From the NCBI RefSeq assembly GCF_000169175.1, contig NZ_AAWS01000049.1:1-64000 (forward strand): a stretch of DNA of 64,000 nt. Direction: 5' to 3'. Of the stretch, positions 1 through 64,000 are shown piece by piece. Made by a program: the position numbers and the translations under genes. The DNA is from Microscilla marina ATCC 23134 (lineage in GTDB: Bacteria > Bacteroidota > Bacteroidia > Cytophagales > Microscillaceae). The notes under the pieces are model-generated. The model searched no databases and was not told the origin of the DNA. It saw only the letters and a list, made by a program, of their open reading frames with translations. Every line of letters starts with the position of its first letter. Within the stretch, counting starts at the first letter, position 1.

Positions 1-2
1 GA

Positions 3-1244
3 GCACATTCCGTCTATAACTACGCCCAGTTGTTGGTCAATACCACCTCTAGCCAAGCCACCGAGGAGTTGATCAAAGAATACTCGAAAAAATATGAAGG
101 TTATTTTCCCGATGCCCACATCAAGTGGAAACAGTTGAATATGTCGGCAGCCAAGGCACCCATCGAGGTACGTATTTCGGGCGATAGCATTCCCTTGCTC
201 AAGCAAACCGCCGCCAAGGTGAGTAGCTTGCTCAAACAAACTCCTAAGGTAACTTGGGTGCGCGATGATTTTGCCGAAGCCCGCCAAGCAGTAGAAGTCA
301 ATTTATTGCGCGAACGCGCCAACCGATTGGGCTTAAGCAAAACGATGTTGTCTACCTCGCTTGCCATAGGCATGCAAGGTTTGCCTGTCGTAACTCTTTG
401 GGAGGGTGACTACCCAGTGCAGGTGGTGCTTATTCAGGACAAAGACCGCCGCGACGAGGTGAAAGATATTGGAGATCAATATATTACCTCGCCCATGACT
501 TTTGCTTCGATGCCCATTCGTGCGGTAACCGAACTAAAGCCTGAATGGACTGAAGGGCAAATTATCAGACGCAATGGGGTAAAAACCCTGACGGTGCGTG
601 CCGATGTAGCGTTTGGTACCATTCCCTCTGATGTATTTAAAAAACTAAAACCTCAACTGGAGGCGCTTGCTTTGCCCGAAGGGGTACAAATTGCCCACGG
701 GGGCGAGTATGAAAGTTCTTGGGAAAACTACATCCCGATGGGGCTTTCGATGCTTACCAGTGTGGTGGCTATCTTTTTGATTTTGTTGTTTCAATTCAAA
801 CGGGTGAAGCTTGCCACCTTGATTATGTCTACCATGCCCTTAAGTATTTTTGGAGCTACGTTGGGCCTGCAACTCACTGGTTATCCATTTGGGTTTACTG
901 CCTTTATGGGGCTCATTAGTTTGATGGGGATTGTGGTAAGAAACGGGATTATACTGGTAGAATACGCCGAAGAGTTATTTGCCAAGGGTGATTTGACTAT
1001 CAAAGAAGCAGCACTCTCGGCGGGCAAGCGACGGATGCGCCCCATCTTTTTGACTTCAGCGGCGGCGGCCATTGGGGTAGTGCCTATGATCTTGAGCGGG
1101 TCGCCATTGTGGGGACCATTGGGTACGGTGATATGCTTTGGGCTTACCTTCTCTATGATCCTTACCCTATTTGTATTGCCTGTACTGTACTGGTTGTTTT
1201 TTTATAAAAGAGTCAATAGTCAAGAGACGGGAGTTGGTAGTTAG
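3..1244 (+). CDS. RND efflux transporter permease, C-terminal part (cut by window edge)
   Basis: Inner-membrane permease of the AcrB/MexB superfamily, which exports toxic compounds using the proton gradient. Only the last ~413 codons are present. The frame is open to the left edge, so the real start lies outside the window. The first ~230 residues are the second periplasmic porter/docking region. After it come about five hydrophobic segments, beginning near YIPMGLSML, including the conserved stretch GLISLMGIVVRNGIILVEYAE, and ending in VLPVLYWLFF. This matches transmembrane helices 8-12 of the family. The TolC-type gene 257 bp downstream on the same strand is the natural outer-membrane partner. 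The family is clear; the substrate (drug or metal) cannot be read from this fragment. Confidence 0.93.
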   Translation, partial: AHSVYNYAQLLVNTTSSQATEELIKEYSKKYEGYFPDAHIKWKQLNMSAAKAPIEVRISGDSIPLLKQTAAKVSSLLKQTPKVTWVRDDFAEARQAVEVNLLRERANRLGLSKTMLSTSLAIGMQGLPVVTLWEGDYPVQVVLIQDKDRRDEVKDIGDQYITSPMTFASMPIRAVTELKPEWTEGQIIRRNGVKTLTVRADVAFGTIPSDVFKKLKPQLEALALPEGVQIAHGGEYESSWENYIPMGLSMLTSVVAIFLILLFQFKRVKLATLIMSTMPLSIFGATLGLQLTGYPFGFTAFMGLISLMGIVVRNGIILVEYAEELFAKGDLTIKEAALSAGKRRMRPIFLTSAAAAIGVVPMILSGSPLWGPLGTVICFGLTFSMILTLFVLPVLYWLFFYKRVNSQETGVGS

Positions 1245-1300
1245 GGGCTTTTACAGCCTTAAGCTTTTAGCCGTTAGCCTTTAGCTTGAGGCTGCTTTAC

Positions 1301-1344
1301 AAGCTTCAGAGAGGTTTCTCACTTTTTATAAGAAAGCCCTATAG
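1301..1344. repeat. Dispersed ~43-bp repeat, copy 1
   Basis: The stretch starting AAGCTTCAGAGAGGTTTCTC and ending AAAGCCCTATA recurs at 51729-51771 with only two or three differences. It contains the short inverted pair GAGA/TCTC. Just upstream (about 1252-1295) AGCCTTAAGCT and AGCTTGAGGCT form another imperfect stem. It lies between the RND and TolC genes, so it would be within the transcript if they are co-transcribed. Function unknown. Confidence 0.6.
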
Positions 1345-1501
1345 TCAGTAGTAGGTTTTTATTGTATTTGCAAAATTGAGAATGTGAATTAACAACCAAT
1401 GAAGGGGTAGGCTAACTATTAAAAACTGTTGCCAGCTACTCATTGACTGTGAACTAAAAAAACTCCCGACTATGGACTCCCAACTAAAAAACTAAATAGA
1501 A

Positions 1502-2863
1502 ATGAACAAACATATAATATTTACTCTGATTTTTAGCCTGTGGGGTGGGGCATTCGCCACTGCCCAACAAGGCTATAGCCTGCAACAATGCAAAGATTTG
1601 GTGTTGCAGCATAGTAAAAAAATGAAATATGCTCAGCTACAGCAACAAAAAGCTGAAGCAGTGCGCAAAGAAGCCTGGATGCACCACTTGCCCAAAGTAG
1701 AGGCGGGTTTTTATGCGGTGCAACTCAACAAAAAAATGATAGAGTTTGACAACCCTTCGGGCAACTTGCCGGTGTACAATGGCGACCCCAGAACCTTGCC
1801 TACAGCTACCCAGTTTGCTTTTTTGCCTGCTGTTTCGCTGGGGGCAGGCGACCGTATGCATACCGGAAACATTACTGTGATGCAACCATTGTATGCGGGC
1901 GGACGCATCAAAACGGGCAATCGTTTGAGCGAGCTAGGGGTAGAGGTAAGCAAGCTTCAGGTAAGCTTATCTAAAACTGAGTTGATTGCCAAAACCGAAA
2001 GTATGTATTGGCAGATTGTGGCGCTTGACGAGAAGCAAAAAACCTTGGATGCTTATGAGAAATTGTTGGAAACTGTACTCAAAGAAGCCAAAGATGCGCG
2101 CAAAGCGGGGCTAATTGACAAAAGTGATGTGCTCAAGGTAGGGCTCAAACAAAGCGAAGTAGCATTGAACAAACTGAAGCTTACAAATGGTAGACAGTTG
2201 GCGTTAATGGCTTTTTGCCAACACTTGGGCATCGATTATAGCAAAAATATTCGTTTGACTGATGCTTTGCCTACCAACAACTTGCCTCAGCACATACAGG
2301 CAGAAGCTGCCGCTAGTGTGCCCAAACGTAGCGAGTACCAATTGCTGCAAAAGGTGGTAAAAGCCGAAGAAATGAAAACTCAGATTGAGCGTGGGCATTT
2401 CTTGCCCGAAGTAGGGCTGGGTGCCAGTGCTTTTTACTCTGATGCGATGGAACATGGCAGTGACGGCAGGTTGGCTAGAGTAGGGGTGTTTTTGGCGGCC
2501 AGGATTCCAATATCTAATATGTGGAGCAAGCGCCACTCGCTGAAAAAACACATATTGGGCGAAAAAATGGCACAAAACAAATTAGATGAAACCAAAGAGC
2601 TGCTCAAGCTACAAATCCAAAAAACATATTATGCCCTTACCGAAAGCGCGCAGGCTATAGCATTGGGGCAAAAAAAGGTAGCCCAACACGAAGAGTTTTT
2701 GCAAACGATCAAAGACCGCCACAAGGCTGGAGTGGTGCCGCTTTCTAAGTTGTTGGAAGCCCAGGCAGATGTGCAAAAAGCCAAAAGCGAATATATTGAT
2801 GCCTTGAGCCATTATCATCAGCAGGTGGTGGCTTACAAGAAAGCTACGGCACAGTATGAGTAA
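1502..2863 (+). CDS. TolC-family outer membrane efflux protein
   Basis: Outer-membrane channel of a tripartite efflux system, 453 aa, the usual size for the family. A signal peptide is visible (hydrophobic core to AFATA, then QQGYSLQQC), followed by the first coiled-coil segment (LVLQHSKKMKYAQLQQQKAE). The repeat structure of the family is seen: two alternating blocks of long amphipathic helix and barrel segments, the second starting near residue 285 (EYQLLQKVVKAEE). The C-terminal helix contains the typical RHKAGVVPLSKLLEAQAD element. It follows the RND permease gene and probably forms its exit duct. A Rho-independent terminator follows at 2915-2952. Confidence 0.93.
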   Translation: MNKHIIFTLIFSLWGGAFATAQQGYSLQQCKDLVLQHSKKMKYAQLQQQKAEAVRKEAWMHHLPKVEAGFYAVQLNKKMIEFDNPSGNLPVYNGDPRTLPTATQFAFLPAVSLGAGDRMHTGNITVMQPLYAGGRIKTGNRLSELGVEVSKLQVSLSKTELIAKTESMYWQIVALDEKQKTLDAYEKLLETVLKEAKDARKAGLIDKSDVLKVGLKQSEVALNKLKLTNGRQLALMAFCQHLGIDYSKNIRLTDALPTNNLPQHIQAEAAASVPKRSEYQLLQKVVKAEEMKTQIERGHFLPEVGLGASAFYSDAMEHGSDGRLARVGVFLAARIPISNMWSKRHSLKKHILGEKMAQNKLDETKELLKLQIQKTYYALTESAQAIALGQKKVAQHEEFLQTIKDRHKAGVVPLSKLLEAQADVQKAKSEYIDALSHYHQQVVAYKKATAQYE

Positions 2864-2914
2864 AAAAAGTGTGAATGAGTGGGCCTGTTAAGTGCTCACA
2901 ATAGACTATGAGAC

Positions 2915-2952
2915 AAATTCCTTTTTGGCTTTGCCGGAAAGGAATTTTTTTT
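2915..2952 (+). terminator. Rho-independent terminator after the TolC-type gene
   Basis: Stem AAATTCCTTT / AAAGGAATTT (2915-2924 with 2938-2947) with a 13-nt loop, followed by a run of T. It lies 52 bp after the stop of the TolC-family gene. Confidence 0.8.
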
Positions 2953-3028
2953 GTTGGGAAAACAACAAGCCAAAAAGAAGGATAGGTGAAGGTAAGTCAA
3001 TGGGTTAGGAAGGTGGCTAGAGGTGAGT

Positions 3029-3460
3029 TTAGCTACTCAAGTCTACCTTTATACCAAACCAGGCAAGGGCATCGTCAGTATTTTCAAAAAATCTGGTTTC
3101 AAACATGTTCGGAATACTCTTGGTAGCTTCTATTGTTTGTTGTCCCGAAAGGTTGGCTACCAGATCTCTGGCGAGTATTTGCACGTATTTTTTTAATCCA
3201 AACCCTATCCAGGCAGGCCCTAGTTGGGCTACTGTCCACTCTTGCATTTCAAGCCCTACAATATACATGCGGTTGATCGAGTTATCTATCAAAAACTGAG
3301 GTTTGTGCTCTAGGGTCAATTGTTTTAGTTCCAAAATAAACTCTTGGTATTCATCAAGCGACATGTGCTCAGTAGAGGACTTATAGTCAATTACAAATAA
3401 ACCTGGTTCTTCAAAGTATTTATAAGTGATAAAAGGCGTGTCTAATATAATGTTACTCAT
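3029..3460 (-). CDS. SpoIIAA/STAS-like domain protein
   Basis: 143-aa protein, no signal peptide. Its C-terminal half (LGPAWIGFGLKKY, then LSGQQTIEAT and FFENTDDALAWFG) follows the same plan as the four tandem paralogues at 40.7-43.0 kb (QEW, then LSFEQTMEET and YFDNIEDAKAWLF). I therefore place it as a distant member of that family. The plan, with a closing F-D-N-x-x-x-A-x-x-W-L segment, resembles small SpoIIAA-like/STAS-fold proteins of Bacteroidota; that assignment is inference. The frame stays open upstream, but the start at 3460 gives an N-terminus (MSNIILDTPF) that lines up with the paralogues. No partner gene is evident beside it. Confidence 0.65.
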   Translation of the reverse strand: MSNIILDTPFITYKYFEEPGLFVIDYKSSTEHMSLDEYQEFILELKQLTLEHKPQFLIDNSINRMYIVGLEMQEWTVAQLGPAWIGFGLKKYVQILARDLVANLSGQQTIEATKSIPNMFETRFFENTDDALAWFGIKVDLSS

Positions 3461-3643
3461 TTTTTTTGTTAAATTTAGTTGAAAGTGATTGCTCATATAA
3501 CTGATATTTTTTTGAAAAGTTTCAGGACAATAGCTTCTTTTCTTATTAGGGTTAAAAGAAAATAAAAGCAATAAAAAATAGCACCCAGTCAAAAACCAGA
3601 TGCTATTACCCCTTTAAAAAAACTACGGATAGTCAGATAGTAG

Positions 3644-4189
3644 TTAGTCTGTAAAAGCTATAAATTCTTCAGGATATTTTCTGATGTATTGCTCCATTTT
3701 GTCAATGGTTTTTTTGTGTAGCCTGAAATACTCAAAATCCATTTGGTTCAACTTTTCCAACTCAGCATAAAGTGGGCTGTCTATGAGCGAAGCATACTCG
3801 GTAAAAGTGCTTTGCTGTAGTTGGTACTCTTCGTAAGCTTCAGTGATGAGCTGTTCCATGGCTTTGGCTTCAATCAGGTTTAAGCCGTTGCTCAACACAG
3901 GTACATACACCGCGTAACCATTCCAAAAAAACTGGACAAACCCCCCACTGGTTACCTCACTGTCTAGGTGCCATAGGGTAAACAAGGCTTGTTGCCCTGG
4001 TGAAAAACCCCTCAGTTTTTTGTCTTTGTCTGACTGGGCTACTGTTTCTGACAATGGTTGTACCAGTTCCCAGCATAAGTCAATGCCCCTTAGTTTTTTA
4101 AATTTTTTGCGGGCAATGTTTCCTTTGGGTGGTTGATTGGCAGGGCGTTGGTTCAAGGATTGTGCATTTTGCCAGTAGGTAGTGTTCAT
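3644..4189 (-). CDS. DMP19/DUF4375-like protein
   Basis: 181-aa soluble protein. The centre carries LFTLWHLDSEVTSGGFVQFF followed by WN. This matches the hallmark of the DMP19-like (DUF4375) family, where a tryptophan-rich segment with GGFxQFF is the best conserved part. The function of the family is not established; one Neisseria member is a DNA-mimic protein. The N-terminal ~35 residues are basic and proline-rich and look unstructured. The ATG sits in a short sequence (TGTTCATAGTGTT on the plus strand) that is repeated at the start of the small reading frame at 4290-4445, which suggests a local duplication. Confidence 0.65.
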   Translation of the reverse strand: MNTTYWQNAQSLNQRPANQPPKGNIARKKFKKLRGIDLCWELVQPLSETVAQSDKDKKLRGFSPGQQALFTLWHLDSEVTSGGFVQFFWNGYAVYVPVLSNGLNLIEAKAMEQLITEAYEEYQLQQSTFTEYASLIDSPLYAELEKLNQMDFEYFRLHKKTIDKMEQYIRKYPEEFIAFTD

Positions 4190-4289
4190 AGTGTTTGGGT
4201 TATATTTTGATTGTCTTGGTTTTATATGACGAGCGGCAAGCAGTTAGTCGTACATTACTTGTTGCCCCAAATCGGTATCTAAAGGTTTG

Positions 4290-4445
4290 TTATTCATTTA
4301 AAAAGAAAGCCCACCTTGCAGACTTCCTTTTTTTGATGCTCCGATTGATCCTTTTTTTGACTTCGACTATGCTTTGGGCATTTTTTTCAGGTGTTTGCGT
4401 TATCTCCAAAGAAGTCAATTGTTGAAAGTAGTGTTGGGTGTTCAT
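4290..4445 (-). CDS. Small hypothetical ORF, possible remnant of a duplicated gene start
   Basis: 51-codon frame beginning MNTQHYFQQ and ending FFLNE. Its start codon context (TGTTCATAGTGTT on the plus strand) and first residues resemble those of the DMP19-like gene 100 bp downstream on the same strand (MNTTYWQN). It is rich in lysine and arginine after residue 30. It could be a short leader-type gene or the decayed 5' end of a duplicated copy. No recognised domain. Confidence 0.3.
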   Translation of the reverse strand: MNTQHYFQQLTSLEITQTPEKNAQSIVEVKKRINRSIKKRKSARWAFFLNE

Positions 4446-4885
4446 AGTGTTATTTAGTAAGTTAATAGAGTAAGTTGTGTAGTGATTTGTTTATTATGTG
4501 AGCAAAGGTACTATACTCACCTGTGTTTGCCAACTAAAAACCTACGCCAACTTTAGTTGATTTTTTTGCTTAAATTTTGCTTGGGTTAGTTTTTTAGCAA
4601 GATTTCTAGTCTGAATTTATGCTTTGAAAATCAAGTAGTTAGCTTGGGGTTGAGTGTTTTTTAAACCTTCCAGTCTGACGGTGGGAGAAAACTAGCCACA
4701 AAACGACGCTAAGTAACTTTATTTTATTTTTTGATAATAAAATTGGCGGAAGCCAAAATAATGGGCAGCGTGGGTTTTTACCCAAAAAAGCAATAAAGAA
4801 GGAGGAGGGGTAGACAAAAATAATTACTATTATTAAGCGTTTTATCAACAGCCAGCGTATAGGCTATAACCAAAATTAAGATACT
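4446..4885. other. Intergenic, nothing recognisable
   Basis: AT-rich spacer between a leftward small frame and the rightward TPR gene. A 69-codon frame on the minus strand (4639-4848) has no coding character. It presumably holds the promoter of the TPR gene, but no clear TAnnTTTG box is visible. Confidence 0.5.
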
Positions 4886-5482
4886 ATGAAAAACACCATT
4901 TACTTAATATTATTGATCACAGGTTTGGCCTATCAGGCGCAAGCCCAAAAAGTACTTGAATACAAACAATACTACCACACCGGACAAGCCCAGGTCAAGG
5001 CTGGGCAATACGACGCTGCCATTGTCAGCCTGGATAAAGCCATTGAACGCATGCCTTACTATAGTGCTATGTATGCCGAAAGGGGCAAGGCAAAACTCAA
5101 AGTGAAAGACTATACTGGAGCTATTAAAGATTTCACCATTGTATTACAAAAAAAATCTTATGATGCTCAAGCTTATTTGCAACGGGGTATTGCTTATTAT
5201 CATCTACAAGATTACAACAATGCCGAGTTTGACCTAAAAGATGCGTTACACTACCGCCCCGAAAATCGTGAGGCAAAACAATACCTTGATAAAACCCTTG
5301 CCAAACAAGAAGAACTGAGGCAACTTGCCTTGCAACAACAAAATGAAATATTGGCTACTCAAAACCGCACCAATCAACGCGACGAGTGGGAACGTCGTCA
5401 ACGCCGTTTTTACCGCAACCAATTGATATGGGGTACCATTGTACCATTGGCTGTCTGGACAGGTATTTTGTTGTGGAGGTAG
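4886..5482 (+). CDS. Secreted/periplasmic TPR protein with C-terminal membrane segment
   Basis: 198 aa. A signal peptide (MKNTIYLILLITGLAYQAQAQ) precedes about three TPR units, with the typical W/G/Y...A...P spacing: GQAQVKAGQYDAAIVSLDKA, then AKLKVKDYTGAIKDF, then GIAYYHLQDYNNAEFDL. A charged Gln/Glu-rich helix follows (residues 130-165), and the protein ends in a hydrophobic segment near IVPLAVWTGILLWR. It is probably a scaffold facing the periplasm. It has no operon partner. Confidence 0.75.
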   Translation: MKNTIYLILLITGLAYQAQAQKVLEYKQYYHTGQAQVKAGQYDAAIVSLDKAIERMPYYSAMYAERGKAKLKVKDYTGAIKDFTIVLQKKSYDAQAYLQRGIAYYHLQDYNNAEFDLKDALHYRPENREAKQYLDKTLAKQEELRQLALQQQNEILATQNRTNQRDEWERRQRRFYRNQLIWGTIVPLAVWTGILLWR

Positions 5483-5526
5483 TGATTATTTCTTAAACCC
5501 ATTAATTGTGCTAACATTGTTGTGTT

Positions 5527-5644
5527 AAGTCTCCTACAGAAGACTTTTAACAACCGACCCTGATTCCAGCACCTGAGGGCACTTTTCAGTATTCCGAAAA
5601 ACAAGCATAGAAGGTTGTTCTGCGATTATTAGTGACGCATTGTC
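5527..5644. repeat. 118-bp direct repeat, copy 1
   Basis: Begins AAGTCTCCTACAGAAGAC and ends GACGCATTGTC. Matches 5832-5949 over the full 118 bp without gaps and with about five substitutions. Non-coding on both strands. Confidence 0.85.
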
Positions 5645-5831
5645 TTTTGATTGCTTGTGAAGACACAAGCAACGGCGTAAGTGTTGGTTTTAAAGTGTTA
5701 AATTCCCTTTTGTAGGGGCAATCCTTTATGGTTGCCCTAGCGTAGTAAATTTCATCGCTTGGCGCCCCATAGTATTTTGAGAGGTTTTGCTACTCAAGTA
5801 AGTTGGGAGACTTCCATTTATCCAAACTTTC
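5645..5831. other. Spacer with two strong hairpins between the 118-bp repeats
   Basis: Contains TTGCTTGTG-AAGA-CACAAGCAA (5651-5672, perfect 9-bp stem) and a GGGGCAA...TTGCCCT stem (about 5714-5738). No reading frame of note. May be a small structured RNA or a decayed mobile element. Confidence 0.5.
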
Positions 5832-5949
5832 AAGTCTCCTACAGAACACTTTTAACAACCGACCCCGATTACAGCACCTAAGGGCACTTTTCAGTATTCC
5901 GAAAAACAAGCGTAGAAGGTTGTTCTGCGATTATTAGTGACGCATTGTC
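5832..5949. repeat. 118-bp direct repeat, copy 2
   Basis: Second copy of the repeat at 5527-5644, same orientation, starting AAGTCTCCTACAGAACAC. The left ends of the two copies are 305 bp apart. Confidence 0.85.
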
Positions 5950-6068
5950 CAGAGCTTAAAAGAGCTGAGTTGTACCCTAAATTTAAAAATATTTTAACCT
6001 TGTATTTGGTTTATCACGTATAATACAACAATCATTATATTATTTAATAAAATCAAACTAAATACAAA

Positions 6069-6791
6069 ATGTTAGAATCAAACTATCAAGAAGACGCAGC
6101 AACTCTTCCCTTTGTCGCGGAACAGCCCCTTGAGGCAAGAAAAACCTTTATCGAAAGAACATACACATTCTTGGCGATCGAGATACTACTTTTTATTCTC
6201 ATAGAAGCCATTTTTTTACGCAGTCCTACCATCATTAACTTTACCCTTTCGTTTTTGGGTGGTTGGTCGTGGCTACTGTTGTTAGGTGGGTATTTTGCGA
6301 TTACCTCACTTTCCGAAAATTGGGCAATGAGCACAAGCTCTAAAACCTACCAATACATTGCCATGCTGTTGTATGTAGTAGCAGAAGCACTTTTGTTTAC
6401 GCCACTTATTTATCTGGCAATAAAAATGACCGGAGATACTGCCATTATCAATCAGGCAGCTACCATTACTATTACCTTATTTTTGGGTATTACCTCAGTA
6501 GCATTTATCACCAAAAAAGATTTCTCTATGTTGAGGATTTACCTCTCGGTAGGTACGCTGGTAGCTATTGGACTTATTGCAGCTGGGCTTATATTTGGAT
6601 TCTCGCTGGGCTTATGGTTTTCTTTTGCAATGGTCGCATTGGCTGCTGGAGCTATTTTATATCAAACCTCAGCTATTTTGCATAAATACCATGCTGAACA
6701 ATATGTAGCGGCTTCTTTAGGGCTGTTTGGTTCTGTAATGTTACTGTTTTGGTATGTCATCAATATTTTATCAAGCCTTTCCGGCGATTAA
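6069..6791 (+). CDS. Bax inhibitor-1/YccA family membrane protein
   Basis: 240-aa integral membrane protein with about seven hydrophobic helices. The N-terminal cytoplasmic stretch (about 40 residues) ends in RKTFIERTYTFLAIEILLF, typical of bacterial BI-1 proteins. Then come the GGWSWLLLLGGYFA helix, the SLSENWAMS loop and the central LFTPLIYLA segment. Later helices contain VAFITKKDFSMLR, which matches the family's F-x-S-x-K-D-F/L-S pattern. Bacterial members are proposed calcium-leak channels or FtsH-interacting proteins. Nothing in the context narrows the role. A strong terminator follows. Confidence 0.88.
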   Translation: MLESNYQEDAATLPFVAEQPLEARKTFIERTYTFLAIEILLFILIEAIFLRSPTIINFTLSFLGGWSWLLLLGGYFAITSLSENWAMSTSSKTYQYIAMLLYVVAEALLFTPLIYLAIKMTGDTAIINQAATITITLFLGITSVAFITKKDFSMLRIYLSVGTLVAIGLIAAGLIFGFSLGLWFSFAMVALAAGAILYQTSAILHKYHAEQYVAASLGLFGSVMLLFWYVINILSSLSGD

Positions 6792-6843
6792 TATTGTATT
6801 GGGCAAACTTATTAACTGACCTCATAGAATATCAGTACAAACA

Positions 6844-6877
6844 AAACCCCCACTCATTAAGTAATGAGTGGGGGTTT
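6844..6877. terminator. Perfect bidirectional hairpin terminator
   Basis: AAACCCCCACTCATTA pairs without mismatch with TAATGAGTGGGGGTTT around a 2-nt loop. It sits between the convergent BI-1 gene (+) and SbcC-like gene (-), and A/T flanks allow use in both directions. Confidence 0.85.
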
Positions 6878-6953
6878 ATATTATGATAGGTGGCTAATTG
6901 TTAGTTTTTTTAGTCCATTCTGTAAATATTAAGGCAAGAAAGCCTATTGACGC

Positions 6954-9900
6954 CTACTCCCAACTCTTTTGCAACACACTGCCTGTTTCTTCTTGATTAC
7001 GTACTTTCAAGTACACCGAAATTTCGCGTTGCAAGCTTTCTACGTGCGAGATAATACCCACAATGCGGTTTTCTTTGCGTAAGCTGGTCAGTGTTTCAAA
7101 TACCGCATCCAACGATTCTTCATCCTGAGAGCCAAAACCTTCATCCAAAAAGAAAAAGTTTTGGTTCGACTTGGTAAACTGCTGAATGTTGTCGGCAAGT
7201 GCCAGCGCCAGCGATAGTGCTGCCTGGAAGGTTTGCCCTCCCGACAAGGTTTTCACACTACGGGTTTGTCCATTGTTGAGGTAATCGCGGATATAGAAAG
7301 TATTGTCCTCGTTTACCTCCAGCTTGAGCTGCTGTTTGGTCAGACGGTAAAAACGCTCGTTGGCAAGGTTACAAAGATTTTGCATATACACCGACGAAAT
7401 ATAATTTACAAAACCGCTTTCGCGGAACATTTTTTTCAGTGTGCTTATATCGTCTCGACGTAAATGCAAAGCGTCAGCGTGTTTCTGTAACTTAAACTTA
7501 CGCGCCAAGTCACTCTCTAGGCGTTCTATTTCGCTCTTAAGCCCTCCACGTCGATCTTGCTTTACTTGAATGTCTTCTTTGAGGCTTTGTATATCAGTGA
7601 GCACTTGTTGGTACTCAGCCTCGTTGTATACCTTGCCCGCCGTTTGTCGTTCCAGCTTGTGGCATTCATCTTCGGCACGATGGAGCTTGGTCTGAAACTC
7701 CTTGATTTTTTGATTTTCGCGTTCGATATCCAGCTTATTCTGCAAAATATTCTCTACTGTTTCCAACGTGTCAAAATCTGACTTTGCCAACCTGTCCTGA
7801 AGTTTACTTTGGTTGGTTTGCAGGTTTTGCTCGTCTTGCAACAAGTTTTCGCGACTATTGCGTAAATCGCTTTCAAGGCGCACCTTTTGATTACGATCTT
7901 CGTTTATTTGCGTCTCCAGGTTTTTGTATTTGCGTTCCAGGCGTTCATACAAATCCTCCAGACTTCTTATCTCTTGCTTGAGCTGCGAGGCAGCATGTTG
8001 GGCGTAGTCTTCCAAATCAAACACTCGCAACTGACGTTTTAAGGTTTTGAGCTGGGTAGTTTTGGTCAACTGTTGGTTTTCCAGATCGGCAATGGCTGTT
8101 TTATACTTGTCCAGTTTTTTGCGTTCTTCCTCTAGCGATCGCTGCATTTGTTCGCGCTCTTTGTCGGCATCGTCAATGGCGTTTTGCAAGCGGCTTGCTT
8201 TTGCTTTCTTCTTTTCTACATCTTCGTCATGATCAGGGTCAAACGCTGGTTTCCAATTAAATTTATACAAATGCAAGTCAAACTTATTGGCCTCTGCCTG
8301 TGCTTCCTCATCGCGTCGCTCCAGTTGTTTCTTTTTCTCGTCAATTTGTACTTTGAGCTGTCGCACCTTGTCCAGCAAATCAGTTAATAAACTGATTTGC
8401 ACGTCTTGGGTTTCGCGTGCCTCTTGAAAAGCGTGCAAAGCTGCATCAATCTTGTCAGGCTTAAGCGGGTCGGGGTGATGTACCGAACCACACAAAGGAC
8501 AAGGTTCTCCATCACTTAGATTTTCGGCATACTCCTGTAGCTTAAGCTTAATCGTAAGCCCCGACAGCTTGTGTTGGGTATGCATCAGTTTATCTTTTAG
8601 CTCATCCCGTTTGTCGAGTATCATGTCAGCCAGCTCACCAATGATTGTCTTGGGATGTGCTTCGGGCAACAAGTCCCTCAAATGTTCTTCGTACAGTTCT
8701 TTTTTCTCTTTGCGGATTTTCTCTATTTCGCGTTCTATGTGGCGGGTTTCCTGATTTACCTTTTGTATGCTGCTCAATATTTTCTTTTTCTCGGCAAACC
8801 AACTACTCACTGCCAACAATACATTATTGTCGGGCAGGTTTTCTTTTTGGCGCTTGATAAAAAAAGTTTTGTCTTCAATTTCCGTCTGTAGTTTTACAAT
8901 TTTCTTTTCGGACTCTTTTATTACAGGCTTGCCTTTTTCTACACGTTCTTCCAGTGTTACCAGTTCTTTATTGAGCTCATTGATACTGATAATCTTGGTA
9001 AACTCATCTATTTTTTGTTTGATGGTTTCGCGCTCATTGTATTGTGTTTTTACTTCTTCAAAACTTTGCTCGTCTTGTACCAGTTTTTGCTGAATTTGCT
9101 CAAAGTGGGTTTCTTTTTGTTGGATAAGCTCTTGCAACTGCTTGATTTTGACTTGAGTAAGCTTATGGGTTTCCAGCAAGTCGCTAAACTGATACAAACA
9201 AGTTTCATACTCCTTTACCCTACGTTCCAGGCTGTTAAAGTCATCAGCTTGTTGTTTTAGGCGGGCAAGTTCTTCTTTTTGGTGGGCAAGTTCAGCAAAC
9301 AATGCCTTGATTTGCTCAAGGGCAGTTTTTTTGGTGCTCTTTTCTTGTAATTGGTTTTGCTGGGCTTCCAGCGAGGCTACCAATTCTTTCAAAATTCCCC
9401 GTTGCTCGTTGATACCCTCTTCGGTTACTTCAGCCACCCCCTGTAGTTTGGTTTCTACTTGGGTAATCTTCTCATCGTTTTCTTTTTCTACGGGGCGCAA
9501 CTTTTGCCCAAGGTCGTACTTACCCAGCCCAAAAATATCTTTGAGCATGCGCGTACGATCGGTATCGCCCAATTGCAAAAACTCTTGAAACTTGCCTTGC
9601 GGAATAATAATGGTACGACGGAAGTTGTCGTAACTCAACTCCAGAATGTCTTGAGCCGTTTTGTCGGTGGGTGTCCATTCGCCCTTTACCATTTGGTAAT
9701 GACTGCGGTCAAAGGTGCGAATCTTTTCAAAGTTTTTGCTGTTACGTTTGCCCTCTACCACAAAGCGGTAGTACTCGTTGTCGCTGGCTTTAAACTCATA
9801 ATCAATCAACAACTCATTCGACTTAAGGTTCATTAAGTTATAAGTCACCTTGTCTTGTTTGTTCAACCGCTCTACTTGCCCATATAAAGCATAAGAGATA

Positions 9901-10040
9901 GATTCGAGAATGGTAGACTTACCGCTACCCACCATACCAAAAATACCAAACAAACCCGAATCGGTAAGTTTAGTAAAATCTATTTCTGCTTTTTTTTGGT
10001 AAGAATAAACTCCTTGTAAGGTTAACTTTACCGGTATCAT
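6954..10040 (-). CDS. sbcC: SbcC/Rad50-type ATPase (exonuclease subunit)
   Basis: 1028-aa SMC-like ATPase that, with the SbcD nuclease, processes DNA hairpins and ends. Walker A is at residues 35-43 (GMVGSGKST). Long coiled coils fill residues ~180-500 and ~560-880. The zinc-hook motif CPLC is near residue 513 (GEPCPLCGSVHHP). The ABC signature (TLSGGQTFQAALSLALA) lies near 933 and Walker B (FFFLDEGFGSQDE) near 963, followed by the switch histidine in GIISHVESL. Length and order match the family. SbcD normally precedes SbcC, but no phosphoesterase gene lies on either side here. Upstream is a 520-bp gap. Confidence 0.95.
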   Translation of the reverse strand: MIPVKLTLQGVYSYQKKAEIDFTKLTDSGLFGIFGMVGSGKSTILESISYALYGQVERLNKQDKVTYNLMNLKSNELLIDYEFKASDNEYYRFVVEGKRNSKNFEKIRTFDRSHYQMVKGEWTPTDKTAQDILELSYDNFRRTIIIPQGKFQEFLQLGDTDRTRMLKDIFGLGKYDLGQKLRPVEKENDEKITQVETKLQGVAEVTEEGINEQRGILKELVASLEAQQNQLQEKSTKKTALEQIKALFAELAHQKEELARLKQQADDFNSLERRVKEYETCLYQFSDLLETHKLTQVKIKQLQELIQQKETHFEQIQQKLVQDEQSFEEVKTQYNERETIKQKIDEFTKIISINELNKELVTLEERVEKGKPVIKESEKKIVKLQTEIEDKTFFIKRQKENLPDNNVLLAVSSWFAEKKKILSSIQKVNQETRHIEREIEKIRKEKKELYEEHLRDLLPEAHPKTIIGELADMILDKRDELKDKLMHTQHKLSGLTIKLKLQEYAENLSDGEPCPLCGSVHHPDPLKPDKIDAALHAFQEARETQDVQISLLTDLLDKVRQLKVQIDEKKKQLERRDEEAQAEANKFDLHLYKFNWKPAFDPDHDEDVEKKKAKASRLQNAIDDADKEREQMQRSLEEERKKLDKYKTAIADLENQQLTKTTQLKTLKRQLRVFDLEDYAQHAASQLKQEIRSLEDLYERLERKYKNLETQINEDRNQKVRLESDLRNSRENLLQDEQNLQTNQSKLQDRLAKSDFDTLETVENILQNKLDIERENQKIKEFQTKLHRAEDECHKLERQTAGKVYNEAEYQQVLTDIQSLKEDIQVKQDRRGGLKSEIERLESDLARKFKLQKHADALHLRRDDISTLKKMFRESGFVNYISSVYMQNLCNLANERFYRLTKQQLKLEVNEDNTFYIRDYLNNGQTRSVKTLSGGQTFQAALSLALALADNIQQFTKSNQNFFFLDEGFGSQDEESLDAVFETLTSLRKENRIVGIISHVESLQREISVYLKVRNQEETGSVLQKSWE

Positions 10041-10302
10041 TGATGTTGTCGATTATTTGAAAGTCTTGAGCCCGTAAATTAAGCATAATTTTTTAATTGT
10101 CAATCTTTAGGCTGGTGGTCGTGTTGTTTTCAACCTTATTTTTCATGGAAGATTTGTAAGAAACTACCCCCAAGCTTTTGACGCTATGCTACCCTTTATG
10201 AAAAGCCCGTTGGTAAAAATAGCCAGTTAAGGCAAAAAATTGACTGATAGCAACGATGTTATTTCTTCATGGCAAAACAATTTAAACTAAAAACAGACAG
10301 TG
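10041..10302. other. Spacer upstream of the SbcC-type gene
   Basis: No convincing gene. A 17-codon frame (10269-10322, beginning MAKQFKLKTD) overlaps the start of the small frame at 10303 in another phase. The promoter of the SbcC gene should lie here. Confidence 0.4.
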
Positions 10303-10461
10303 ATGATGAACACGTCATTTAGTTGGGTAGGTAGAATAGTTTTTATGTTGCCACCCATGGCATTGGGCTTTATATGTTTGGTGAGTTTAAGCCTTTCGGC
10401 GAAAGCCACTTACAGTAAAAAAAGAAGAGCAGTAGGCGCTAACAAGGAGCATAAAAAATGA
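10303..10461 (+). CDS. Small hypothetical membrane or secreted peptide
   Basis: 52 codons, starting with two ATG codons (MMNTSFSWVG). One hydrophobic stretch (FMLPPMALGFICLVSLSLSA) is followed by a short very basic tail (KKRRAVGANKEHKK). The shape suits a signal peptide followed by a tiny mature peptide, or a single-span small protein. It lies alone between two leftward genes. Coding status uncertain. Confidence 0.35.
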   Translation: MMNTSFSWVGRIVFMLPPMALGFICLVSLSLSAKATYSKKRRAVGANKEHKK

Positions 10462-10561
10462 TAGATAAAAAACCTTTCAGACAATATTGCCCAAAAGGTA
10501 AGGTAGTTCAAAGTGTGTAGTGTAGCAGGTTTGTAGTGTGAATAGGTATACTTGCGGTTAC

Positions 10562-11638
10562 TTATGATGCTGGGGTTAAATTATTTATCTCATCTATGAG
10601 CGATTGAAACAGGCTACTGGCTGAGGTATGTTGCAAAGGAGTTGAAAATTGCCCTGACCAAAACCCCACGTAGTCATGTCGGTGTTGCTCCAGTGCCGCT
10701 TTTCTCAAAGGACTTAGAAAAGCACTTTGCAAAGGATAAGGGGCTAGTTTGTCTGCGGGGATATTCTGCAAAGATAATGTATTGGAAATGACCCTACCCA
10801 AGCGCCCGATAAATGTTTGGCTAAGGTTGGTTTGGGGTACTTCTTGCAACAACTTATGCTTGTGAACATCTGGTGCGTTAGACTCCTGAGTAGCTAAAAA
10901 AGCAGTGCCTATTTGTACGGCCGAAGCACCTGCCTGCAACGCAGAGAAAGCCTCTTGCCCATTGGTAATACCACCTGCTGCTATGACAGGTGTTTTTACC
11001 TGGGCAGTTGTTTGAGTGAGCAAAGAAGGAGTATCCATTAAAACCTCTTTGTTTTTGGGTAAAAACCAAGCTCGATGCCCCCCTGCTTGTGCCCCAGAAG
11101 CTACTATAATATCAACGCCTGCTTCTTCTAAGAGCAGGGCTTCTTCGGGGTGGGTAGCGGTAGCTATTACCACAGTTTGCCTTTTGCGCAAAGCTTGTAT
11201 AACCTCTTTGGGGGGCACCCCAAATATAAAACTCATGGCAGGTGGGCTGACTTGTAAAATAGCTTCCATCTGTTGATCAAAATGTTGGGTTTGAGCCGCA
11301 GGCGGTGCCTCTGGTAAAGGCACATTGAGTGCGTCAAAATAAGGTTTAAATACTGCTTTGACTGTTTCAAACTGCTCTTGTCCAAATATTGGGGGGGAGG
11401 GGTGTTTTTGAGGCACCCATAAATTAAGCGCATAGGCCTTTTTTGTAAGTGCCCGAATAGCCGAGTTGACCTTTAAAATCTCTTCGGGACTATAAGAGTT
11501 CAAGCCAAACGATCCCATCCCACCAAGGTTAGATACCGCAGCAACCAGTTTGGCAGAAGAAAATCTTCCGCCAAAAGGTCCTTGAATAATTGGGTAGTCA
11601 AGCCCCAATAGTTGAGTAACTTTAGTTTTGTTCCACAT
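10562..11638 (-). CDS. Nitronate monooxygenase (2-nitropropane dioxygenase family)
   Basis: 358-aa FMN enzyme that oxidises nitronates such as propionate 3-nitronate. Family elements are visible in order: LLGLDYPIIQGPFGG at the N-terminus, NLGGMGSFG, FIFGVPPKEV, then the FMN-binding ASGAQAGGHRAWFLP. The phosphate-binding loops are TPVIAAGGITNG and GASAVQIGTAFLAT near the C-terminus. It is the last gene of a leftward operon. Its start overlaps the end of the NTF2-like gene by 17 bp, which suggests translational coupling. Confidence 0.9.
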   Translation of the reverse strand: MWNKTKVTQLLGLDYPIIQGPFGGRFSSAKLVAAVSNLGGMGSFGLNSYSPEEILKVNSAIRALTKKAYALNLWVPQKHPSPPIFGQEQFETVKAVFKPYFDALNVPLPEAPPAAQTQHFDQQMEAILQVSPPAMSFIFGVPPKEVIQALRKRQTVVIATATHPEEALLLEEAGVDIIVASGAQAGGHRAWFLPKNKEVLMDTPSLLTQTTAQVKTPVIAAGGITNGQEAFSALQAGASAVQIGTAFLATQESNAPDVHKHKLLQEVPQTNLSQTFIGRLGRVISNTLSLQNIPADKLAPYPLQSAFLSPLRKAALEQHRHDYVGFWSGQFSTPLQHTSASSLFQSLIDEINNLTPAS

Positions 11639-11996
11639 GAGTAAAAAGCTTATTTACAATTTTCCATTCATCATTTACCATCACAAGCGATAAATAATCA
11701 TAATAATTGAAGCCTAGCATAGGTACGTGCAGCTTGGCAGTGGCTATCTTGCCCAAAACCTCTATGCCTAGCACCTGCATGGCAAAGGTTTCCCCCAGTG
11801 CTTTTGGGCTTTTTCGGTTTTTGACCCCTTCCAGGTAATCGTCTAAACCTTTACGGTAGGGGGTTTCGCCAACATCGCCATAAAGGAGTGCCTCTGTTGT
11901 GAAACTACTTTTTAGCTTGGATACATCTCCATAAAAAATTCCTTCAAAGTAGTTTTGTATCGTGTGTTCTATTTGTTTGAGCTTGTTGGTGTACAT
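11622..11996 (-). CDS. NTF2/SnoaL-fold protein (lumazine-binding-like)
   Basis: 124-aa protein of the NTF2-like cone fold. It opens with an amphipathic helix (IEHTIQNYFEGIFYGDVSKL), then a short turn (TTEALLYGD) and a strand rich C-terminal half that closes with LVMVNDEWKIVNKLFTHVE. The pattern 'helix, Y-x-G-D, strands, W-K-I-V-N-K' is that of the putative lumazine-binding family PF12893, found beside oxidoreductases. Substrate unknown. Third gene of the tautomerase-SDR-NTF2-NMO operon, 172 bp after the SDR gene and overlapping the nitronate monooxygenase gene by 17 bp. Confidence 0.78.
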   Translation of the reverse strand: MYTNKLKQIEHTIQNYFEGIFYGDVSKLKSSFTTEALLYGDVGETPYRKGLDDYLEGVKNRKSPKALGETFAMQVLGIEVLGKIATAKLHVPMLGFNYYDYLSLVMVNDEWKIVNKLFTHVEQN

Positions 11997-12068
11997 AGTT
12001 TTTAATTAAGAGTTTGTTTAAATTTTCGGTCATAGGAGATTTTATGACGAGTTTTTGGATTAGATGCG

Positions 12069-12111
12069 TCAAATTTTGAGGGAATAGCAGCGCTATTGCC
12101 AATAAATTTGA
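12069..12111. repeat. Nested inverted repeat with TAGCAGCGCTA core
   Basis: Outer arms TCAAATTT / AAATTTGA enclose AATAGC-AGC-GCTATT (12083-12097). The core TAGCAGCGCTA also occurs in the longer repeats at 21013-21083 and 59175-59239. Located between the SDR and NTF2-like genes; could act as a transcript-stability or attenuation hairpin within the operon. Confidence 0.5.
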
Positions 12112-12168
12112 CAATATATAATCAGAAAAATCACGTAAAAGACCTAATTAATGAATTTTAAACAAGCT

Positions 12169-12912
12169 TTAAATTGTGTGTCCTATAGTATGGCCTCCAG
12201 CCACGTTAAATGTTTCGCCTGTTACAAAATCGGCCGTAGCCAGGTAATAAGCTGCTTGTGCTATTTCTTCGGGCTCGCCTATGCGGTTGAGCAAATGTAA
12301 CCCCGCCAGGCTATCGGCATTTTCTACCCCTATTTTGCCTTGCAGTGGGCTCCTGATAATGCCAGGAGCAATGGTGTTGATTTTTATGTTGTCTTTGCCA
12401 AACTCAGCTGCCAGTTGGCGGGTCAAAGCATGAATAGCGCCTTTGCTTGCTACAGGTGCCGATGCCGGAAAACCCGCAATGGCGTGGTCTACCAACACGG
12501 TACCTATGTTTATAATACTGCCACCACCTTGCTGGAGCATTTGCCGAATAGCCGACTGTGAGGCAAAGTAAGTACCCTTGAGGTTAGTGTCTAAAAAACG
12601 ATTTAAATCTTGTTCTTCTACCTCCAAAAAAGGCTTGGGTTGAAATGCGCCTGCGTTATTGATCAATAAGTCAATTTTGCCAAAGTGCTCTATTGCAGTT
12701 GCTACCAACTGTTTTCCGACTTTAGGTTGGCTAATGTCTCCTGCCACCAAAACGGCTTGACGGGGCGAACCAAACTCTTGGTAGGTACTTTGGAGTCTTT
12801 CTTCGTGAAAAGAGTTCATAACCACATTGCTTCCTTTGTCCAAAAATAGTTTTGCAATGGCTTTGCCTATGCCTGTAGAGGCTCCAGTTACAACAATTGT
12901 CTTGTTTTTCAT
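12169..12912 (-). CDS. SDR-family oxidoreductase lacking the usual catalytic tyrosine
   Basis: 247-aa short-chain dehydrogenase/reductase with a Rossmann fold binding NAD(P). The cofactor loop TGASTGIGKAI is at residues 8-18; NNAG and a Ser in the position before the active site (IINIGTV) follow. The C-terminus closes with DFVTGETFNVAGGH. The active-site motif Y-x-x-x-K reads P-V-A-S-K here (in SAPVASKGAIHALT), so Tyr is replaced by Pro while Lys is kept. Either the enzyme uses another acid or it is not a classical reductase. Second gene of the operon, 5 bp after the tautomerase. Confidence 0.88.
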   Translation of the reverse strand: MKNKTIVVTGASTGIGKAIAKLFLDKGSNVVMNSFHEERLQSTYQEFGSPRQAVLVAGDISQPKVGKQLVATAIEHFGKIDLLINNAGAFQPKPFLEVEEQDLNRFLDTNLKGTYFASQSAIRQMLQQGGGSIINIGTVLVDHAIAGFPASAPVASKGAIHALTRQLAAEFGKDNIKINTIAPGIIRSPLQGKIGVENADSLAGLHLLNRIGEPEEIAQAAYYLATADFVTGETFNVAGGHTIGHTI

Positions 12913-12917
12913 GGGAG

Positions 12918-13121
12918 TTAGTTTTGTGAGTTGATTAGTTCAGAATATTGTTTTCCTTTGACTCCCCAGTTGTCTATGTGTACCTCGTCAATCACTACAT
13001 GCGTAGTTGCTGGGTTTTTGTTCAGTACCTCTACTACTAACCGAGTGGCACCAGCAATCAATTGTTGCTTTTGTTCTTTAGTGACATTTTCATCAGTCAC
13101 TTTGATATTGATATAAGGCAT
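12918..13121 (-). CDS. 4-oxalocrotonate tautomerase family protein
   Basis: 67-aa enzyme, the typical size for 4-OT tautomerases, which use the N-terminal proline (after removal of Met) as general base. The mature N-terminus here is P-Y-I-N-I-K-V. For this reason the start at 13121 is chosen, although the frame is open further upstream to 13196. Other family marks are the helix KEQKQQLIAGATRLVVEVL, the HVVIDEVHIDNWGVKG segment and the short tail. First gene of the leftward operon, preceded by a -7 box and a Crp-type site. Confidence 0.9.
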   Translation of the reverse strand: MPYINIKVTDENVTKEQKQQLIAGATRLVVEVLNKNPATTHVVIDEVHIDNWGVKGKQYSELINSQN

Positions 13122-13159
13122 AATATAAATGTTTTGATATTTGTAATAATTTGATACTA

Positions 13160-13167
13160 CAAAGTTA
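13160..13167 (-). promoter_or_regulatory. Bacteroidota -7 box for the tautomerase operon
   Basis: On the minus strand the sequence reads TAACTTTG, an exact TAnnTTTG match, 39 bp upstream of the tautomerase ATG. A start of transcription near 13153 would place the Crp-type site centred about 65 bp upstream, a usual activator distance. No good -33 TTG was found. Confidence 0.5.
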
Positions 13168-13211
13168 GGGCAGGAGTGTATGAACCCACAGGACACAAGT
13201 CACTTTATACA

Positions 13212-13227
13212 TGTGAGGTAGATCACA
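13212..13227. promoter_or_regulatory. Perfect Crp-type operator TGTGA-N6-TCACA
   Basis: TGTGAGGTAGATCACA is an exact match to the classical CRP palindrome. It is upstream of the tautomerase-SDR-NTF2-NMO operon, and a Crp/Fnr-family gene ends only 236 bp away. The likely reading is a site for that regulator. Confidence 0.65.
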
Positions 13228-13270
13228 CTTTGGCAACAAGTAAGAAGTGAGGGAAAGGAGAGGTATTATA

Positions 13271-13431
13271 AGTGATCTTTCATAAATAATTTGAGCCATT
13301 AAAGTGTATCTATTGCCCTCATTCTTCTCAAAAAAAAAGCTTCATAGCTTTGGCTATGCACCGTTTTTTTTGAATCGTCTGAGAACAATATATTTTCTTG
13401 AATTGGCACATCTTATTTTTTCCAGATCACT
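13271..13431. mobile_element. MITE-like element, copy 1
   Basis: 161-bp non-coding element with ends AGTGATCT / AGATCACT. It matches the reverse complement of 24135-24293 with about five differences, including one A in the poly-A run. Internally an imperfect hairpin closes on CATAGC-TTTG-GCTATG. Its right end lies 31 bp from the stop of the Crp/Fnr gene. With copy 2 it brackets the kinase/FHA gene block. Confidence 0.8.
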
Positions 13432-13462
13432 AAAGGCAATTTTTGGTGGAGGATCGTTATTT

Positions 13463-14038
13463 TTACAGGCGGCTCAAAGTTTCGCGGGAGACACCAAGGT
13501 AAGAGGCGAGCATTTTTTTAGGAACACGCTGAACCAATTGAGGGTATTGGTTCAATAACATCTCATAGCGTTCTTTAGCTGTATTTCGGCACAGCGATAA
13601 AATTCTTTTTTGTGAAGCTATAAAAGCAAGCTTGGTTTTTTTAGCCCAGAAACGCTCCATTTTGTGCATTTCACTGCTGAGCTTTTCTCTAGAGGCATAG
13701 TCAATAGCAAGCAATTCACAATCTTCTATACAATCTACCGAAAAACTTGCCCTTATTTGGTTATTAAAGGCCTCATAGTCAGTAATCCACCAGTTTTCCA
13801 TAGCAAACTGCACTATATATTCTTTACCGTTTTGGTCAAAAAAATAAGCTTTTAAACACCCCTTGATCACCCAATGTTCTTTATTTACAAGTTCACCTTC
13901 CTGCACAAGGTATTGGTGTTTTCGTTTAGATACCGGAGTAAAATGGCTCAATATAAAGTCAAACTCTTGGTCGGTAAGTGGCAATACTTCTTCAATATGT
14001 GCTCTCAAGGGGTGTATATGCATCAGCAAATCTTTCAA
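13463..14038 (-). CDS. Crp/Fnr-family transcriptional regulator
   Basis: 191-aa regulator: an N-terminal cyclic-nucleotide-binding beta roll (residues ~15-115, with HQYLVQEGE and GCLKAYFFDQNGKEY) and a C-terminal winged helix (KKMLASYLGVSRETLSRL). The protein stops right after the recognition helix, a few residues earlier than usual. TTG at 14038 is preferred because it keeps the family-like LLMHIHP start; ATG at 14023 is the alternative. It lies 8 bp after the kinase/FHA gene, so it is probably the last gene of the signalling operon. A perfect Crp-type palindrome is 236 bp further on. Confidence 0.88.
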   Translation of the reverse strand: MKDLLMHIHPLRAHIEEVLPLTDQEFDFILSHFTPVSKRKHQYLVQEGELVNKEHWVIKGCLKAYFFDQNGKEYIVQFAMENWWITDYEAFNNQIRASFSVDCIEDCELLAIDYASREKLSSEMHKMERFWAKKTKLAFIASQKRILSLCRNTAKERYEMLLNQYPQLVQRVPKKMLASYLGVSRETLSRL

Positions 14039-14046
14039 CTGTTGAT

Positions 14047-15486
14047 TTAATATTCTACTTGTACTTTAAGCGTAGTATCGCCTATAGTAATAATATCTTC
14101 GGGATTGAGTTTGTGCCCCGATTTTTTTACATCGGTAGAGTTTACCAACACCCCATTGCGTGACAAGTGCCAGCCCATTTTGCCGTTTTTTTCGTACCAT
14201 TGCCCATCTCTTATAAACCACAGCCATGACCCGTTTTTTTGTTTTACCCGCTCCAGGGTGGCGTGCCTGCCCGATATATACTTGGTAAACGACTCTACAA
14301 TGCCTATATCATTCGAGAAAGGTTGCTGCGCGTTGAACCAGCCCAAGGTTAGCAGATTTTGTTCTTTAGCGTCGGCAAGTTTGCTTAAGTTGTATTCCCT
14401 GCCTACTTCTTCACCATTCATTATTCGTAACGACCATTTACCAAACATATCTTTTGAGGCGTATTGTGGGGTTAACCTGGCAGGTTGCCCCAATATTTTT
14501 AATATATCATTGGCACTCTGGTAGCGGTCTTTGTACTTGGGAGCCAGGCATTTATGAATAATCGTTTGCCAGTCATCCGGCACGTCTTTTCTTATTTTAT
14601 TAATCTTTGTCAGCTTTCCTTTTCTAATCCGTTTGTAGTAGCCTGGCATGTCCTTTTCAAACTCTTGATAAGAGCCAAATGGCAAGTGCCCCTGGGTAAA
14701 TACCTCATACATGATCACCCCAAAGGAAAAGATGTCGTTGGTAGGCCCCATAATCTTAAAAGCCTGTTGAGGGTTCAATTGTTCGGGAGGGGCATAAATA
14801 GCCGTACCAAATACATTTTTTGCGTAGCCCATCAGGTTACGTTGGGTTTCGCGTCGTTTGATAAAGCCCGCAATGCCAAAGTCAGTCAGTTGTGCCCGGT
14901 TTTGTTCATTAAACAAAATATTTTCGGGTTTCAAATCTTTATGAATAATGCCAGAAGTGTGCAAGTCGTGCAAGCCTCGCAGCATATCTAAACCTAGTGC
15001 ATGCGTTTCTTCATGGTTCCATTCAAACAACATTTGGTCACGCAAATTACCCTTTGGGCAATACTCCATCACAATAAAAGGGTTCCCTTGTAGGCTGCCC
15101 TTGTCCATGCTGTTTACTATATAGTCAGAATGAATCTGCCCTGCCTCAAACTCCCGCTCAAATCGTTTTCGAATCTCCTGGTGTTCATTAGGCAACACTT
15201 TGCGCATTTCTATTACTTTGAGCGCATACTGGTTTTTTTCCTGGTCTTGGGCAAGGTATACCAGTCCATAGCCGCCTTTGTCTATGCTATTGACAATCTG
15301 GTATTTATTTTTAATCCCCTTTACTTCATCGCCTTTATGCAGATCTACTGCTTCGGGCACTATGTCTTTGTCAGCAATTGCCTCGTTTTTGGTAACCGTA
15401 GCGGCACGACTCAAGTCAAAACCACATTTGATACATTTAGGGGCATCTGCTTTATTGTAGTATCCACAATGCGAACAAATTTTCAT
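14047..15486 (-). CDS. Ser/Thr protein kinase with zinc ribbon and C-terminal FHA domain
   Basis: 479-aa cytoplasmic kinase. A four-cysteine zinc ribbon (CSHCG, then CIKCG) occupies residues 4-22. The Hanks-type kinase domain spans ~60-330: glycine loop DKGGYGLVYLA, invariant Lys in YALKVIEM, catalytic loop HKDLKPENILF, DFGIAG, and APPEQL in the activation segment. The FHA domain (~375-479) shows SGRHATLERV and NGVLVN, the phosphothreonine-reading loops. No membrane segment. The frame is open upstream to 15537, but ATG at 15486 starts directly at the zinc ribbon, as in its neighbours. It could phosphorylate, and be recruited to, the other FHA proteins of the cluster. Confidence 0.9.
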   Translation of the reverse strand: MKICSHCGYYNKADAPKCIKCGFDLSRAATVTKNEAIADKDIVPEAVDLHKGDEVKGIKNKYQIVNSIDKGGYGLVYLAQDQEKNQYALKVIEMRKVLPNEHQEIRKRFEREFEAGQIHSDYIVNSMDKGSLQGNPFIVMEYCPKGNLRDQMLFEWNHEETHALGLDMLRGLHDLHTSGIIHKDLKPENILFNEQNRAQLTDFGIAGFIKRRETQRNLMGYAKNVFGTAIYAPPEQLNPQQAFKIMGPTNDIFSFGVIMYEVFTQGHLPFGSYQEFEKDMPGYYKRIRKGKLTKINKIRKDVPDDWQTIIHKCLAPKYKDRYQSANDILKILGQPARLTPQYASKDMFGKWSLRIMNGEEVGREYNLSKLADAKEQNLLTLGWFNAQQPFSNDIGIVESFTKYISGRHATLERVKQKNGSWLWFIRDGQWYEKNGKMGWHLSRNGVLVNSTDVKKSGHKLNPEDIITIGDTTLKVQVEY

Positions 15487-15645
15487 TGTTAGTTTTTTAT
15501 TTGGGTCAATTTTGTTGTCATCATCTACAGTTGGCAAATAATATGAAGTTTTAGATAAAAAAACACACTATTTACTCATAGTTAACACATCTAAGAATTC
15601 ACTATAATTAGTTTATTATCAATGATTTAAACCTGCCTGTGGGGC

Positions 15646-16380
15646 TTATTTTTCTTTAAAAACAAAAAGTTTATTACCCATAATAATCATATCTCCTGGT
15701 TGAATAGGTACCCGATCACGTACTTGAATAAAAGTAAAACCATTAGAGCTTTGGTCTTTGATGTACCATTGTCCATTTTCATATTCAATTTTAGCGTGTT
15801 GCCCTCCCGATATGCTCTTGTTGTTGGCATCCAGGTTTTGGCGGTTCAACTCTACTTCTTCTCCTTCAAAGTTCAGGGTAGTTTTTCCTTTATCAGTTAC
15901 CAAACTAAACTTTTTAGAATCCCCAATATTGGTTACCTCCCAAGGGTCCAAAATAGTTTTGTGGCGTGGTTCAACGGGGGCGTTCTCCTCGTTTGTTTCG
16001 TCAAACCCTTTGGTCGAGTGTAAGTCAGTAGCATTGGTTGCTGCATTGTCAAACCCACAATTGGGGCAAATGTTTTGGTGAGCCCGCAAAGGATACCTAC
16101 AGCTGCTGCAACCATTTGCCTGATCCTCTTGTTGGGCTTGTTGTTCTGGCTTTTGCTCATTTCTGGGATTATCAAGGTAAGGTTGATCAGGTTCACCACC
16201 TTTTACCGTTTTTTGCGATGGTTTTTGATGCGCCAATGGGTCGCTGCCAGTAGTAGGCAAAAACCCCTGAGCCGAGCTGTTGTTAATGGTTTTTTTTGCA
16301 TCATTTAGGGCTGCGCCACATTTGGCGCAACTTTTAGTGTGTTCATCATTTATATATCCACAAGTATTACATCTTAACAT
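15646..16380 (-). CDS. Double zinc-ribbon FHA protein
   Basis: 244-aa adaptor. Zinc ribbon 1 (CNTCG ... CAKCG) is at residues 4-22. A linker rich in Gln/Pro/Lys follows, then ribbon 2 (CSSCR ... CPNCG) near 95-115, and an FHA domain (~165-244) with SGGQHAKIEYENGQWYIKD and SSNGFTFI. The start at 16380 puts the first ribbon at the N-terminus; the longer open frame upstream is probably not translated. It has no enzymatic domain and is probably a phosphothreonine reader that bridges kinase substrates. It lies between the phosphatase and the second kinase gene. Confidence 0.87.
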   Translation of the reverse strand: MLRCNTCGYINDEHTKSCAKCGAALNDAKKTINNSSAQGFLPTTGSDPLAHQKPSQKTVKGGEPDQPYLDNPRNEQKPEQQAQQEDQANGCSSCRYPLRAHQNICPNCGFDNAATNATDLHSTKGFDETNEENAPVEPRHKTILDPWEVTNIGDSKKFSLVTDKGKTTLNFEGEEVELNRQNLDANNKSISGGQHAKIEYENGQWYIKDQSSNGFTFIQVRDRVPIQPGDMIIMGNKLFVFKEK

Positions 16381-16657
16381 TGTTGGTATCCTTTCTGTTA
16401 TGTTTTCAAATATGGTAGATTGGCAGTGGCATACTTTGGTGTTCCTGATGCATCTATCGGGCAACATTCAAGGGTGCTTGCCACTCTTGGGCAGTTTTGT
16501 TGCCAAGAGCATGTTTAAAGTTAGCCAAACGGCAATGCTTGCCCTCTGAGGTTTTGTACTGGTGAGGTAAACCGGACGTCAGCAAGTTCGGAGTCTTTTG
16601 AACCGAACTTGTATTTGGGGTGTTGTATTACCTTTGTAAATAGAATAGCAAACCAGT

Positions 16658-18157
16658 TTAACCATTGGGGCTAAGCTGCCAATGCTTCATTTTCTCCTGT
16701 ATATCATACAGGCTGGCTTCCACTCTTTCTATAGTATAAATGGCTTTTTTCAATGCTTTGGGCGTGGTGGGTGCTACAAACTCATTGCTGCCTTTAATAA
16801 TTTTTTTTGCCACCAAAGGCGAAGCTATTTCTTTGGTGAGTCGTTGTTGCAAAGCCTTTAGTTTTTTCAGTTCAGCAGGTATGTCTTGATAACTCTTTTT
16901 AAGCCCTTCTATATTTTTCAGTACTTTAGCCTTGTCGTCCAGTAATTTTTTTAGGCGGGCTTCTAAGGCAGCTACTTCTTTTGGATCAGCCTTTTTTTCT
17001 TCTCGCAGCAACACAGGTGGTCTATTTTCTTTTTCGTTTCTACCAGTACTGGCACCTTGTTCTTTACTGGTGGTATCTTTGCCTGATGTTTGCTCGTGTT
17101 TGGTTTGAGTAGAGTCTATCATCACGGGCAGTTTTTGTGCTTTGTTGGCTGCTTTGTTTATTTGTGCGGGGTTGTCAGTTTGCCCCAAATTGCTAAAAAG
17201 CAAATAAAGGCTACATATCAAAATCAACAAAGAAACCCACAGTATGATTTTTTTCTTTTGAGCATCCAGCCCCGCCTTTTGGTCAGCAGTATCTCTTACC
17301 TGCACGTTTTTGCCTACCCGATTTATGTCGAGCATGTCCATCAACAGCACCGTAATGTTGTCACTGCCTCCGGCAAGGTTGGCTTTGTTTACCAGTTCTT
17401 GGCAGGCCTCAGAGGTTCCTTGGGTTTTTTCCAGGATAGCCTCAATGTCAGGGTCGTCCAGTTCGCCGTTGAGCCCATCGCTGCATAACAACAATCGATC
17501 GCCGGTTTGCAATTGCAAGGTCTTAGCTTCGGGGCTGGGCGGGTTGCGTGCCTCGCCCAAACTCTGGGTAATGATATTACTTTGTGGGTGCAACCTTGCC
17601 TGGTTGGGCGTAAGGTGCCCGCTTTGTACCAATTCCCACACCATAGAGTGGTCATCGGTAGCTGGAGTCAGTGGTACTCCCTGGCGGTATAAGTACACCC
17701 TACTGTCGCCCGACCAGGCCACATAAGCTTTAAGTCCTATTACCCAGGCTATAGCAGCCGTAGTACCCATTCCTTCGGTTTCGGGGTGGGCAGCAGCATG
17801 CGCCAAAATATTTTTATGAGCAACCTTGATCACTTTTTTCAGGTAATCTTTGATAGCTTGACTCGACTCAGGCAGGGCTTGCAGTTTTTGAAACATCTGC
17901 TTGGCAGTATTTACCATTATTTCAGATGCTACCTCTCCTGCGTTGGTTCCTCCCATACCATCGGCTACCACCATTACCGAACCAAGCGCCCCTTGCTTAA
18001 AGGCGTGTTGGTTAAACTCCCACTGGTTGGCCTTAATGTCTTGTCCAATGGCAAAGTTGTCCTCGTTGTGGTCGCGTGCCTTGCCTACATCAGTTCTGCC
18101 AAAAATATTGACCAATGCATCGGTTTTGTTTTCCTCTATGTTATTTGTAACACTCAA
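16658..18157 (-). CDS. PP2C-type protein phosphatase with membrane anchor
   Basis: 499-aa Ser/Thr phosphatase of the PPM family. Metal-binding motifs are in order: RDHNEDNFA (~residue 30), VVADGMGGTNAGEVAS (~65), WSGDSRVYLYR, DDHSMVWELV, LLLCSDGLNGELDD and GGSDNITVLLMD (~265). A single transmembrane segment (IILWVSLLILICSLYLLF) lies near residues 306-325. The outer part is charged, with long coiled coil (LEARLKKLLDDKAKVLKNIE). It is the eraser for the two kinases of this cluster, with the catalytic domain in the cytoplasm. Confidence 0.92.
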   Translation of the reverse strand: MSVTNNIEENKTDALVNIFGRTDVGKARDHNEDNFAIGQDIKANQWEFNQHAFKQGALGSVMVVADGMGGTNAGEVASEIMVNTAKQMFQKLQALPESSQAIKDYLKKVIKVAHKNILAHAAAHPETEGMGTTAAIAWVIGLKAYVAWSGDSRVYLYRQGVPLTPATDDHSMVWELVQSGHLTPNQARLHPQSNIITQSLGEARNPPSPEAKTLQLQTGDRLLLCSDGLNGELDDPDIEAILEKTQGTSEACQELVNKANLAGGSDNITVLLMDMLDINRVGKNVQVRDTADQKAGLDAQKKKIILWVSLLILICSLYLLFSNLGQTDNPAQINKAANKAQKLPVMIDSTQTKHEQTSGKDTTSKEQGASTGRNEKENRPPVLLREEKKADPKEVAALEARLKKLLDDKAKVLKNIEGLKKSYQDIPAELKKLKALQQRLTKEIASPLVAKKIIKGSNEFVAPTTPKALKKAIYTIERVEASLYDIQEKMKHWQLSPNG

Positions 18158-18237
18158 TTTATTACTATAAATACGTTTATTTTTTGTCGATTCCTCAGGC
18201 TAATTTCCATTAAAAAATGAATATATCCAAAGCCTGG

Positions 18238-19113
18238 TTAATTATTGCGATTTCTTCTGTTTCTTCTACTTCTTCTTTTCTTCTTTTTTTTCTTGCCATT
18301 ACCTTCAATCAGCGTGAGCTTTTTGGTAAACTCATTCTGAAAAGCAGTCAGCTCCCATGTTTCCGGTTTTTGGGGTTGGCGGGTATACAATGCTACCAAA
18401 TGATAAGCAACGGTACCCAGCTCATAATTTGCCGAAAAAAAGGCGCCGCCTACCACTGTACCTGGCAGGTTCATTTTTTTGAGTTGTCCAGTGCTTCGGG
18501 CGTCGTTCCAGTGGATGTACTGTTTAGTGACCGACATTTTTATTTTGCTATAAGGCGATATAGGTTCACTCCCTGGGCTATAAAAAATCACCATAATCCC
18601 TGTACTGGGTATTTCGGTTTGGTGTAGCTTTAGAGTAGGTGTTTTTTTAGACAATTTATAATAAGCCAGTGCCCGCAAAGCCACCGAGTCAGATTCAAAC
18701 TCTACAGCGGTGTACTTACAGTTGCAGTTAGAGCTGTTATAGCGATATTTGGTTATTTTAGTGAGCCCTTTGGCAGGGAATAACGAATCTTTTGCCATTA
18801 CCTTATAACTCTTATCTACAAGCCAAGGGTACAGTACCTGTTTTTCTGTCCAAAGCACATTTTGTGCATTGACCCCTATGCCGTAGTGTCTGCCAAAATA
18901 CGCCTGGTTTTTTCTGGTAAATGCCTGCCCTTTTTTGTTTTGAAGGTTATAGTCTTGCTGAATAAGATAAAAAGCGCCTGCAAGCGATTTTTTGACAATA
19001 CTGGTGCCAGACACAAAGTGTCGAATAGGCTTAAGTGTCAGTGTAGTGTCTTGCGCCCTGACCGAGCCCACCAGTCCCAATAAAACAATTGCTGCAATTA
19101 ATCTTTTTTTCAT
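18238..19113 (-). CDS. Secreted protein of unknown function, basic C-terminus
   Basis: 291 aa. A clear signal peptide (MKKRLIAAIVLLGLVGSVRA) is followed by QDTTLTLKP. No known domain recognised. Visible features: a NCNCKYTAVEFESD motif near residue 133 and a strand-rich body. The C-terminal tail is extremely basic (lysine run, then RRSRRNRRNRNN), suggesting binding to acidic polymers. It sits inside the kinase/phosphatase operon, between the FHA-protease and PP2C genes. It could be the extracytoplasmic partner of the membrane-anchored proteins there; this is inference from position alone. Confidence 0.7.
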   Translation of the reverse strand: MKKRLIAAIVLLGLVGSVRAQDTTLTLKPIRHFVSGTSIVKKSLAGAFYLIQQDYNLQNKKGQAFTRKNQAYFGRHYGIGVNAQNVLWTEKQVLYPWLVDKSYKVMAKDSLFPAKGLTKITKYRYNSSNCNCKYTAVEFESDSVALRALAYYKLSKKTPTLKLHQTEIPSTGIMVIFYSPGSEPISPYSKIKMSVTKQYIHWNDARSTGQLKKMNLPGTVVGGAFFSANYELGTVAYHLVALYTRQPQKPETWELTAFQNEFTKKLTLIEGNGKKKKKKRRSRRNRRNRNN

Positions 19114-19272
19114 AGTGTGTAGTAATTTATTTTATGCTTTATGTTGTGTGATTAGTAGTTTTTTAGCGGCGAGTAACTACAAAATAGAGTTACTCATGAT
19201 GTTTAATGGTTAGGTATACTTCATGATGATTGGCTACTGATAGCTATCCATATCTGTTCAGTAATGGCGTTG

Positions 19273-20880
19273 TCACCTGATGGCTGATATAGGGATAATA
19301 CTGCCTGTAACTCCCCTGCCTGCCGAAATAATGCCTATGACCACGAGTTTGCCCTGGGCAGTGGTAAATGCAGGGCCACCAGAGTTGCCTGTATCAAAAC
19401 TACGCCCAGTGACTGTAATAGACTCATTGACCAAGCCGTTTTGACCCACTTCGTTTTTGCTATACACGGGCTCTAGTTTTTGCTGGTTTTGCAGCGACAA
19501 ACCATACGGAAAACCCAATACATGTAGTTCGGTTCCCCGTTTTAAACTACTTGACAAAGCAGCATTTGCCTGTAGGCTACCCGTAGTCGAGGTTTTAAAG
19601 TAGGCCCAATCAGTGCCATTGCCCAACTGGGCTTTTTTAATGGCAAATTCATCTTCATCTACTTGTACCGTATAAGGTTGATCTTTGGTACGGTCTACTA
19701 TAAAAGAGGTATTGGTCAGGGCTATTTTTTTTCCAGTAGGAGACACTGCCACCATGTTGGCTACAATTTTACCCCCATTGTTGGCATAAGTATTCAACAA
19801 CATCATAGGGTCTTTATTGTCTTTAAAATAATACCAGGGCTCTACCACATGCCGTGCTGTTACAAACCTTCCATCATTGAGTAAGAAACCAGTGCCCGAC
19901 CAAAGTTCATTTTGCGACTTTATCTCTTCGGTGGTGCCATCAGGGTAGGTTACATCCAACGAGGTAGAATAAATGAAGTATACATCACCCTCAGCTTGTT
20001 TGAGCAAGCCTTGTATGTTGGCATTTCCCGGATTGTCAGTGTTATTGTTACTATTGCCTCCGCCACCCGGATTGTTTCTGTTGCTGCTGTTATTAGATGC
20101 TTTGGCTTTGAGAGCTCTAAACCTTTGTTCAAAAGCCTGGCGCACTGCTTCCATTTGATCTTTAGTGTTTGACAATTCTTTTTGTACCCGTGTATTGTTT
20201 TTATGCGCGGCATCTAATGAGTCTACAATTGTATTATTGGCTTTTTTGAGTCCTGCCAATGTGATTTGCTGGCGGGCTATAGTGTCTTTATTACTTTTGA
20301 TAATATTGCCTTGGTTGCTAATGATGTAACCAGCCACCGCTATGCTGGCAATGAGTAAGAATAAAAGGGATAAAAAAGCATTTTTATAAGGCTTAACTGC
20401 TTGTTTAATGACCAGGTTCATGCGGTTGGTAAGCCCTAGTTTGGCAGTACCTGTGGCCGACACATTGAACAATAACTTGGGACCTTCAAGCGATAGTTGT
20501 ATTTCATCGCCGTTGGTCAGGTACCACTGCTCAGCTACTGGTCTGCCGTTGATAAGGGTAGGGTTGGTGGCAGACAAGTTTTTAATAAAAATATCTTTGC
20601 CTTTGCGCTCAATGGCGGCGTGTTTACGACTGACTGTATTACAACCATCGTCAAACTGAATGACACAAGAGTTGGCACGTCCTATTTCTACGTAAGGAAC
20701 CACGATTTTTTCGTAACTACCTGCTGGGTGCTTGTCAGTATTGGTAAGGTGTTGCAGGGTATAAATGGGCACATCAGCCCCTCCCAGAATTTTCAGTCCA
20801 GTTGCAAAAGCCTGTGTAGCGCGGTTGGGTTGAGTTTGTTTGCCCTTTTCCGCCAGGGTCTCTTTATTTGTCATACGCAA
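19273..20880 (-). CDS. FHA domain - membrane - trypsin-like serine protease
   Basis: 535-aa fusion. The N-terminal FHA domain (~55-140) has SRKHAAIERKGKDIFIKNLS and NPTLINGRPV. A transmembrane segment follows (FLSLLFLLIASIAVAGYII, ~170-190), then a coiled coil and an Asn/Gly-rich linker. The chymotrypsin-fold protease domain has all three catalytic residues: His in VTARHVVEPW (~341), Asp in GTDWAYFKT (~426) and Ser in FDTGNSGGPAF (~498). The topology puts FHA inside and the protease outside. A phosphorylation event in the cytoplasm could thus be coupled to proteolysis in the periplasm. Start may be the second ATG (MTNKE). Confidence 0.9.
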   Translation of the reverse strand: MRMTNKETLAEKGKQTQPNRATQAFATGLKILGGADVPIYTLQHLTNTDKHPAGSYEKIVVPYVEIGRANSCVIQFDDGCNTVSRKHAAIERKGKDIFIKNLSATNPTLINGRPVAEQWYLTNGDEIQLSLEGPKLLFNVSATGTAKLGLTNRMNLVIKQAVKPYKNAFLSLLFLLIASIAVAGYIISNQGNIIKSNKDTIARQQITLAGLKKANNTIVDSLDAAHKNNTRVQKELSNTKDQMEAVRQAFEQRFRALKAKASNNSSNRNNPGGGGNSNNNTDNPGNANIQGLLKQAEGDVYFIYSTSLDVTYPDGTTEEIKSQNELWSGTGFLLNDGRFVTARHVVEPWYYFKDNKDPMMLLNTYANNGGKIVANMVAVSPTGKKIALTNTSFIVDRTKDQPYTVQVDEDEFAIKKAQLGNGTDWAYFKTSTTGSLQANAALSSSLKRGTELHVLGFPYGLSLQNQQKLEPVYSKNEVGQNGLVNESITVTGRSFDTGNSGGPAFTTAQGKLVVIGIISAGRGVTGSIIPISAIR

Positions 20881-21228
20881 TTCCTTAGTATGTTCAATGG
20901 TGGTTTTTCAGGTAGCACACACATTGTATCATACACAATTCACTATATAAATTTGATTCCTAAGTAATGGTTGAAAAATAAGGTATCCATTTGGAGATAG
21001 AGATTTACCACTGAGGCGAGATGGCGACATCCTATGGATGTTGAGCCAGCTTGCGCGACGGTTGCGTTCGTAGCAGCGCTACGAGCAATAAAAACTCACA
21101 GTCCCGGCGAACTGCCGGGGTAACGAAGTATCAGTAATAAAGGTCATTTCCTAAATCGAAAGCTTACAGTCCCGATGAATCGGGGATTATTTTTTGTCCA
21201 TTACTAAACTAAATATTTTCCTGTTTAT
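20881..21228. other. Intergenic with dispersed repeat and GC hairpins
   Basis: Holds the repeat at 21013-21083 and two short hairpins, TCCCGGC-gaact-GCCGGGG (about 21103-21121) and TCCCGAT-ga-ATCGGGGA (about 21170-21186). No gene. Separates the WG kinase from the FHA-protease gene and may contain an internal promoter. Confidence 0.5.
21013..21083. repeat. Dispersed repeat ending in GTAGCAGCGCTACG palindrome, copy 1
   Basis: Shares GGATGTTGAGCCAGC, then CGCGACGG/CGGGACGG, and the terminal TAGCAGCGCTACG with 59175-59239. Non-coding. Confidence 0.6.
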
Positions 21229-23316
21229 TTACAGGCAGTCCTGTACACATTTTCCGTAGCGATTGATATACATTTTCTTGCCTCTGTAAACGACTTTGGC
21301 TTTGCCATTGTAAAAATGTCCGGGTTTGTCAAACTTATGAGGAATGACTGTTTTTCCGTATCGATTGATATACCCCCATTTTCCGTACTTTTTTGCGGCA
21401 GCAAGCCCTTCATAAAACGGCCAGGCACTTTCATATTGGGGTTTGGCAATCAGTTTCTTTTTGCGGTCAAGATATCCCCATCTGTTGTTTTGCTCTATTA
21501 AAAAACAAGTAGGGTACTCTTCTATATAGTCATATTGGCTATTGTTGCCAGACTGATGCGAGCGTTTATGTGCCCGATGTCTTTGCCTCTCTCGTTCGGC
21601 TTTTTTTCGCATGTAATCCTTGGCGTAATTTTCGCCCAGGTGCTCATACTTTTTACTCATCTTGCGGCTCCACTCGTTTACTTTTTCTTTGCTTTTGGCG
21701 TTTTTTGTAGCATCTTTTACCAACTCTATAATCTCTTTTGGTAAATCTATGTTAATGCTGTTTTTACCTTTCTTTCCTTTGCCAGCAATGATCACCCCGT
21801 TTTCGGTAATCACAAAAGAAGGTTTATCCTTGCCAGGAGGGGTTGGTGGTTCAGGTACATTTTCATCATATTTTGTAAGTTCTTCAACATCGGAAGTGGA
21901 CTCTTCTTGTTTTTTTTCTTTCAGTTTTTTATTTTTCTTATGCAACTGTTCCTCCATTAAGCGCAACTGTTCCTGCAAGTCTTTGGCTTTTTGCTGGTTT
22001 TTTGTTGTTTGCTTTTTGACCTCCTTATTTTTTTTATTTTCTGATAATTTTTCGGGCTGGTCATTTGCATTCATTGCCAAGGTATCGTTGTTTGCCATTA
22101 ACTCTGGCTTACTTTTGCTCAGGTTTTTTTGTACATATTCTCTGCCTATCAGTACTACCAATACAATCATGACTGCGCCCAAAAACATGTACACATTACG
22201 ATCAAAGGTGCGTTTGCCTGTAGCGGCTACTGCCTTTCTTTTTTTCTTGTCTACCGCTTCGGTTACTCGTTCAGACCTTACCACAGGCACATCGTTGTCA
22301 TCTACGCCTTCCAAATCTTCTACATCAAGCTGTAGGTCTGGGTGGTCTTCTGTTTTGTGTATGGGTGTATTTGTTTTTTCTGAAGTAACCCCTTCGGTGG
22401 GTGTTTGAGTGGCCGAACCCTCTGGTATTGCCGACAAGGAATCTGCCTTGTAACGAGTTATTTTTTCAAAACCTTCCCACTTGCCCTTGTCAAGGTATAC
22501 CAACGATAGCTGATGCAGTTGTTCAGCCGTGGGGCGTTGGGTAGGTTCTCGGTTCATACATGCCTGTACTATTTGATTAAGCTCAGGTGAGTACTCTTCG
22601 GGAATTTCGGGTACTGCCGATCCTGTTAACAACGATTGCCCTCCGTGTCCCATCCAGGGTACTTCATTGGTGCAAAGCTCATATAACATTACCCCAAAAG
22701 AGAATATATCGCTGGCGGGCATGCTCTTGGGTCGGCTGGTAAACTTTTCGGGTGGAGCATAAGCAATGGTCAACGAATTGGATGAAGCAGTACTTCGGGT
22801 GCTTTTCATCATAGTATGCCGCATACGGCTACTAATGCCAAAGTCTGACAGTAAGAACTCGTTTTTTTCTGTAATGAGTACATTGTCTGGTTTTATGTCT
22901 TGGTGCAACACTACCGGGTGCCGTTGGTGTAAGTAGGCAAGCCCATCACTTACGTGCGACATCATCACAGCAAGTTCTGCTTCAGACAATACTCCCTGTT
23001 TGAAAAGTTTTTTGGTAAGAGATCCTTTTGCGCAAAGCGGCATTACCAAATAGGGAGAGCCTTCGGTAATATCAAAATAGGTGGGTTTTAATAAATGTTT
23101 ATGATTGAGCGAAACAGTAAGTGCATACTCGCGTCTAAAAAGTTCTATTCCATCTTCATCCAGCCCAGTACCAGCAGCATAAATCTTAAGTGCCACTAAA
23201 GCATTTTCAGCCATTTGGTCTATTACTTGCCATACTTCCGAAAACCCCCCTAACCCTAACAGTTTCTGTAGCTGGTAGCGCCCGGCAAATATATCTTTAG
23301 GTTTAAAAACAGCCAT
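21229..23316 (-). CDS. Ser/Thr protein kinase with transmembrane segment and WG repeats
   Basis: 695-aa receptor-like kinase. Kinase domain ~14-280: GLGGFSEVWQ, ALKIYAAG, catalytic loop LHQDIKPDNVLI, DFGISS, and APPEKFTSRPKSMPASDIFS. An acidic linker leads to a single transmembrane segment (VYMFLGAVMIVLVVLIG, ~370-390), then a long Lys/Glu coiled coil (~400-480). A basic region and three WG-type repeats (NNRWGYLDRKKKLI, YGKWGYINRYGKTVI, GKKMYINRYGK) end the protein. The WG part would be outside the cytoplasm and is a probable ligand- or wall-sensing element. The upstream FHA gene ends 166 bp before its start. Confidence 0.92.
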   Translation of the reverse strand: MAVFKPKDIFAGRYQLQKLLGLGGFSEVWQVIDQMAENALVALKIYAAGTGLDEDGIELFRREYALTVSLNHKHLLKPTYFDITEGSPYLVMPLCAKGSLTKKLFKQGVLSEAELAVMMSHVSDGLAYLHQRHPVVLHQDIKPDNVLITEKNEFLLSDFGISSRMRHTMMKSTRSTASSNSLTIAYAPPEKFTSRPKSMPASDIFSFGVMLYELCTNEVPWMGHGGQSLLTGSAVPEIPEEYSPELNQIVQACMNREPTQRPTAEQLHQLSLVYLDKGKWEGFEKITRYKADSLSAIPEGSATQTPTEGVTSEKTNTPIHKTEDHPDLQLDVEDLEGVDDNDVPVVRSERVTEAVDKKKRKAVAATGKRTFDRNVYMFLGAVMIVLVVLIGREYVQKNLSKSKPELMANNDTLAMNANDQPEKLSENKKNKEVKKQTTKNQQKAKDLQEQLRLMEEQLHKKNKKLKEKKQEESTSDVEELTKYDENVPEPPTPPGKDKPSFVITENGVIIAGKGKKGKNSINIDLPKEIIELVKDATKNAKSKEKVNEWSRKMSKKYEHLGENYAKDYMRKKAERERQRHRAHKRSHQSGNNSQYDYIEEYPTCFLIEQNNRWGYLDRKKKLIAKPQYESAWPFYEGLAAAKKYGKWGYINRYGKTVIPHKFDKPGHFYNGKAKVVYRGKKMYINRYGKCVQDCL

Positions 23317-23482
23317 TCTTTTTCATTTATGGTATATATGGTAATTAACCCGCCATATTGGATGACGAGTTAAATTATTCCTGATTACTTATAAAAATAG
23401 GGTAAAGTTGTACATATAACATGAGCCATCCTACCCTAAAAAGGTTGCATATTAGAAAAAATTTCTTCTAATATAGTAAAAA

Positions 23483-24091
23483 TTATTCAGCTTTTACCCT
23501 GACTGTAGGCGTGTAGGATAGCTTTCTTACGGTTTTCAACGCCGTAATTTCGTCTTGTACTACATTTCTGGTTTTTAGCACCATTTTGGTCTCGCCTACC
23601 TGTATAGTGTCTCCGTCAGAAAGCGCCTGAGGAAAACTCTTGCCCACTGGTTGGGTTTGCCCATTGACGTATACCCCATTCCTACTTTCCAGGTCTATAA
23701 TGTGTATTTCATGGGTGCCTACCTTTAGTTCTGCGTGTTTGCGGCTGGCAAACTGGTCATTGTTAAGCGTGATATCAGGTATGTTGCCCGGAATCGCCCT
23801 TCCAATCACATATTTGCCTTGCTTAAGTTCGTGCAGAAGCGTGGGTTGGTTTTCGGTATGTACCACCAACCAGGCAATGATCATATTTTTACTGTGAGAC
23901 AAGGGTGGAGGAGTTATTTCTTCGTGAAAAGAAGTGGTAATACCCAAAGGGTTTTGCTGAGATTTAAGAAAAGAAGACGGAATACGGTCTTTGTTTTCGT
24001 AACCCCACCAAAGCGCTTGACAGTTGGAGCAATGGTAGTCTTTTTGGTAGCTTACCTCTTGTCGGCAGCTAATGCAGGTAATGGTATCCAT
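23483..24091 (-). CDS. Zinc-ribbon FHA protein (first gene of the signalling block)
   Basis: 202-aa soluble protein. N-terminal zinc ribbon (CISC, then CSNC) within the first 25 residues; a proline-rich linker; and an FHA domain (~90-180) with YVIGRA, FASRKHAELKV, and SRNGVYVNGQT, i.e. all conserved phosphothreonine-contact loops. It opens the leftward series of genes and its start is 44 bp from MITE copy 2. Likely a phospho-reader or kinase substrate. Confidence 0.88.
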   Translation of the reverse strand: MDTITCISCRQEVSYQKDYHCSNCQALWWGYENKDRIPSSFLKSQQNPLGITTSFHEEITPPPLSHSKNMIIAWLVVHTENQPTLLHELKQGKYVIGRAIPGNIPDITLNNDQFASRKHAELKVGTHEIHIIDLESRNGVYVNGQTQPVGKSFPQALSDGDTIQVGETKMVLKTRNVVQDEITALKTVRKLSYTPTVRVKAE

Positions 24092-24134
24092 TTTTGTTGA
24101 TTATATAATGGGTGTTTGACAAAAGAATTTGTTT

Positions 24135-24293
24135 AGTGATCTGAAAAAATAAGCTGTGCCAATTCAAGAAAATATATCGTTCTCAGACGATTCAAAAAAA
24201 ACGGTGCATAGCCAAAGCTATGAAACTTTTTTTTGAGAAGAATGAGGGCAATAGATACACTTTAATGGCTCAAATTATTTATGAAAGATCACT
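24135..24293. mobile_element. MITE-like element, copy 2 (inverted)
   Basis: 159 bp, ends AGTGATCT / GATCACT, reverse complement of copy 1 at 13271-13431 with ~97% identity. TA occurs at both outer ends around GTGATC...GATCAC, which would fit a TA target duplication of a Tc1/mariner-type element; copy 1 has TA only on its right. It carries no gene. Confidence 0.8.
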
Positions 24294-24679
24294 AAGTGGT
24301 TCAATACAAATGATCACCTATCACATGGTACGAGACCCAAGCAAAAAAGGTAGATGAGGAAGAGGAGAATTGTTAGGCAAATTAACTGAAAAAAGGTTTG
24401 CTAATGAAAGTGTGTAAAAGTACTTTTCACCAAAGAAACCGTTTTTGGTTTTTAGGTCAAAAGGCAAAAACTTTGTTTTGCTTGCCCAGCGAGTCATTTC
24501 CCCGATTTGATAGGTATTTAACAATTTACAGGCATAATCAAAGCCAACGCGGGCAAAAATGTTCAAGTCAGGTTTTGTGCTTTCATAAAAAACAAGGTGC
24601 CTTCAAGCTTTAAATCAGTGCTTGGATGACAGCGCATAGTTACTTTCTACTATTTTTGCTGGTCAATATAAATCATGTT
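24294..24679. other. Intergenic, nothing firm
   Basis: Divergent region between the FHA protein and the ADP-ribosylglycohydrolase gene. An 81-codon minus-strand frame (24321-24566, TTG start) has no recognised similarity and is not called. Confidence 0.4.
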
Positions 24680-26200
24680 ATGAAAACTTTTTGGATAGAT
24701 AGATTTGACCACGTATTGAGTCGTGAAGAGTTCGCTGCGCAGGAGTTTATGTCGGTAGTAAACCTCAAAGACAAAAACGAAGGGGTAGTCAATAGTTATT
24801 TGCGTGCCGAACAAAAGGTATTACGTTTTTTGCTGGATTTGGCGTCGTCTTTTGAGGCTTTTTCCTTGATAATAGAAAGACAACACTTGCACCAAATCAT
24901 TGCTAACGAAGAAAAAGACCAGCAGTGGTTGCATCAGCTGGAGCGCGTAACACTACATAAAAATACCAACCCTACCATAGACTGGCACAAGTTGTTTGTA
25001 TTTGCCCTGCGAGAAAACATCAGGTTGACTATTCAAACCCCAGAATATTGCTTGCGCACTGGTTATGAACTGGCCTTGTTTGTGCAAACCAGCCAAGTAG
25101 ATTGGCTGAAATATTTGGTGTCAGCCAGCCCCTTGTTTATTTTAAATGAACTGGAAGAGGAAGAAGATTTTTGGCAAATAGGGCAAGAGCGTTACCGCCA
25201 ATTCAGCGCGAGGCAGTCTAAAGTTAAAGGAGCCATTTATGGCATGGCAGTAGGCGATGGTCTGGGTGCCCCCGCCGAATTTTTAACCCTTGATGAAATA
25301 AAAAACAAACGCTTGCCCAACGGTTTTTTTCATGCGTCTGATGCGTCAATTAAAATCACGGATGATACTCAAATGGCCCTGGCAGTAGGGCAAGCTTTAC
25401 ACGAAAGTGAAGGTGATACACTTGCCATACTGGAGCAAAACTTACGCAAGCGTTTCGTACAATGGCTCAATGACTCTGAAAACAACCGGGCGCCTGGTAT
25501 GACTTGTCTAACCAGCTGTGAACGTTTGGAAAAAGGGATGCCATGGCAGCAAGCCACCAACAAAGGCTCTAAAGGTTGTGGAGCAAATATGCGGGTGCTA
25601 CCGGTAGGTTTACTCAGAGGATCTGTTGAAAGCATAGGTAAAGTAGCGCAGTTTCAAGCTGTACTTACCCACGCCCACCCTACGGCATTGGCAGCAGCTG
25701 AACTAACCGCTGTGGCTATCAGAAAATTGTTGGAAGGGGTAAAGCCCGCTGACCTAATAGACGCGTTGACAGCCCACGTCCAACAACAGTTGTATGTGTA
25801 TCATGAGGCATACCTGGAGCAAATATGGGATCGCCCACCTTTTGACAGTCCTGCTGCTTTTATTAGTACAGGTTGGTTGGAGTGCCTGAACCAAATGCAA
25901 CAAGTGAGGCAAGGTTTGCAAAATTTTGACTCAAATACAGACCCTTGTATCATTGGTGGGGCTGGCTGGACTGCCGAAGAATCGTTTGCAACGGCTTTAT
26001 ATTGTTTTTTAAGCGCTCCTGATGATCCTGTGCAAGTATTGCAAAGGGCAATATGTACTTCGGGAGATTCTGACTCGATAGCTTGCCTGGCGGGGGGCTT
26101 GGTAGGAGCGGCTATAGGGGTAGAGGCATTGCCTCAGTATTGGTTGGCAAATATTGAGTACAAAGAAGAACTGGCGCAGATGGCGCGATTTTTAGCTTAA
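24680..26200 (+). CDS. ADP-ribosylglycohydrolase family protein with N-terminal extension
   Basis: 506 aa. Residues ~176-506 are a DraG/ARH-type hydrolase, which removes ADP-ribose from proteins or other targets using two magnesium ions. Motifs: GAIYGMAVGDGLGAPAEF, KITDDTQMALAVG (metal-binding DDT) and CTSGDSDSIACLAGGL near 461 (second metal cluster). The first ~175 residues (FDHVLSREEFAAQEFM ... LVSASPLFILNELEEEE) match nothing I recognise and may be a regulatory or substrate domain. The ATG at 24680 is preferred over the hydrophobic 18-codon extension. It is transcribed away from the kinase cluster, and a terminator follows. Confidence 0.88.
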   Translation: MKTFWIDRFDHVLSREEFAAQEFMSVVNLKDKNEGVVNSYLRAEQKVLRFLLDLASSFEAFSLIIERQHLHQIIANEEKDQQWLHQLERVTLHKNTNPTIDWHKLFVFALRENIRLTIQTPEYCLRTGYELALFVQTSQVDWLKYLVSASPLFILNELEEEEDFWQIGQERYRQFSARQSKVKGAIYGMAVGDGLGAPAEFLTLDEIKNKRLPNGFFHASDASIKITDDTQMALAVGQALHESEGDTLAILEQNLRKRFVQWLNDSENNRAPGMTCLTSCERLEKGMPWQQATNKGSKGCGANMRVLPVGLLRGSVESIGKVAQFQAVLTHAHPTALAAAELTAVAIRKLLEGVKPADLIDALTAHVQQQLYVYHEAYLEQIWDRPPFDSPAAFISTGWLECLNQMQQVRQGLQNFDSNTDPCIIGGAGWTAEESFATALYCFLSAPDDPVQVLQRAICTSGDSDSIACLAGGLVGAAIGVEALPQYWLANIEYKEELAQMARFLA

Positions 26201-26410
26201 GCTTATGTGCGAAATATCAACATAGAAACGATATTTCGTAAAAAAGTGTTTGTTTTATTCACTGTAAATACCCCTTGCGAAAAAAGTAATTAAGTTTATT
26301 TTATTGATTATCAGTAAGTTAAAATTTGTTTTACCCAAGCTTCTATTTTTGGTCTTTGGTTTGAATATATACTAATCAAAGATATTTAATAAGCTTTGTG
26401 GTTAGGAAAC

Positions 26411-26443
26411 AAAAAAGACTCTACGGTGTAGGGTCTTTTTTTT
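26411..26443. terminator. Bidirectional hairpin terminator
   Basis: AAAAAAGACTCTAC pairs with GTAGGGTCTTTTTT (one G-T wobble). It is located between the convergent ADP-ribosylglycohydrolase and DUF445 genes, with A-run on one side and T-run on the other. Confidence 0.85.
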
Positions 26444-26462
26444 GTCGAGTCGATGCATCCAT

Positions 26463-27698
26463 TTATTGAAATAGCACTAGGTACTGTAGTATTCCGGCAA
26501 CCATTCCTAGTACAGCACCCACCAAAATCAGAATCCATTCATCTTCTTGAAACACTGGACGCAAAAAGCCTTCAAATTCTTTCTCAGTCAAGCCAGCCAT
26601 TTTTTCTTCCAGCATATTTTCCATATCTAAGGCTTCTTCGGCGTAAGCAAATGTATCGCGGATAGAAATAGGCAATTCTTGCATAAAACGGTATACCGCA
26701 ATGTTTTGAATTACCTCAAGTTGCTTGTCGCTTACCACCCATTTTACCAAACCTCTGGTGCTACTAATGGTAGTTTCGATTGATTTCTCTAGGTTATCGC
26801 GTACAATTTCTGCCAAGCGGGTGGCGCCAGGACCTCTTACCATAAATTCAAACAACCGTTCGGTGGTCAATATATTGCCTGATACAATTTTGGCATACTC
26901 TACAGCTACTTCGGGTTGTCGCTTGATAAACAAACCCTGGAACTCAAATAATCCAAACAAGTATTTGCGAGGGTACAAAGGTTCAAATATCAGCTTTAGC
27001 GCCAACCAATTGGTAGCGTAACCTATTACTAGCCCAAAAACGGGCAACAACCACCAGGGAGTGCCAGTACCCAATACATTGACATAATATACGGCAATAC
27101 ACATTTGTACCAACCCAAACGGAATACCAAAGTACAAGCCCGACTTTTCGATAAATTTAAATTCTTCTTTGCCACAGCGAATAAACATATCATTGAGCAA
27201 AGCCTTGTTCTTAGTCAGTGCATTTACCCCTATAGTTTTCAAGTCTAGCAGTTCGTCAATATTATCTTTGATATCATTCATCATTTGCACTACCAACTGA
27301 GGCAGTTCCTTGGTGATATTCTCATAAATTTGATTTTTCACAAATCTAGGAGTGGAGTTCCAAATGGTAGGGGCTTGAGCCTGCATTACTTCGTCAGTGA
27401 TTTGGCGGGCAAGTTTGTTGAGCGACGGACCCATTTCCATAGCTATTCGTTCGGGTTTTACCAGTTCAAAACGCTCCTCTATTTTGAGGAGTTTTGTGGT
27501 GAGCATATCTACCGATTTGACCGCCATTTTTTTTGCCTTAGAAGGAATAATTCCTTGCCAGCCAATGGGTTTAATACCAACAAATTCTATAGGGTAAAAA
27601 GTCATTTTAATGGCCATAATGTTGGTTCCCCAACCTACCAAGCCTCCCGATATAGGAATAGAAGCAAACAACAATATTTGGATGATATAATCAGGCAT
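26463..27698 (-). CDS. DUF445 family membrane protein
   Basis: 411 aa. Hydrophobic segments are at the N-terminus (IIQILLFASIPISGGLVGWG), in the middle (WWLLPVFGLVIGYATNWLALKLIF) and at the very end (WILILVGAVLGMVAGILQYL). The duplicated pattern GWGTNIMAIKMTFYP / GYATNWLALKLIFEP is the signature of DUF445 proteins (YjiN/YheB type). Long amphipathic helices lie between. The role is unknown; YheB is associated with the Bacillus spore. It stands alone, convergent to the upstream hydrolase gene. Confidence 0.85.
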   Translation of the reverse strand: MPDYIIQILLFASIPISGGLVGWGTNIMAIKMTFYPIEFVGIKPIGWQGIIPSKAKKMAVKSVDMLTTKLLKIEERFELVKPERIAMEMGPSLNKLARQITDEVMQAQAPTIWNSTPRFVKNQIYENITKELPQLVVQMMNDIKDNIDELLDLKTIGVNALTKNKALLNDMFIRCGKEEFKFIEKSGLYFGIPFGLVQMCIAVYYVNVLGTGTPWWLLPVFGLVIGYATNWLALKLIFEPLYPRKYLFGLFEFQGLFIKRQPEVAVEYAKIVSGNILTTERLFEFMVRGPGATRLAEIVRDNLEKSIETTISSTRGLVKWVVSDKQLEVIQNIAVYRFMQELPISIRDTFAYAEEALDMENMLEEKMAGLTEKEFEGFLRPVFQEDEWILILVGAVLGMVAGILQYLVLFQ

Positions 27699-27884
27699 AT
27701 CGTTTTTGGATTTATTGTTTGATCAAAAAAAGCAGAAAAAACAATATGGAGCGATAAAAGGTATAAAAGTATGAATGTGAGGCTATCTCATCACATCATA
27801 GGTTTTAGTAGAACATTGTTCTACATACTCACCCTACCTGGCAGATTTTGAAACTTGCCAGGTAAAAAATTTCTTGAAAAACGT

Positions 27885-27907
27885 GTTGCCTTTTTTTAAA
27901 AGGCAAC
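27885..27907 (-). terminator. Terminator after the first beta-barrel gene
   Basis: GTTGCC-TTTT / AAAA-GGCAAC stem; on the minus strand it is followed by ACGTTTTTC. 43 bp past the stop of the gene ending at 27950. A second stem, ACCTGGCA / TGCCAGGT (27836-27863), lies just beyond. Confidence 0.6.
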
Positions 27908-27949
27908 GTTTGAATTATGAGACAGCCTTGTGGATCAATTACTAAGTAT

Positions 27950-28627
27950 TTAGAAAGTAACGCCTAGTCTTATGGAAGTAAGCCCGTGCAAACTTGTATT
28001 ATTTTGGCGGATCATATCATGCAATACCATTACCTGCAGGGCGAGTTTTTTGCCTACCGGAAAACGAAAGCCTCCACCAACAATCAAATCTGTTCCAGTA
28101 TTACGGTTACTTACCGTAACAGTCTGTCCGGTGGTGGGGTCGGTAGTGGTACCACCCGACTCTATGCTCATTGCGCCCAGTTCGGCGTGTCCAAACAGGT
28201 ATTTGGTGGGATAATATTGAGCAAACAGCCTTGCACCGTAATGACTACGTGAAGTAGTAGTTGTTCCATTGTCGGTTTGCGAAAAGGCATACACTACTCC
28301 TAAACCTCCAAGCAATTTACTGCTTATTTTCTTGGCAGCAAAGGGAGCTACCTCTATCAGGGTAGTATTACCAAAGCGAGGTACTAACTGCACTCCAAAC
28401 GACCATTGCGGTATGTCGTAATCCGCTTCGGAGACTTCTTTAATAACAGTTTTTATAATTGGTTTGACTGGTTTTGCAGGAGATGTTTTTACAGTATCTT
28501 TTTTAGTAGTATCAGCTTTTTTCTCTACAAACTGGCTATAACTAATAGACATATTGGCAAAAAAAAGTACTATACATAATATGTAAGCGCTGGAAAGCTT
28601 TTGATTGTTCAATGTTTTGATTTTCAT
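27950..28627 (-). CDS. Outer-membrane beta-barrel protein
   Basis: 225 aa. Signal peptide (ILCIVLFFANMSISYSQ), then a Lys/Thr/Pro-rich periplasmic linker (KKADTTKKDTVKTSPAKPVKP). A barrel of alternating strands follows: WSFGVQLVPRFGN, LLGGLGVVYAFS, YGARLFAQYYPTKYLFGHAELG, DLIVGGGFRFPVGK. It ends in the aromatic terminal strand SIRLGVTF, typical for insertion by the BAM machinery. It shares its layout with the next gene upstream (28810-29508), suggesting an old duplication. Function unknown. Confidence 0.75.
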   Translation of the reverse strand: MKIKTLNNQKLSSAYILCIVLFFANMSISYSQFVEKKADTTKKDTVKTSPAKPVKPIIKTVIKEVSEADYDIPQWSFGVQLVPRFGNTTLIEVAPFAAKKISSKLLGGLGVVYAFSQTDNGTTTTSRSHYGARLFAQYYPTKYLFGHAELGAMSIESGGTTTDPTTGQTVTVSNRNTGTDLIVGGGFRFPVGKKLALQVMVLHDMIRQNNTSLHGLTSIRLGVTF

Positions 28628-28685
28628 ATACTTGTATTTGAGTGGTGACTTTTTGCAAACCGGGTTTCTGATACGCAGAACAAAA

Positions 28686-28705
28686 AAGGAGGGTACACCC
28701 TCCTT
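28686..28705 (-). terminator. Rho-independent terminator between the two barrel genes
   Basis: Perfect stem AAGGAGGGT / ACCCTCCTT; read on the minus strand it is followed by TTTTTTG. It ends the transcript of the gene at 28810-29508. Confidence 0.85.
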
Positions 28706-28809
28706 ATGAATAACGAAAATACTAAAATTCTTGGTAGCAGTATTATTTTGCAGGTAAAAAAAATAAATGATCTGCTATGAACCCCTTCCAGCAAAGAAAG
28801 TAGGTGTCT

Positions 28810-29508
28810 TTATAAACCTACATTGAAACCTAAACGTATGGTGATTGGGTTGGGGTAAGGGGTAATGTCTTCCAGGTAATTGAGGTTATATAATACCAAC
28901 AGGTTTACATACAGGTTGCCTAGTTTTTGTTGGATTCCACCGCCTATTTGTGGGCGCCTTACCCATATAGAGTTTTGTCGGTCAAGCACCCGGTCATAAT
29001 AGTCTGAGCGTAGTACTTCATACTCTGAGTATAAAAATAAGCGGTTGCCTTCGCCAAACAACGCCTCAGTGTTAATGATATACTGAAGAAAAGTGCGTCC
29101 CGAATATATTTGGTTTTCTACATCGAGGTTGCCCAGGTTGGTAGCAAGCCGCGAACGGGCATATACATAGCCTATACCTACTCCAGCTATCAGGTTTCTG
29201 GTAAGCTTATACCCTATAGTAGGGGCGATGTCTATGAAAGTAACATTGCCAAACTGTACCCAAAAGTTCCCTCCAAATACCCAGCGTCTCCCTATGTCAT
29301 TGTCTTTTTTAGGGTTTTGTTTTTTCTCTGACTTTTGAGGCGGAGTTTCTTTTTTAGTTGTTACGGAGTCTTTGGCAGGTGTTTTTTTTCTTTTGTCTTT
29401 AGGCACGTACTGAGCAGACACAGTAGCAGACAGGCATACCAAACACAACAGAGTAAGCACTTTGTTGTATAGTAAGTAGGTCTTATATCTCATCATACAA
29501 ATTCTCAT
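28810..29508 (-). CDS. Outer-membrane beta-barrel protein
   Basis: 232 aa, paralogous in layout to the gene at 27950-28627. It has a signal peptide (VLTLLCLVCLSATVSAQ), a lysine/threonine-rich linker (PKDKRKKTPAKDSVTTKKE) and strands such as WVFGGNFWVQFGNVTFIDIAP, LIAGVGIGYVYAR, FLQYIINTEALFG. The last strand is TIRLGFNVGL. The segment FGNVTFIDIAPTIGYKLTRN aligns with FGNTTLIEVAPFAAKKISSK in the sister protein. ATG at 29508, 29496 or 29493 are all possible starts. Function unknown. Confidence 0.75.
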   Translation of the reverse strand: MRICMMRYKTYLLYNKVLTLLCLVCLSATVSAQYVPKDKRKKTPAKDSVTTKKETPPQKSEKKQNPKKDNDIGRRWVFGGNFWVQFGNVTFIDIAPTIGYKLTRNLIAGVGIGYVYARSRLATNLGNLDVENQIYSGRTFLQYIINTEALFGEGNRLFLYSEYEVLRSDYYDRVLDRQNSIWVRRPQIGGGIQQKLGNLYVNLLVLYNLNYLEDITPYPNPITIRLGFNVGL

Positions 29509-29846
29509 TGTTTATTATTTAAATAAATCTTTAAGTTTTTCCATACTAAAAAAAAATATTTCTCACTTTTGGGCAGTGTATTACACCTTGGCAAGGCTTG
29601 GTTAGGCTTATTATAAAAGGAGAAATATATCCCCATACGAAGTTAAATAAGATTTTGTGCTATTGTATCATTGCTCAACAATATCTCTAAAAAATTTTGT
29701 CAAACTCATAAAAATGTAGGGTTAAGGCTAGTTTTACTCAAGTATTGTTATCATTTAAACGCAAAATATTTCTAAAACCCCTATATTTGCATAATAAGCA
29801 GTCAAGCCTTCAGGTTTTAACTGTATATACCAAAAGATTTTACTAA
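29509..29846. other. Divergent intergenic region with a promoter for the holin-like gene
   Basis: 338 bp, AT-rich, no gene. Contains the -7 box listed at 29782-29789. Nothing else recognised. Confidence 0.5.
29782..29789 (+). promoter_or_regulatory. -7 box TATATTTG
   Basis: Exact TAnnTTTG match 57 bp upstream of the holin-like gene. The -33 TTG is not convincing. Confidence 0.45.
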
Positions 29847-30203
29847 ATGACAAAACTGATTGTAAAAGCAGGTGTAGCGCTTGCTTCTGTGTGGTTTACA
29901 GCTCGTTTGCTCAAAGAAGGAGTAACCCTTGAGGGGACAGCACCTACAGTGATTGTAGCCATTTTGCTTGCCCTCATCAATGCTTTTGTTAAACCTATCC
30001 TTAAGTTTTTAACCTTTCCGGTAACTATGATTACAATGGGACTATTTCCTTTAATCATCAATGCAGGGCTTATTTTGTTAGTAGATGAGTTGGTACAAAA
30101 AGGTTTTGATGTAAAAGGTGTTTTCTGGGCGTTTGCCTTCAGTTTTGTGTTATCTGTAGTTTCCTGGGCGTTTGATTTTGTCACAGCTCCTTTACAAAAG
30201 TAA
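29847..30203 (+). CDS. Holin superfamily IV / YvlD-like small membrane protein
   Basis: 118 aa with four hydrophobic helices: GVALASVWFTARLL, APTVIVAILLALINAFVKPIL, FPVTMITMGLFPLIINAGLIL and GVFWAFAFSFVLSVVSWAFD. The conserved core ALINAFVKPILKFLTFPVTMITMG is that of the 'phage holin family IV' (PF04020, YvlD), despite its name common in bacterial chromosomes and unrelated to prophage here. The next gene starts 15 bp later and is probably co-transcribed. Confidence 0.85.
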   Translation: MTKLIVKAGVALASVWFTARLLKEGVTLEGTAPTVIVAILLALINAFVKPILKFLTFPVTMITMGLFPLIINAGLILLVDELVQKGFDVKGVFWAFAFSFVLSVVSWAFDFVTAPLQK

Positions 30204-30218
30204 CTGTTAAAAAATATT

Positions 30219-30752
30219 TTGAAAAAACTCATTGCATATTTACTGATCATTGTCATCAATGTACATTCATTGGCGGCCTTGTGGTTTTATGTTGACATTC
30301 AGTGGCAACGTAAAAGTATGCATGCGCTTATTTCAACCCAACCATTGCCTGAGCAACAGCTCACTTTACTTGAGCTTACTGAGCAAGATTTACAAAGCGA
30401 TGATTTTGTCTGGGTAAATTCAAAAGAAATAAAGTATAAGGACGAGTTGTATGATGTAGTAAAAATAAAACCTTTGGGCAAAGTCACCCGGTTTTATTGT
30501 GTGTGGGATGAGCACGAAAAACAACTCCAGCAATCACTACAACAGCAAGTTGCCCAACAAAGCCCTTATGCTCAAGAAACAGGGGCTTTGGTAAGTCAAT
30601 TGTTCGAAAAACTCTGGCTACACCATTTGTTTGCTTCCCAGTTAAGTCCTACCTTACCTTTCGTAGTACAATTATACCCTTCAAATACTAGCAAATTGCC
30701 TCACCTCTTTTTAGAGGTGCTTTCACCTCCCCCGCAAATCATCTGCGGCTAA
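30219..30752 (+). CDS. Hypothetical single-span membrane protein
   Basis: 177 aa from a TTG start, which gives a normal N-terminal signal-anchor (KKLIAYLLIIVINVHSLAALWFYV); no ATG is better placed. The mature part contains DDFVWVNSKEIKYKDELYDVV, IKPLGKVTRFYCVWDEHEKQL and a Gln-rich helix. Small Bacteroidota proteins with this 'K-E-x-x-Y-x-x-x-x-Y-D-V-V...C-x-x-D' layout are often found beside metal-transport genes; I cannot name a family. It lies in a two-gene unit with the holin-like gene. Confidence 0.6.
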   Translation: MKKLIAYLLIIVINVHSLAALWFYVDIQWQRKSMHALISTQPLPEQQLTLLELTEQDLQSDDFVWVNSKEIKYKDELYDVVKIKPLGKVTRFYCVWDEHEKQLQQSLQQQVAQQSPYAQETGALVSQLFEKLWLHHLFASQLSPTLPFVVQLYPSNTSKLPHLFLEVLSPPPQIICG

Positions 30753-31059
30753 TTTCTCTGTTCTTTAGTCTTATATTTTAGCAGGTAAACAGTTTACAAC
30801 CAGCTTGAAAACTACCTGTGATAGCTCACTAACAGGGCTAACTATGACTTATTTGTTAGTGTCAAGCTTTGTTTTTGTAGATGCGAACCTTCGCTTGTAT
30901 CTCACTGGTTTTTTTAGTGGTTACTGGTGGTATCAAGGTGGGCTAGTATTTATGAGCACTCAGCCTGTGGTTAATATATAAGTATACCAACTGTTGTTGG
31001 TAGCCAAACAATTGATACTCTGATAGTTGCTTCAGGCAGTAAAGGAGAGGAATCTATCA
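30753..31059. other. Intergenic, nothing recognised
   Basis: About 307 bp between the holin operon and the insertion sequence. No gene or strong terminator seen. Confidence 0.4.
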
Positions 31060-31066
31060 TTTGATA
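31060..31066. repeat. Target-site duplication TTTGATA, left copy
   Basis: Seven-base direct repeat directly outside the left end of the IS4-family element; the right copy is at 32512-32518. Confidence 0.7.
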
Positions 31067-32511
31067 CTTAAAACTCTACAGATTATTCGTTACCAAATGA
31101 AAACCTGTTTAGGGCATCATTGACTTGTTCTGGAGAGATGTCTTGTTGTTCAAAAAATCGCTGAGCAAGTTTGTAGTTAATGAGTTGTGCAAAGCCATTT
31201 AATATAAAATGCCTTGTTATTTTCCCTTTTCCTCCTCCCAGTTGTGCAATCCACTCAATAGTTTTATCCTGAGTAAGCTGATCCTCTATTTCATAAAAGT
31301 AGCCTGCGACAAAGTAAATGAGAGAAATAAGGTTTTTAACCACATTGTAGTCAGGTATCCTGTTATCTTCCCAACCTAAAACCTCCTTACAAAACTTAAA
31401 TACCCCTTCAATCTTGGCTCTCTTGCAGTATAACTCAAACACCATTTGCGCCATTTGAAGCTGATCAACCTGCATATTGGTGATAAGCAACATGGGGTTT
31501 TTAAAAATATTCCGTCCAGCACGGTCAAAAAAGCGAATCTTTACTACACTATATATCCTACCTTTGATTTCTACTTCGTTCCACTCAAAAACCCCCTTTG
31601 CATCCTGATAGGTCTTGCCCTGTAAAGTCATTTTCTGATAATGAACTTCATCCCCTTGAAAAAACTGCTGATGCCTCAGTTTGATGTTCTTTTCCTTCCC
31701 GCTACTACACACTTGTAATTCATTGGAGACCCTATTGAGCTTGCTGCGAACTACAAACAGGTTACCCAAATCCGTTTCATGTTCAAATACCTCCGTATCA
31801 TCGAAACCTCGGTCATATACATCTACAATGACAGCATTGGGATTAGAAGCACGAATTTGCCCAGTAATTTGACTGGTATGATCCTTGACCAAGCTCTTGA
31901 GGTTATAACCTTGCCCCGAAGTAAGAGCTAACTTTATTTCTTTTGCCCTATTTTGATCCTTAAGCTTATTATCTTCATAAAGCCGAAGCTCCTCTACCTT
32001 TAAATAGTTAGCGTCGGTTGTGCTGTAGGGGCTACACCTAAGCAAACGAAGGTTTTTGCCACGAATGTCGACACAAGCACTGCTCAGGGAACGGTAGCCA
32101 TTAATCAGTTTTTTGTCCAAGTCCAATACTTTACACAGGTGGTCAGCCTCTTGGCTATATTTTTTGCGAATGTCACTGGGATCATGCAATACTACTACAT
32201 AGTCCTTATCCTTGAAATATTCGCTATTGTTCGCCAACAAGCTAATGTTGAGCTTTTCACTATCCAAAACTGTTTTTAAGCTGCCATCCAACATACGGTG
32301 ATTTCTTGTGTATTCATTTGTGTCTTCGGAAATAGTATAAAGGTTACTCTTCTTCGTAGAAATTAGCTTTTCTATCAAAGAGGAAGCGTTTTTTTTACTT
32401 GGGTTTGACCCAACTGAGCTAGTAATGACTCACAATAAGCAGGTAAAGTAGGCATTTTTGACCCTAAATTTAAAACATTTGCAACTCTTCCCTAATCTGT
32501 AGAGTTTTCAG
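31067..32511 (-). mobile_element. IS4-family insertion sequence, complete
   Basis: 1445 bp. Inverted ends of 19 bp with one mismatch: CTTAAAACTCTACAGATTA on the left, and its match CTGAAAACTCTACAGATTA read inwards from the right. Flanked by the 7-bp duplication TTTGATA. It contains one transposase, split into two frames by an A8 run. Intact ends and duplication suggest a fairly recent insertion into the 30.7-33.0 kb spacer. Confidence 0.85.
31083..32455 (-). CDS. IS4-family transposase, probable -1 frameshift product
   Basis: DDE transposase. The main frame (31083-32378, 431 codons) carries the first Asp in VVLHDPSDIRK, the second in VIVDVYDRGFDD and the C-terminal Glu in YCKRAKIEGVFKFCK. 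The last fits exactly the IS4 signature Y(2)R(3)E(6)K. The 431-codon frame has only a TTG start. Upstream, ATG at 32455 opens a frame MPTLPAYCESLLAQLGQTQVKK that stops at 32378. The frames meet at GTA AAA AAA ACG, an in-phase A_AAA_AAA slippery heptamer; a -1 shift joins them. Programmed frameshifting or an indel in the A-run are both possible. Confidence 0.8.
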
Positions 32512-32518
32512 TTTGATA
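32512..32518. repeat. Target-site duplication TTTGATA, right copy
   Basis: Matches 31060-31066 at the other end of the IS4-family element. Confidence 0.7.
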
Positions 32519-32979
32519 TTGGTTGCCCAACAAGGGTGTATCTTGCATATTGTAGATTGGGTTTTTTGATTTGTGTACCTATCTACCTGTTGTAAAGATG
32601 ATCCCTGTATGGTGTAATTGTTGGTTTAGACCTTTCAATCTTGGTTTAAATTGGTTTGTGTATCAGTTGATAAGCTGACCAACGATTGCTTTGTGGTATA
32701 CCACGACTTTAGAACAAATCTATATACTTGTTTCGGGAAATATTAGCTTTATAGCAATGCCAGGTTGTTGGATTCCTGCATTGAAGTATGGCAATGTTTG
32801 TTCGGAGCAAGTATATCACCCTTTATTATTACCTCCCATTATTTGTTGATGATATCATCTAAAGGATAATACTTGTTTATACATTGGATAAATCTATTAA
32901 TGAATTGCTGATTAATTTTAAATTATAATTTAGCCTGTGTTGTACCAATAGTACTAGCCAGGCAACTATCAAAGAAAAC
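32519..32979. other. Intergenic upstream of the TonB receptor
   Basis: 461 bp without a gene. Contains the 12-bp palindrome GTGGTATACCAC at 32693-32704 (see separate entry). The last ~100 bp are very AT-rich and probably hold the receptor's promoter. Confidence 0.5.
32693..32704. promoter_or_regulatory. Palindrome GTGGTATACCAC, possible operator
   Basis: Perfect 12-bp palindrome 276 bp upstream of the TonB receptor. A near-identical GTGGTGTACCAC lies at 49596-49607, upstream of the sigma-like gene. The repetition suggests a regulator site. Confidence 0.35.
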
Positions 32980-35424
32980 ATGAAACGATTACAACATCTA
33001 TTATTTGCACTTACCTTAACCTGCATTGTGGCGGTAGCCGCAAACGCCCAAATCACTATCCAACTCAAAGACAAAAGCACTAAGGAGCCTCTGGTAGGCG
33101 CAGTAGCTTACAACACTGATAAAACTTTTCAGGCAGTGAGCGATCGTTCGGGTAAAATCAAAGTAAAAGGATTAGAAAACACCGACACTATATTTATTCA
33201 GTTTATTGGTTACAAAACCCTGCGTTACCCGTTGTCAAATGCGACAGCAGGTAGTGTAGTGCAACTTTCGCTGGAAGAGCATGTAGTGTCGACCAGTGAA
33301 GTAGTACTGGTGGCAAATCGTTTACCCGAAAAACGTGAAGACATTGCCCAGCAAATAGAAGTGATTTCGGCAAAAGACATTAAGATGGCAAATGCCCCCA
33401 GTTCAGCTGACCTATTGTCGTCTACTGGAAAAGTATTTGTTCAAAAAAGCCAGTTGGGTGGGGGAAGCCCAGTGTTGCGTGGGCTTGAAGCCAACCGGGT
33501 ATTGATAGTAGTAGACGGGGTGCGAATGAATAATGCCATTTACCGGGGAGGGCACCTGCAAAACGTGATTACACTTGACCCCAACATACAAGAGCGGGTA
33601 GAGATATTGTTTGGATCTAGTTCAGTAATTTACGGCAGTGATGCCCTGGGAGGGGTAATGCATTTTTACTCAAAAAACCCTACCTATGATACTCCCTTTC
33701 AAGCAAATGTAATGACTCGTTATGCCTCAGTAAACAACGAGGCTACTGGTCACCTGGATTTTACGATTGGTCTCAAAAACATATCTTTCCTCACCAGTGT
33801 ATCTTACTCTAAGTTTGGCGATTTGCGCTCAGGTGCCAATTCTAACTTTGTCAATGGGTATCGCTGGGAGCTTCCGGCGTATGCCGAAACAAGAAATGGG
33901 GTAGATGTGGCAGTGCCTAACGATGACCCTCTTTTGCAAAGAAATACTGGGTATAGTCAGCTAGACCTTACTCAAAAAGTAATGATTAAGTCAGGTGGTA
34001 ATACTGAGCACTTATTCAACTTCCAATACTCTGCTTCATCCGATATTCCACGATACGATCGCTTATCAATGATTAAGAATGATGGTACACCCGAAAGTGC
34101 TGTATGGAACTATGGCCCCCAAAGGCGTTTAATGGGAAGCTATAGGTTGAGCCAAACTACCAAGAATCGTTTTTATGATGAGATGAGCCTTACCCTCTCT
34201 TTTCAAAACATAGAAGAGTCGCGCATAGACCGTAAGTTTGGACGTACCCGTTTGCGTACTCGCACTGAAAAGCTGAACATTTTGGGGCTAAACATTGATT
34301 GGCAAAAACAATACAGCAAAACTTTACAGTTCAATTATGGTTTTGAGTTTTACAGCAATGAAGTAAGCTCGCACAACCGCGAAGAAAACGTACAAACCAA
34401 CGAGGTAAGAACCAGTAATGACCCTATCGACCCAGCTGAAACCCGTTACCCACAAGGAGGCAGCAACATGCGATTTTTTGGGGCATACATCAACGTGAAG
34501 AAAAATATCGGATCTTGGTTGGTTGGCTCGGCTGGAGCAAGAGTAAGTGCGACCTCCTTGTATGCCAACTTTGGTAACAACCCACTAAACCTGCCCTTTG
34601 ATGTGGTAGAGCAAGACAACAAGGGGGTAACCGGAAACTTAGGCTTGGTTGCTAAATTACCTAAAAAATGGCGGGTAGCTTTTTCCCTTTCCTCAGGGTT
34701 TAGAACCCCTAATGTTGATGATGCTGGAAAATTGTTTGATTCGGGAGGAGGACTGGTAAGAGTACCTAATGCTGACTTAAGACCCGAAAAAACCTATAAT
34801 ATAGATTTAAGTGTGTTTAAGTCGTTGGCAGATGACAGGATACACCTAGAGTTTACTGGGTACCATATATGGTTAAAAGACATGTTGCGTATTTCTAATA
34901 CTACTATTAACGGGCAAGATTCGTTGTTTTTTGACGGACAGATGAGCCAGGTTCAACATAATAGCAACATTGGTTTAGGCGTGATTTATGGAGTTTTTGC
35001 CAGTGTGCGGGCTGAAATCACCCAAAATATTTTGCTCTTTTCATCGCTTTCCTGGGCAAAAGGCGAAGACCTTACCGAAGGGGCTGTTAACCGCAACCTT
35101 GATCATATTCCCCCTGCTTTTGGACAAACCAGTATTAAGTTTAAGCACCGGAAAATGCGTCACGAGGTTTTTTTCAACTATCAATACTGGAAGTTTTTAA
35201 GCGAATTTAGTGACTCTAGTGTAGACCGTCCTCAGTTTGCTGTACCCGATAAAGGCATTCCAGCCTGGGTTACGCTTAACTATCGGGCAAGTTATAACCT
35301 GCACCCTGCTCTTACCCTTCAGGTGGCAGTAGAGAATATTTTAGATACACATTACCGTACTTTCGCCTCAGGTATCAATGCGCCAGGGCGTAATTTTATT
35401 GTGAGTTTGCGAGGTAAGTTTTAG
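32980..35424 (+). CDS. TonB-dependent outer-membrane receptor
   Basis: 814 aa. Signal peptide (LLFALTLTCIVAVAANA), then a carboxypeptidase-regulatory-like domain (residues ~25-105: ITIQLKDKSTKEPLVGAVAY). The plug domain follows (SADLLSSTGKVFVQKSQLGG, VLRGLEANRVLIVVDGVRMN), then GSSSVIYGSDALGGVMHFYSK. A 22-strand-type barrel ends in RNFIVSLRGKF. The plug resembles haem/haemoglobin and other iron-complex receptors, but the ligand cannot be fixed. No TonB/ExbB genes or substrate-binding lipoprotein is adjacent. A terminator follows at 35487-35532. Confidence 0.93.
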   Translation: MKRLQHLLFALTLTCIVAVAANAQITIQLKDKSTKEPLVGAVAYNTDKTFQAVSDRSGKIKVKGLENTDTIFIQFIGYKTLRYPLSNATAGSVVQLSLEEHVVSTSEVVLVANRLPEKREDIAQQIEVISAKDIKMANAPSSADLLSSTGKVFVQKSQLGGGSPVLRGLEANRVLIVVDGVRMNNAIYRGGHLQNVITLDPNIQERVEILFGSSSVIYGSDALGGVMHFYSKNPTYDTPFQANVMTRYASVNNEATGHLDFTIGLKNISFLTSVSYSKFGDLRSGANSNFVNGYRWELPAYAETRNGVDVAVPNDDPLLQRNTGYSQLDLTQKVMIKSGGNTEHLFNFQYSASSDIPRYDRLSMIKNDGTPESAVWNYGPQRRLMGSYRLSQTTKNRFYDEMSLTLSFQNIEESRIDRKFGRTRLRTRTEKLNILGLNIDWQKQYSKTLQFNYGFEFYSNEVSSHNREENVQTNEVRTSNDPIDPAETRYPQGGSNMRFFGAYINVKKNIGSWLVGSAGARVSATSLYANFGNNPLNLPFDVVEQDNKGVTGNLGLVAKLPKKWRVAFSLSSGFRTPNVDDAGKLFDSGGGLVRVPNADLRPEKTYNIDLSVFKSLADDRIHLEFTGYHIWLKDMLRISNTTINGQDSLFFDGQMSQVQHNSNIGLGVIYGVFASVRAEITQNILLFSSLSWAKGEDLTEGAVNRNLDHIPPAFGQTSIKFKHRKMRHEVFFNYQYWKFLSEFSDSSVDRPQFAVPDKGIPAWVTLNYRASYNLHPALTLQVAVENILDTHYRTFASGINAPGRNFIVSLRGKF

Positions 35425-35486
35425 CAGCATATAGAACCGGTCAGGCAAAGTCCATTTTTAAGATGTCTATTTCTTTTGCTTCATTG

Positions 35487-35532
35487 AAAAATCCCTGGTA
35501 GGTTGTTTTTACACAATTAGCCAGGGATTTTT
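35487..35532 (+). terminator. Rho-independent terminator after the TonB receptor
   Basis: AAAAATCCCTGG (35487-35498) pairs perfectly with CCAGGGATTTTT (35521-35532). Confidence 0.8.
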
Positions 35533-35609
35533 GCTTTAGGATCATTTTTTTATGCTAATTTATTATTAGGAAATCAACTTGTAGCAAAAAACAGTATATA
35601 ACAGCTCAA

Positions 35610-37367
35610 ATGAACTACAAAAAAATGGTCATTCTAAAAACACCTATCCAATCATTATTATTACTGACTTTTGCCTGTGTTTTTTTTATACAGTGTAGCC
35701 CCACAAGCGAGCCTCAAACTCGTTACATACCTATGGAAGCAACTATGGTAGGGGTAATAGATTTAAAACAGTTGTATTTTAAAGCAGATTTTAAGCAAAT
35801 ACAAAGCACCGCTGGGTTTAAAAAATGGCAGACTACAGTATTGAGCCAAAACAAAGATTTGGGCAGTATATTGCTCGATAACCTTCAAAACCCTTTTGCC
35901 AGTGGGATAAACTTTGAGCGTAAAGTTTTTGTGTTCGACTACCCCACCCACCACCTAATCAATACCAATCGTGGTATATTAGTAGCATTGAATAGTGCCA
36001 GTAAGTTTGAACAAATGGTCAGGAAATGGAGCAAAAAACTAGTCATACAAACCGGAAAAGAAGGTTTTAAGTGGGTAGAGCTGGAAGAAAACCTGGCTTT
36101 AGGCTGGAATAAAAAGGTAGCAATGTTGATGATTTCTGCACCTGACTTTAAAATGAATTCAGTAGGTAAGCCACTTGGAGCTAGTACTTACTTGAAACAG
36201 TTTTTTAGCTTTCCGGCAGAAAAATCGTTAAGTAAAAACCGTAATTTTCAGGCCTTTATTCGCAAAGACAATGACTTGGCGCTATGGTACAACCTTGAGG
36301 CAGTGAAACAACAGATGACCGTGGCATTGAAAACCTCTAATTATTCAAAAAACGATCAACAAGTGCTTGACGAAATTTTTAACTTTTCGGATGCGTACAT
36401 TCATTACGAGTTGAATTTTGAAAAAGGTAAAGTACGAGCAACTACACATTATGATTTAAATGATCATCTGAAAAAATTCTACAACAAAACCTACGGAAAA
36501 ACTTTAAGCCCTGAGTTACTGGCAAAGTTACACGATCACAAGCCTATAGGTTTTTTAGGCTTCAGTTGGAATTTTAGCGGTTTATATGATTGGCTCAAGC
36601 GAGTAGAAGACGTAGAACAGCAATTTGAAAAAACAGCCAAGTCTATGAACTTTACCTCACAAGAGTTGCTCGATGCTTTACAAGGTGAATTGATGTTGGC
36701 AGTGACCGGGTACGAAAAGTTTGAGGTAAAAGAAAAAGGCTCACCTTACGGCGATTACTTGACCGAAATGCTGAAAAAACATAAGGTAGGGGAGAAGAAA
36801 TTGGAAGATTTTAGAAAAAGATTGGATGAAATACCTGCAAAAGTGCGGGTAAAGCCTGCGCCAGAGCTGGTGGCTGTATTAAGCGTCAAAAATTCGCAAG
36901 TTGCCCAACAACTGTTAAAGCTACTGGGGCAGTATACCAAATTGACCCCAAGAAAAAGCTATCATAAATTTCAGTGGATGGAGCTTACAATGTATGTAGC
37001 TGTCAGGGCAAATCATTTGGTTGTGAGCAATCAGGAAAAACTTGTGCAAAATTTCTGGAGTAAACAACAAAAACCTGTGCCTATGGTAGGTTTATACAAG
37101 GAAGCCACTCAGTGTACTGGTTTTGGTTATTTTAACTTTAATTTTGATGAATACAATCAAAGCACTCAGCAACATATTAAACAACAAGTGGGGACAAAGT
37201 TTGGGAAGTTACAAGAGGTATTGAACTTATTTGATCACATCAAAGCCCGCAATAAAGGCTTTGATGCCGAAATAGAGCTTGTAATGAGTAACAAAAAAGA
37301 GAATAGCCTTACTACCCTACTCAATGGAGTATTTAACGATGCTGCTATGATTGTCTTGGCAGAGTAA
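35610..37367 (+). CDS. DUF4836-like lipoprotein
   Basis: 585 aa. The N-terminal signal sequence (TPIQSLLLLTFACVFFIQC) has a lipobox-like end with Cys followed by SPTSEP, so lipidation and outer-membrane anchoring are likely. The mature part opens RYIPMEATMVGVIDLKQLYFKAD, the 'P-x-x-A-x-x-V-x-x-I-D-x-x-x-L' opening I associate with DUF4836, a Bacteroidota family of unknown role. It is helix-rich with repeated F-x-x-W motifs. It is alone in its transcript, 185 bp after the TonB receptor. Confidence 0.65.
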   Translation: MNYKKMVILKTPIQSLLLLTFACVFFIQCSPTSEPQTRYIPMEATMVGVIDLKQLYFKADFKQIQSTAGFKKWQTTVLSQNKDLGSILLDNLQNPFASGINFERKVFVFDYPTHHLINTNRGILVALNSASKFEQMVRKWSKKLVIQTGKEGFKWVELEENLALGWNKKVAMLMISAPDFKMNSVGKPLGASTYLKQFFSFPAEKSLSKNRNFQAFIRKDNDLALWYNLEAVKQQMTVALKTSNYSKNDQQVLDEIFNFSDAYIHYELNFEKGKVRATTHYDLNDHLKKFYNKTYGKTLSPELLAKLHDHKPIGFLGFSWNFSGLYDWLKRVEDVEQQFEKTAKSMNFTSQELLDALQGELMLAVTGYEKFEVKEKGSPYGDYLTEMLKKHKVGEKKLEDFRKRLDEIPAKVRVKPAPELVAVLSVKNSQVAQQLLKLLGQYTKLTPRKSYHKFQWMELTMYVAVRANHLVVSNQEKLVQNFWSKQQKPVPMVGLYKEATQCTGFGYFNFNFDEYNQSTQQHIKQQVGTKFGKLQEVLNLFDHIKARNKGFDAEIELVMSNKKENSLTTLLNGVFNDAAMIVLAE

Positions 37368-37377
37368 AATATTGTTG

Positions 37378-37406
37378 GCACCAGCCCAACTAACCAGGGC
37401 TGGTGC
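37378..37406 (+). terminator. Hairpin after the DUF4836-like gene
   Basis: GCACCAGCCC / GGGCTGGTGC, perfect 10-bp stem with a 9-nt loop, followed by a weak T-rich stretch. Confidence 0.6.
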
Positions 37407-37671
37407 TTATATCTCTCCGGTTTACCAAATACAAAAACCTGTGTATTGCTTCCTCCCTCAGCGTCGCTCATAACGTGTGGTGTTTTTGCCAAAATAACTA
37501 TTTGCCAAAAAGCCTGTCATAGAAGATTTTCTCGCGAATAAAGCCCTCTAATGCAAAGTACCTGATGGATAATTCGATCAAATGATTCCTATAATTCATC
37601 TTTTTTATTATATTACATTAAGTAATAATACCCTAAGAAGCATTTGTTCGACAGCAATTATTTGAATGACC

Positions 37672-39357
37672 ATGGAACAAACTCCCCACCCGTATCTTTT
37701 CTTTGACGAAGAAACTGATACGATTATTCTAAGCCCTGAGTCTAAAGAGGTAACACCCAAACAATTATCATTTCAGAAATTTCTAAAAAAATATACTGGT
37801 TATGAAGATGAACTGATTGCGGTTTATCGCCAAAGCATATTAAATGCAAACGAACAACAAGCATACAATCTTAAACCCAAACTTGCAGAGCTTCAAAGGT
37901 ATAAAGATAATGTGTTGCGTCAGGTGCGTCATTTATTGCTGTTATTTTCCGACAAACAGTTTAAGTGCAACTTCCCCTTGTATCGTCAGATATTCAACGC
38001 TTTTGTGGCAGGTGAGCTCGAACAAGTGAATCAACTGTTGATGTCGCCAAAAAGCCTAAAGCAGATTAAAAACCCTACCCATATTGCCGGATTTTTAATA
38101 CTCAAAGCCCATTTTTTAGTCACCAATGAACAGTTCGACCAGGCAGAAGCTTGTTTTAGAGCAGCCATTAAGCACCATGAGTGCTATCAATACCTGATGT
38201 ACTATGTCGAATACTTGAGTTCGGCATCGTCAGTACTGCGTAACCCCAAGCAGAAAGAGTGTAGTGAAGAAGAGATTATTCCTTGGTGTTTGAGGGCAAT
38301 GGCGCTTTCCGAAACCGATGAACAAAAGCTTAAAAGCATGGAAAAAGCCTCATTTTTATATAGTTTTTGTGAGGCACCAATTTACCGCCAGGCAGAGTTT
38401 CAACTCTACCACCATCAAATGAAATACTATAAAAAACTAGTTGCTCAAGATGCGGGAAAATACCGGGCGTATCTTGCCGAGTGTTATGAGTACTTAGGCA
38501 ATTGGTACCGTGAGGCAAAGCATTATAATACGGCCTTGTTGTTTTTTCAGAAAGCCATGGAAATTAATAAAGGATTGGCGGCTGAAAATGCTGGAAGGTT
38601 TTTGCCACGTATGATCTATAATTTGCATTGCATAGGGCACCTTTACCGCGATTGGAACAATATACCTGAGGAAGAGCGCTATCGGGTAGCATTGAGTTAT
38701 TATAAAAAAGGGCTTACTATTAGCCGTCAGCTTGCCGAACAACTGCCACGCAAGCATAACTATGCATTACTGACTATATTGTGGAACCTGGAGAGCTTTG
38801 GGTTTTCGGCAAACCATAATGAAACCATCGAAAATATTTATCTGAACGAGTGGTATCATTACCAAACGCTTAAGAAGAAGAACCCAGGGCACCCCCATGC
38901 CAAACGCTACGCTACTGAGTTGTATGAAAGCTTGGCAATGTTTTATAAAAATAATCAACAAGCCGATAAAGCAGTGAAAATTTATGAAACCCTTGCGTTA
39001 GATGAACCCCATAAGTATATGCATGAGTTGATTTACTGCCTCAATGAAGAGGCACACCAAACCCGCATCATAAAAATATACGAAGAACTTGCCAAGTACA
39101 ACCCTAAAGACTATGACATGAGACTGTCGCAATACCTCAAGTCTGCCGGACTAAGCCTAATATTGAATGGGGAGGATAGGCAAACTTGCTTAAAAGGAGT
39201 GGCGTATATCAATCGTTCAGCGAAAATAGCTCAATCGTACCCACAACTGCCACAAAAGCTATATGAAATACAGGCCGACCAATACTTGTTCAAATCAATC
39301 AAGTTGCTAAGGCCCCAATATTATCAGTTGTTGGTGCCAGTAAATATGTATGAGTAA
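37672..39357 (+). CDS. TPR-like helical repeat protein
   Basis: 561 aa, cytoplasmic (no signal peptide). The acidic opening (YLFFDEETDTIILSPES) is followed by helical pairs. TPR character is clearest at residues ~265-300 (YLAECYEYLGNWYREAKHYNTALLFFQKAMEINK) and in ALSYYKKGLTISRQLAEQLP and LYESLAMFYKNNQQADKAVKIYETLAL. It may serve as a scaffold for the sensor kinase encoded 150 bp downstream. ATG codons at 37666 and 37672 are both possible starts. No named family recognised. Confidence 0.7.
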   Translation: MEQTPHPYLFFDEETDTIILSPESKEVTPKQLSFQKFLKKYTGYEDELIAVYRQSILNANEQQAYNLKPKLAELQRYKDNVLRQVRHLLLLFSDKQFKCNFPLYRQIFNAFVAGELEQVNQLLMSPKSLKQIKNPTHIAGFLILKAHFLVTNEQFDQAEACFRAAIKHHECYQYLMYYVEYLSSASSVLRNPKQKECSEEEIIPWCLRAMALSETDEQKLKSMEKASFLYSFCEAPIYRQAEFQLYHHQMKYYKKLVAQDAGKYRAYLAECYEYLGNWYREAKHYNTALLFFQKAMEINKGLAAENAGRFLPRMIYNLHCIGHLYRDWNNIPEEERYRVALSYYKKGLTISRQLAEQLPRKHNYALLTILWNLESFGFSANHNETIENIYLNEWYHYQTLKKKNPGHPHAKRYATELYESLAMFYKNNQQADKAVKIYETLALDEPHKYMHELIYCLNEEAHQTRIIKIYEELAKYNPKDYDMRLSQYLKSAGLSLILNGEDRQTCLKGVAYINRSAKIAQSYPQLPQKLYEIQADQYLFKSIKLLRPQYYQLLVPVNMYE

Positions 39358-39498
39358 AGTTTTATCGGTAATATTAGATTTTTTAGTGTTCATCCAGCGT
39401 TTTTATCTTCTTTTTGTTTTAATTGAGGTAAATCTCATCAGACATGCGGCAAGCCTGTATATGGAAAGGTTGTATTGTATACAAAAACAGATAAATTT

Positions 39499-39504
39499 GG
39501 AGGT
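39499..39504 (+). promoter_or_regulatory. Shine-Dalgarno GGAGGT deciding the start at 39508
   Basis: GGAGGT ends three bases before ATG 39508. Strong SD sites are rare in Bacteroidota; it supports this start over the longer in-frame start at 39475. Confidence 0.55.
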
Positions 39505-39507
39505 AAC

Positions 39508-40677
39508 ATGCCAGAAAATCAATTGCCCCAGGCCACTATACTTATTGTAGATGATCAAAGTGAGAATATTCAAACTATCACTCACTTTTTGGAAGAAGCA
39601 CAGCAAGGGTACGAACTCCTGATTGCATCAAACGGTAAGATTGCTTTTGAGGTGGCTAAAAAGACCCTACCTGACCTGATCATCACTGATTGGGATATGC
39701 CTTTTATGAATGGACTGGAGCTTACTCAGGCTGTTAAAACCAATGCCTCTACCCAACATATTCCTATATTGCTTATTACAGGAGTGTATACCAGTTCTGA
39801 AGACCTCAAAACTGCGCTGGATGCAGGAGCACACGACTATTTGCGTAAACCAATTCAAAAAGTAGAACTATGGGCAAGGGCGTCTTCAGTGTTAAAGTTG
39901 ATGCAGTCTTACAGTACTATTCAAACCCAGGCCACCGAAATAGAGCGCCAAAACGAAGAGCTATTGGCACAGAATAAACAACTGGAAGAACTCATTGCCA
40001 CCAAAGACAAGTTTTTTAGCATTATAGGACACGACCTTAGTAGCCCCATTTCTCAAATGATAGGCTTTACCGATATGTTGGAGAATCACATAGAGGCTTT
40101 TACTACTGAAGAAATTGTGCAGTTTGTGGCACGCCTCAAAGAGTCATCAATGCAAGGCTTTCGCTTGCTAGACAACCTGTTGCGTTGGTCGCAAACCCAA
40201 ACCGGAAGCATTAGCTTTAACCCTGCAGTATGCTCTTTAAACGAGCTTATTCAGAACAACATTGACTTGCATAAAGAAAAAGCACAAGATAAGGAGGTAA
40301 GCTTTGAATTAAGGGTAAAAGAAGTACACCACTTGGTATTGGACAGTGATATGATAGACACAGTGCTACGAAACCTGGTGTCTAATGCTATTAAATTTAC
40401 TTCCAAAGGTGGGACAATTACTATTACTGTTACCACAGGTGTTCAGGAAGCGACTGTAAGTGTAAAAGATACTGGCATGGGAATTAGTGCCACAAACATT
40501 GCCAAGTTGTTTCGCCCTGATGTACACTATTCTACCAGTGGTACCCAAAATGAAAAAGGGACAGGTTTGGGGCTTATTTTGTGTCGGGAGTTTGTAGAAG
40601 TACACGGAGGTAAAATATGGGCAGAAAGCACAGAAGGAGCGGGGAGTGTATTTAAGTTTACAATTCCCATTAAGTAA
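39508..40677 (+). CDS. Response-regulator receiver - histidine kinase fusion
   Basis: 389-aa soluble two-component protein. Receiver domain residues ~8-125: acidic pair in ILIVDDQSEN, phosphoacceptor Asp near 60 (IITDWDMPFMNG), Lys in LRKPIQKVEL. A coiled-coil linker (ATEIERQNEELLAQNKQLEELI) leads to the dimerisation/phosphorylation helix with His near 174 (FFSIIGHDLSSPISQ). The ATP-binding domain has N-box NLVSNAIKFTS, DTGMGIS and GTGLGLILCREFVEVHGG. Such N-terminal receiver kinases often take phosphate from another kinase. It is next to the array of STAS-like proteins, possible regulatory partners, though these are on the opposite strand. Confidence 0.93.
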   Translation: MPENQLPQATILIVDDQSENIQTITHFLEEAQQGYELLIASNGKIAFEVAKKTLPDLIITDWDMPFMNGLELTQAVKTNASTQHIPILLITGVYTSSEDLKTALDAGAHDYLRKPIQKVELWARASSVLKLMQSYSTIQTQATEIERQNEELLAQNKQLEELIATKDKFFSIIGHDLSSPISQMIGFTDMLENHIEAFTTEEIVQFVARLKESSMQGFRLLDNLLRWSQTQTGSISFNPAVCSLNELIQNNIDLHKEKAQDKEVSFELRVKEVHHLVLDSDMIDTVLRNLVSNAIKFTSKGGTITITVTTGVQEATVSVKDTGMGISATNIAKLFRPDVHYSTSGTQNEKGTGLGLILCREFVEVHGGKIWAESTEGAGSVFKFTIPIK

Positions 40678-40708
40678 CGGGAACCGTAAACTGTTGGTGT
40701 TTTTAAAC

Positions 40709-41146
40709 TTAAGCATCATCAAACAGCCAGGCTTTGGCATCTTCTATATTGTCAAAGTACCTGACTAAGCCAGCAGTTTCACCTGTTTCCTCCATGGTTT
40801 GTTCAAAAGAGAGTTGGGTAATAAAATCTGCATTCTGGATAAAAGCTGTTTTGGGGTAGTACCCAATTGTTTCTACTACTTTTTTGCCAATGTTTTCGTG
40901 TTGCCACTCCTGTAGATCAGGCGATATAGTGAAAAAATTAAATCTATTGTCTAACAACTGATATTTAAATGACGAAATATAACCCTCGTCTATCAGAACT
41001 TTGAGCCCCTCAGATAATAGCGTTTGGTAATCTTCGTCAGTCATATCTGCTGATGCTTCGTGCCAGTATAATTCATATAAATCTAAATCTGTGTCAATAT
41101 ATGCAGTAAAGTAGTTGTTGGATAGGGAGGATATTTGAGTTCTCAT
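40709..41146 (-). CDS. STAS/SpoIIAA-like protein, array member 1
   Basis: 145 aa. One of four tandem paralogues of the family also seen at 3029-3460. Features: N-terminal strand with YFTAYIDTDLDLYELYWHEASADM, the sequence TDEDYQTLLSEG, then LLDNRFNFFTISPDLQEWQ, a GYYPKTAFIQ strand, LSFEQTMEET helix and the closing YFDNIEDAKAWLF. This is the most divergent of the four. ATG at 41146 is chosen because all paralogues start M-[RK]-x-Q-[IT]-S. The fold assignment is inferred. Possibly phospho-switch or partner protein for the adjacent histidine kinase. Confidence 0.72.
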   Translation of the reverse strand: MRTQISSLSNNYFTAYIDTDLDLYELYWHEASADMTDEDYQTLLSEGLKVLIDEGYISSFKYQLLDNRFNFFTISPDLQEWQHENIGKKVVETIGYYPKTAFIQNADFITQLSFEQTMEETGETAGLVRYFDNIEDAKAWLFDDA

Positions 41147-41323
41147 TTTCTTAGGATTTAATACATAGTTAAAAAATATAGACATTACTTGTAAGCAATG
41201 TTTAGTGATTACTATAACTATATACCAAATTAGTTATGGTTCTATGGATATAAAGTATGGCTTTTTTAGGTTTAATTAAGGGAGTATAAGAGGTGTGTAG
41301 GTTTTGAAGACTAAAAACAGTTT

Positions 41324-41773
41324 TTAGTCTTCAGTTTCATAAAATAGCCAGAGTTTGGCGTCTTCTACATTGTCAAAGTACTTGACCATACCATTGGTTT
41401 CGTTGGTTTCTTCCATGCTTTGCTCAAAAGACAGTTGAGTAATGAAGTCTTCGCTTTGGATAAAAGCAGTTTTAGGGTAGTAACCCAGTGTATCAAAAAT
41501 TGCTTTCCCAACGTATTCGTTTTGCCATTCTTGTAACTCAGGTGACATAGTAAAAAAGTTGAACCTATTGTCTAGCAGTTGGCAAAAACTTTGGGTATCC
41601 TTGATGTGATCATTTTTTAGTACAATGTCAAATTGATGCGTTAGTAGCGTGACATATTCTTGATCTGTCATATCTTCTGAGCCTTCCAGCCAATAAAGTT
41701 CATATAGTTTTAGATCTTCGTCAAGAAAGGCCTCGAAATAAGTGTTGTCTTTGCTAGATGTTTGAATTCTCAT
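41324..41773 (-). CDS. STAS/SpoIIAA-like protein, array member 2
   Basis: 149 aa. N-terminal two-thirds are virtually identical to array member 3 (MRIQTSSKDNTYFEAF, LYELYWLEGSEDMTDQEYV, then IKDTQSFCQLLDNRFNFFTMS). The C-terminal 40 residues diverge (NGMVKYFDNVEDAKLWLFYETED). DNA identity with member 3 extends through the upstream non-coding 160 bp, showing a recent duplication with unit ~617 bp. Confidence 0.75.
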   Translation of the reverse strand: MRIQTSSKDNTYFEAFLDEDLKLYELYWLEGSEDMTDQEYVTLLTHQFDIVLKNDHIKDTQSFCQLLDNRFNFFTMSPELQEWQNEYVGKAIFDTLGYYPKTAFIQSEDFITQLSFEQSMEETNETNGMVKYFDNVEDAKLWLFYETED

Positions 41774-42066
41774 GCTTTTAGGAGTTTAATATATAAGTAC
41801 TATGATACACCAAATATTGGAATAAAGGTAAGGCATAGTAAAATATTTTAGTTGGAGAGAATGTGTAGTTAGTCTTGGCTAACCAACAGGATATAAAAGG
41901 GGGGCTACCTCGGATAAGATATCCCCCGAGAATCTCTAGACAGTAGAATCGGCTACTCCTAATAGCCAAGATTTAGCGTCTATTACATTGTCAAAATACC
42001 TTACCAAACCAGATGTTTCCTCTGTTTCCTCCATTGTTTGCTCAAATGAAAGCTGAGTGATAAAAT
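41450..42066. repeat. ~617-bp tandem duplication, unit A
   Basis: Spans the N-terminal coding part of array member 2, the upstream spacer, and the C-terminal part of member 3. It matches unit B (42067-42683) at an offset of 617-618 bp. Ends are approximate. Confidence 0.65.
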
Positions 42067-42391
42067 CTTCACTTTGGATAAAAGCAGTTTTAGGGTAGTA
42101 ACCCAGTGTATCAAAAATTGCTTTCCCAATGTATTCGTTTTGCCATTCTTGTAACTCAGGTGACATAGTAAAAAAATTGAACCTATTGTCTAGCAGTTGG
42201 CAAAAACTTTGGGTATCCTTGATGTGATCATTTTTTAGTACAATATCAAATTGATGCGTTAGTAGTGTGACATATTCTTGATCTGTCATATCTTCTGAAC
42301 CCTCCAGCCAATAAAGTTCATATAGTTTTAGATCTTCGTCAAGAAAGGCCTCGAAATAAGTGTTGTCTTTGCTAGATGCTTGAATTCTCAT
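41936..42391 (-). CDS. STAS/SpoIIAA-like protein, array member 3 (chimeric)
   Basis: 151 aa. Its N-terminal ~110 residues equal those of member 2 and its last ~40 (SGLVRYFDNVIDAKSWLLGVADSTV) equal those of member 4. This is the structure expected from unequal crossing-over between two neighbouring paralogues. The reading frame is intact, so the hybrid is probably expressed. Confidence 0.75.
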   Translation of the reverse strand: MRIQASSKDNTYFEAFLDEDLKLYELYWLEGSEDMTDQEYVTLLTHQFDIVLKNDHIKDTQSFCQLLDNRFNFFTMSPELQEWQNEYIGKAIFDTLGYYPKTAFIQSEDFITQLSFEQTMEETEETSGLVRYFDNVIDAKSWLLGVADSTV

Positions 42392-42683
42392 ACTTTTAGG
42401 AGTTTAATATATAAGTACTATGATACACCAAATATTGGAATAAAGGTAAGGCATAGTAAAATATTTTAGTTGGAGAGAATGTGTAGTTAGTCTTGGCTAA
42501 CCAACCGGAGATAAAAGGGGGTGCCTCGGGTAAGATAGCCCCCGAAAATCTTTAGACAGTAGAATCGGCTACTCCTAGTAGCCAAGATTTAGCGTCTATT
42601 ACATTGTCAAAATACCTTACCAAACCAGATGTTTCGTCGGTTTCTTCCATTGTTTGTTCAAATGAAAGCTGAGTAATAAAATC
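42067..42683. repeat. ~617-bp tandem duplication, unit B
   Basis: Second copy of the unit, covering the N-terminal coding part of member 3, its upstream spacer and the C-terminal coding part of member 4. The spacers share the TATAAAAGGGGGG / ATAAAAGGGGG and CCCCCGA elements. Confidence 0.65.
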
Positions 42684-43001
42684 TTCACTTTGAATGAAGG
42701 CAGTTTTGGGGTAGTCTCCTATGGCTTCTACCACTTTTTTACCAACATGTTCGTTTTGCCATTCTTGTAGTTCAGGCGACATGGTAAACAAGTTAGACCT
42801 ATTGTCTAATAGCTGATACCGAAGCAAAGGAAGGTAATTGTTGTCAAGCATTCGTTGAATAACCCCACCCATTAATTCTTTGTAATCGTCATCTGTCATA
42901 TCTGACGATTCTTCCTGCCAGTATACTTCAATCAAACATAAATCTACGTCAAAATATGCAGTAAAGTATTTGTTAGATTCAGTGGAAATTTGAACTTTCA
43001 T
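42552..43001 (-). CDS. STAS/SpoIIAA-like protein, array member 4
   Basis: 149 aa, first gene of the leftward array. N-terminus MKVQISTESNKYFTAYFDVD, then SSDMTDDDYKELMGG, LLDNRSNLFTMSPELQEWQ, LSFEQTMEET and the same ending as member 3 (KSWLLGVADSTV). Same inferred fold and role as the other members. The AT-rich 240 bp upstream hold its promoter. Confidence 0.75.
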   Translation of the reverse strand: MKVQISTESNKYFTAYFDVDLCLIEVYWQEESSDMTDDDYKELMGGVIQRMLDNNYLPLLRYQLLDNRSNLFTMSPELQEWQNEHVGKKVVEAIGDYPKTAFIQSEDFITQLSFEQTMEETDETSGLVRYFDNVIDAKSWLLGVADSTV

Positions 43002-43242
43002 ATATTCCGGATTTGGTGCACAGTTAAATGATTAAGTAATATGCTTAGGTAGTTTTTCAATATTTATTAAAAACATATTAATATTTATACTATTCTTACT
43101 TCATAAAAGATTCACAGATTTGTATATAGTAAAATATAAAGTTGCCTCTCCTTAATTAAAGAGTATAATAAATTAAAATATAGTAAAAAAAATAAAAAAT
43201 TGTGCTGTTCCCTATTTAACTTGGCTAGTTAAATACTGAATC

Positions 43243-44331
43243 ATGCAAACAACTATATTTAAAGGTTTAAAGGTTATTGAACTTGCCAGTGTATTGGCAG
43301 GACCATCGGTAGGAATGTTTTTTGCCGAATTAGGTGCCGAGGTGATTAAAATTGAAAATCAAACCACTCAGGGAGATGTAACCCGCCGTTGGAAGCTTCC
43401 CTCAGAAGAAAAAAATACAGCCTATTCAGCCTATTATTGTAGTGTAAATTGGGGCAAACAAGTAAAACTGTTGAACTTAAAAGATGCCCAAGACCGTGTT
43501 GAGGTACAAGAGTTGATCAAGTCGGCAGATGTAGTCATTACCAACTATAAAGCGGGTGCTGCCGAAAAACTAGGAATGGCTGCTACTCATTTGCAAAGCC
43601 TTAACCCTCGTTTAATTTATGCCTACCTCAGTGCTTTTGGCGAAGAGAGTCATCGCACGGCTTTTGATGTGGTGCTACAGGCAGAAGCAGGTTTTTTGTT
43701 TATGACAGGAGAGCCCAATCGTGAACCTGTGAAAATGCCCGTAGCATTGATTGATATTTTGGCAGCGCACCAACTCAAAGAAGCTATTTTGCTTGCTTTG
43801 TATCAGCGTACTCAAACAGGCCAAGGAAGCTATGTATCGGTATCTTTGCTTGAAGCAGCGGTGGCTTCATTGGCAAATCAGGCGACCAACTGGCTCATGG
43901 CAGGGCACGTGCCACAACGTATGGGTACTATGCATCCTAATATTGCCCCTTACGGCGATATTTTTTATACCCGCAACCAGAAGCCTGTGATTTTGGCTGT
44001 AGGCACCGAAAAACAATTTATTGCTTTGTGTCAGTGTATAAATTTACCTCATTTACCTAGTGATGATCGGTTTGCCCAAAATCAGTATCGGGTACAAAAC
44101 CGCCAAGCGTTGAAAGAAGCACTTGCTCCCGCTATCCAAACTTTTGATTTGGACGAGATAATGGGGGTATTTCACAAAAATGGAGTACCTGCCGGGCAAA
44201 TCAGGACGATGCCAGAGGTATTTGAACAAAAAGAGATACAACACATGATTTTAGAAGAACGCATGTCGGACAATACCATCAGTAAGAGGGTAAAAACTGC
44301 GGCTTTTGACCTGCGCCCAAACCAACTGTAA
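43243..44331 (+). CDS. CaiB/BaiF-type CoA transferase (family III)
   Basis: 362-aa enzyme that moves CoA between carboxylic acids. Family marks: GLKVIELASVLAGPSVGMFFAELGAEVIKIEN at the N-terminus, VVITNYKAGAAEKLG, AYLSAFGEESHRTAFDVVLQAEAGF with the probable catalytic Asp (FDVVLQAEAG), GQGSYVSVSLLEAAVASLA and DLDEIMGVFHKNGVPAGQI. Length is slightly below the usual ~390 aa because the C-terminal part is short. First gene of a rightward operon with tight spacing (3, 13 and 13 bp). Substrate unknown. Confidence 0.9.
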   Translation: MQTTIFKGLKVIELASVLAGPSVGMFFAELGAEVIKIENQTTQGDVTRRWKLPSEEKNTAYSAYYCSVNWGKQVKLLNLKDAQDRVEVQELIKSADVVITNYKAGAAEKLGMAATHLQSLNPRLIYAYLSAFGEESHRTAFDVVLQAEAGFLFMTGEPNREPVKMPVALIDILAAHQLKEAILLALYQRTQTGQGSYVSVSLLEAAVASLANQATNWLMAGHVPQRMGTMHPNIAPYGDIFYTRNQKPVILAVGTEKQFIALCQCINLPHLPSDDRFAQNQYRVQNRQALKEALAPAIQTFDLDEIMGVFHKNGVPAGQIRTMPEVFEQKEIQHMILEERMSDNTISKRVKTAAFDLRPNQL

Positions 44332-44334
44332 ATA

Positions 44335-44724
44335 ATGAAAATACTGATTTTGAGTGTATGTATGTTATTGTTGTTGCCCAAAAGTGCGACTCAGGAAGTG
44401 AATTTAACTCATAAATGGCAAATTACCTGGTGTGGCTTTGCTTCATTTTTTCAAGAGTATGAAAAGTTTTCTCCCGTAGAAAGAGCCACTTATCAAAAAA
44501 AACTAAAAAAAGCGTTTATCAGGTTTAAATCAAACCAAACCTACAGTATGCAAGTTTTTGATACTAAAGACCGTGGTACTTGGGCAACCCAAAATAACCT
44601 GCTTGTATTGAAGAGTAATGAGGGAGTAAAAGTAAAGTTCATGATAGAAAAAACTTCTGCAAAGGAGTTGACATTGCTGAATGTACAAAAGAAAGATACG
44701 TTGTTGATTAAAATAAGGAGGTAA
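44335..44724 (+). CDS. Secreted lipocalin-like small protein
   Basis: 129 aa. A signal peptide (MKILILSVCMLLLLPKSA) is followed by LTHKWQITWCGFASFFQEYEKFS. Then a mostly beta body (SYSMQVF-type strand, GTWATQNNLLVLKS, KVKFMIEKTSAKELTLL). The arrangement 'L-x-x-K-W-x-I...G-T-W...L-x-L' resembles lipocalin-like proteins of Bacteroidota; the assignment is weak. It starts 3 bp after the CoA transferase stop. Confidence 0.55.
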   Translation: MKILILSVCMLLLLPKSATQEVNLTHKWQITWCGFASFFQEYEKFSPVERATYQKKLKKAFIRFKSNQTYSMQVFDTKDRGTWATQNNLLVLKSNEGVKVKFMIEKTSAKELTLLNVQKKDTLLIKIRR

Positions 44725-44737
44725 ACCAACAAAGTCG

Positions 44738-45355
44738 ATGAAGAATATAAAATGGTTGATTGTTTTAGGGCTGGTAGTTGTGTTTTATTGGCTAAGTAAT
44801 TATAAGGCAAGACCAAAGCTACATTTGTCATCGGTAGAATTGACCCGGCAAAACTACAGCAAGCAAGTCAACCAGATTTGCAAAGAAATGGACTTACCTC
44901 CAGCCTATTTCAAAGCCTTGATTGTGCTGGAATGCTCAGGAAGGTTTCCGCCCAAAAGCCGATATGAACGTCATGTGTACCACAAATTGTCTGAAGTAAA
45001 AAGGGGCAAAAGGAAAAGGTATGGAAGTTTGACTAAAACACATTTGAAAAAGTTTTCTGACAAAACCCTGAAAGACCTGGCCACATCCTGGGGACCTTTG
45101 CAGGTAATGGGATACCAAACCATTGCAATGAAAATTCCCTTACATTGGCTAAAAGAAGAATTTGCTTTATACTATAGCATAAAATGGGTGAAGAAAAGTT
45201 ATGGTAAATATTTGAAAAAAAGACGTTTTGGCGATGCTTTTCATATCCATAATACGGGCAAACCTATGCCCAGCATAGGTACACGCACCTACGATCCAAA
45301 TTATGTCAAAAAAGGCTTAGAGTATATAAAAATATTTGAAAAAGATGCATTTTAA
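44738..45355 (+). CDS. Membrane-anchored N-acetylmuramidase/lysozyme-like protein
   Basis: 205 aa. N-terminal signal anchor (IKWLIVLGLVVVFYWLSNY), then a lysozyme-like domain: catalytic-type Glu in ALIVLECSGRFPPKSRYERHVYHKL, and LATSWGPLQVMGYQTIAM, the 'S-W-G-x-x-Q-[IV]-M-G' motif of N-acetylmuramidases (PF11860). Then YYSIKWVKKSYGKYLKKRRFGDAF and N-T-G-K-P. It probably trims peptidoglycan near the cell membrane. Third gene of the CoA-transferase operon. Confidence 0.72.
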   Translation: MKNIKWLIVLGLVVVFYWLSNYKARPKLHLSSVELTRQNYSKQVNQICKEMDLPPAYFKALIVLECSGRFPPKSRYERHVYHKLSEVKRGKRKRYGSLTKTHLKKFSDKTLKDLATSWGPLQVMGYQTIAMKIPLHWLKEEFALYYSIKWVKKSYGKYLKKRRFGDAFHIHNTGKPMPSIGTRTYDPNYVKKGLEYIKIFEKDAF

Positions 45356-45368
45356 AACCTTTAATTTT

Positions 45369-45806
45369 ATGAAAAAACAAGTATTCATTTTAGTTGTATT
45401 GTTGGTGGCGCCTTTGATGTTGCAAGCCCAAAAAAACAATGATGCCGACCTGAAGCAAATCAGGCAAATACTGGATAACCAGAGCAAAGCTTGGAACAAA
45501 GGCGATTTGGTAGGTTTTATGCAAGGCTATTGGAAGTCAAAAAAGCTACAATTTGTTGGCAGCAAAGGAGTAAAATACGGTTGGAAAGCCACCCTGGAGG
45601 GGTATCAAAAGGGCTATCCTAGTAAGGAAAAAATGGGCATACTCAAGTTTACCATTTTATCTGTTGAAAAAATATCCGATGATGCTGCGTTTGTGATTGG
45701 AAAATGGCACCTTACCCGAAAAAACGATACACCCAATGGTCATTTTTCTTTGCTTTGGCGCAAAATCAAAGGGCAATGGCTCATTGTAGCTGACCACTCT
45801 AGTTAA
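45369..45806 (+). CDS. DUF4440/SnoaL-like secreted protein
   Basis: 145 aa. Signal peptide (MKKQVFILVVLLVAPLMLQA), then an NTF2-fold domain: LKQIRQILDNQSKAWNKGDLVGF, the typical helix with W-N-x-G-D, and closing strands FVIGKWHLTRK, GHFSLLWRKIKGQWLIVADHSS. The H-F-S-L-x-x-R-K-x-x-G-x-W-x-I-V-x-D-H-S end is diagnostic of DUF4440. The start at 45369 gives the signal peptide; the longer frame would overlap the muramidase gene. Last gene of the operon. Confidence 0.85.
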   Translation: MKKQVFILVVLLVAPLMLQAQKNNDADLKQIRQILDNQSKAWNKGDLVGFMQGYWKSKKLQFVGSKGVKYGWKATLEGYQKGYPSKEKMGILKFTILSVEKISDDAAFVIGKWHLTRKNDTPNGHFSLLWRKIKGQWLIVADHSS

Positions 45807-46322
45807 TTTTGATAGTTTTCAGGTCTGTGGGTATCAAGTTAAAACATCAACATAGGTAGGGTACTGTTGTTTAGGCAAAACATTTGATGAGAGTAATTTG
45901 TATGACCGTGTAAAAAATATTACATTTAGTAGCGGGCAAAAAATAACTCTGATGAACTGGAACTGTAAGCTTTCTATTTCAGAAATGATCTTCGCTATCG
46001 ATGCTTTGTTTTTTTTACTGCCCATAGCTCTGCCCAAATCAAATTCGGGATTCAAGTACTTTGAATGCAAAACCGAAGAGCCTTAGCTTACCTCTGTTTT
46101 CTGAATGTTTGTGAAAACCATTGCTTTTGTTGAATGACAAGATTTTTTTTCTGACAGACCGGAATTTAGCAAGAAGAAGCATAGTGCGATGGTGATGAAA
46201 AAACCTTGAAGTCAATAGACAGAATAAACAAGATGAGTTCCTAAACCTTCCGAGCCAAGTTCGGAGGGGGCAGCCTTTTCGGCTAATTTTAAACAAGCCC
46301 TAAAAACAGTAACTAAAGATTA
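45807..46322. other. Intergenic, nothing recognised
   Basis: 516 bp. Short frames on both strands (45834-46070 minus, 45898-46086 plus) lack coding character. A CCTTCCGA...TCGGAGGG stem lies near 46243-46266. Likely a decayed region plus the promoter of the cyclase gene. Confidence 0.45.
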
Positions 46323-48011
46323 ATGCATAAAATACTTGCTATTATAATATGTATACTGGGTGGAGTCCTTCCTGCCATGAGCCAAAATACAGACAGCCTC
46401 AAGGTGGTTATAAACTCAAGCCCAAACACCTACCAGCAAGTACAATCTCTCAATGCATTGAGTAAGGCATATAAAGCCAAAGATACCCAGGCGGCCATTA
46501 AGTATGCCCAAAAATCTATTGAGGTAGCCAAAAAAATTAAATATCGGGAAGGACTTGCCGACGCTTACGCCAATTTGGGGCAGGCCAGTGCTTTTCTTGC
46601 TGATGAACAAAGCGACCCCACAGAAGGCTATGAAAAGGCCGCCCAGTATTTCCGCCAATCTTTTGATCTTTATGACAAACTTTATAGCCAGGGCAAACTC
46701 AGTCGTACCAAAATGCTTAGGTTTCTCGAAGGTGGAGTAATTACTGTTTATCGTGATTTGGCGGATATTTATTATTCAGAGAAAAAGAACTACAAGCAGG
46801 CATCTGACAAATACAGAATGTTATTTACTCGTTTTGGGGAGTATTCTTCTGAAATAAAAGACGAAAGCCTGGTGGTTTCAAGAACCAAGTTGCTGAACCA
46901 AAAGCTAAACCAGGAGTTATTGGAAAAAAAGCAGCAAGCCTTGAAAAACGAACTCCAGATTAAAAAGGTAGAAAAAGAAAAAGATTCGTTGGCTCTTGCC
47001 AACCAACGCCGTAAAATTGAATCTGCCAAACGTGAAATCCGGTTGCGTGCCTTACAAAGCGAAAATCTGAAAATACAAAAAGAAAATGAAGAAAAGGCCC
47101 ACCGACTAAAAATTGCTGCCCAAGAAGCCCAACTCAAAAGGTCAAGGTTATTAACCACCTCTATGATTGTGGGTTTTGTATTGGTTTTTGTCATTGTTGG
47201 CGTCTTATTTTACAGTTATCGCCGTCAGAAAAAAGTAAACCAAATTATTAGTCGTCAACAAGCCGAAATTGTAGAAGCAAAAGAACGTTCCGAAACCTTA
47301 TTGCTCAATATATTACCTCGTGAGGTGGCTGAGGAACTGAAAGAAAGCGGAAAAGCCTCTATTCGCCAGTATGAAATGGTATCTGTATTATTTACCGATT
47401 TTAAAGGGTTTACCAGCATTGCCGAAAAAATAACGCCAGTAGCCTTGGTGCGTGAACTGGAAACGTGTTTTTTAAGGTTTGATGAAATTATTGAAAAATA
47501 CAACATTGAAAAAATTAAGACTATAGGCGATGCCTATATGGCAGCGGGCGGTATTCCTATTGCTAATCAAACCAACCCACTGGATGTGATACTTGCCGGA
47601 TTGGAAATGCAAAGGTATATGAACGAACTAAAGGCGGCAAAACAAGCGGCTGGTGAGCCTTATTGGGAGCTACGCTTAGGGATCAATACTGGTAAGCTCA
47701 TTGCCGGAGTAATTGGTAAAAAGAAGTTTGCTTATGATGTATGGGGCGATACTGTAAATACAGCAAGCCGGATGGAGTCGAGCGGAGAAGTGGGTAAAGT
47801 AAATATATCGGGCAAAACTTATGAGTTGGTCAAGGATTTTTTTGAATGTGAGCATCGGGGCAAAGTAACTGCCAAAGGCAAAGGCGAGATAGATATGTAT
47901 TTTGTTCGCCGAATCAAAGTTGAGCTATCTGCAGACGAGCAAGGGTTGGTACCCAATGAGCAATTTAAAAACATGAGAGATGGATACAATGGATTAGCCG
48001 TTGCTTCTTAA
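46323..48011 (+). CDS. Class III adenylate cyclase with extracytoplasmic TPR sensor
   Basis: 562 aa. Signal-like N-terminus (ILAIIICILGGVLPAMS), TPR-type helices (residues ~20-170: AIKYAQKSIEVAKKIKYREGLADAYANLGQA), a long coiled coil, a transmembrane segment near 279-299 (MIVGFVLVFVIVGVLFYSY), then a cyclase domain (~345-545). Catalytic residues: metal Asp in LFTDFKGFTS, adenine-selecting Lys in IEKIKTIGDAYM and Asp in DVWGDTVNTASRM; transition-state Asn/Arg lie in the latter. ATP as substrate is therefore likely. The cAMP could act on Crp/Fnr proteins such as the one at 13463-14038; this is inference. Confidence 0.92.
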   Translation: MHKILAIIICILGGVLPAMSQNTDSLKVVINSSPNTYQQVQSLNALSKAYKAKDTQAAIKYAQKSIEVAKKIKYREGLADAYANLGQASAFLADEQSDPTEGYEKAAQYFRQSFDLYDKLYSQGKLSRTKMLRFLEGGVITVYRDLADIYYSEKKNYKQASDKYRMLFTRFGEYSSEIKDESLVVSRTKLLNQKLNQELLEKKQQALKNELQIKKVEKEKDSLALANQRRKIESAKREIRLRALQSENLKIQKENEEKAHRLKIAAQEAQLKRSRLLTTSMIVGFVLVFVIVGVLFYSYRRQKKVNQIISRQQAEIVEAKERSETLLLNILPREVAEELKESGKASIRQYEMVSVLFTDFKGFTSIAEKITPVALVRELETCFLRFDEIIEKYNIEKIKTIGDAYMAAGGIPIANQTNPLDVILAGLEMQRYMNELKAAKQAAGEPYWELRLGINTGKLIAGVIGKKKFAYDVWGDTVNTASRMESSGEVGKVNISGKTYELVKDFFECEHRGKVTAKGKGEIDMYFVRRIKVELSADEQGLVPNEQFKNMRDGYNGLAVAS

Positions 48012-48025
48012 CCCCCAATTTGTTT

Positions 48026-48757
48026 ATGGAAAAAAAACGTACACCTCAGCCCAAGTTTTTAACCGCTGAATGGCGCAAGCTAATCATGGTAAACTACGAG
48101 ATAGACCCCCAAGTGCTTGAGCCTTTGGTGCCACCTCAAACAGAAATAGATTATTGGAACGGTAAGACCTATGTAAGCCTGGTAGCCTTTATGTTTTTAA
48201 ATACTAAAGTGCGAGGCCTAAAGTTTCCTTTCCACGTCAATTTTGAGGAGGTAAATCTAAGATTTTATGTCAGGCACAAACACCAAAACGAGTGGCGTAG
48301 AGGGGTAGTATTTATCAAAGAGATTGTCCCCAAAACAATGATTGCCTCAATTGCCAACTGGCGTTTTAACGAAAACTATGTGTCTATGCCCATGCGACAT
48401 AACATCCATCATACGGCTGAATTGTTGCAAGTAAAGTATGAGTGGAAAATGGCAAAAAGTTGGCAATCTATAGAAGTAGAAGCCAACCCAACTTCTGTTC
48501 CATTGGTTGCGGGCTCTCAGGAAGAGTTCATCGCAGAGCATTACTGGGGATATGGAGTAACCCATAAGGGGGGCACGCTGGAATATGAAGTAGGACACCC
48601 AAAGTGGGAAGCATACCAGGTAAATGACTTGAATGTACAGTGCGACTTTACCCAATTATATGGCAGTCAGTATGTACCTTATTTGAGCACAACACCTGCT
48701 TCGGTATTTCTTGCCGAAGGCTCTGACATATTTGTATGCAAAGCCAGTAAACTTTAG
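48026..48757 (+). CDS. DUF2071/YqjF-like protein
   Basis: 243 aa, soluble. Opens with FLTAEWRKLIMVNYEIDPQVLEPLVPPQTEID, the recognised start of YqjF-like/DUF2071 proteins, then YVSLVAFMFLNTKVRGL, VNLRFYVRH, and GVVFIKEIVPKTMIA. The C-terminal half contains EEFIAEHYWGYG and the SVFLAEGSDIFV end. Function unknown; the family is related to the acetoacetate decarboxylase fold. The first ATG is 48026; a TTG 6 bp earlier is unlikely. Its stop overlaps the convergent gene's end by 4 bp. Confidence 0.85.
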   Translation: MEKKRTPQPKFLTAEWRKLIMVNYEIDPQVLEPLVPPQTEIDYWNGKTYVSLVAFMFLNTKVRGLKFPFHVNFEEVNLRFYVRHKHQNEWRRGVVFIKEIVPKTMIASIANWRFNENYVSMPMRHNIHHTAELLQVKYEWKMAKSWQSIEVEANPTSVPLVAGSQEEFIAEHYWGYGVTHKGGTLEYEVGHPKWEAYQVNDLNVQCDFTQLYGSQYVPYLSTTPASVFLAEGSDIFVCKASKL

Positions 48758-49530
48758 TAAAGTGCCTTCTCTTGATGATGCATAAAAAACACTTGCATTA
48801 AGTTTCTCAAAGCTTCGTTGTCATAAGTAAACGACGAACGTTGGTTCATCCAACTATTCAAATCGTTTAAACGAGAACTCAACCATTTGCGTAAAGCATC
48901 TGCCGAGTTCTTTTTGCCTTCAGCATGATTGATCAAGCCACTGATTTTGCTGTACAAAAAATTATCATCAAAAGTAGCGTAGTTGTTACCAAATATTTTG
49001 AGTGTTTCGGCAATTACTTTGTTGTTGGCAACAGGGTGATAGTTTTTAATATCTTGCGGGGTAATGACAGACCTGCTATAAAGCTTAAGCAATAGCCATA
49101 GTTTGGCTGCTTTACGTTTTTCGGTTTTAAAAAATATCTGTAGGGTTTTCAACTCATTTGTCATCAAATCATTTTGCTCCTCGTCTGCTCTGGACAAATA
49201 CTGTGGGTTAATTTGGTCAAGATCATAACTCGTCTCTTTTCTTTTATTAGAAGCGTTTACAAGCTCTATAGCAATATTGTATACTGTGCGTTCAAAGTAT
49301 TGCTTTAGCAAACCATATTGAGGATTATAGTTTCTTTGGATACAAGCCAGCTTGTTGGTAAGTAACTGAGTATTAATATCCTGAACAATGTCTGCGATAC
49401 TCTCGCGTTTAAATCCTCCTTTGCTTTTGAACCTGCGTACAATTTTTTGAATACTTTCTTGAAACTCAGGAGTACATATCAGGCTTTTGGGCGATTCCTG
49501 TAACATTTTGAAGGCGATTTCATTTTTCAT
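48754..49530 (-). CDS. Sigma-factor-like protein, divergent
   Basis: 258 aa. Residues ~20-110 look like sigma-70 region 2: IQKIVRRFKSKGGFKRESIADIVQDINTQLL, followed by YGLLKQYFERTVYNIAIELVNASNKRKET. This matches the ECF pattern 'D-x-x-Q-D/E-x-x-x-x-L...F-x-x-x-V-x-N-x-x-x-D/E'. The C-terminal part (KLWLLLKLYSRSVITPQDIKNY) is not a clear region 4. It could be a diverged sigma factor or another helical regulator. Upstream is the palindrome GTGGTGTACCAC at 49596-49607. The tail overlaps the DUF2071 stop. Confidence 0.5.
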   Translation of the reverse strand: MKNEIAFKMLQESPKSLICTPEFQESIQKIVRRFKSKGGFKRESIADIVQDINTQLLTNKLACIQRNYNPQYGLLKQYFERTVYNIAIELVNASNKRKETSYDLDQINPQYLSRADEEQNDLMTNELKTLQIFFKTEKRKAAKLWLLLKLYSRSVITPQDIKNYHPVANNKVIAETLKIFGNNYATFDDNFLYSKISGLINHAEGKKNSADALRKWLSSRLNDLNSWMNQRSSFTYDNEALRNLMQVFFMHHQEKALY

Positions 49531-49595
49531 AATACTTGTCGATGATTGAGTGTTTATTGTAATGTTTATATTCTCTTAGAATGCCGTATGATGTG

Positions 49596-49607
49596 GTGGT
49601 GTACCAC
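49596..49607. promoter_or_regulatory. Near-palindrome GTGGTGTACCAC, possible operator
   Basis: Differs by one base from GTGGTATACCAC at 32693-32704. 66 bp upstream of the sigma-like gene start. Confidence 0.35.
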
Positions 49608-49867
49608 AGTGTTTTAATTTATATTACAAATTTACGGTCTGAGGCAAGGCAGCACAATACCCACTAATGGGTATTTTTTAGTTACTATTTTACTGATTTT
49701 CTTACTTGAATATATATATATTCTCAAAAATTAGTTTTCAAGTTTTTTTGAGAATAAAAATAAGGCTTAATGAGATGATAGAGATTACCCACCATTTTTG
49801 AATAAGGCATGTAAGAAATGCCTGCATACATCCTTCAAGTTTTTGTTAAGAAGAAAATATTTATCAT

Positions 49868-49875
49868 TAACTTTG
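49868..49875 (+). promoter_or_regulatory. -7 box TAACTTTG of the ccm genes
   Basis: Exact TAnnTTTG, with TTG at 49843-49845 as possible -33 element (22-bp spacing). 38 bp upstream of ccmC. Confidence 0.55.
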
Positions 49876-49913
49876 CCCACGTATTATGACGATGATTATT
49901 AGATAACTTATAT

Positions 49914-50621
49914 ATGAAGAAATTCGCCTGGTGGAAGCTTCTATGCATAGTGTTGTTATTTTACACACTTGTAGGAGGTTTTCTATTTGATGTTCCCCGT
50001 AAAGACATACTCAACGAAACCATAAGGAACCTGTACTTTCATGTCACTATGTGGTTTAGTATGCTCATTATCTTTACTGTGTCAGTATACAATGCGATTC
50101 GTTACCTCAAAACCAACAACCCTGTTTATGACCACTATTCAGTAGAAGCCGCCAACACCGGGATTATATTTGGTGTGTTGGGGTTAGTCACTGGAATGAT
50201 TTGGGCTAGATTTACCTGGTATATAGCCGATGGTGGCTACTGGAGCGGCGATCCTAAACAAAATATGGCGGCTATAGGTATCTTGATTTACCTGGCGTAT
50301 TTTGTACTGAGAGGTTCGCTGGTAGACGAGCAGCAAAAAGCCCGAATATCAGCTGTTTATAATATTTTTGCTTTTGCCGCCCTTATTCCATTATTGTATA
50401 TTTTGCCTCGTTTGGTGGCATCGTTGCACCCTGGTAGTGCCGAAAACTCTACTTTTAATGTGCAAAATGATGTAAACTCAGCTATGCGGGTGGTGTTTTA
50501 TCCTGCCATTATAGGTTGGTCATTGTTAGGGTGGTGGATCATTACCCTTAGAGTGAGGTTACGTAAAGTAACCCAAACAATGATAGACAAAGAGTATGAA
50601 AAGGAAATAGCAGGATCTTAA
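49914..50621 (+). CDS. ccmC: Haem exporter/cytochrome c assembly protein CcmC (CcsA family)
   Basis: 235-aa membrane protein with about six helices that presents haem to CcmE for cytochrome c maturation. Visible: VRKD-type loop then TIRNLYFHVTMWFSMLIIF with a conserved histidine (haem ligand), GLVTGMIWARFTWYIADGGYWSGDPKQNM, the family's tryptophan-rich haem-handling loop (variant of the WWD domain), and a second His in ASLHPGS. The next genes ccmD and ccmE start 2 and 34 bp later. The other Ccm genes (ccmB, ccmF) are not in this window. Confidence 0.92.
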   Translation: MKKFAWWKLLCIVLLFYTLVGGFLFDVPRKDILNETIRNLYFHVTMWFSMLIIFTVSVYNAIRYLKTNNPVYDHYSVEAANTGIIFGVLGLVTGMIWARFTWYIADGGYWSGDPKQNMAAIGILIYLAYFVLRGSLVDEQQKARISAVYNIFAFAALIPLLYILPRLVASLHPGSAENSTFNVQNDVNSAMRVVFYPAIIGWSLLGWWIITLRVRLRKVTQTMIDKEYEKEIAGS

Positions 50622-50623
50622 AA

Positions 50624-50878
50624 ATGATAATTATGCAGAAAATATTTAAAAAACTAACATTTGTCATTGCGTTTATATCACTTTCATTTATAAACTTGTA
50701 TGCCCAAACTCCTAAGGTAAAGCGCCCTTTTGATGCTCCTATGGCAGATGTGCTGAGGCAAAATGGGAAAATCTATGTGGTAGTATTGGTGCTGGGCATA
50801 GTACTCACTGGAGTATTTTTGTACTTGATTAATTTGGATAGAAAAATAAAAAAACTTGAAAAGGAAGTACGTGGTTAA
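50624..50878 (+). CDS. ccmD: CcmD family protein
   Basis: 84 aa (81 from the second ATG at 50633). An N-terminal signal-like segment (LTFVIAFISLSFINLYAQ) precedes a short loop with RPFDAPMADVLRQNGKIYV and a transmembrane helix (VVVLVLGIVLTGVFLYLINLDRKIKKLEKEV). The 'N-G-K-I-Y-V-V-V...Y-L-x-x-L-D-R-K-I-K-K-L-E' pattern is that of Bacteroidota CcmD. CcmD helps release holo-CcmE from the CcmC complex. Position between ccmC and ccmE confirms it. Confidence 0.85.
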   Translation: MIIMQKIFKKLTFVIAFISLSFINLYAQTPKVKRPFDAPMADVLRQNGKIYVVVLVLGIVLTGVFLYLINLDRKIKKLEKEVRG

Positions 50879-50912
50879 CAAGGTAGCTTTTTCAGAATAA
50901 AATTTATACAGA

Positions 50913-51350
50913 ATGAAAACATCACATATTATTGGTATTGTAGTAATAGCCATCGCCATTTCGATGATCATAGTAGCGGCAGGAGATGCCAGCCAATATG
51001 TAAGCTTTGACGAGGCATTTGCCAAAGCCGAAAACGGGAACAATCAGAATGTACACGTAGTAGGCAAGCTTAAAAAAGACAGTAACGGGAAATATACTGG
51101 AATGGAATATCGCCCACACATAGACCCGAACTTGTTTAAATTTATATTGGTAGACAACAAAGGCAATTCGGTAAAAGTAACTTACCATAGCCCCAAACCC
51201 AATGATTTTGAGCGAGCCGAACAAGTAGTAGTAGTAGGCAAAGTGCAAGGCAATGAGTTTGTAGCAAGCAAAATCTTGATGAAGTGTCCATCAAAATATG
51301 AAGATGGTAAAGTGGAAACTATAGAGGCTGAGTCTAAAAAGAAAATTTAA
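50913..51350 (+). CDS. ccmE: Haem chaperone CcmE, cysteine (CxxxY) type
   Basis: 145 aa. N-terminal anchor (IIGIVVIAIAISMIIVA), then the OB-fold domain: QNVHVVGKLKKDSNGK, FKFILVDNKGNSVKVTYHSP, VVVVGKVQGNEFVASKILMK. In the classical protein haem is bound covalently by His in H-x-x-x-Y. Here the motif reads C-P-S-K-Y, so Cys takes the place of His. CxxxY CcmE proteins are known in some bacteria and archaea. A terminator follows at 51376-51415, so the operon ends here without ccmF. Confidence 0.92.
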   Translation: MKTSHIIGIVVIAIAISMIIVAAGDASQYVSFDEAFAKAENGNNQNVHVVGKLKKDSNGKYTGMEYRPHIDPNLFKFILVDNKGNSVKVTYHSPKPNDFERAEQVVVVGKVQGNEFVASKILMKCPSKYEDGKVETIEAESKKKI

Positions 51351-51375
51351 ACTAAGCTACTTTATTACCCACTAC

Positions 51376-51415
51376 AAAAACTCCCTGACAAGACTAAGTT
51401 TGTCAGGGAGTTTTT
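51376..51415 (+). terminator. Rho-independent terminator after ccmE
   Basis: AAAAACTCCCTGACAA / TTGTCAGGGAGTTTTT, perfect 16-bp stem with an 8-nt loop. Confidence 0.9.
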
Positions 51416-51590
51416 AATTATAACACCATATAATAAAGCAAACTTTCTAAATCACCAATACTCTGCAGTGATTTCAAGTGAAAGTATTTGCTGATAATCA
51501 GTCATATAAATAAACAAGGTTTTCTTATAAAACCTATATAAGGCTCATTATCAACATTTTATTCAAGTTTTTATTCATGTACTCATCCGC

Positions 51591-51706
51591 AGGTGGAGAC
51601 ACTAGCGGAGGCGGTGATGTGGTTTTTCAGGAGAATATACCCTCGAAAACCACATTCCCGCCTTGCCTGCTCCGAGCTTGTCCTCGGAGGGCAGTGTCTT
51701 CACGCC
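51591..51706. repeat. GC-rich nested inverted-repeat element
   Basis: Outer arms GGTGGAGACACT / AGTGTCTTCACGCC; middle stem GGCGGTGATGTGGTTTT (51610-51626) with AAAACCACATTCCCGCC (51646-51662); side stem CTCCGAG / CTCGGAG (51670-51689). Much more GC-rich than its surroundings. Non-coding; structured RNA or small mobile element. Confidence 0.55.
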
Positions 51707-51728
51707 CGATCGATACCTCGAACTTTGT

Positions 51729-51771
51729 AAGCTTCAGAGAGATTTCTCATTTTTTATAAGAAAGCCCTATA
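51729..51771. repeat. Dispersed ~43-bp repeat, copy 2
   Basis: Second copy of the repeat at 1301-1344, directly to the right of the nested inverted element. Confidence 0.6.
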
Positions 51772-51912
51772 TAAATAAAGTTACTTTCACTCTTTGATGA
51801 TCAAGCATAAGTAAGGTAAACATTTATTCGAGTCTGCTTTTAACTGCTGTTTTTATAAATTTCTGAAAATCAATACTTTATAGACTTGGTAACTCCCTCT
51901 GGACTATTGAAA

Positions 51913-52665
51913 TTACAGCAAATCGGTAAGAAAATTACTGTAGGCATCTTTCATAGGCAAGGCATCATTAGTTACCAGTGTTTTTCGTTGTGCCGTTACC
52001 TTTTCATTAGTTCGAGGGTTGAACCCTTCTTTGTCTATAGTGGTCCAGTAAAAACCCACCCCTCTTTTTTGCCACAAAGGTAAATCATTAAAGTTGATAC
52101 CTGCCTGAAAAAGCAGCTCGTTTTTTTGAGCTACTGATAGCCCTGTTACTTCATCGTTGGCTTTTTTAGCCGAAATTCCTTGTTTTCTGAGCATCCAGTA
52201 GCAATGTGCATTCAGTGAATTCCGAAAAGCATCTTCATTGCGCCAGCGAAAATAATCTATGACATCTTGTTTGCGGGGCAGCTGCGATATTCTGCAGTCA
52301 AAACTGGCCACCTGATTAATCAATAGAGCAAACTTGGCGCTGGCTTCGGCTGCCAGCAAAGACACCAGCTTGCGGGTTTTGCGTCCAAAAATATTTTCTT
52401 CCAGGTCAAACAGCAAAGATATTTCATCGCTTTCGGTGTAGCCATATACAAACTTAAACCCACACGTCATCAGGTGAGTAGTAGTAGCAATCATGTAGTC
52501 TTTAAATCGCACGTCAAAAGGCGTCTCGAGCGACAAGTTTTGCTTGGTAAGCTTGGTAAATCCTCTGCCATCGAGTCGGGCAACCATATACACATTGGGC
52601 AGTACCAGAAAATCGTTGGCGCTCTCGAAAACCCGCATTCTGGCATCCAGTTCATCAAATTTCAT
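51913..52665 (-). CDS. Thg1-like protein (3'-5' tRNA nucleotidyltransferase family)
   Basis: 250 aa. Thg1 adds G-1 to tRNA-His in eukaryotes; bacterial and archaeal Thg1-like proteins repair truncated tRNA 5' ends by 3'-5' polymerisation. The catalytic carboxylate motifs are clear: MVARLDGRGFTKLTK (first Asp) and VYGYTESDEISLLF (second Asp/Glu). RKLVSLLAAEASAKF and DCRISQLP follow as in the family, then the W-R-N-E-D-A-x-R-N-S-L-N segment. Last gene of a leftward operon after a DinB-like gene (10-bp gap) and a small kinase (38-bp gap). Confidence 0.92.
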   Translation of the reverse strand: MKFDELDARMRVFESANDFLVLPNVYMVARLDGRGFTKLTKQNLSLETPFDVRFKDYMIATTTHLMTCGFKFVYGYTESDEISLLFDLEENIFGRKTRKLVSLLAAEASAKFALLINQVASFDCRISQLPRKQDVIDYFRWRNEDAFRNSLNAHCYWMLRKQGISAKKANDEVTGLSVAQKNELLFQAGINFNDLPLWQKRGVGFYWTTIDKEGFNPRTNEKVTAQRKTLVTNDALPMKDAYSNFLTDLL

Positions 52666-52675
52666 TTTGCTATAT

Positions 52676-53221
52676 TTAGTTCAGTATATTTCGTAACAAT
52701 CGCTTGATTCCTTGGAAGTGGTGACGGGTGTGATAAATTGTAAAAAACAGCATTTCTCTCACCGATAGCTTGCCTAACAGTGGGTGAGGAATACAATAGT
52801 TGTCCAGTTGATCGTCATCCCATTGTTCTACTGCTAGTATCAAGGCCTCTTTTGCCTGCACAAAGGCTTCAATCACTTCTTGTTTATCATACGGTGTAAG
52901 CTCATCCGGAACAAACTTACCTTTGGCTTTAGCCCCTTGTGTGAGGTATGCTTGATACTGGGTCACAAGCTGTTCGTAGTTCCAAGTATCACGTTCAAGA
53001 GCACCAAAAACCTTGATATGTTCGATATCGCCCAATAATAGAGCATTGATAGGCAAGGTAGATAGCACCAGGTGATGAAGGTGTTGTCCGACTGACCATT
53101 GGCCAGTGGAGGCTTGCATAAACTGAGCCGAGGTGAGGCTATACATAAAGCCTGATACTTGATCAAAAGCTTGAGTGATATTTTCTATAATGTCTAGTTT
53201 ACTGTGGATAGAGTCTGTCAT
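52676..53221 (-). CDS. DinB-like four-helix protein
   Basis: 181 aa. DinB/YfiT superfamily, four-helix bundle with a metal-binding His triad: WSVGQHLHHLVLSTLP (first His), and HTRHHFQGIKRLL near the C-terminus (second and third His). Between lie TWNYEQLVTQYQAYL and VREMLFFTIY. Members act as thiol-dependent hydrolases or transferases; specific function unknown. In an operon with the Thg1-like gene. Confidence 0.82.
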   Translation of the reverse strand: MTDSIHSKLDIIENITQAFDQVSGFMYSLTSAQFMQASTGQWSVGQHLHHLVLSTLPINALLLGDIEHIKVFGALERDTWNYEQLVTQYQAYLTQGAKAKGKFVPDELTPYDKQEVIEAFVQAKEALILAVEQWDDDQLDNYCIPHPLLGKLSVREMLFFTIYHTRHHFQGIKRLLRNILN

Positions 53222-53259
53222 TGTCTGAGGAGTTAAATCTATAAAATTTGACCTGGGTT

Positions 53260-53703
53260 TTATATCTTCCAGGGGCTTATGTCAAAGCAATCATTGTGGT
53301 TGAGGCGTACATAAAATAATTGGTCAAAACCTTCGTCTAACGATGGCACCTCCAGGCGGTTATAGGTACCTTTGATTCCTTTTTCGGGAATAAGTGCCTT
53401 GCCAGAGCGTAAATTATTGCGTGTGATGGCGTCTTTTATTTTAGACTCAAAATAATAGCCAATAATTTCATAACTTTTTGCCTTTGCCAGCATTATATAC
53501 TGTTGTCGGTTTTGTCTTGTAGGGTTGGTATTGTCTATGACAAAAGATTGTTGGGTCTGTAAACAAGCATCTAAAAATACCTTTTCACGGTGGCGGGTAC
53601 GCAATAGGTCAAGACTAATGTGTACGTGGCTGTCAAAAAACTTTTGTTTATAAAAAGTACTTTTTCCGGTAGCTTGTATGCCTGTAAATATAATGGCTTG
53701 CAT
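53260..53703 (-). CDS. Polynucleotide-kinase-like P-loop ATPase
   Basis: 147-aa small ATPase. P-loop at the N-terminus (FTGIQATGKSTFYK). HISLDLLRTRHR, with Asp followed by R-T-R, as in the 5'-kinase module of T4 PNK/Pnkp, where Asp acts as general base. FVIDNTNPTRQNRQQYI (Walker B and the D-N-T-N-P motif), and RNNLRSGKALIPEKGI with conserved arginines. It is the kinase-only type found in many bacteria. First gene of the operon with DinB-like and Thg1-like genes; a role in RNA end repair is the natural guess. Confidence 0.85.
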   Translation of the reverse strand: MQAIIFTGIQATGKSTFYKQKFFDSHVHISLDLLRTRHREKVFLDACLQTQQSFVIDNTNPTRQNRQQYIMLAKAKSYEIIGYYFESKIKDAITRNNLRSGKALIPEKGIKGTYNRLEVPSLDEGFDQLFYVRLNHNDCFDISPWKI

Positions 53704-53829
53704 GAGAAGCTTTATTACGAAAGTATAAGAATGTAAAATATGCTAATTCATCATACTAATTTTATACCAATAAATTTGTCCAATTGTTTGAACAGCTTTG
53801 ATTCTGAATGCTTTAATTACCATAATTAA

Positions 53830-53876
53830 AGCAAAAAAGCGAAACAGTACACTTGGGTACCCCTTCGCTTTTTGCT
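53830..53876 (-). terminator. Hairpin terminator of the ABC-F gene
   Basis: AGCAAAAAAGCGAA / TTCGCTTTTTGCT, in the spacer after the stop of the leftward ABC-F gene. Confidence 0.7.
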
Positions 53877-53907
53877 ATAAAAACTACCCAATATGGGGGA
53901 GCATTAC

Positions 53908-55539
<1,632 letters not shown>

Positions 55540-55847
55540 TTAAAAAGTCAAATTTAGAAGTAGACCAAAAAAATAATTGCACAAAAGTATCAATATTTGG
55601 GATGAATGGAAAAGTTTTATTGTATTAATCAAAGAAGGCATCGCCAGGTTGGGAACATCTTGATGTTTACTTAAAAAGATTGTAAGATAAAATAGTACAA
55701 TTAGTATTTGTGTGACTTTTAAAGTTATAAAATTACTGTAGTAACAAGGGCTTTTTTTGTATGTTAGAAGAGAGGAATTATAACAAAAAGCTACACCCTT
55801 GCAGAGAAAGGTTGAGCAAAATCATTACTCTGATAAATAAAAGAACT

Positions 55848-56735
55848 ATGAGAACAATTATGACATTAATTTTTTGCCTAATAACGCATCATTGGGCAAC
55901 TGCACAACAATCTTTTGAGTGGGTAATTGCCCCAAAGTACAAGCGTGCTGGAGCTTTTTCTCAAAAAATGGCGTTTGTAGCCCAAAATAATCGCTACGGC
56001 TACATCAACAGAACAGGTAAAATGGTCATTGAGCCTCAGTTTGAAATGGTTTGGAACTTTGCCCCCAATGGCTTGGCAAGAGTACAAAAAAGCAATAAAC
56101 AAGGCTACATTAACCGAAAAGGTGATTTTGTGATTGCAGCACAGTATATCATTGCCGGAGATTTTTCGGAAGGGTTGGCGGCTATTCGTCAAGACAAAAA
56201 ATGGGGATATATCAACAAAGCCGGAAAGATAGTGATTACACCACAGTTTGACGAAGCCTGGGCTTTTTCGGCAGGGCTGGCACCCATTAAACAGCAAGGA
56301 AAATGGGGGTATATCAACAAAAAAGGAAAAATAGTGATTGCGCCCAAGTTCAGCGTTGCTGATGATTTTATCGAAGGACTTGCTTGTGTAGAATACAACT
56401 ACAGCTATGGGTTTATCAACCAAAAGGGGGAGTTTGTAGTCAAGCCTGTTTTTGCCAAAGCAGATGATTTTTCAGAAGGGTTGGCAAGGGTAGAAGACGA
56501 AGGCAAGTGGGGATACATCAACAAAAAAGGGAAGTATGTGATTAAGCCCAGTTTCGACGAGGCGTTGGTTTTTGCAGAAGGCTTGGCACCAGTTGAAAAA
56601 AACGATCGATGGGGATACATTAATAAAAAAGGCGAATTTGTGATTAAGCCTCAGTTTCAGGAAGCGTATGATTTTTCTGACGGAATAGCATTGGTGCGTA
56701 AAGGTCGCAAGTGGGGGTATATAAAGCTAAAATAG
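55848..56735 (+). CDS. Secreted WG-repeat protein
   Basis: 295 aa. Signal peptide (TIMTLIFCLITHHWATAQ), then eight WG-type repeats of ~34 residues, each 'G-Y-I-N-x-x-G-x-x-V-I-x-P-x-F-x-x-A-x-x-F-x-x-G-L-A'. The W-G is W-G-Y in five, Y-G-Y, Q-G-Y and Y-G-F in others, showing young duplication at DNA level (102-bp period). WG repeats are small extracytoplasmic beta structures of unknown ligand. The start at 55848 yields the signal peptide; the longer frame to 55761 is less likely. Related to the C-terminal part of the kinase at 21229-23316. Confidence 0.88.
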   Translation: MRTIMTLIFCLITHHWATAQQSFEWVIAPKYKRAGAFSQKMAFVAQNNRYGYINRTGKMVIEPQFEMVWNFAPNGLARVQKSNKQGYINRKGDFVIAAQYIIAGDFSEGLAAIRQDKKWGYINKAGKIVITPQFDEAWAFSAGLAPIKQQGKWGYINKKGKIVIAPKFSVADDFIEGLACVEYNYSYGFINQKGEFVVKPVFAKADDFSEGLARVEDEGKWGYINKKGKYVIKPSFDEALVFAEGLAPVEKNDRWGYINKKGEFVIKPQFQEAYDFSDGIALVRKGRKWGYIKLK

Positions 56736-56872
56736 TTTTGCGTGGTAATACAACAGCAAGAGTGTTAGTGTATTGTTAAGACTGGGGCTTTGATGAATTA
56801 AGCTAAAAAAACGGTTGTTGTATAGCAAATGTTATTTAAATTACCTTAAACCTTACTTAACAATCTCAAACT

Positions 56873-57448
56873 ATGTCGTTAAACATTGCTCTACTGTATG
56901 GTTCAGTACGCCAAAATCGCAAAGGTATTCATGTAGCTCGGTTTGTAGCCCAGCAGGTCGAGGCACGTGGGCACACTGCTACACTTATAGATCCGCTTGA
57001 GTTGCCTTTGCCATTGCTCGACAAAATGTACAAAGAATATCCTGCAGGAGAAGCCCCTGAAAATATGGAGAAAATAGCCCAAATACTTACCAAAGCCGAT
57101 GGTTTTTTGGTGGTAAGTGGTGAATACAACCATAGTGTGCCTCCTGCCCTTAAGAATATGCTGGACCATTTTCAAAAAGAGTATTTCTACAAGCCAAGTG
57201 GATTGGTTACCTATTCACCAGGGGCGTTTGGAGGAGCCAGAGTAGCCATGCATTTACGCAACCTGACAGGAGAGCTGGGAATGCCCAGTATTCCTTCTAT
57301 TATGTATTTTTCTAAAATAGGTCAGGTGTTTAACAGCGAAGGAAAGCTTCAGGACGAGGCGTATCTTAAGCGCATTACCCGTTTTTTAAACGAGTTTGAT
57401 TGGTACGCTGAAGCATTGCAAAAGCAAAGAGCTTTGGGTACGCCTTAA
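56873..57448 (+). CDS. NADPH-dependent FMN reductase family protein
   Basis: 191-aa flavodoxin-like oxidoreductase. N-terminal FMN-phosphate loop LLYGSVRQNRKGIHVARF (G-S-x-R-x-x-R/S), then LPLPLLDKMYKEYPAGEAP and ADGFLVVSGEYNHSVPPALKNMLDHF, the classical 'E-Y-N-x-x-x-P-x-x-L-K-N-x-x-D' motif of the family, and SPGAFGGARVAMHLR. Members reduce quinones or azo dyes. Single gene; terminator follows. Confidence 0.9.
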   Translation: MSLNIALLYGSVRQNRKGIHVARFVAQQVEARGHTATLIDPLELPLPLLDKMYKEYPAGEAPENMEKIAQILTKADGFLVVSGEYNHSVPPALKNMLDHFQKEYFYKPSGLVTYSPGAFGGARVAMHLRNLTGELGMPSIPSIMYFSKIGQVFNSEGKLQDEAYLKRITRFLNEFDWYAEALQKQRALGTP

Positions 57449-57452
57449 AACC

Positions 57453-57496
57453 AAAACCTTAGCAATGCCTGTTTTGTAAGTATTGCTAAGGTTTTT
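57453..57496. terminator. Bidirectional hairpin terminator
   Basis: AAAACCTTAGCAAT / ATTGCTAAGGTTTTT, perfect 14-bp stem between the convergent FMN reductase gene and the secreted unknown. Confidence 0.85.
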
Positions 57497-57544
57497 GCAC
57501 AAGAATTTTTCCTGATAAAATAGGTGTTTGAGGGGAATGTATTG

Positions 57545-58321
57545 TTACTTCCCAATTACTACATTTACTTTGTCTACGCCAGTGTTGCCTGTGCGGGCAT
57601 CGTACACATACACGGTTATTTCGTACAAACCTGTCTCGGTTGTTTTCAGCACCCCCTCAAATGTATTGACTTGTTTGCCTAGCTTTAGCTCTACCGTTTT
57701 ATAGCTTTCTCCATTACGTTTAATCAACGCCTTGGCTTCCATTTTGTCACCATCCCACAAGCCACCTTTCGAAATAGTACAACCACACATCATCACTACG
57801 TTGGCAACAATATTTATTTGATTCTTGGTTTTGCCCAAAGAAGTAAACGCGTGGGTTTGAGGTGCCAGTATGTCTATAATAAATCCTGGAATCTCTACGA
57901 TAATACCTTCCCCGGCAATGTCTTTGCCTGGAATAAGCCAAACCTGTGTTTGGGCAGTGATGGTGGCTTGTTTTTTATTATAAGGAGCCATCACTTGTAT
58001 GGTGACAAAAGTAGGGACTTTGATGTCTATAGTTGCTTCAAACTTGGCAGTACGGTCATCAACAATAGATTGATAACGTTCGTGCGCTTTGCGCATAATG
58101 AGCCCAGTATTGCCAGTGCTGCCCTTGGTCATACCTTTGGCCAAAATTTCGCCTGTGGTGGCATCTCTGATAATTATCATTGCCCCACCTACCGATGAAC
58201 CAATAAACTTGGCGTCTTTGGCCTTGGCACGAACCACTACCTTGGTAGGTGTTGCCCAGGCAGTAACACTTAGGCTTAATAGCATTGCCAATGACAGTAT
58301 TTTATATACTTGCTTGATCAT
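57545..58321 (-). CDS. Secreted protein of unknown function
   Basis: 258 aa from ATG 58321 (an in-frame ATG at 58348 would precede it). Signal peptide VYKILSLAMLLSLSVTAWA. The mature part is beta-rich: TKVVVRAKAKDAKFIGSSVGGAMIIIRD, TTGEILAKGMTKGSTGNTGLIM, and a C-terminal Ig-like or bacterial domain (LYEITVYVYDARTGNTGVDKVNVVIGK). An internal VVMMCGCTISKGGLWDGDKM has three close Met/Cys, possibly metal-related. It lies 485 bp downstream of the sigma factor gene's start, on the same strand, but a terminator separates them. No family recognised. Confidence 0.72.
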   Translation of the reverse strand: MIKQVYKILSLAMLLSLSVTAWATPTKVVVRAKAKDAKFIGSSVGGAMIIIRDATTGEILAKGMTKGSTGNTGLIMRKAHERYQSIVDDRTAKFEATIDIKVPTFVTIQVMAPYNKKQATITAQTQVWLIPGKDIAGEGIIVEIPGFIIDILAPQTHAFTSLGKTKNQINIVANVVMMCGCTISKGGLWDGDKMEAKALIKRNGESYKTVELKLGKQVNTFEGVLKTTETGLYEITVYVYDARTGNTGVDKVNVVIGK

Positions 58322-58390
58322 AACAGTTATCTTATTTAAAAGTCTCAATGATTTGAAAGATCAAAATTGAAATAAAACTACCTTTCATGC

Positions 58391-58426
58391 AAAAAAGCCG
58401 AACGTTTATCGACAAACATTCGGCTT
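58391..58426 (-). terminator. Rho-independent terminator after the sigma factor gene
   Basis: AGCCGAACGTTT / AAACATTCGGCT stem (one mismatch); on the minus strand followed by TTTTTT. Confidence 0.85.
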
Positions 58427-58438
58427 GGGTGAAATAGG

Positions 58439-58954
58439 TTAAGATGCCCGCTTGACCAGCTTTTGAAATTTACGCTTAAGCGAAAACTTCCTTTTTCTGA
58501 TTTCGTCGGGTGCGGTGTTCAATACCTGTGCTATTTCCTGATTGGTATACTCTTGCTGTATATACTCAAACAAGACAAGCTCATCGTTGGTGAGGTGCAA
58601 CTGGCTAAGCCAATGGTTCCATTCGCCCGCTTGCTCAAAACGTTTCATTTGGCGACAAGTTTGACTACTGCTAAAAGTAGCTTTGCAATGAGCCACATAC
58701 TGAAGACTGTTTTGTCTTTTACGCAAGACATCTACTGCTTTGCGGTAGCAAGTGCTCCAGAGAAAGCCAGGCATGTTAGCAACCTCTTTGCCTTGGTTAA
58801 GTTCCTCAAATAACTTGATGTAGGCATCGTTTACCACATCTATACTTTCGGCATTGTTTTGCAATACATGTTGCGCTTTGGCAAGCAATGCCTTGTATAA
58901 CTTTTGATCATTGAACAGGGCAGCAATTACTCCCTCTATAGATTTTTTTTTCAT
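58439..58954 (-). CDS. ECF-type RNA polymerase sigma factor
   Basis: 171 aa. Region 2: LLAKAQHVLQNNAESIDVVNDAYIKLFEEL (the D-V-V-N-D-A/V-Y-x-K-L-F-E pattern), MPGFLWSTCYRKAVDVLRKRQNS (DNA-melting part). Region 4: LTNDELVLFEYIQQEYTNQEIAQVLNTAPDEIRKRKFSLKRKFQKL, helix-turn-helix for -35 binding. No anti-sigma gene is adjacent. ATG at 58954 fits. Target genes unknown; the secreted protein downstream is a candidate. Confidence 0.88.
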   Translation of the reverse strand: MKKKSIEGVIAALFNDQKLYKALLAKAQHVLQNNAESIDVVNDAYIKLFEELNQGKEVANMPGFLWSTCYRKAVDVLRKRQNSLQYVAHCKATFSSSQTCRQMKRFEQAGEWNHWLSQLHLTNDELVLFEYIQQEYTNQEIAQVLNTAPDEIRKRKFSLKRKFQKLVKRAS

Positions 58955-59290
58955 ACGTTCTATCTTGAATACCAGACAGATGAACTTTAAGGAAAGTCGT
59001 CATCTGAATATTGTAATCTCGATAGAACTGTATGCAACATATGATTTTGATGCATAAGCGTTTTTGGGTAAATAAATGTTGGCTTGGTTACCCAAGTAAC
59101 CAAAGCTATTTTATACTAAGGAATGGTGTAAAAATAAAGTTCTATAATAACGCCAAAATATTTTGTTGGCAGGGGAGGCAGGGCAATATCCAGTGGATGT
59201 TGAGCCAGCCCTGCGGGACGGCGGCATAGCAGCGCTACGTCAAGTTTTTTTAACGAATTCTGTCAGCGAAAGATGACGTTAAAAATGTAA
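58955..59290. other. Intergenic with dispersed repeat
   Basis: 336 bp between the sigma gene and the decayed insertion sequence. Holds the repeat at 59175-59239 and an imperfect TTTTTTTAACG...CGTTAAAAA stem (about 59245-59287). No gene. Confidence 0.5.
59175..59239. repeat. Dispersed repeat ending in TAGCAGCGCTACG, copy 2
   Basis: Related to 21013-21083: shares GGATGTTGAGCCAGC and TAGCAGCGCTACG at the same spacing within a few bases. Confidence 0.6.
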
Positions 59291-60736
59291 ATTTATTTTG
59301 GTACTATTCCTTATCTCGACTTTAGCCTTATGTAGCATACATTAATGCCTGCTGCATATGCTCGAGCAAATCTTTTGATATTGTTACTTTACACTCGCCT
59401 GTTTTTGGCGAGTGTAAAAAATTAAATTTATTCCAAAAAAGCCCCCTGGTGTAAGCCAGCGCATCACTAAAGGTTGGATACGGCTTTTTATACCAGGAAG
59501 TCTCTATTGTTGGCAACTCTCCTATGAGTGCTTGCCTGTGAGCCATTAATGTGACTATAGAAAATAAGCTCATCAACGCAGGTGTTGTTCATCACTCCAT
59601 TGTCTTTGAGTTCCTACTCCCAGGTGCTTTCTTACTTCCCCGAAGGTAACTTCTACTGACCAACGCCTGACATAGTAAGTCACAATCTCTTTTAAAGAAA
59701 GAGACAAATCAGTGCAGAGTATTGCCCTTGGCTCAAGTTTTTGATCAGGATCACACAACAAAACCCACCTTAATGGAATCACTGGTTTTCCTGCCCGATA
59801 CCATAAAGCAGTTCCTGTAGTCACTTTCATTACTTTATTTACCTGCCCATACCATTTGGTGATATTTTGCCAAACTGTTTGGCAGCCTTTCAATACGTCG
59901 GGCAATTTAGGTAGCTTATCACCTTTTACCCGACTACGCCCTCTCTGCCCCGGAGCACGAAATCATACAAAGCTGTATCCATTCTCATGGTGGCAATGAT
60001 TGTGGCCAATTTACGTGCTTTGTCAAGAAACTCTATGGATGCATAGCTGTTATCTCCCACTACAATGATGTCCTTATCTGGCAACCAACGTTTTACTTGT
60101 AAAACCATCTGATACGCCTAATTGGTGAGCGTTTTATGTTTTTTGCTATCGTTCGCTGGGTGCTAAAACACTTAAAAAGGGTAATGCCCAAACCCGACTA
60201 GCCCATACGATGTCGGTCAATAACATCACACAAAGCCAACACAATCCACTACACTTGACAAAATGGGATTTACTACTCCGGACACTATCCCTGTAAATTC
60301 CTCGTTTACTGATTTTTCTACCCCACCTTCGTTCAATAGTCTCATCTATCCCAAATACTAACTTATCTCCGGGAAGCAATCACTTAAGAAGTTGATGAAG
60401 TAAAATTTTAGAACATCTTAATGATGACCAATTGGCTCTGCTCAAAACACGATGGTACTTGCCAAAGTTCTTTACCTTACTCAAACCCAAGATGCGAAGC
60501 ACAGAGCTTATGGTTCGTTTACCTTGACATAAGATTGCCCCTGCCAGTAAAAATTGAACATGCGAATATATATGCTTTGAAAACACACCTTTAAATTGTA
60601 TTATCACATCAAGAAACTCATTCGGGAATATTTGCATTGTTAAAAATGTTTGGTCACAATTTTAACTTGTTTTTCCCGGAGTGGGTTTCTTTTTTGCAAA
60701 TGGCTAAAGTCGAGATAAGTACACTGTAAAATAAAT
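59291..60736 (-). mobile_element. Decayed IS701-like insertion sequence
   Basis: Perfect 18-bp inverted repeat CTTATCTCGACTTTAGCC at 59310-59327 and 60702-60719; further out ATTTATTTT / AAAATAAAT (59291-59299 and 60728-60736) also match, so the true ends are probably there. No clear target duplication. It contains a broken transposase (see pseudogene). Confidence 0.75.
59328..60637 (-). pseudogene. IS701-like transposase pseudogene
   Basis: Five consecutive reading-frame pieces together make one DDE transposase: N-terminus (FPNEFLDVIIQFKGVF, 60380-60637), then PGDKLVFGIDETIERRWG (60146-60379), DIIVVGDNSYASIEFLDKARK (59926-60108), ILCTDLSLSLKEIVTYYVRRWSVEV (59573-59905, with the catalytic Glu region) and a C-terminus (59328-59576). 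The first two are in one phase, separated by an in-frame TGA at 60380-60382; the others are out of frame with each other. At least three frameshifts and one nonsense mutation make it non-functional. Confidence 0.85.
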
Positions 60737-60776
60737 GTCTTATGCTTTTTTCGGCTTCTTTTGCCCTCTGACTTCT

Positions 60777-60820
60777 CTTTACAAAAATCGCGTAGCTTTG
60801 GCTATGCTCTATTTGTAAAG
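60777..60820. repeat. Long imperfect hairpin with GTAGC-TTTG-GCTAT tip
   Basis: CTTTACAAAAATCGCGTAGC pairs (15 of 20, plus G-T) with GCTATGCTCTATTTGTAAAG. The same TAGC-TTTG-GCTATG tip occurs in both MITE copies. Located between the decayed insertion sequence and the caspase gene. Confidence 0.5.
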
Positions 60821-60910
60821 ATCGCCAGCAAACAAAATAAACTCGAACTAAATAACAACTTACTTAATTTACAATGTACTAAGGCTTAGTATGTACATTA
60901 TCAGCATTTT

Positions 60911-62818
60911 TTACTTTTTCACCAAATTCAACTCCATCGTCACTGTACACCAATCGGTACTTTTTTTCTTGGTTCGCATCTCCCTTTCATTGTCTGATGT
61001 CAGTCCTGATTGAGATAAAAAATGACTTTCTACCTTTTCGGTGCTTACCATCAATTGTATGCATTCGACATTGGTATTGCCACGCTTCATAACAAATTCC
61101 TGTTCATCTATTACAAAAGGTTTGCTGGCTTTAATACACTGATTGTAAGGCACCTGTATGCTATAATCAGAAGCGAAATATAGCAAGGTGAAAAACAAGT
61201 TTTTATCCAGGTAATTCTGCCCTTTTATTTCAGCATCGAGTATCCATTCCCCCTCCTCATTAGGGGCACAAACAAATGCCTTATTTTGAAAAGCACTTGT
61301 ACCCTTAAGCACTTGATGGTGTAGGGTGTCTTCTACCCTAAAGTTAAATTCAGGAATCTTAAATCGTGTGTTTTTATTTGGGTTGTTGCGCAGCAAGTGC
61401 CAGCGTCCCAAACGATTGAGTTTGTGAACTACCTTGCCAGGGGCAAAAGGCTCGTTTACCAAGGCTTCAGTTTTCTTGTCCTTAAACAATTGCCAGTCTC
61501 CTTGATCTATATTTATTCTAAACTCATGCTTTTTATTATTATCTATAGCAAAGTAGGTAGTTCCTTGCTTTTTGATAAATAAGTGCAACTCCTTTTGTCC
61601 TATAAAGTCGCCTTCTAAATTAACATACACAGGTACATCATCTAGTTGGGTCAATTCCCCCCAATAGCGCTGTTGGGGCGATAAATTATGCTCTAAGGCA
61701 AGCGTGCTGTAGTTGACTTCTACACTTTTGACATACCCTTCGGTCATCGCTTTTTGGAGAGTAGGATTATCGTATATATCAAACTTTATCACCTTGCCCG
61801 AGGTAGGTAAGCCTTGGTTGGCACCATACTTTATTTGCCACTCTTTTTGTTCATTGCTGTAAGTAATTTCATACTTATTGCTCAAGTACTCAGGCTTCTG
61901 TTTGGTCAATATGATTTGATCAGTGTCAAAGCCCGCCAAGGCAGTAAACTGGGGTGTTTGTGGGCTACTAAAGTTGCGTTGAGTACTTTCAAAGGCTATT
62001 ACACTGCGCAATTGTTCAAACAAATTGGTATAAGTAACGGCAGGATTTTGCGTAATTACTTGTTGTAGGTAGTAACTAAATATGCCTCGCCTGTCTCCTT
62101 TAATAGTACACTCTTTGGCAGTTTCATAATATTGGCAAGCCGCCAATAGCAAATGTTTCCCTTTAGGAATACGGTCAAGTTGATGCTTTTGGTAATATCC
62201 CTCCAGGTAGCCTCGACTAAAAGGTGCATTAGGTTTGCCATAGTCCCTTGCTAGTTCATGTTCTTGCTCATCCCTGTCCTTTATCAAACGAGTGCGTTCA
62301 TAGTGGTCTGGATCGCTACGGGTAATATCGCCCGAATGGCAACAATCAAATATGGTGACCACTTCCGCCTCTTTTTTAGCCGCCAAATCAATCAACACTG
62401 CCAACTCTTTATCGGCAAGATCAGGATGGGGCATTGTTCCGTTCACTATTGCCCGACTATCATAACATACCAATGTCTCATCTTTCAAATTTTCAGGGTC
62501 TTCTTCGGGCAAATATTTATAAAACCGAGGATCGGTACGTTGACGCGCCCCGTGTCCGCTAAACCAAAACAACAGCGTGGTATCATGAGCAGCATTGGCT
62601 ATGAGGTGGCGTTGAAAATGAGCCACTATATTTTCGTGGGTAGCCTGCTCGTTGGTGAGCTTACATACATTGCCTGAAGCTACTTTGAAATCCTCCTTTA
62701 ACAACTTTTCGGTGGCTTCTATATCTGCAATGCAACCATTCAGCGAGGTTACATTACTTGCAGGGTGGTACTGGTTGATTCCTACCAATAAAGCAAATAT
62801 TTTTTGTTGTTTTGGCAT
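60911..62818 (-). CDS. Caspase-family (metacaspase-like) peptidase
   Basis: 635 aa. The N-terminal caspase/C14 domain (residues ~1-270) begins KIFALLVGINQYH. Catalytic His is near residue 85 (LLFWFSGHGARQRTD) and catalytic Cys near 158 (VTIFDCCHSGDITRS), with LLLAACQYYETAKEC and GIFSYYLQQVI later in the domain. The following ~350 residues are beta-rich and unrecognised (e.g. KYEITYSNEQKEWQIKYG), possibly sensor or interaction domains. ATG at 62818 starts directly at the fold; a 12-codon extension to 62854 is possible. It is transcribed divergently from the CD-NTase-like gene, with a 198-bp intergenic promoter region, which suggests a peptidase effector. Confidence 0.9.
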   Translation of the reverse strand: MPKQQKIFALLVGINQYHPASNVTSLNGCIADIEATEKLLKEDFKVASGNVCKLTNEQATHENIVAHFQRHLIANAAHDTTLLFWFSGHGARQRTDPRFYKYLPEEDPENLKDETLVCYDSRAIVNGTMPHPDLADKELAVLIDLAAKKEAEVVTIFDCCHSGDITRSDPDHYERTRLIKDRDEQEHELARDYGKPNAPFSRGYLEGYYQKHQLDRIPKGKHLLLAACQYYETAKECTIKGDRRGIFSYYLQQVITQNPAVTYTNLFEQLRSVIAFESTQRNFSSPQTPQFTALAGFDTDQIILTKQKPEYLSNKYEITYSNEQKEWQIKYGANQGLPTSGKVIKFDIYDNPTLQKAMTEGYVKSVEVNYSTLALEHNLSPQQRYWGELTQLDDVPVYVNLEGDFIGQKELHLFIKKQGTTYFAIDNNKKHEFRINIDQGDWQLFKDKKTEALVNEPFAPGKVVHKLNRLGRWHLLRNNPNKNTRFKIPEFNFRVEDTLHHQVLKGTSAFQNKAFVCAPNEEGEWILDAEIKGQNYLDKNLFFTLLYFASDYSIQVPYNQCIKASKPFVIDEQEFVMKRGNTNVECIQLMVSTEKVESHFLSQSGLTSDNEREMRTKKKSTDWCTVTMELNLVKK

Positions 62819-63016
62819 TATACTTCCGGTTTGTTTGAGTGAAAAATAGGGCATTGTACCTCAATGCTTTGCCAAAGTACAGGAATTATACTGTGATATC
62901 CCTCATTAGTTTTGAGGATATTGTAAGCGTAGGAAATCATTGGTTTTGGGGATAGAAGGTTGGTGAATAGGTCATAGTTTTGCAAAAGTTTTTTAATCAA
63001 AAATATTTGCAATTTT

Positions 63017-64000
63017 ATGGGAGAACTCTCAAACCGAAGCACTATTCATGTGCGCATCAGGAATTTTGTAGACTGGATTGCCCCTGATCCAAATAAGCGG
63101 GGGTCTATTAAACAACATCGCGAAAGCGTAAAGAAGAAAGTAAGTGCTAAAGCCGAAGATGATGGGTTGATCATTCATTCAATGCCCAAAGCAGGATCAT
63201 TTGCTAAAAAAACAGGGTTAAGACGCTATAAGCGAGGGAGTGCCGAGCAAGAAGGACAAGACATAGACCAGCCTTTTGTAGTAGAGCGCGAAGACAGTGA
63301 TGGAAACAAAGTAGAGGGTTCAAAGTTATTGGATCGTTTTGATGGTTATGTGGCAAAAGCTTACCCCAATACTGATCGTGAGCGTACCAAGAGGTCAATT
63401 AAACTGAAGTTTTCTAGTGACATCTACTTTGATATAGTGCCTGTGCTTGCCACCAATAATGATGAAAAGCAAGCGATTATTCAAAGCAATGGTGACGAGG
63501 TAGTCACCTCAGTACAAAAACACAATAGTTTTACCCGTGATCGCACAGACAAAAGCAATCAGGTAAAAGGACGGGTAAAATTTAATGAGTGCGTACGCCT
63601 TCTAAAGTGGTGGAACTCGCACCATACCTCTCAATCGGCAGTGTTTAGTTTGACTGATAATACCAAAAAAGAAGTTCCCAGTTTTGTGATCAATTTATTA
63701 GCTGCTAAAGCTTACGATCAACGTGGTGTTGTTGAAACTTACCCCGAAACCTTGTTCCGTTGGTTTGGTGTATTGGCTCATTTAGTAAGTAAACACAAAG
63801 CGATCTTTTTCAATGATTTTACCAAAAGCCTTAAGGAGAAAGATTTAGACGATAGTGTACTATGGTCAGTAGTAGACCCAGTAGCTAAAGACAATATTGT
63901 TACAAAAAAATGGGATAATTTAGAAATTAGTGAGTTGGCAGGTTGGTTGGAGCAAAGCCGCGATGAGATGGCACGAGCCATTCGCTATGATAAAGATGGT
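63017..64000 (+). CDS. CD-NTase-like nucleotidyltransferase (CBASS-type), 3'-truncated
   Basis: Reads from ATG 63017 open to the right edge (328 codons seen). Nucleotidyltransferase motifs: G60-S61 in PKAGSFAKKTG, then D82-x-D84 in QDIDQPFVV, and a third Asp139 in DIYFDIVPVL. This is the catalytic triad arrangement of cGAS/DncV-like enzymes. RTKRSIKLKF precedes the last strand, and NECVRLLKWWNSH then the VPSFVINLLAAKAYD helix fit the OAS/cGAS C-terminal helical domain. The 20-residue gap between GS and DxD is longer than usual. Such enzymes make cyclic oligonucleotides in phage defence (CBASS). The C-terminus and any following genes lie outside the window. Confidence 0.75.
   Translation, partial: MGELSNRSTIHVRIRNFVDWIAPDPNKRGSIKQHRESVKKKVSAKAEDDGLIIHSMPKAGSFAKKTGLRRYKRGSAEQEGQDIDQPFVVEREDSDGNKVEGSKLLDRFDGYVAKAYPNTDRERTKRSIKLKFSSDIYFDIVPVLATNNDEKQAIIQSNGDEVVTSVQKHNSFTRDRTDKSNQVKGRVKFNECVRLLKWWNSHHTSQSAVFSLTDNTKKEVPSFVINLLAAKAYDQRGVVETYPETLFRWFGVLAHLVSKHKAIFFNDFTKSLKEKDLDDSVLWSVVDPVAKDNIVTKKWDNLEISELAGWLEQSRDEMARAIRYDKDG

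Follow-up and report, generated by a model that had tools for sequence, protein, structure and literature searches.

Seven leftward genes (positions 14047-24091) in the window, the 64,000-nt stretch of DNA from the marine gliding bacterium Microscilla marina that we analysed, form a real and conserved variant of bacterial Ser/Thr phospho-signalling whose mechanism we infer. In our preferred reading, to which we assign a probability of about one half, the block is a conserved transmembrane module in which two kinases, KT and KF, signal via the FHA domain of the membrane protein FT to the trypsin-like domain that FT carries in the periplasm. The outer domain of KT would sense a condition of the envelope, and the paralogous kinases KT and KF would phosphorylate one another or shared targets. 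The phosphothreonine made in this way would dock on the FHA domain of FT, and on that of the adaptor ZF, at the inner membrane; the continuous transmembrane/coiled-coil helix of FT would relay the binding state to the trypsin-like domain and switch its activity or assembly, and the PP2C phosphatase would reset the system. The output is probably proteolysis in Microscilla and in four other sampled lineages, and in one clade the same domain would be a non-catalytic periplasmic binding part. Judged from the sequence, control of proteolysis by phosphorylation is plausible, and the inside-out direction of signalling is our proposal. Bacterial Ser/Thr kinase circuits are known to act through cytoplasmic readers; if our reading is true, a phosphopeptide reader that governs a periplasmic protease within one protein would constitute an inside-out route of which we found no description. 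As had been supposed at the outset, a system of this composition was not found described in the open literature searched.

The original prediction of two kinases, a PP2C phosphatase, FHA readers and an FHA-TM-trypsin protein in one leftward run is borne out by Pfam and by the triad of FT (H344, D424 and S500). Two proteins match Pkinase (E 1e-39 and 8e-45), one matches PP2C (E 1e-15), and there are four FHA domains (E 5e-7 to 8e-16). All genes are on the minus strand. KF (14047..15486; Pfam, motif alignment, kinase tree) has zero transmembrane segments and combines a Ser/Thr kinase and a C-terminal FHA domain with an N-terminal zinc ribbon, the latter being an addition to the earlier description. 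Its likelier start is the ATG at 15486 rather than the TTG at 15537 to which the listed reading frame extends, because KF of G007 begins there (L038). Four FHA readers had been announced, and Pfam finds four, but the KF domain has GW where the canonical motif has GR, so that its canonical phosphothreonine-binding residues are incomplete in the motif alignment and the canonical readers are perhaps three. ZF (15646..16380; Pfam, motif alignment) is a double zinc ribbon-FHA adaptor that probably starts at 16380, in a reading frame that reaches 16467. PP (16658..18157; Pfam, metal-binding motifs, TM prediction) is a Stp1-like PP2C phosphatase followed by a membrane segment and a periplasmic coiled coil, and scores 224.8 bits against NCBIfam NF033484 (cut-off 230). 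FT (19273..20880; Pfam, alignments, tree) consists of a cytoplasmic FHA domain, a membrane segment, a coiled coil and the trypsin-like domain, and KT (21229..23316; Pfam, motifs, tree) of a Ser/Thr kinase with an HQD catalytic loop, a membrane segment, a linker and two WG repeats. The remaining two genes are not general members of the block. One encodes a second ZnR-FHA protein (23483..24091), zinc-ribbon-like with two CxxC pairs and an FHA domain (E 8e-16, Pfam), for which no counterpart was seen within the blocks of the relatives. The other, SEC (18238..19113), departs from the idea that all seven genes serve phospho-signalling: it encodes a secreted protein of 291 aa whose N-terminus resembles a signal peptide, whose C-terminal tail is basic and which matched zero Pfam families. 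Its relatives in the sets searched are confined to G007 and G351, and the G351 homologue occupies the equivalent slot between the PP2C and FHA-trypsin genes; a model made without an alignment is poor, with a mean pLDDT of 33.

Purifying selection acts on all seven genes (dN/dS 0.01-0.24 between the window and the near relative G007). Four of the nine FHA domains of the 9.77 Mb genome fall within 10 kb, and even three of nine within 10.1 kb have a simulated probability of 0.0003; the clustering exceeds chance. Full-length FHA-TM-trypsin relatives are rare (7/390 genomes of the order, 3/395 of the phylum sample), and nine of ten copies are clustered with kinases, ZnR-FHA and PP2C; one copy in G104 is without block neighbours within 20 kb. 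Thus, the neighbourhood survey that had been proposed did not yield the scattered, unlinked homologues named beforehand as evidence against the block. Orthologues of KF occur in the same three of the 395 phylum-sample genomes as FT, plus one distant case (Fisher p about 4e-7, a statistic that ignores kinship). In the kinase tree, the KT and KF clades (100/99 each) are sisters at 99/94, and pairwise distances correlate with those of FT for KF (r 0.90), KT (0.88) and PP (0.62). It might be argued that chance neighbours or loosely related housekeeping genes have been brought together here, given that several genomes carry a same-subfamily PP2C relative on its own (L058, L062-L066) and that gene order differs among clusters, but this has next to no probability: KT, KF, the ZnR-FHA adaptor, the membrane PP2C and FT, five orthologous components, are linked repeatedly across several families of Bacteroidota, with parallel trees. 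A search of genome contigs with a single block protein gave a match only in a near-identical Microscilla. The intergenic gaps measure 80-350 bp and one contains a repeat element, so that a single transcript is uncertain. In promoter scans the counts were those expected by chance or close to them (23 found, 23.8 expected; 10 against 6.6 in a second scan), and terminator-like sites exceeded those in shuffles (20 versus 12.5), with the majority on the plus strand.

Membrane topology places the WG repeats of KT outside the cytoplasm, just as had been suggested, together with the protease domain of FT. Both KT and PP have a single membrane segment behind the cytoplasmic catalytic domain; in G351, the two proteins have no clear membrane segment. 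The two WG repeats (E 3e-20, Pfam) lie C-terminal to the KT membrane segment. The outer domain varies: Sel1 or carboxypeptidase-regulatory-like domains are found in relatives, and in two lineages WG proteins are encoded next to these kinases or fused with them. The FHA domain of FT is by its residues (GR, S..H, N, NG) of the canonical type and is predicted to bind phosphothreonine; G67, R68, S84, H87, N106 and N111 are invariant in all nine type-1 copies. A positively charged stretch precedes the membrane segment of FT, a Yop-YscD_cpl match was obtained (E 8e-7, Pfam), and the only confident part of a poor model made without an alignment (mean pLDDT 37) is one long helix, 163-263. The protease part matches Trypsin_2 (E 2e-10, Pfam). 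A MarP-type membrane serine protease was considered for FT and rejected, with 18.9 bits against 250 for NF033740 and a single membrane segment instead of a multi-TM N-terminus.

The His/Asp/Ser triad with GNSGGP expected of the S1 fold was found in FT of the window, L067, L102, L109 and L110, and was incomplete in L059, L060, L061 and L103, four copies of one clade. In this clade, the catalytic His and Ser were lost once and the block and the canonical FHA motif were kept; the protease part must therefore act otherwise there. The self-contained circuit controlling proteolysis that had been envisaged thus holds as regards the conserved block of writer, eraser and reader, but proteolysis is not its universal output. 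This clade also lends itself to an outside-in scaffold: whether active or dead, the trypsin-like domain would sense a misfolded protein or a peptide in the periplasm, and the FHA domain would gather phosphorylated kinases at the membrane and so shape cytoplasmic phosphorylation, with proteolysis secondary or lost. The FHA residues are present in all copies, genes for kinases and PP2C still accompany that of the L061 FHA-pseudoprotease, and weak PDB matches relate the protease part to HtrA-type proteins, which are binders of stress peptides. We nevertheless regard this scaffold as rather unlikely, since the full triad is kept in five of six sampled block-bearing lineages at about 35% identity and dN/dS of FT is 0.04, which indicates that catalysis is usually selected. 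For the inside-out module, the organism itself offers a point of comparison: Microscilla has a paralogous STK/PP2C/FHA cluster without a protease (with a vWA-TM-FHA version at G000:C14, L074), and the protease is therefore specific to the FT block. Together with the conserved gene set and the naturally occurring pseudoprotease clade, this protease-free cluster in the same genome offers built-in controls for the proposed module.

Among known systems, PpkA/PppA/Fha exerts threonine-phosphorylation control of the type VI machine in Proteobacteria, and like the block it encodes a membrane Ser/Thr kinase, a PP2C and an FHA reader together. Its phosphothreonine/FHA switch, in which Fha is reported to bind pThr of TssL (PMC3953482), is a counterpart of the one proposed here. 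Unlike this system, the block has the FHA-TM-trypsin output, a pair of paralogous kinases and FHA proteins with zinc ribbons, and no type VI machine genes were seen in the window. Moreover, its FHA proteins are not members of the TagH/Fha family TIGR03354 (21.8-31.4 bits, cut-off 120). As type VI marker, the Bacteroidota TssC model PF17541 took the place of PF05943 and detected machines overlooked by the latter. The statement that secretion genes are absent proved correct for Microscilla, which has no type VI sheath gene, but one Bacteroidota type VI locus does have a matching cassette: in G728, TssC, ClpV-like, DUF4280 and TssF/TssK-like genes are surrounded by KIN-TM, KIN-FHA, ZnR-FHA, two WG proteins, PP2C and FHA-FHA-TM-trypsin, and the KIN-FHA protein is the fourth-best KF match of the phylum sample. 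This case may bear on the origin of type VI phospho-control units in Bacteroidota, and the block could be a control unit for threonine phosphorylation that has become detached from a contractile injection machine, of type VI or of a different kind, and still governs such a machine or its remnants. Several observations make this improbable. The G728 protease groups apart from type 1 in the tree, and of the 28 phylum-sample stretches that surround type VI genes, 26 contain no domain of the cassette. Neither TssC family was found in Microscilla (G000), G079, G603 and G645, and G007, checked with PF17541 only, has no PF17541 TssC. In G091, G104, G116 and G351, TssC is on contigs other than the block, and the type VI stretches read had no kinase, PP2C or trypsin genes. 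An FHA gene lies near the edge of L124, a stretch near type VI genes.

In the KKP system (PfkA, PfkB, PfpC), a PP2C accompanies a pair of kinases, one of which ends in an FHA domain (PMC11341870), as is also the case for PP and the kinases of the block. An anti-phage or abortive system of this kind, with kinase, kinase-FHA and PP2C as toxin/antitoxin and a protease effector, would also fit the matches of the block kinase domains to the PADLOC models MAD6 and PD-T4-6, but we consider it very improbable. These matches reflect the generic kinase domain, and MADS/MAD6 or another PADLOC kinase system was rejected (NF047741, 124.8/125.6 bits against 460). By Pfam, the block kinases have no cold-shock domain such as that at the C-terminus of PfkA. 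The block differs from KKP in its membrane-bound members, protease and zinc-ribbon adaptors, and membrane and periplasmic parts are ill-suited to a cytoplasmic toxin. Searches of viral contigs and of plasmids found no FT relatives, a phage search (P0001) gave partial matches only (28-30% identity), and the neighbouring genes resemble ordinary chromosomal genes.

Finally, vWA/kinase/PP2C triads (TerY-P-like, GAP1-N2) share with the block a zinc-ribbon or TM kinase beside PP2C, the GAP1-N2 theme adding a vWA protein (PMC7159879), but by Pfam the block has no vWA or GTPase; a vWA domain is present in the paralogue L074. SctD/YscD and other FHA-TM-periplasmic proteins resemble FT in having an FHA-like cytoplasmic domain, one membrane segment and a periplasmic domain, which in FT is a trypsin fold and not a ring-building domain. 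A cluster from family f11, which belongs to the order of Microscilla and which we call Type II (L047, L069, L104, L114-L117), also contains KIN-TM, PP2C and FHA-TM-Trypsin_2, with a second kinase in most cases and intact triads in the six aligned. Its kinases belong to other clades, its protease part is distinct, and it has a beta-barrel-like secreted protein where the block has ZnR-FHA and KIN-FHA; it is probably an independent assembly. It is possible, though we put this forward tentatively and with some doubt, that the block represents a hitherto undescribed class of transmembrane signalling in bacteria: docking of phosphothreonine on a cytoplasmic FHA domain would switch a periplasmic trypsin-like domain across one membrane helix. 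This class would have arisen by two or more assemblies with STK/PP2C partners in Bacteroidota, and one clade would have turned it into a pseudoprotease receptor.

The window is part of contig C49 of the 9.77-Mb Microscilla genome, in a region nearly identical to the sequence record "Uncultured Microscilla sp.". The block consists of seven leftward genes on the minus strand, from 24091 to 14047. In upstream-to-downstream order, they encode a CxxC/CxxC-FHA protein, the kinase-TM-WG protein KT, the FHA-TM-trypsin protein FT, the secreted protein SEC (18238-19113), the PP2C-TM phosphatase PP, the double-zinc-ribbon-FHA adaptor ZF and the zinc-ribbon-kinase-FHA protein KF. The combination of kinases, PP2C, FHA readers and an FHA-protease in the original prediction is thus borne out: The domains are backed by Pfam, except for the zinc ribbon of the first protein, which is based on two CxxC pairs, and SEC, for which no Pfam family was found. 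Alignment revealed that the kinases have their full set of motifs (glycine loop, VAIK-like Lys, HxD, DFG, APE-like), the phosphatase its metal-binding motifs and the protease its triad; KT carries HQD instead of HRD, as do nearly all its orthologues. Since the genome has only nine FHA loci, next to 20 kinase and two detectable PP2C loci, much of its FHA repertoire is concentrated in the block. A MITE-like or mosaic dispersed repeat of about 236 bp (20964-21199), with 49 full or partial matches across the genome, lies between the FT and KT genes; it is absent from the matching place in the closely related Microscilla genome G007 (L038), where the junction shows an overlap of 8 bp.

The homologues are linked; a scattered distribution, which the original prediction had named as its refutation, was not found: Nine of the ten FT copies, both Microscilla genomes counted, are located in such a block, on draft contigs in which breaks are possible. 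The exception is the second copy of G104 (L103:9131-10909 on G104:C209), an FHA-pseudoprotease without kinase or phosphatase neighbours. A first survey, using tblastn with PP2C and then home-made domain profiles on 20-kb stretches, found the block parts together in G079, G091, G104 and G116. Full-length FT relatives were detected in 7/390 genomes of the order and 3/395 of the phylum (FT profile, alignment A1). In the same phylum sample, the KF profile matched the window's genome, G603 and G645 at E <1e-200, and beyond these only G728 (1e-89). The gene order varies: G351 has KT, PP, a SEC homologue, FT, KF and ZF; in G116, KF, a ZF-like gene, PP and FT are divergent from two KT genes; in G091 and G104, PP and FT are divergent from KT, ZF and KF, and G079 has the same arrangement without KF. 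G603 and G645 encode, in this order, KT, KF, ZF, PP, FT, a coiled-coil TM protein, MotB-like by position and N-terminus, and a MotA/ExbB-like channel. In both families concerned, the genes for the channel and its coiled-coil neighbour run in the direction of the FHA-TM-trypsin gene (L109:11179-12812, L110:10565-12135), and their products might be an energised partner.

A tree built from the kinase domains of 56 sequences groups all block KT proteins, including the extra KT of G116, in one clade (100/99) and all KF proteins in a second (100/99), its sister (99/94). KT and KF are therefore ancient paralogues that belong to the block. Pairwise distances are correlated among the five components (r 0.46-0.93; FT-KF 0.90, FT-KT 0.88), with PP correlating least, as expected for a unit that may exchange its PP2C. 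The correlations are drawn from seven clusters that include closely related pairs, and support a shared history, short of proof. A separate arrangement, type II, was found in family f11 of the order (L047, L069, L104, L114-L117): It comprises KIN-TM, PP2C, a second KIN (missing in L117) and FHA-TM-Trypsin_2. The type II kinases are placed elsewhere in the kinase tree, and the type II FHA-trypsin proteins form a separate branch; FHA-TM-trypsin proteins thus seem to have joined STK/PP2C genes at least twice. Adjoining the type II KIN-TM gene is a conserved gene for a beta-barrel-like secreted protein of 204-212 aa (L047:7227-7841, L104:2673-3311, L115:3354-3983, L116:3282-3920, L117:13516-14142). 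The Microscilla genome has a second, protease-free phospho cluster (L074, G000:C14:146000-165900) with two KIN-TM proteins, one with LysM, a PP2C-TM, a vWA-TM-FHA and an FHA protein; similar STK/PP2C/FHA clusters are present in many genomes of the order.

For each of KT, PP and FT, one membrane segment is predicted, which follows the cytoplasmic domain; in most cases, Lys/Arg are more numerous on its N-terminal than on its C-terminal side. This places the WG, Sel1 or carboxypeptidase-regulatory-like domains of KT, the PP coiled coil and the FT trypsin domain, by prediction, in the periplasm. The FT model is confident only for one continuous helix (163-263) covering TM segment and stalk; structure models were otherwise poor. 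The KT outer domain depends on the lineage (WG in Microscilla, Sel1 in G091/G104, CarboxypepD_reg in G603), as expected for a sensor. WG proteins are fused to the kinase in Microscilla and encoded separately beside kinase genes in G728; a signal-peptide-bearing protein made of WG repeats, judged by eye and resembling the KT outer domain in kind, is encoded at 55761-56735 in the window. The sequences show the composition of the block, its conservation, the orthology of its parts and their intact motifs, and the topology is predicted. In the most likely scheme, KT would sense the envelope, KT and KF would make phosphothreonine marks that FT and ZF read and PP erases, and FT would convey this state through the membrane to its own outer domain. 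We give this outward flow of information, to proteolysis, a probability of about 0.5. FT has all three residues of the His/Asp/Ser triad in Microscilla, G116, G351, G603 and G645, as do the G728 protein and every type II protein compared. In genus g58 (G079, G091, both G104 copies), however, His is replaced by Arg and Ser by Tyr or Phe; these four copies form one clade (100/100), which makes a single loss of catalysis the simplest explanation. The FHA signature does not vary among the nine FT copies aligned, so that judging from sequence the intracellular reader is the constant feature of FT, whereas its predicted protease activity varies. Control of proteolysis by phosphorylation, as originally predicted, is thus weakened as a universal rule, and a receptor role of the FT outer domain becomes a serious rival. 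Information might then flow inward from a protease-like sensor, which we consider the less likely of the two directions. SEC, whose gene separates those of PP2C and FT in Microscilla as well as in G351, may act on the FT outer domain as a substrate, an inhibitor or a partner, judged from gene position only.

Elsewhere in the window, 31067-32507 is a recent insertion sequence relative to G007 (L039), with an overlap of about 10 bp and a 431-aa transposase-like ORF (31083-32378, judged by eye). The segment 40709-42391 and the stretch to 43000 encode two or more small proteins of about 150-160 aa, similar to each other and in tandem, with three in the matching stretch of G007 (L039); they are a local paralogous family. 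A caspase-fold, metacaspase-like protein with a CHSGD motif (60911-62854, judged by eye) is encoded near a small sigma-factor-like gene (58439-58954).

The original prediction had remarked on a likeness to type VI secretion clusters and set it aside for want of secretion genes nearby. PF05943 was not found in any of the eight carriers tested, nor was PF17541, the Bacteroidota TssC model, in either Microscilla genome, G079, G603 or G645. PF17541 is present in G091, G104, G116 and G351 on contigs other than that of the block, with no kinase, PP2C or trypsin genes in the stretches read around it; a single FHA gene was seen, close to the edge of one TssC stretch, L124. TssC occurs in 24/395 genomes of the phylum sample, and 26 of the 28 stretches read around it contain none of the cassette's domains. 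In G728 (L122 and L127, G728:C1:321500-361300), genes for KIN-TM, KIN-FHA, ZnR-FHA, WG proteins, FHA-FHA-TM-trypsin, PP2C and further FHA proteins are found to either side of a type VI locus with DUF4280, TssF/TssK-like, TssC and ClpV-like genes. Therefore, the cassette is generally no type VI operon, although the two have met in G728.

No description of an FHA-protease fusion beside kinases was found in the open-access literature that our search covered; the novelty of the block is thus a matter of "not found" rather than of proof. The block could be assigned neither to the type VI threonine-phosphorylation pathway, in which Fha reportedly binds phosphothreonine of TssL (PMC3953482), nor to KKP or the kinase/PP2C/vWA themes. 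By logic, that pathway and KKP (PMC11341870) are nearest to the block, and by domain list, the kinase/PP2C/vWA themes of conflict-system surveys (PMC7159879).
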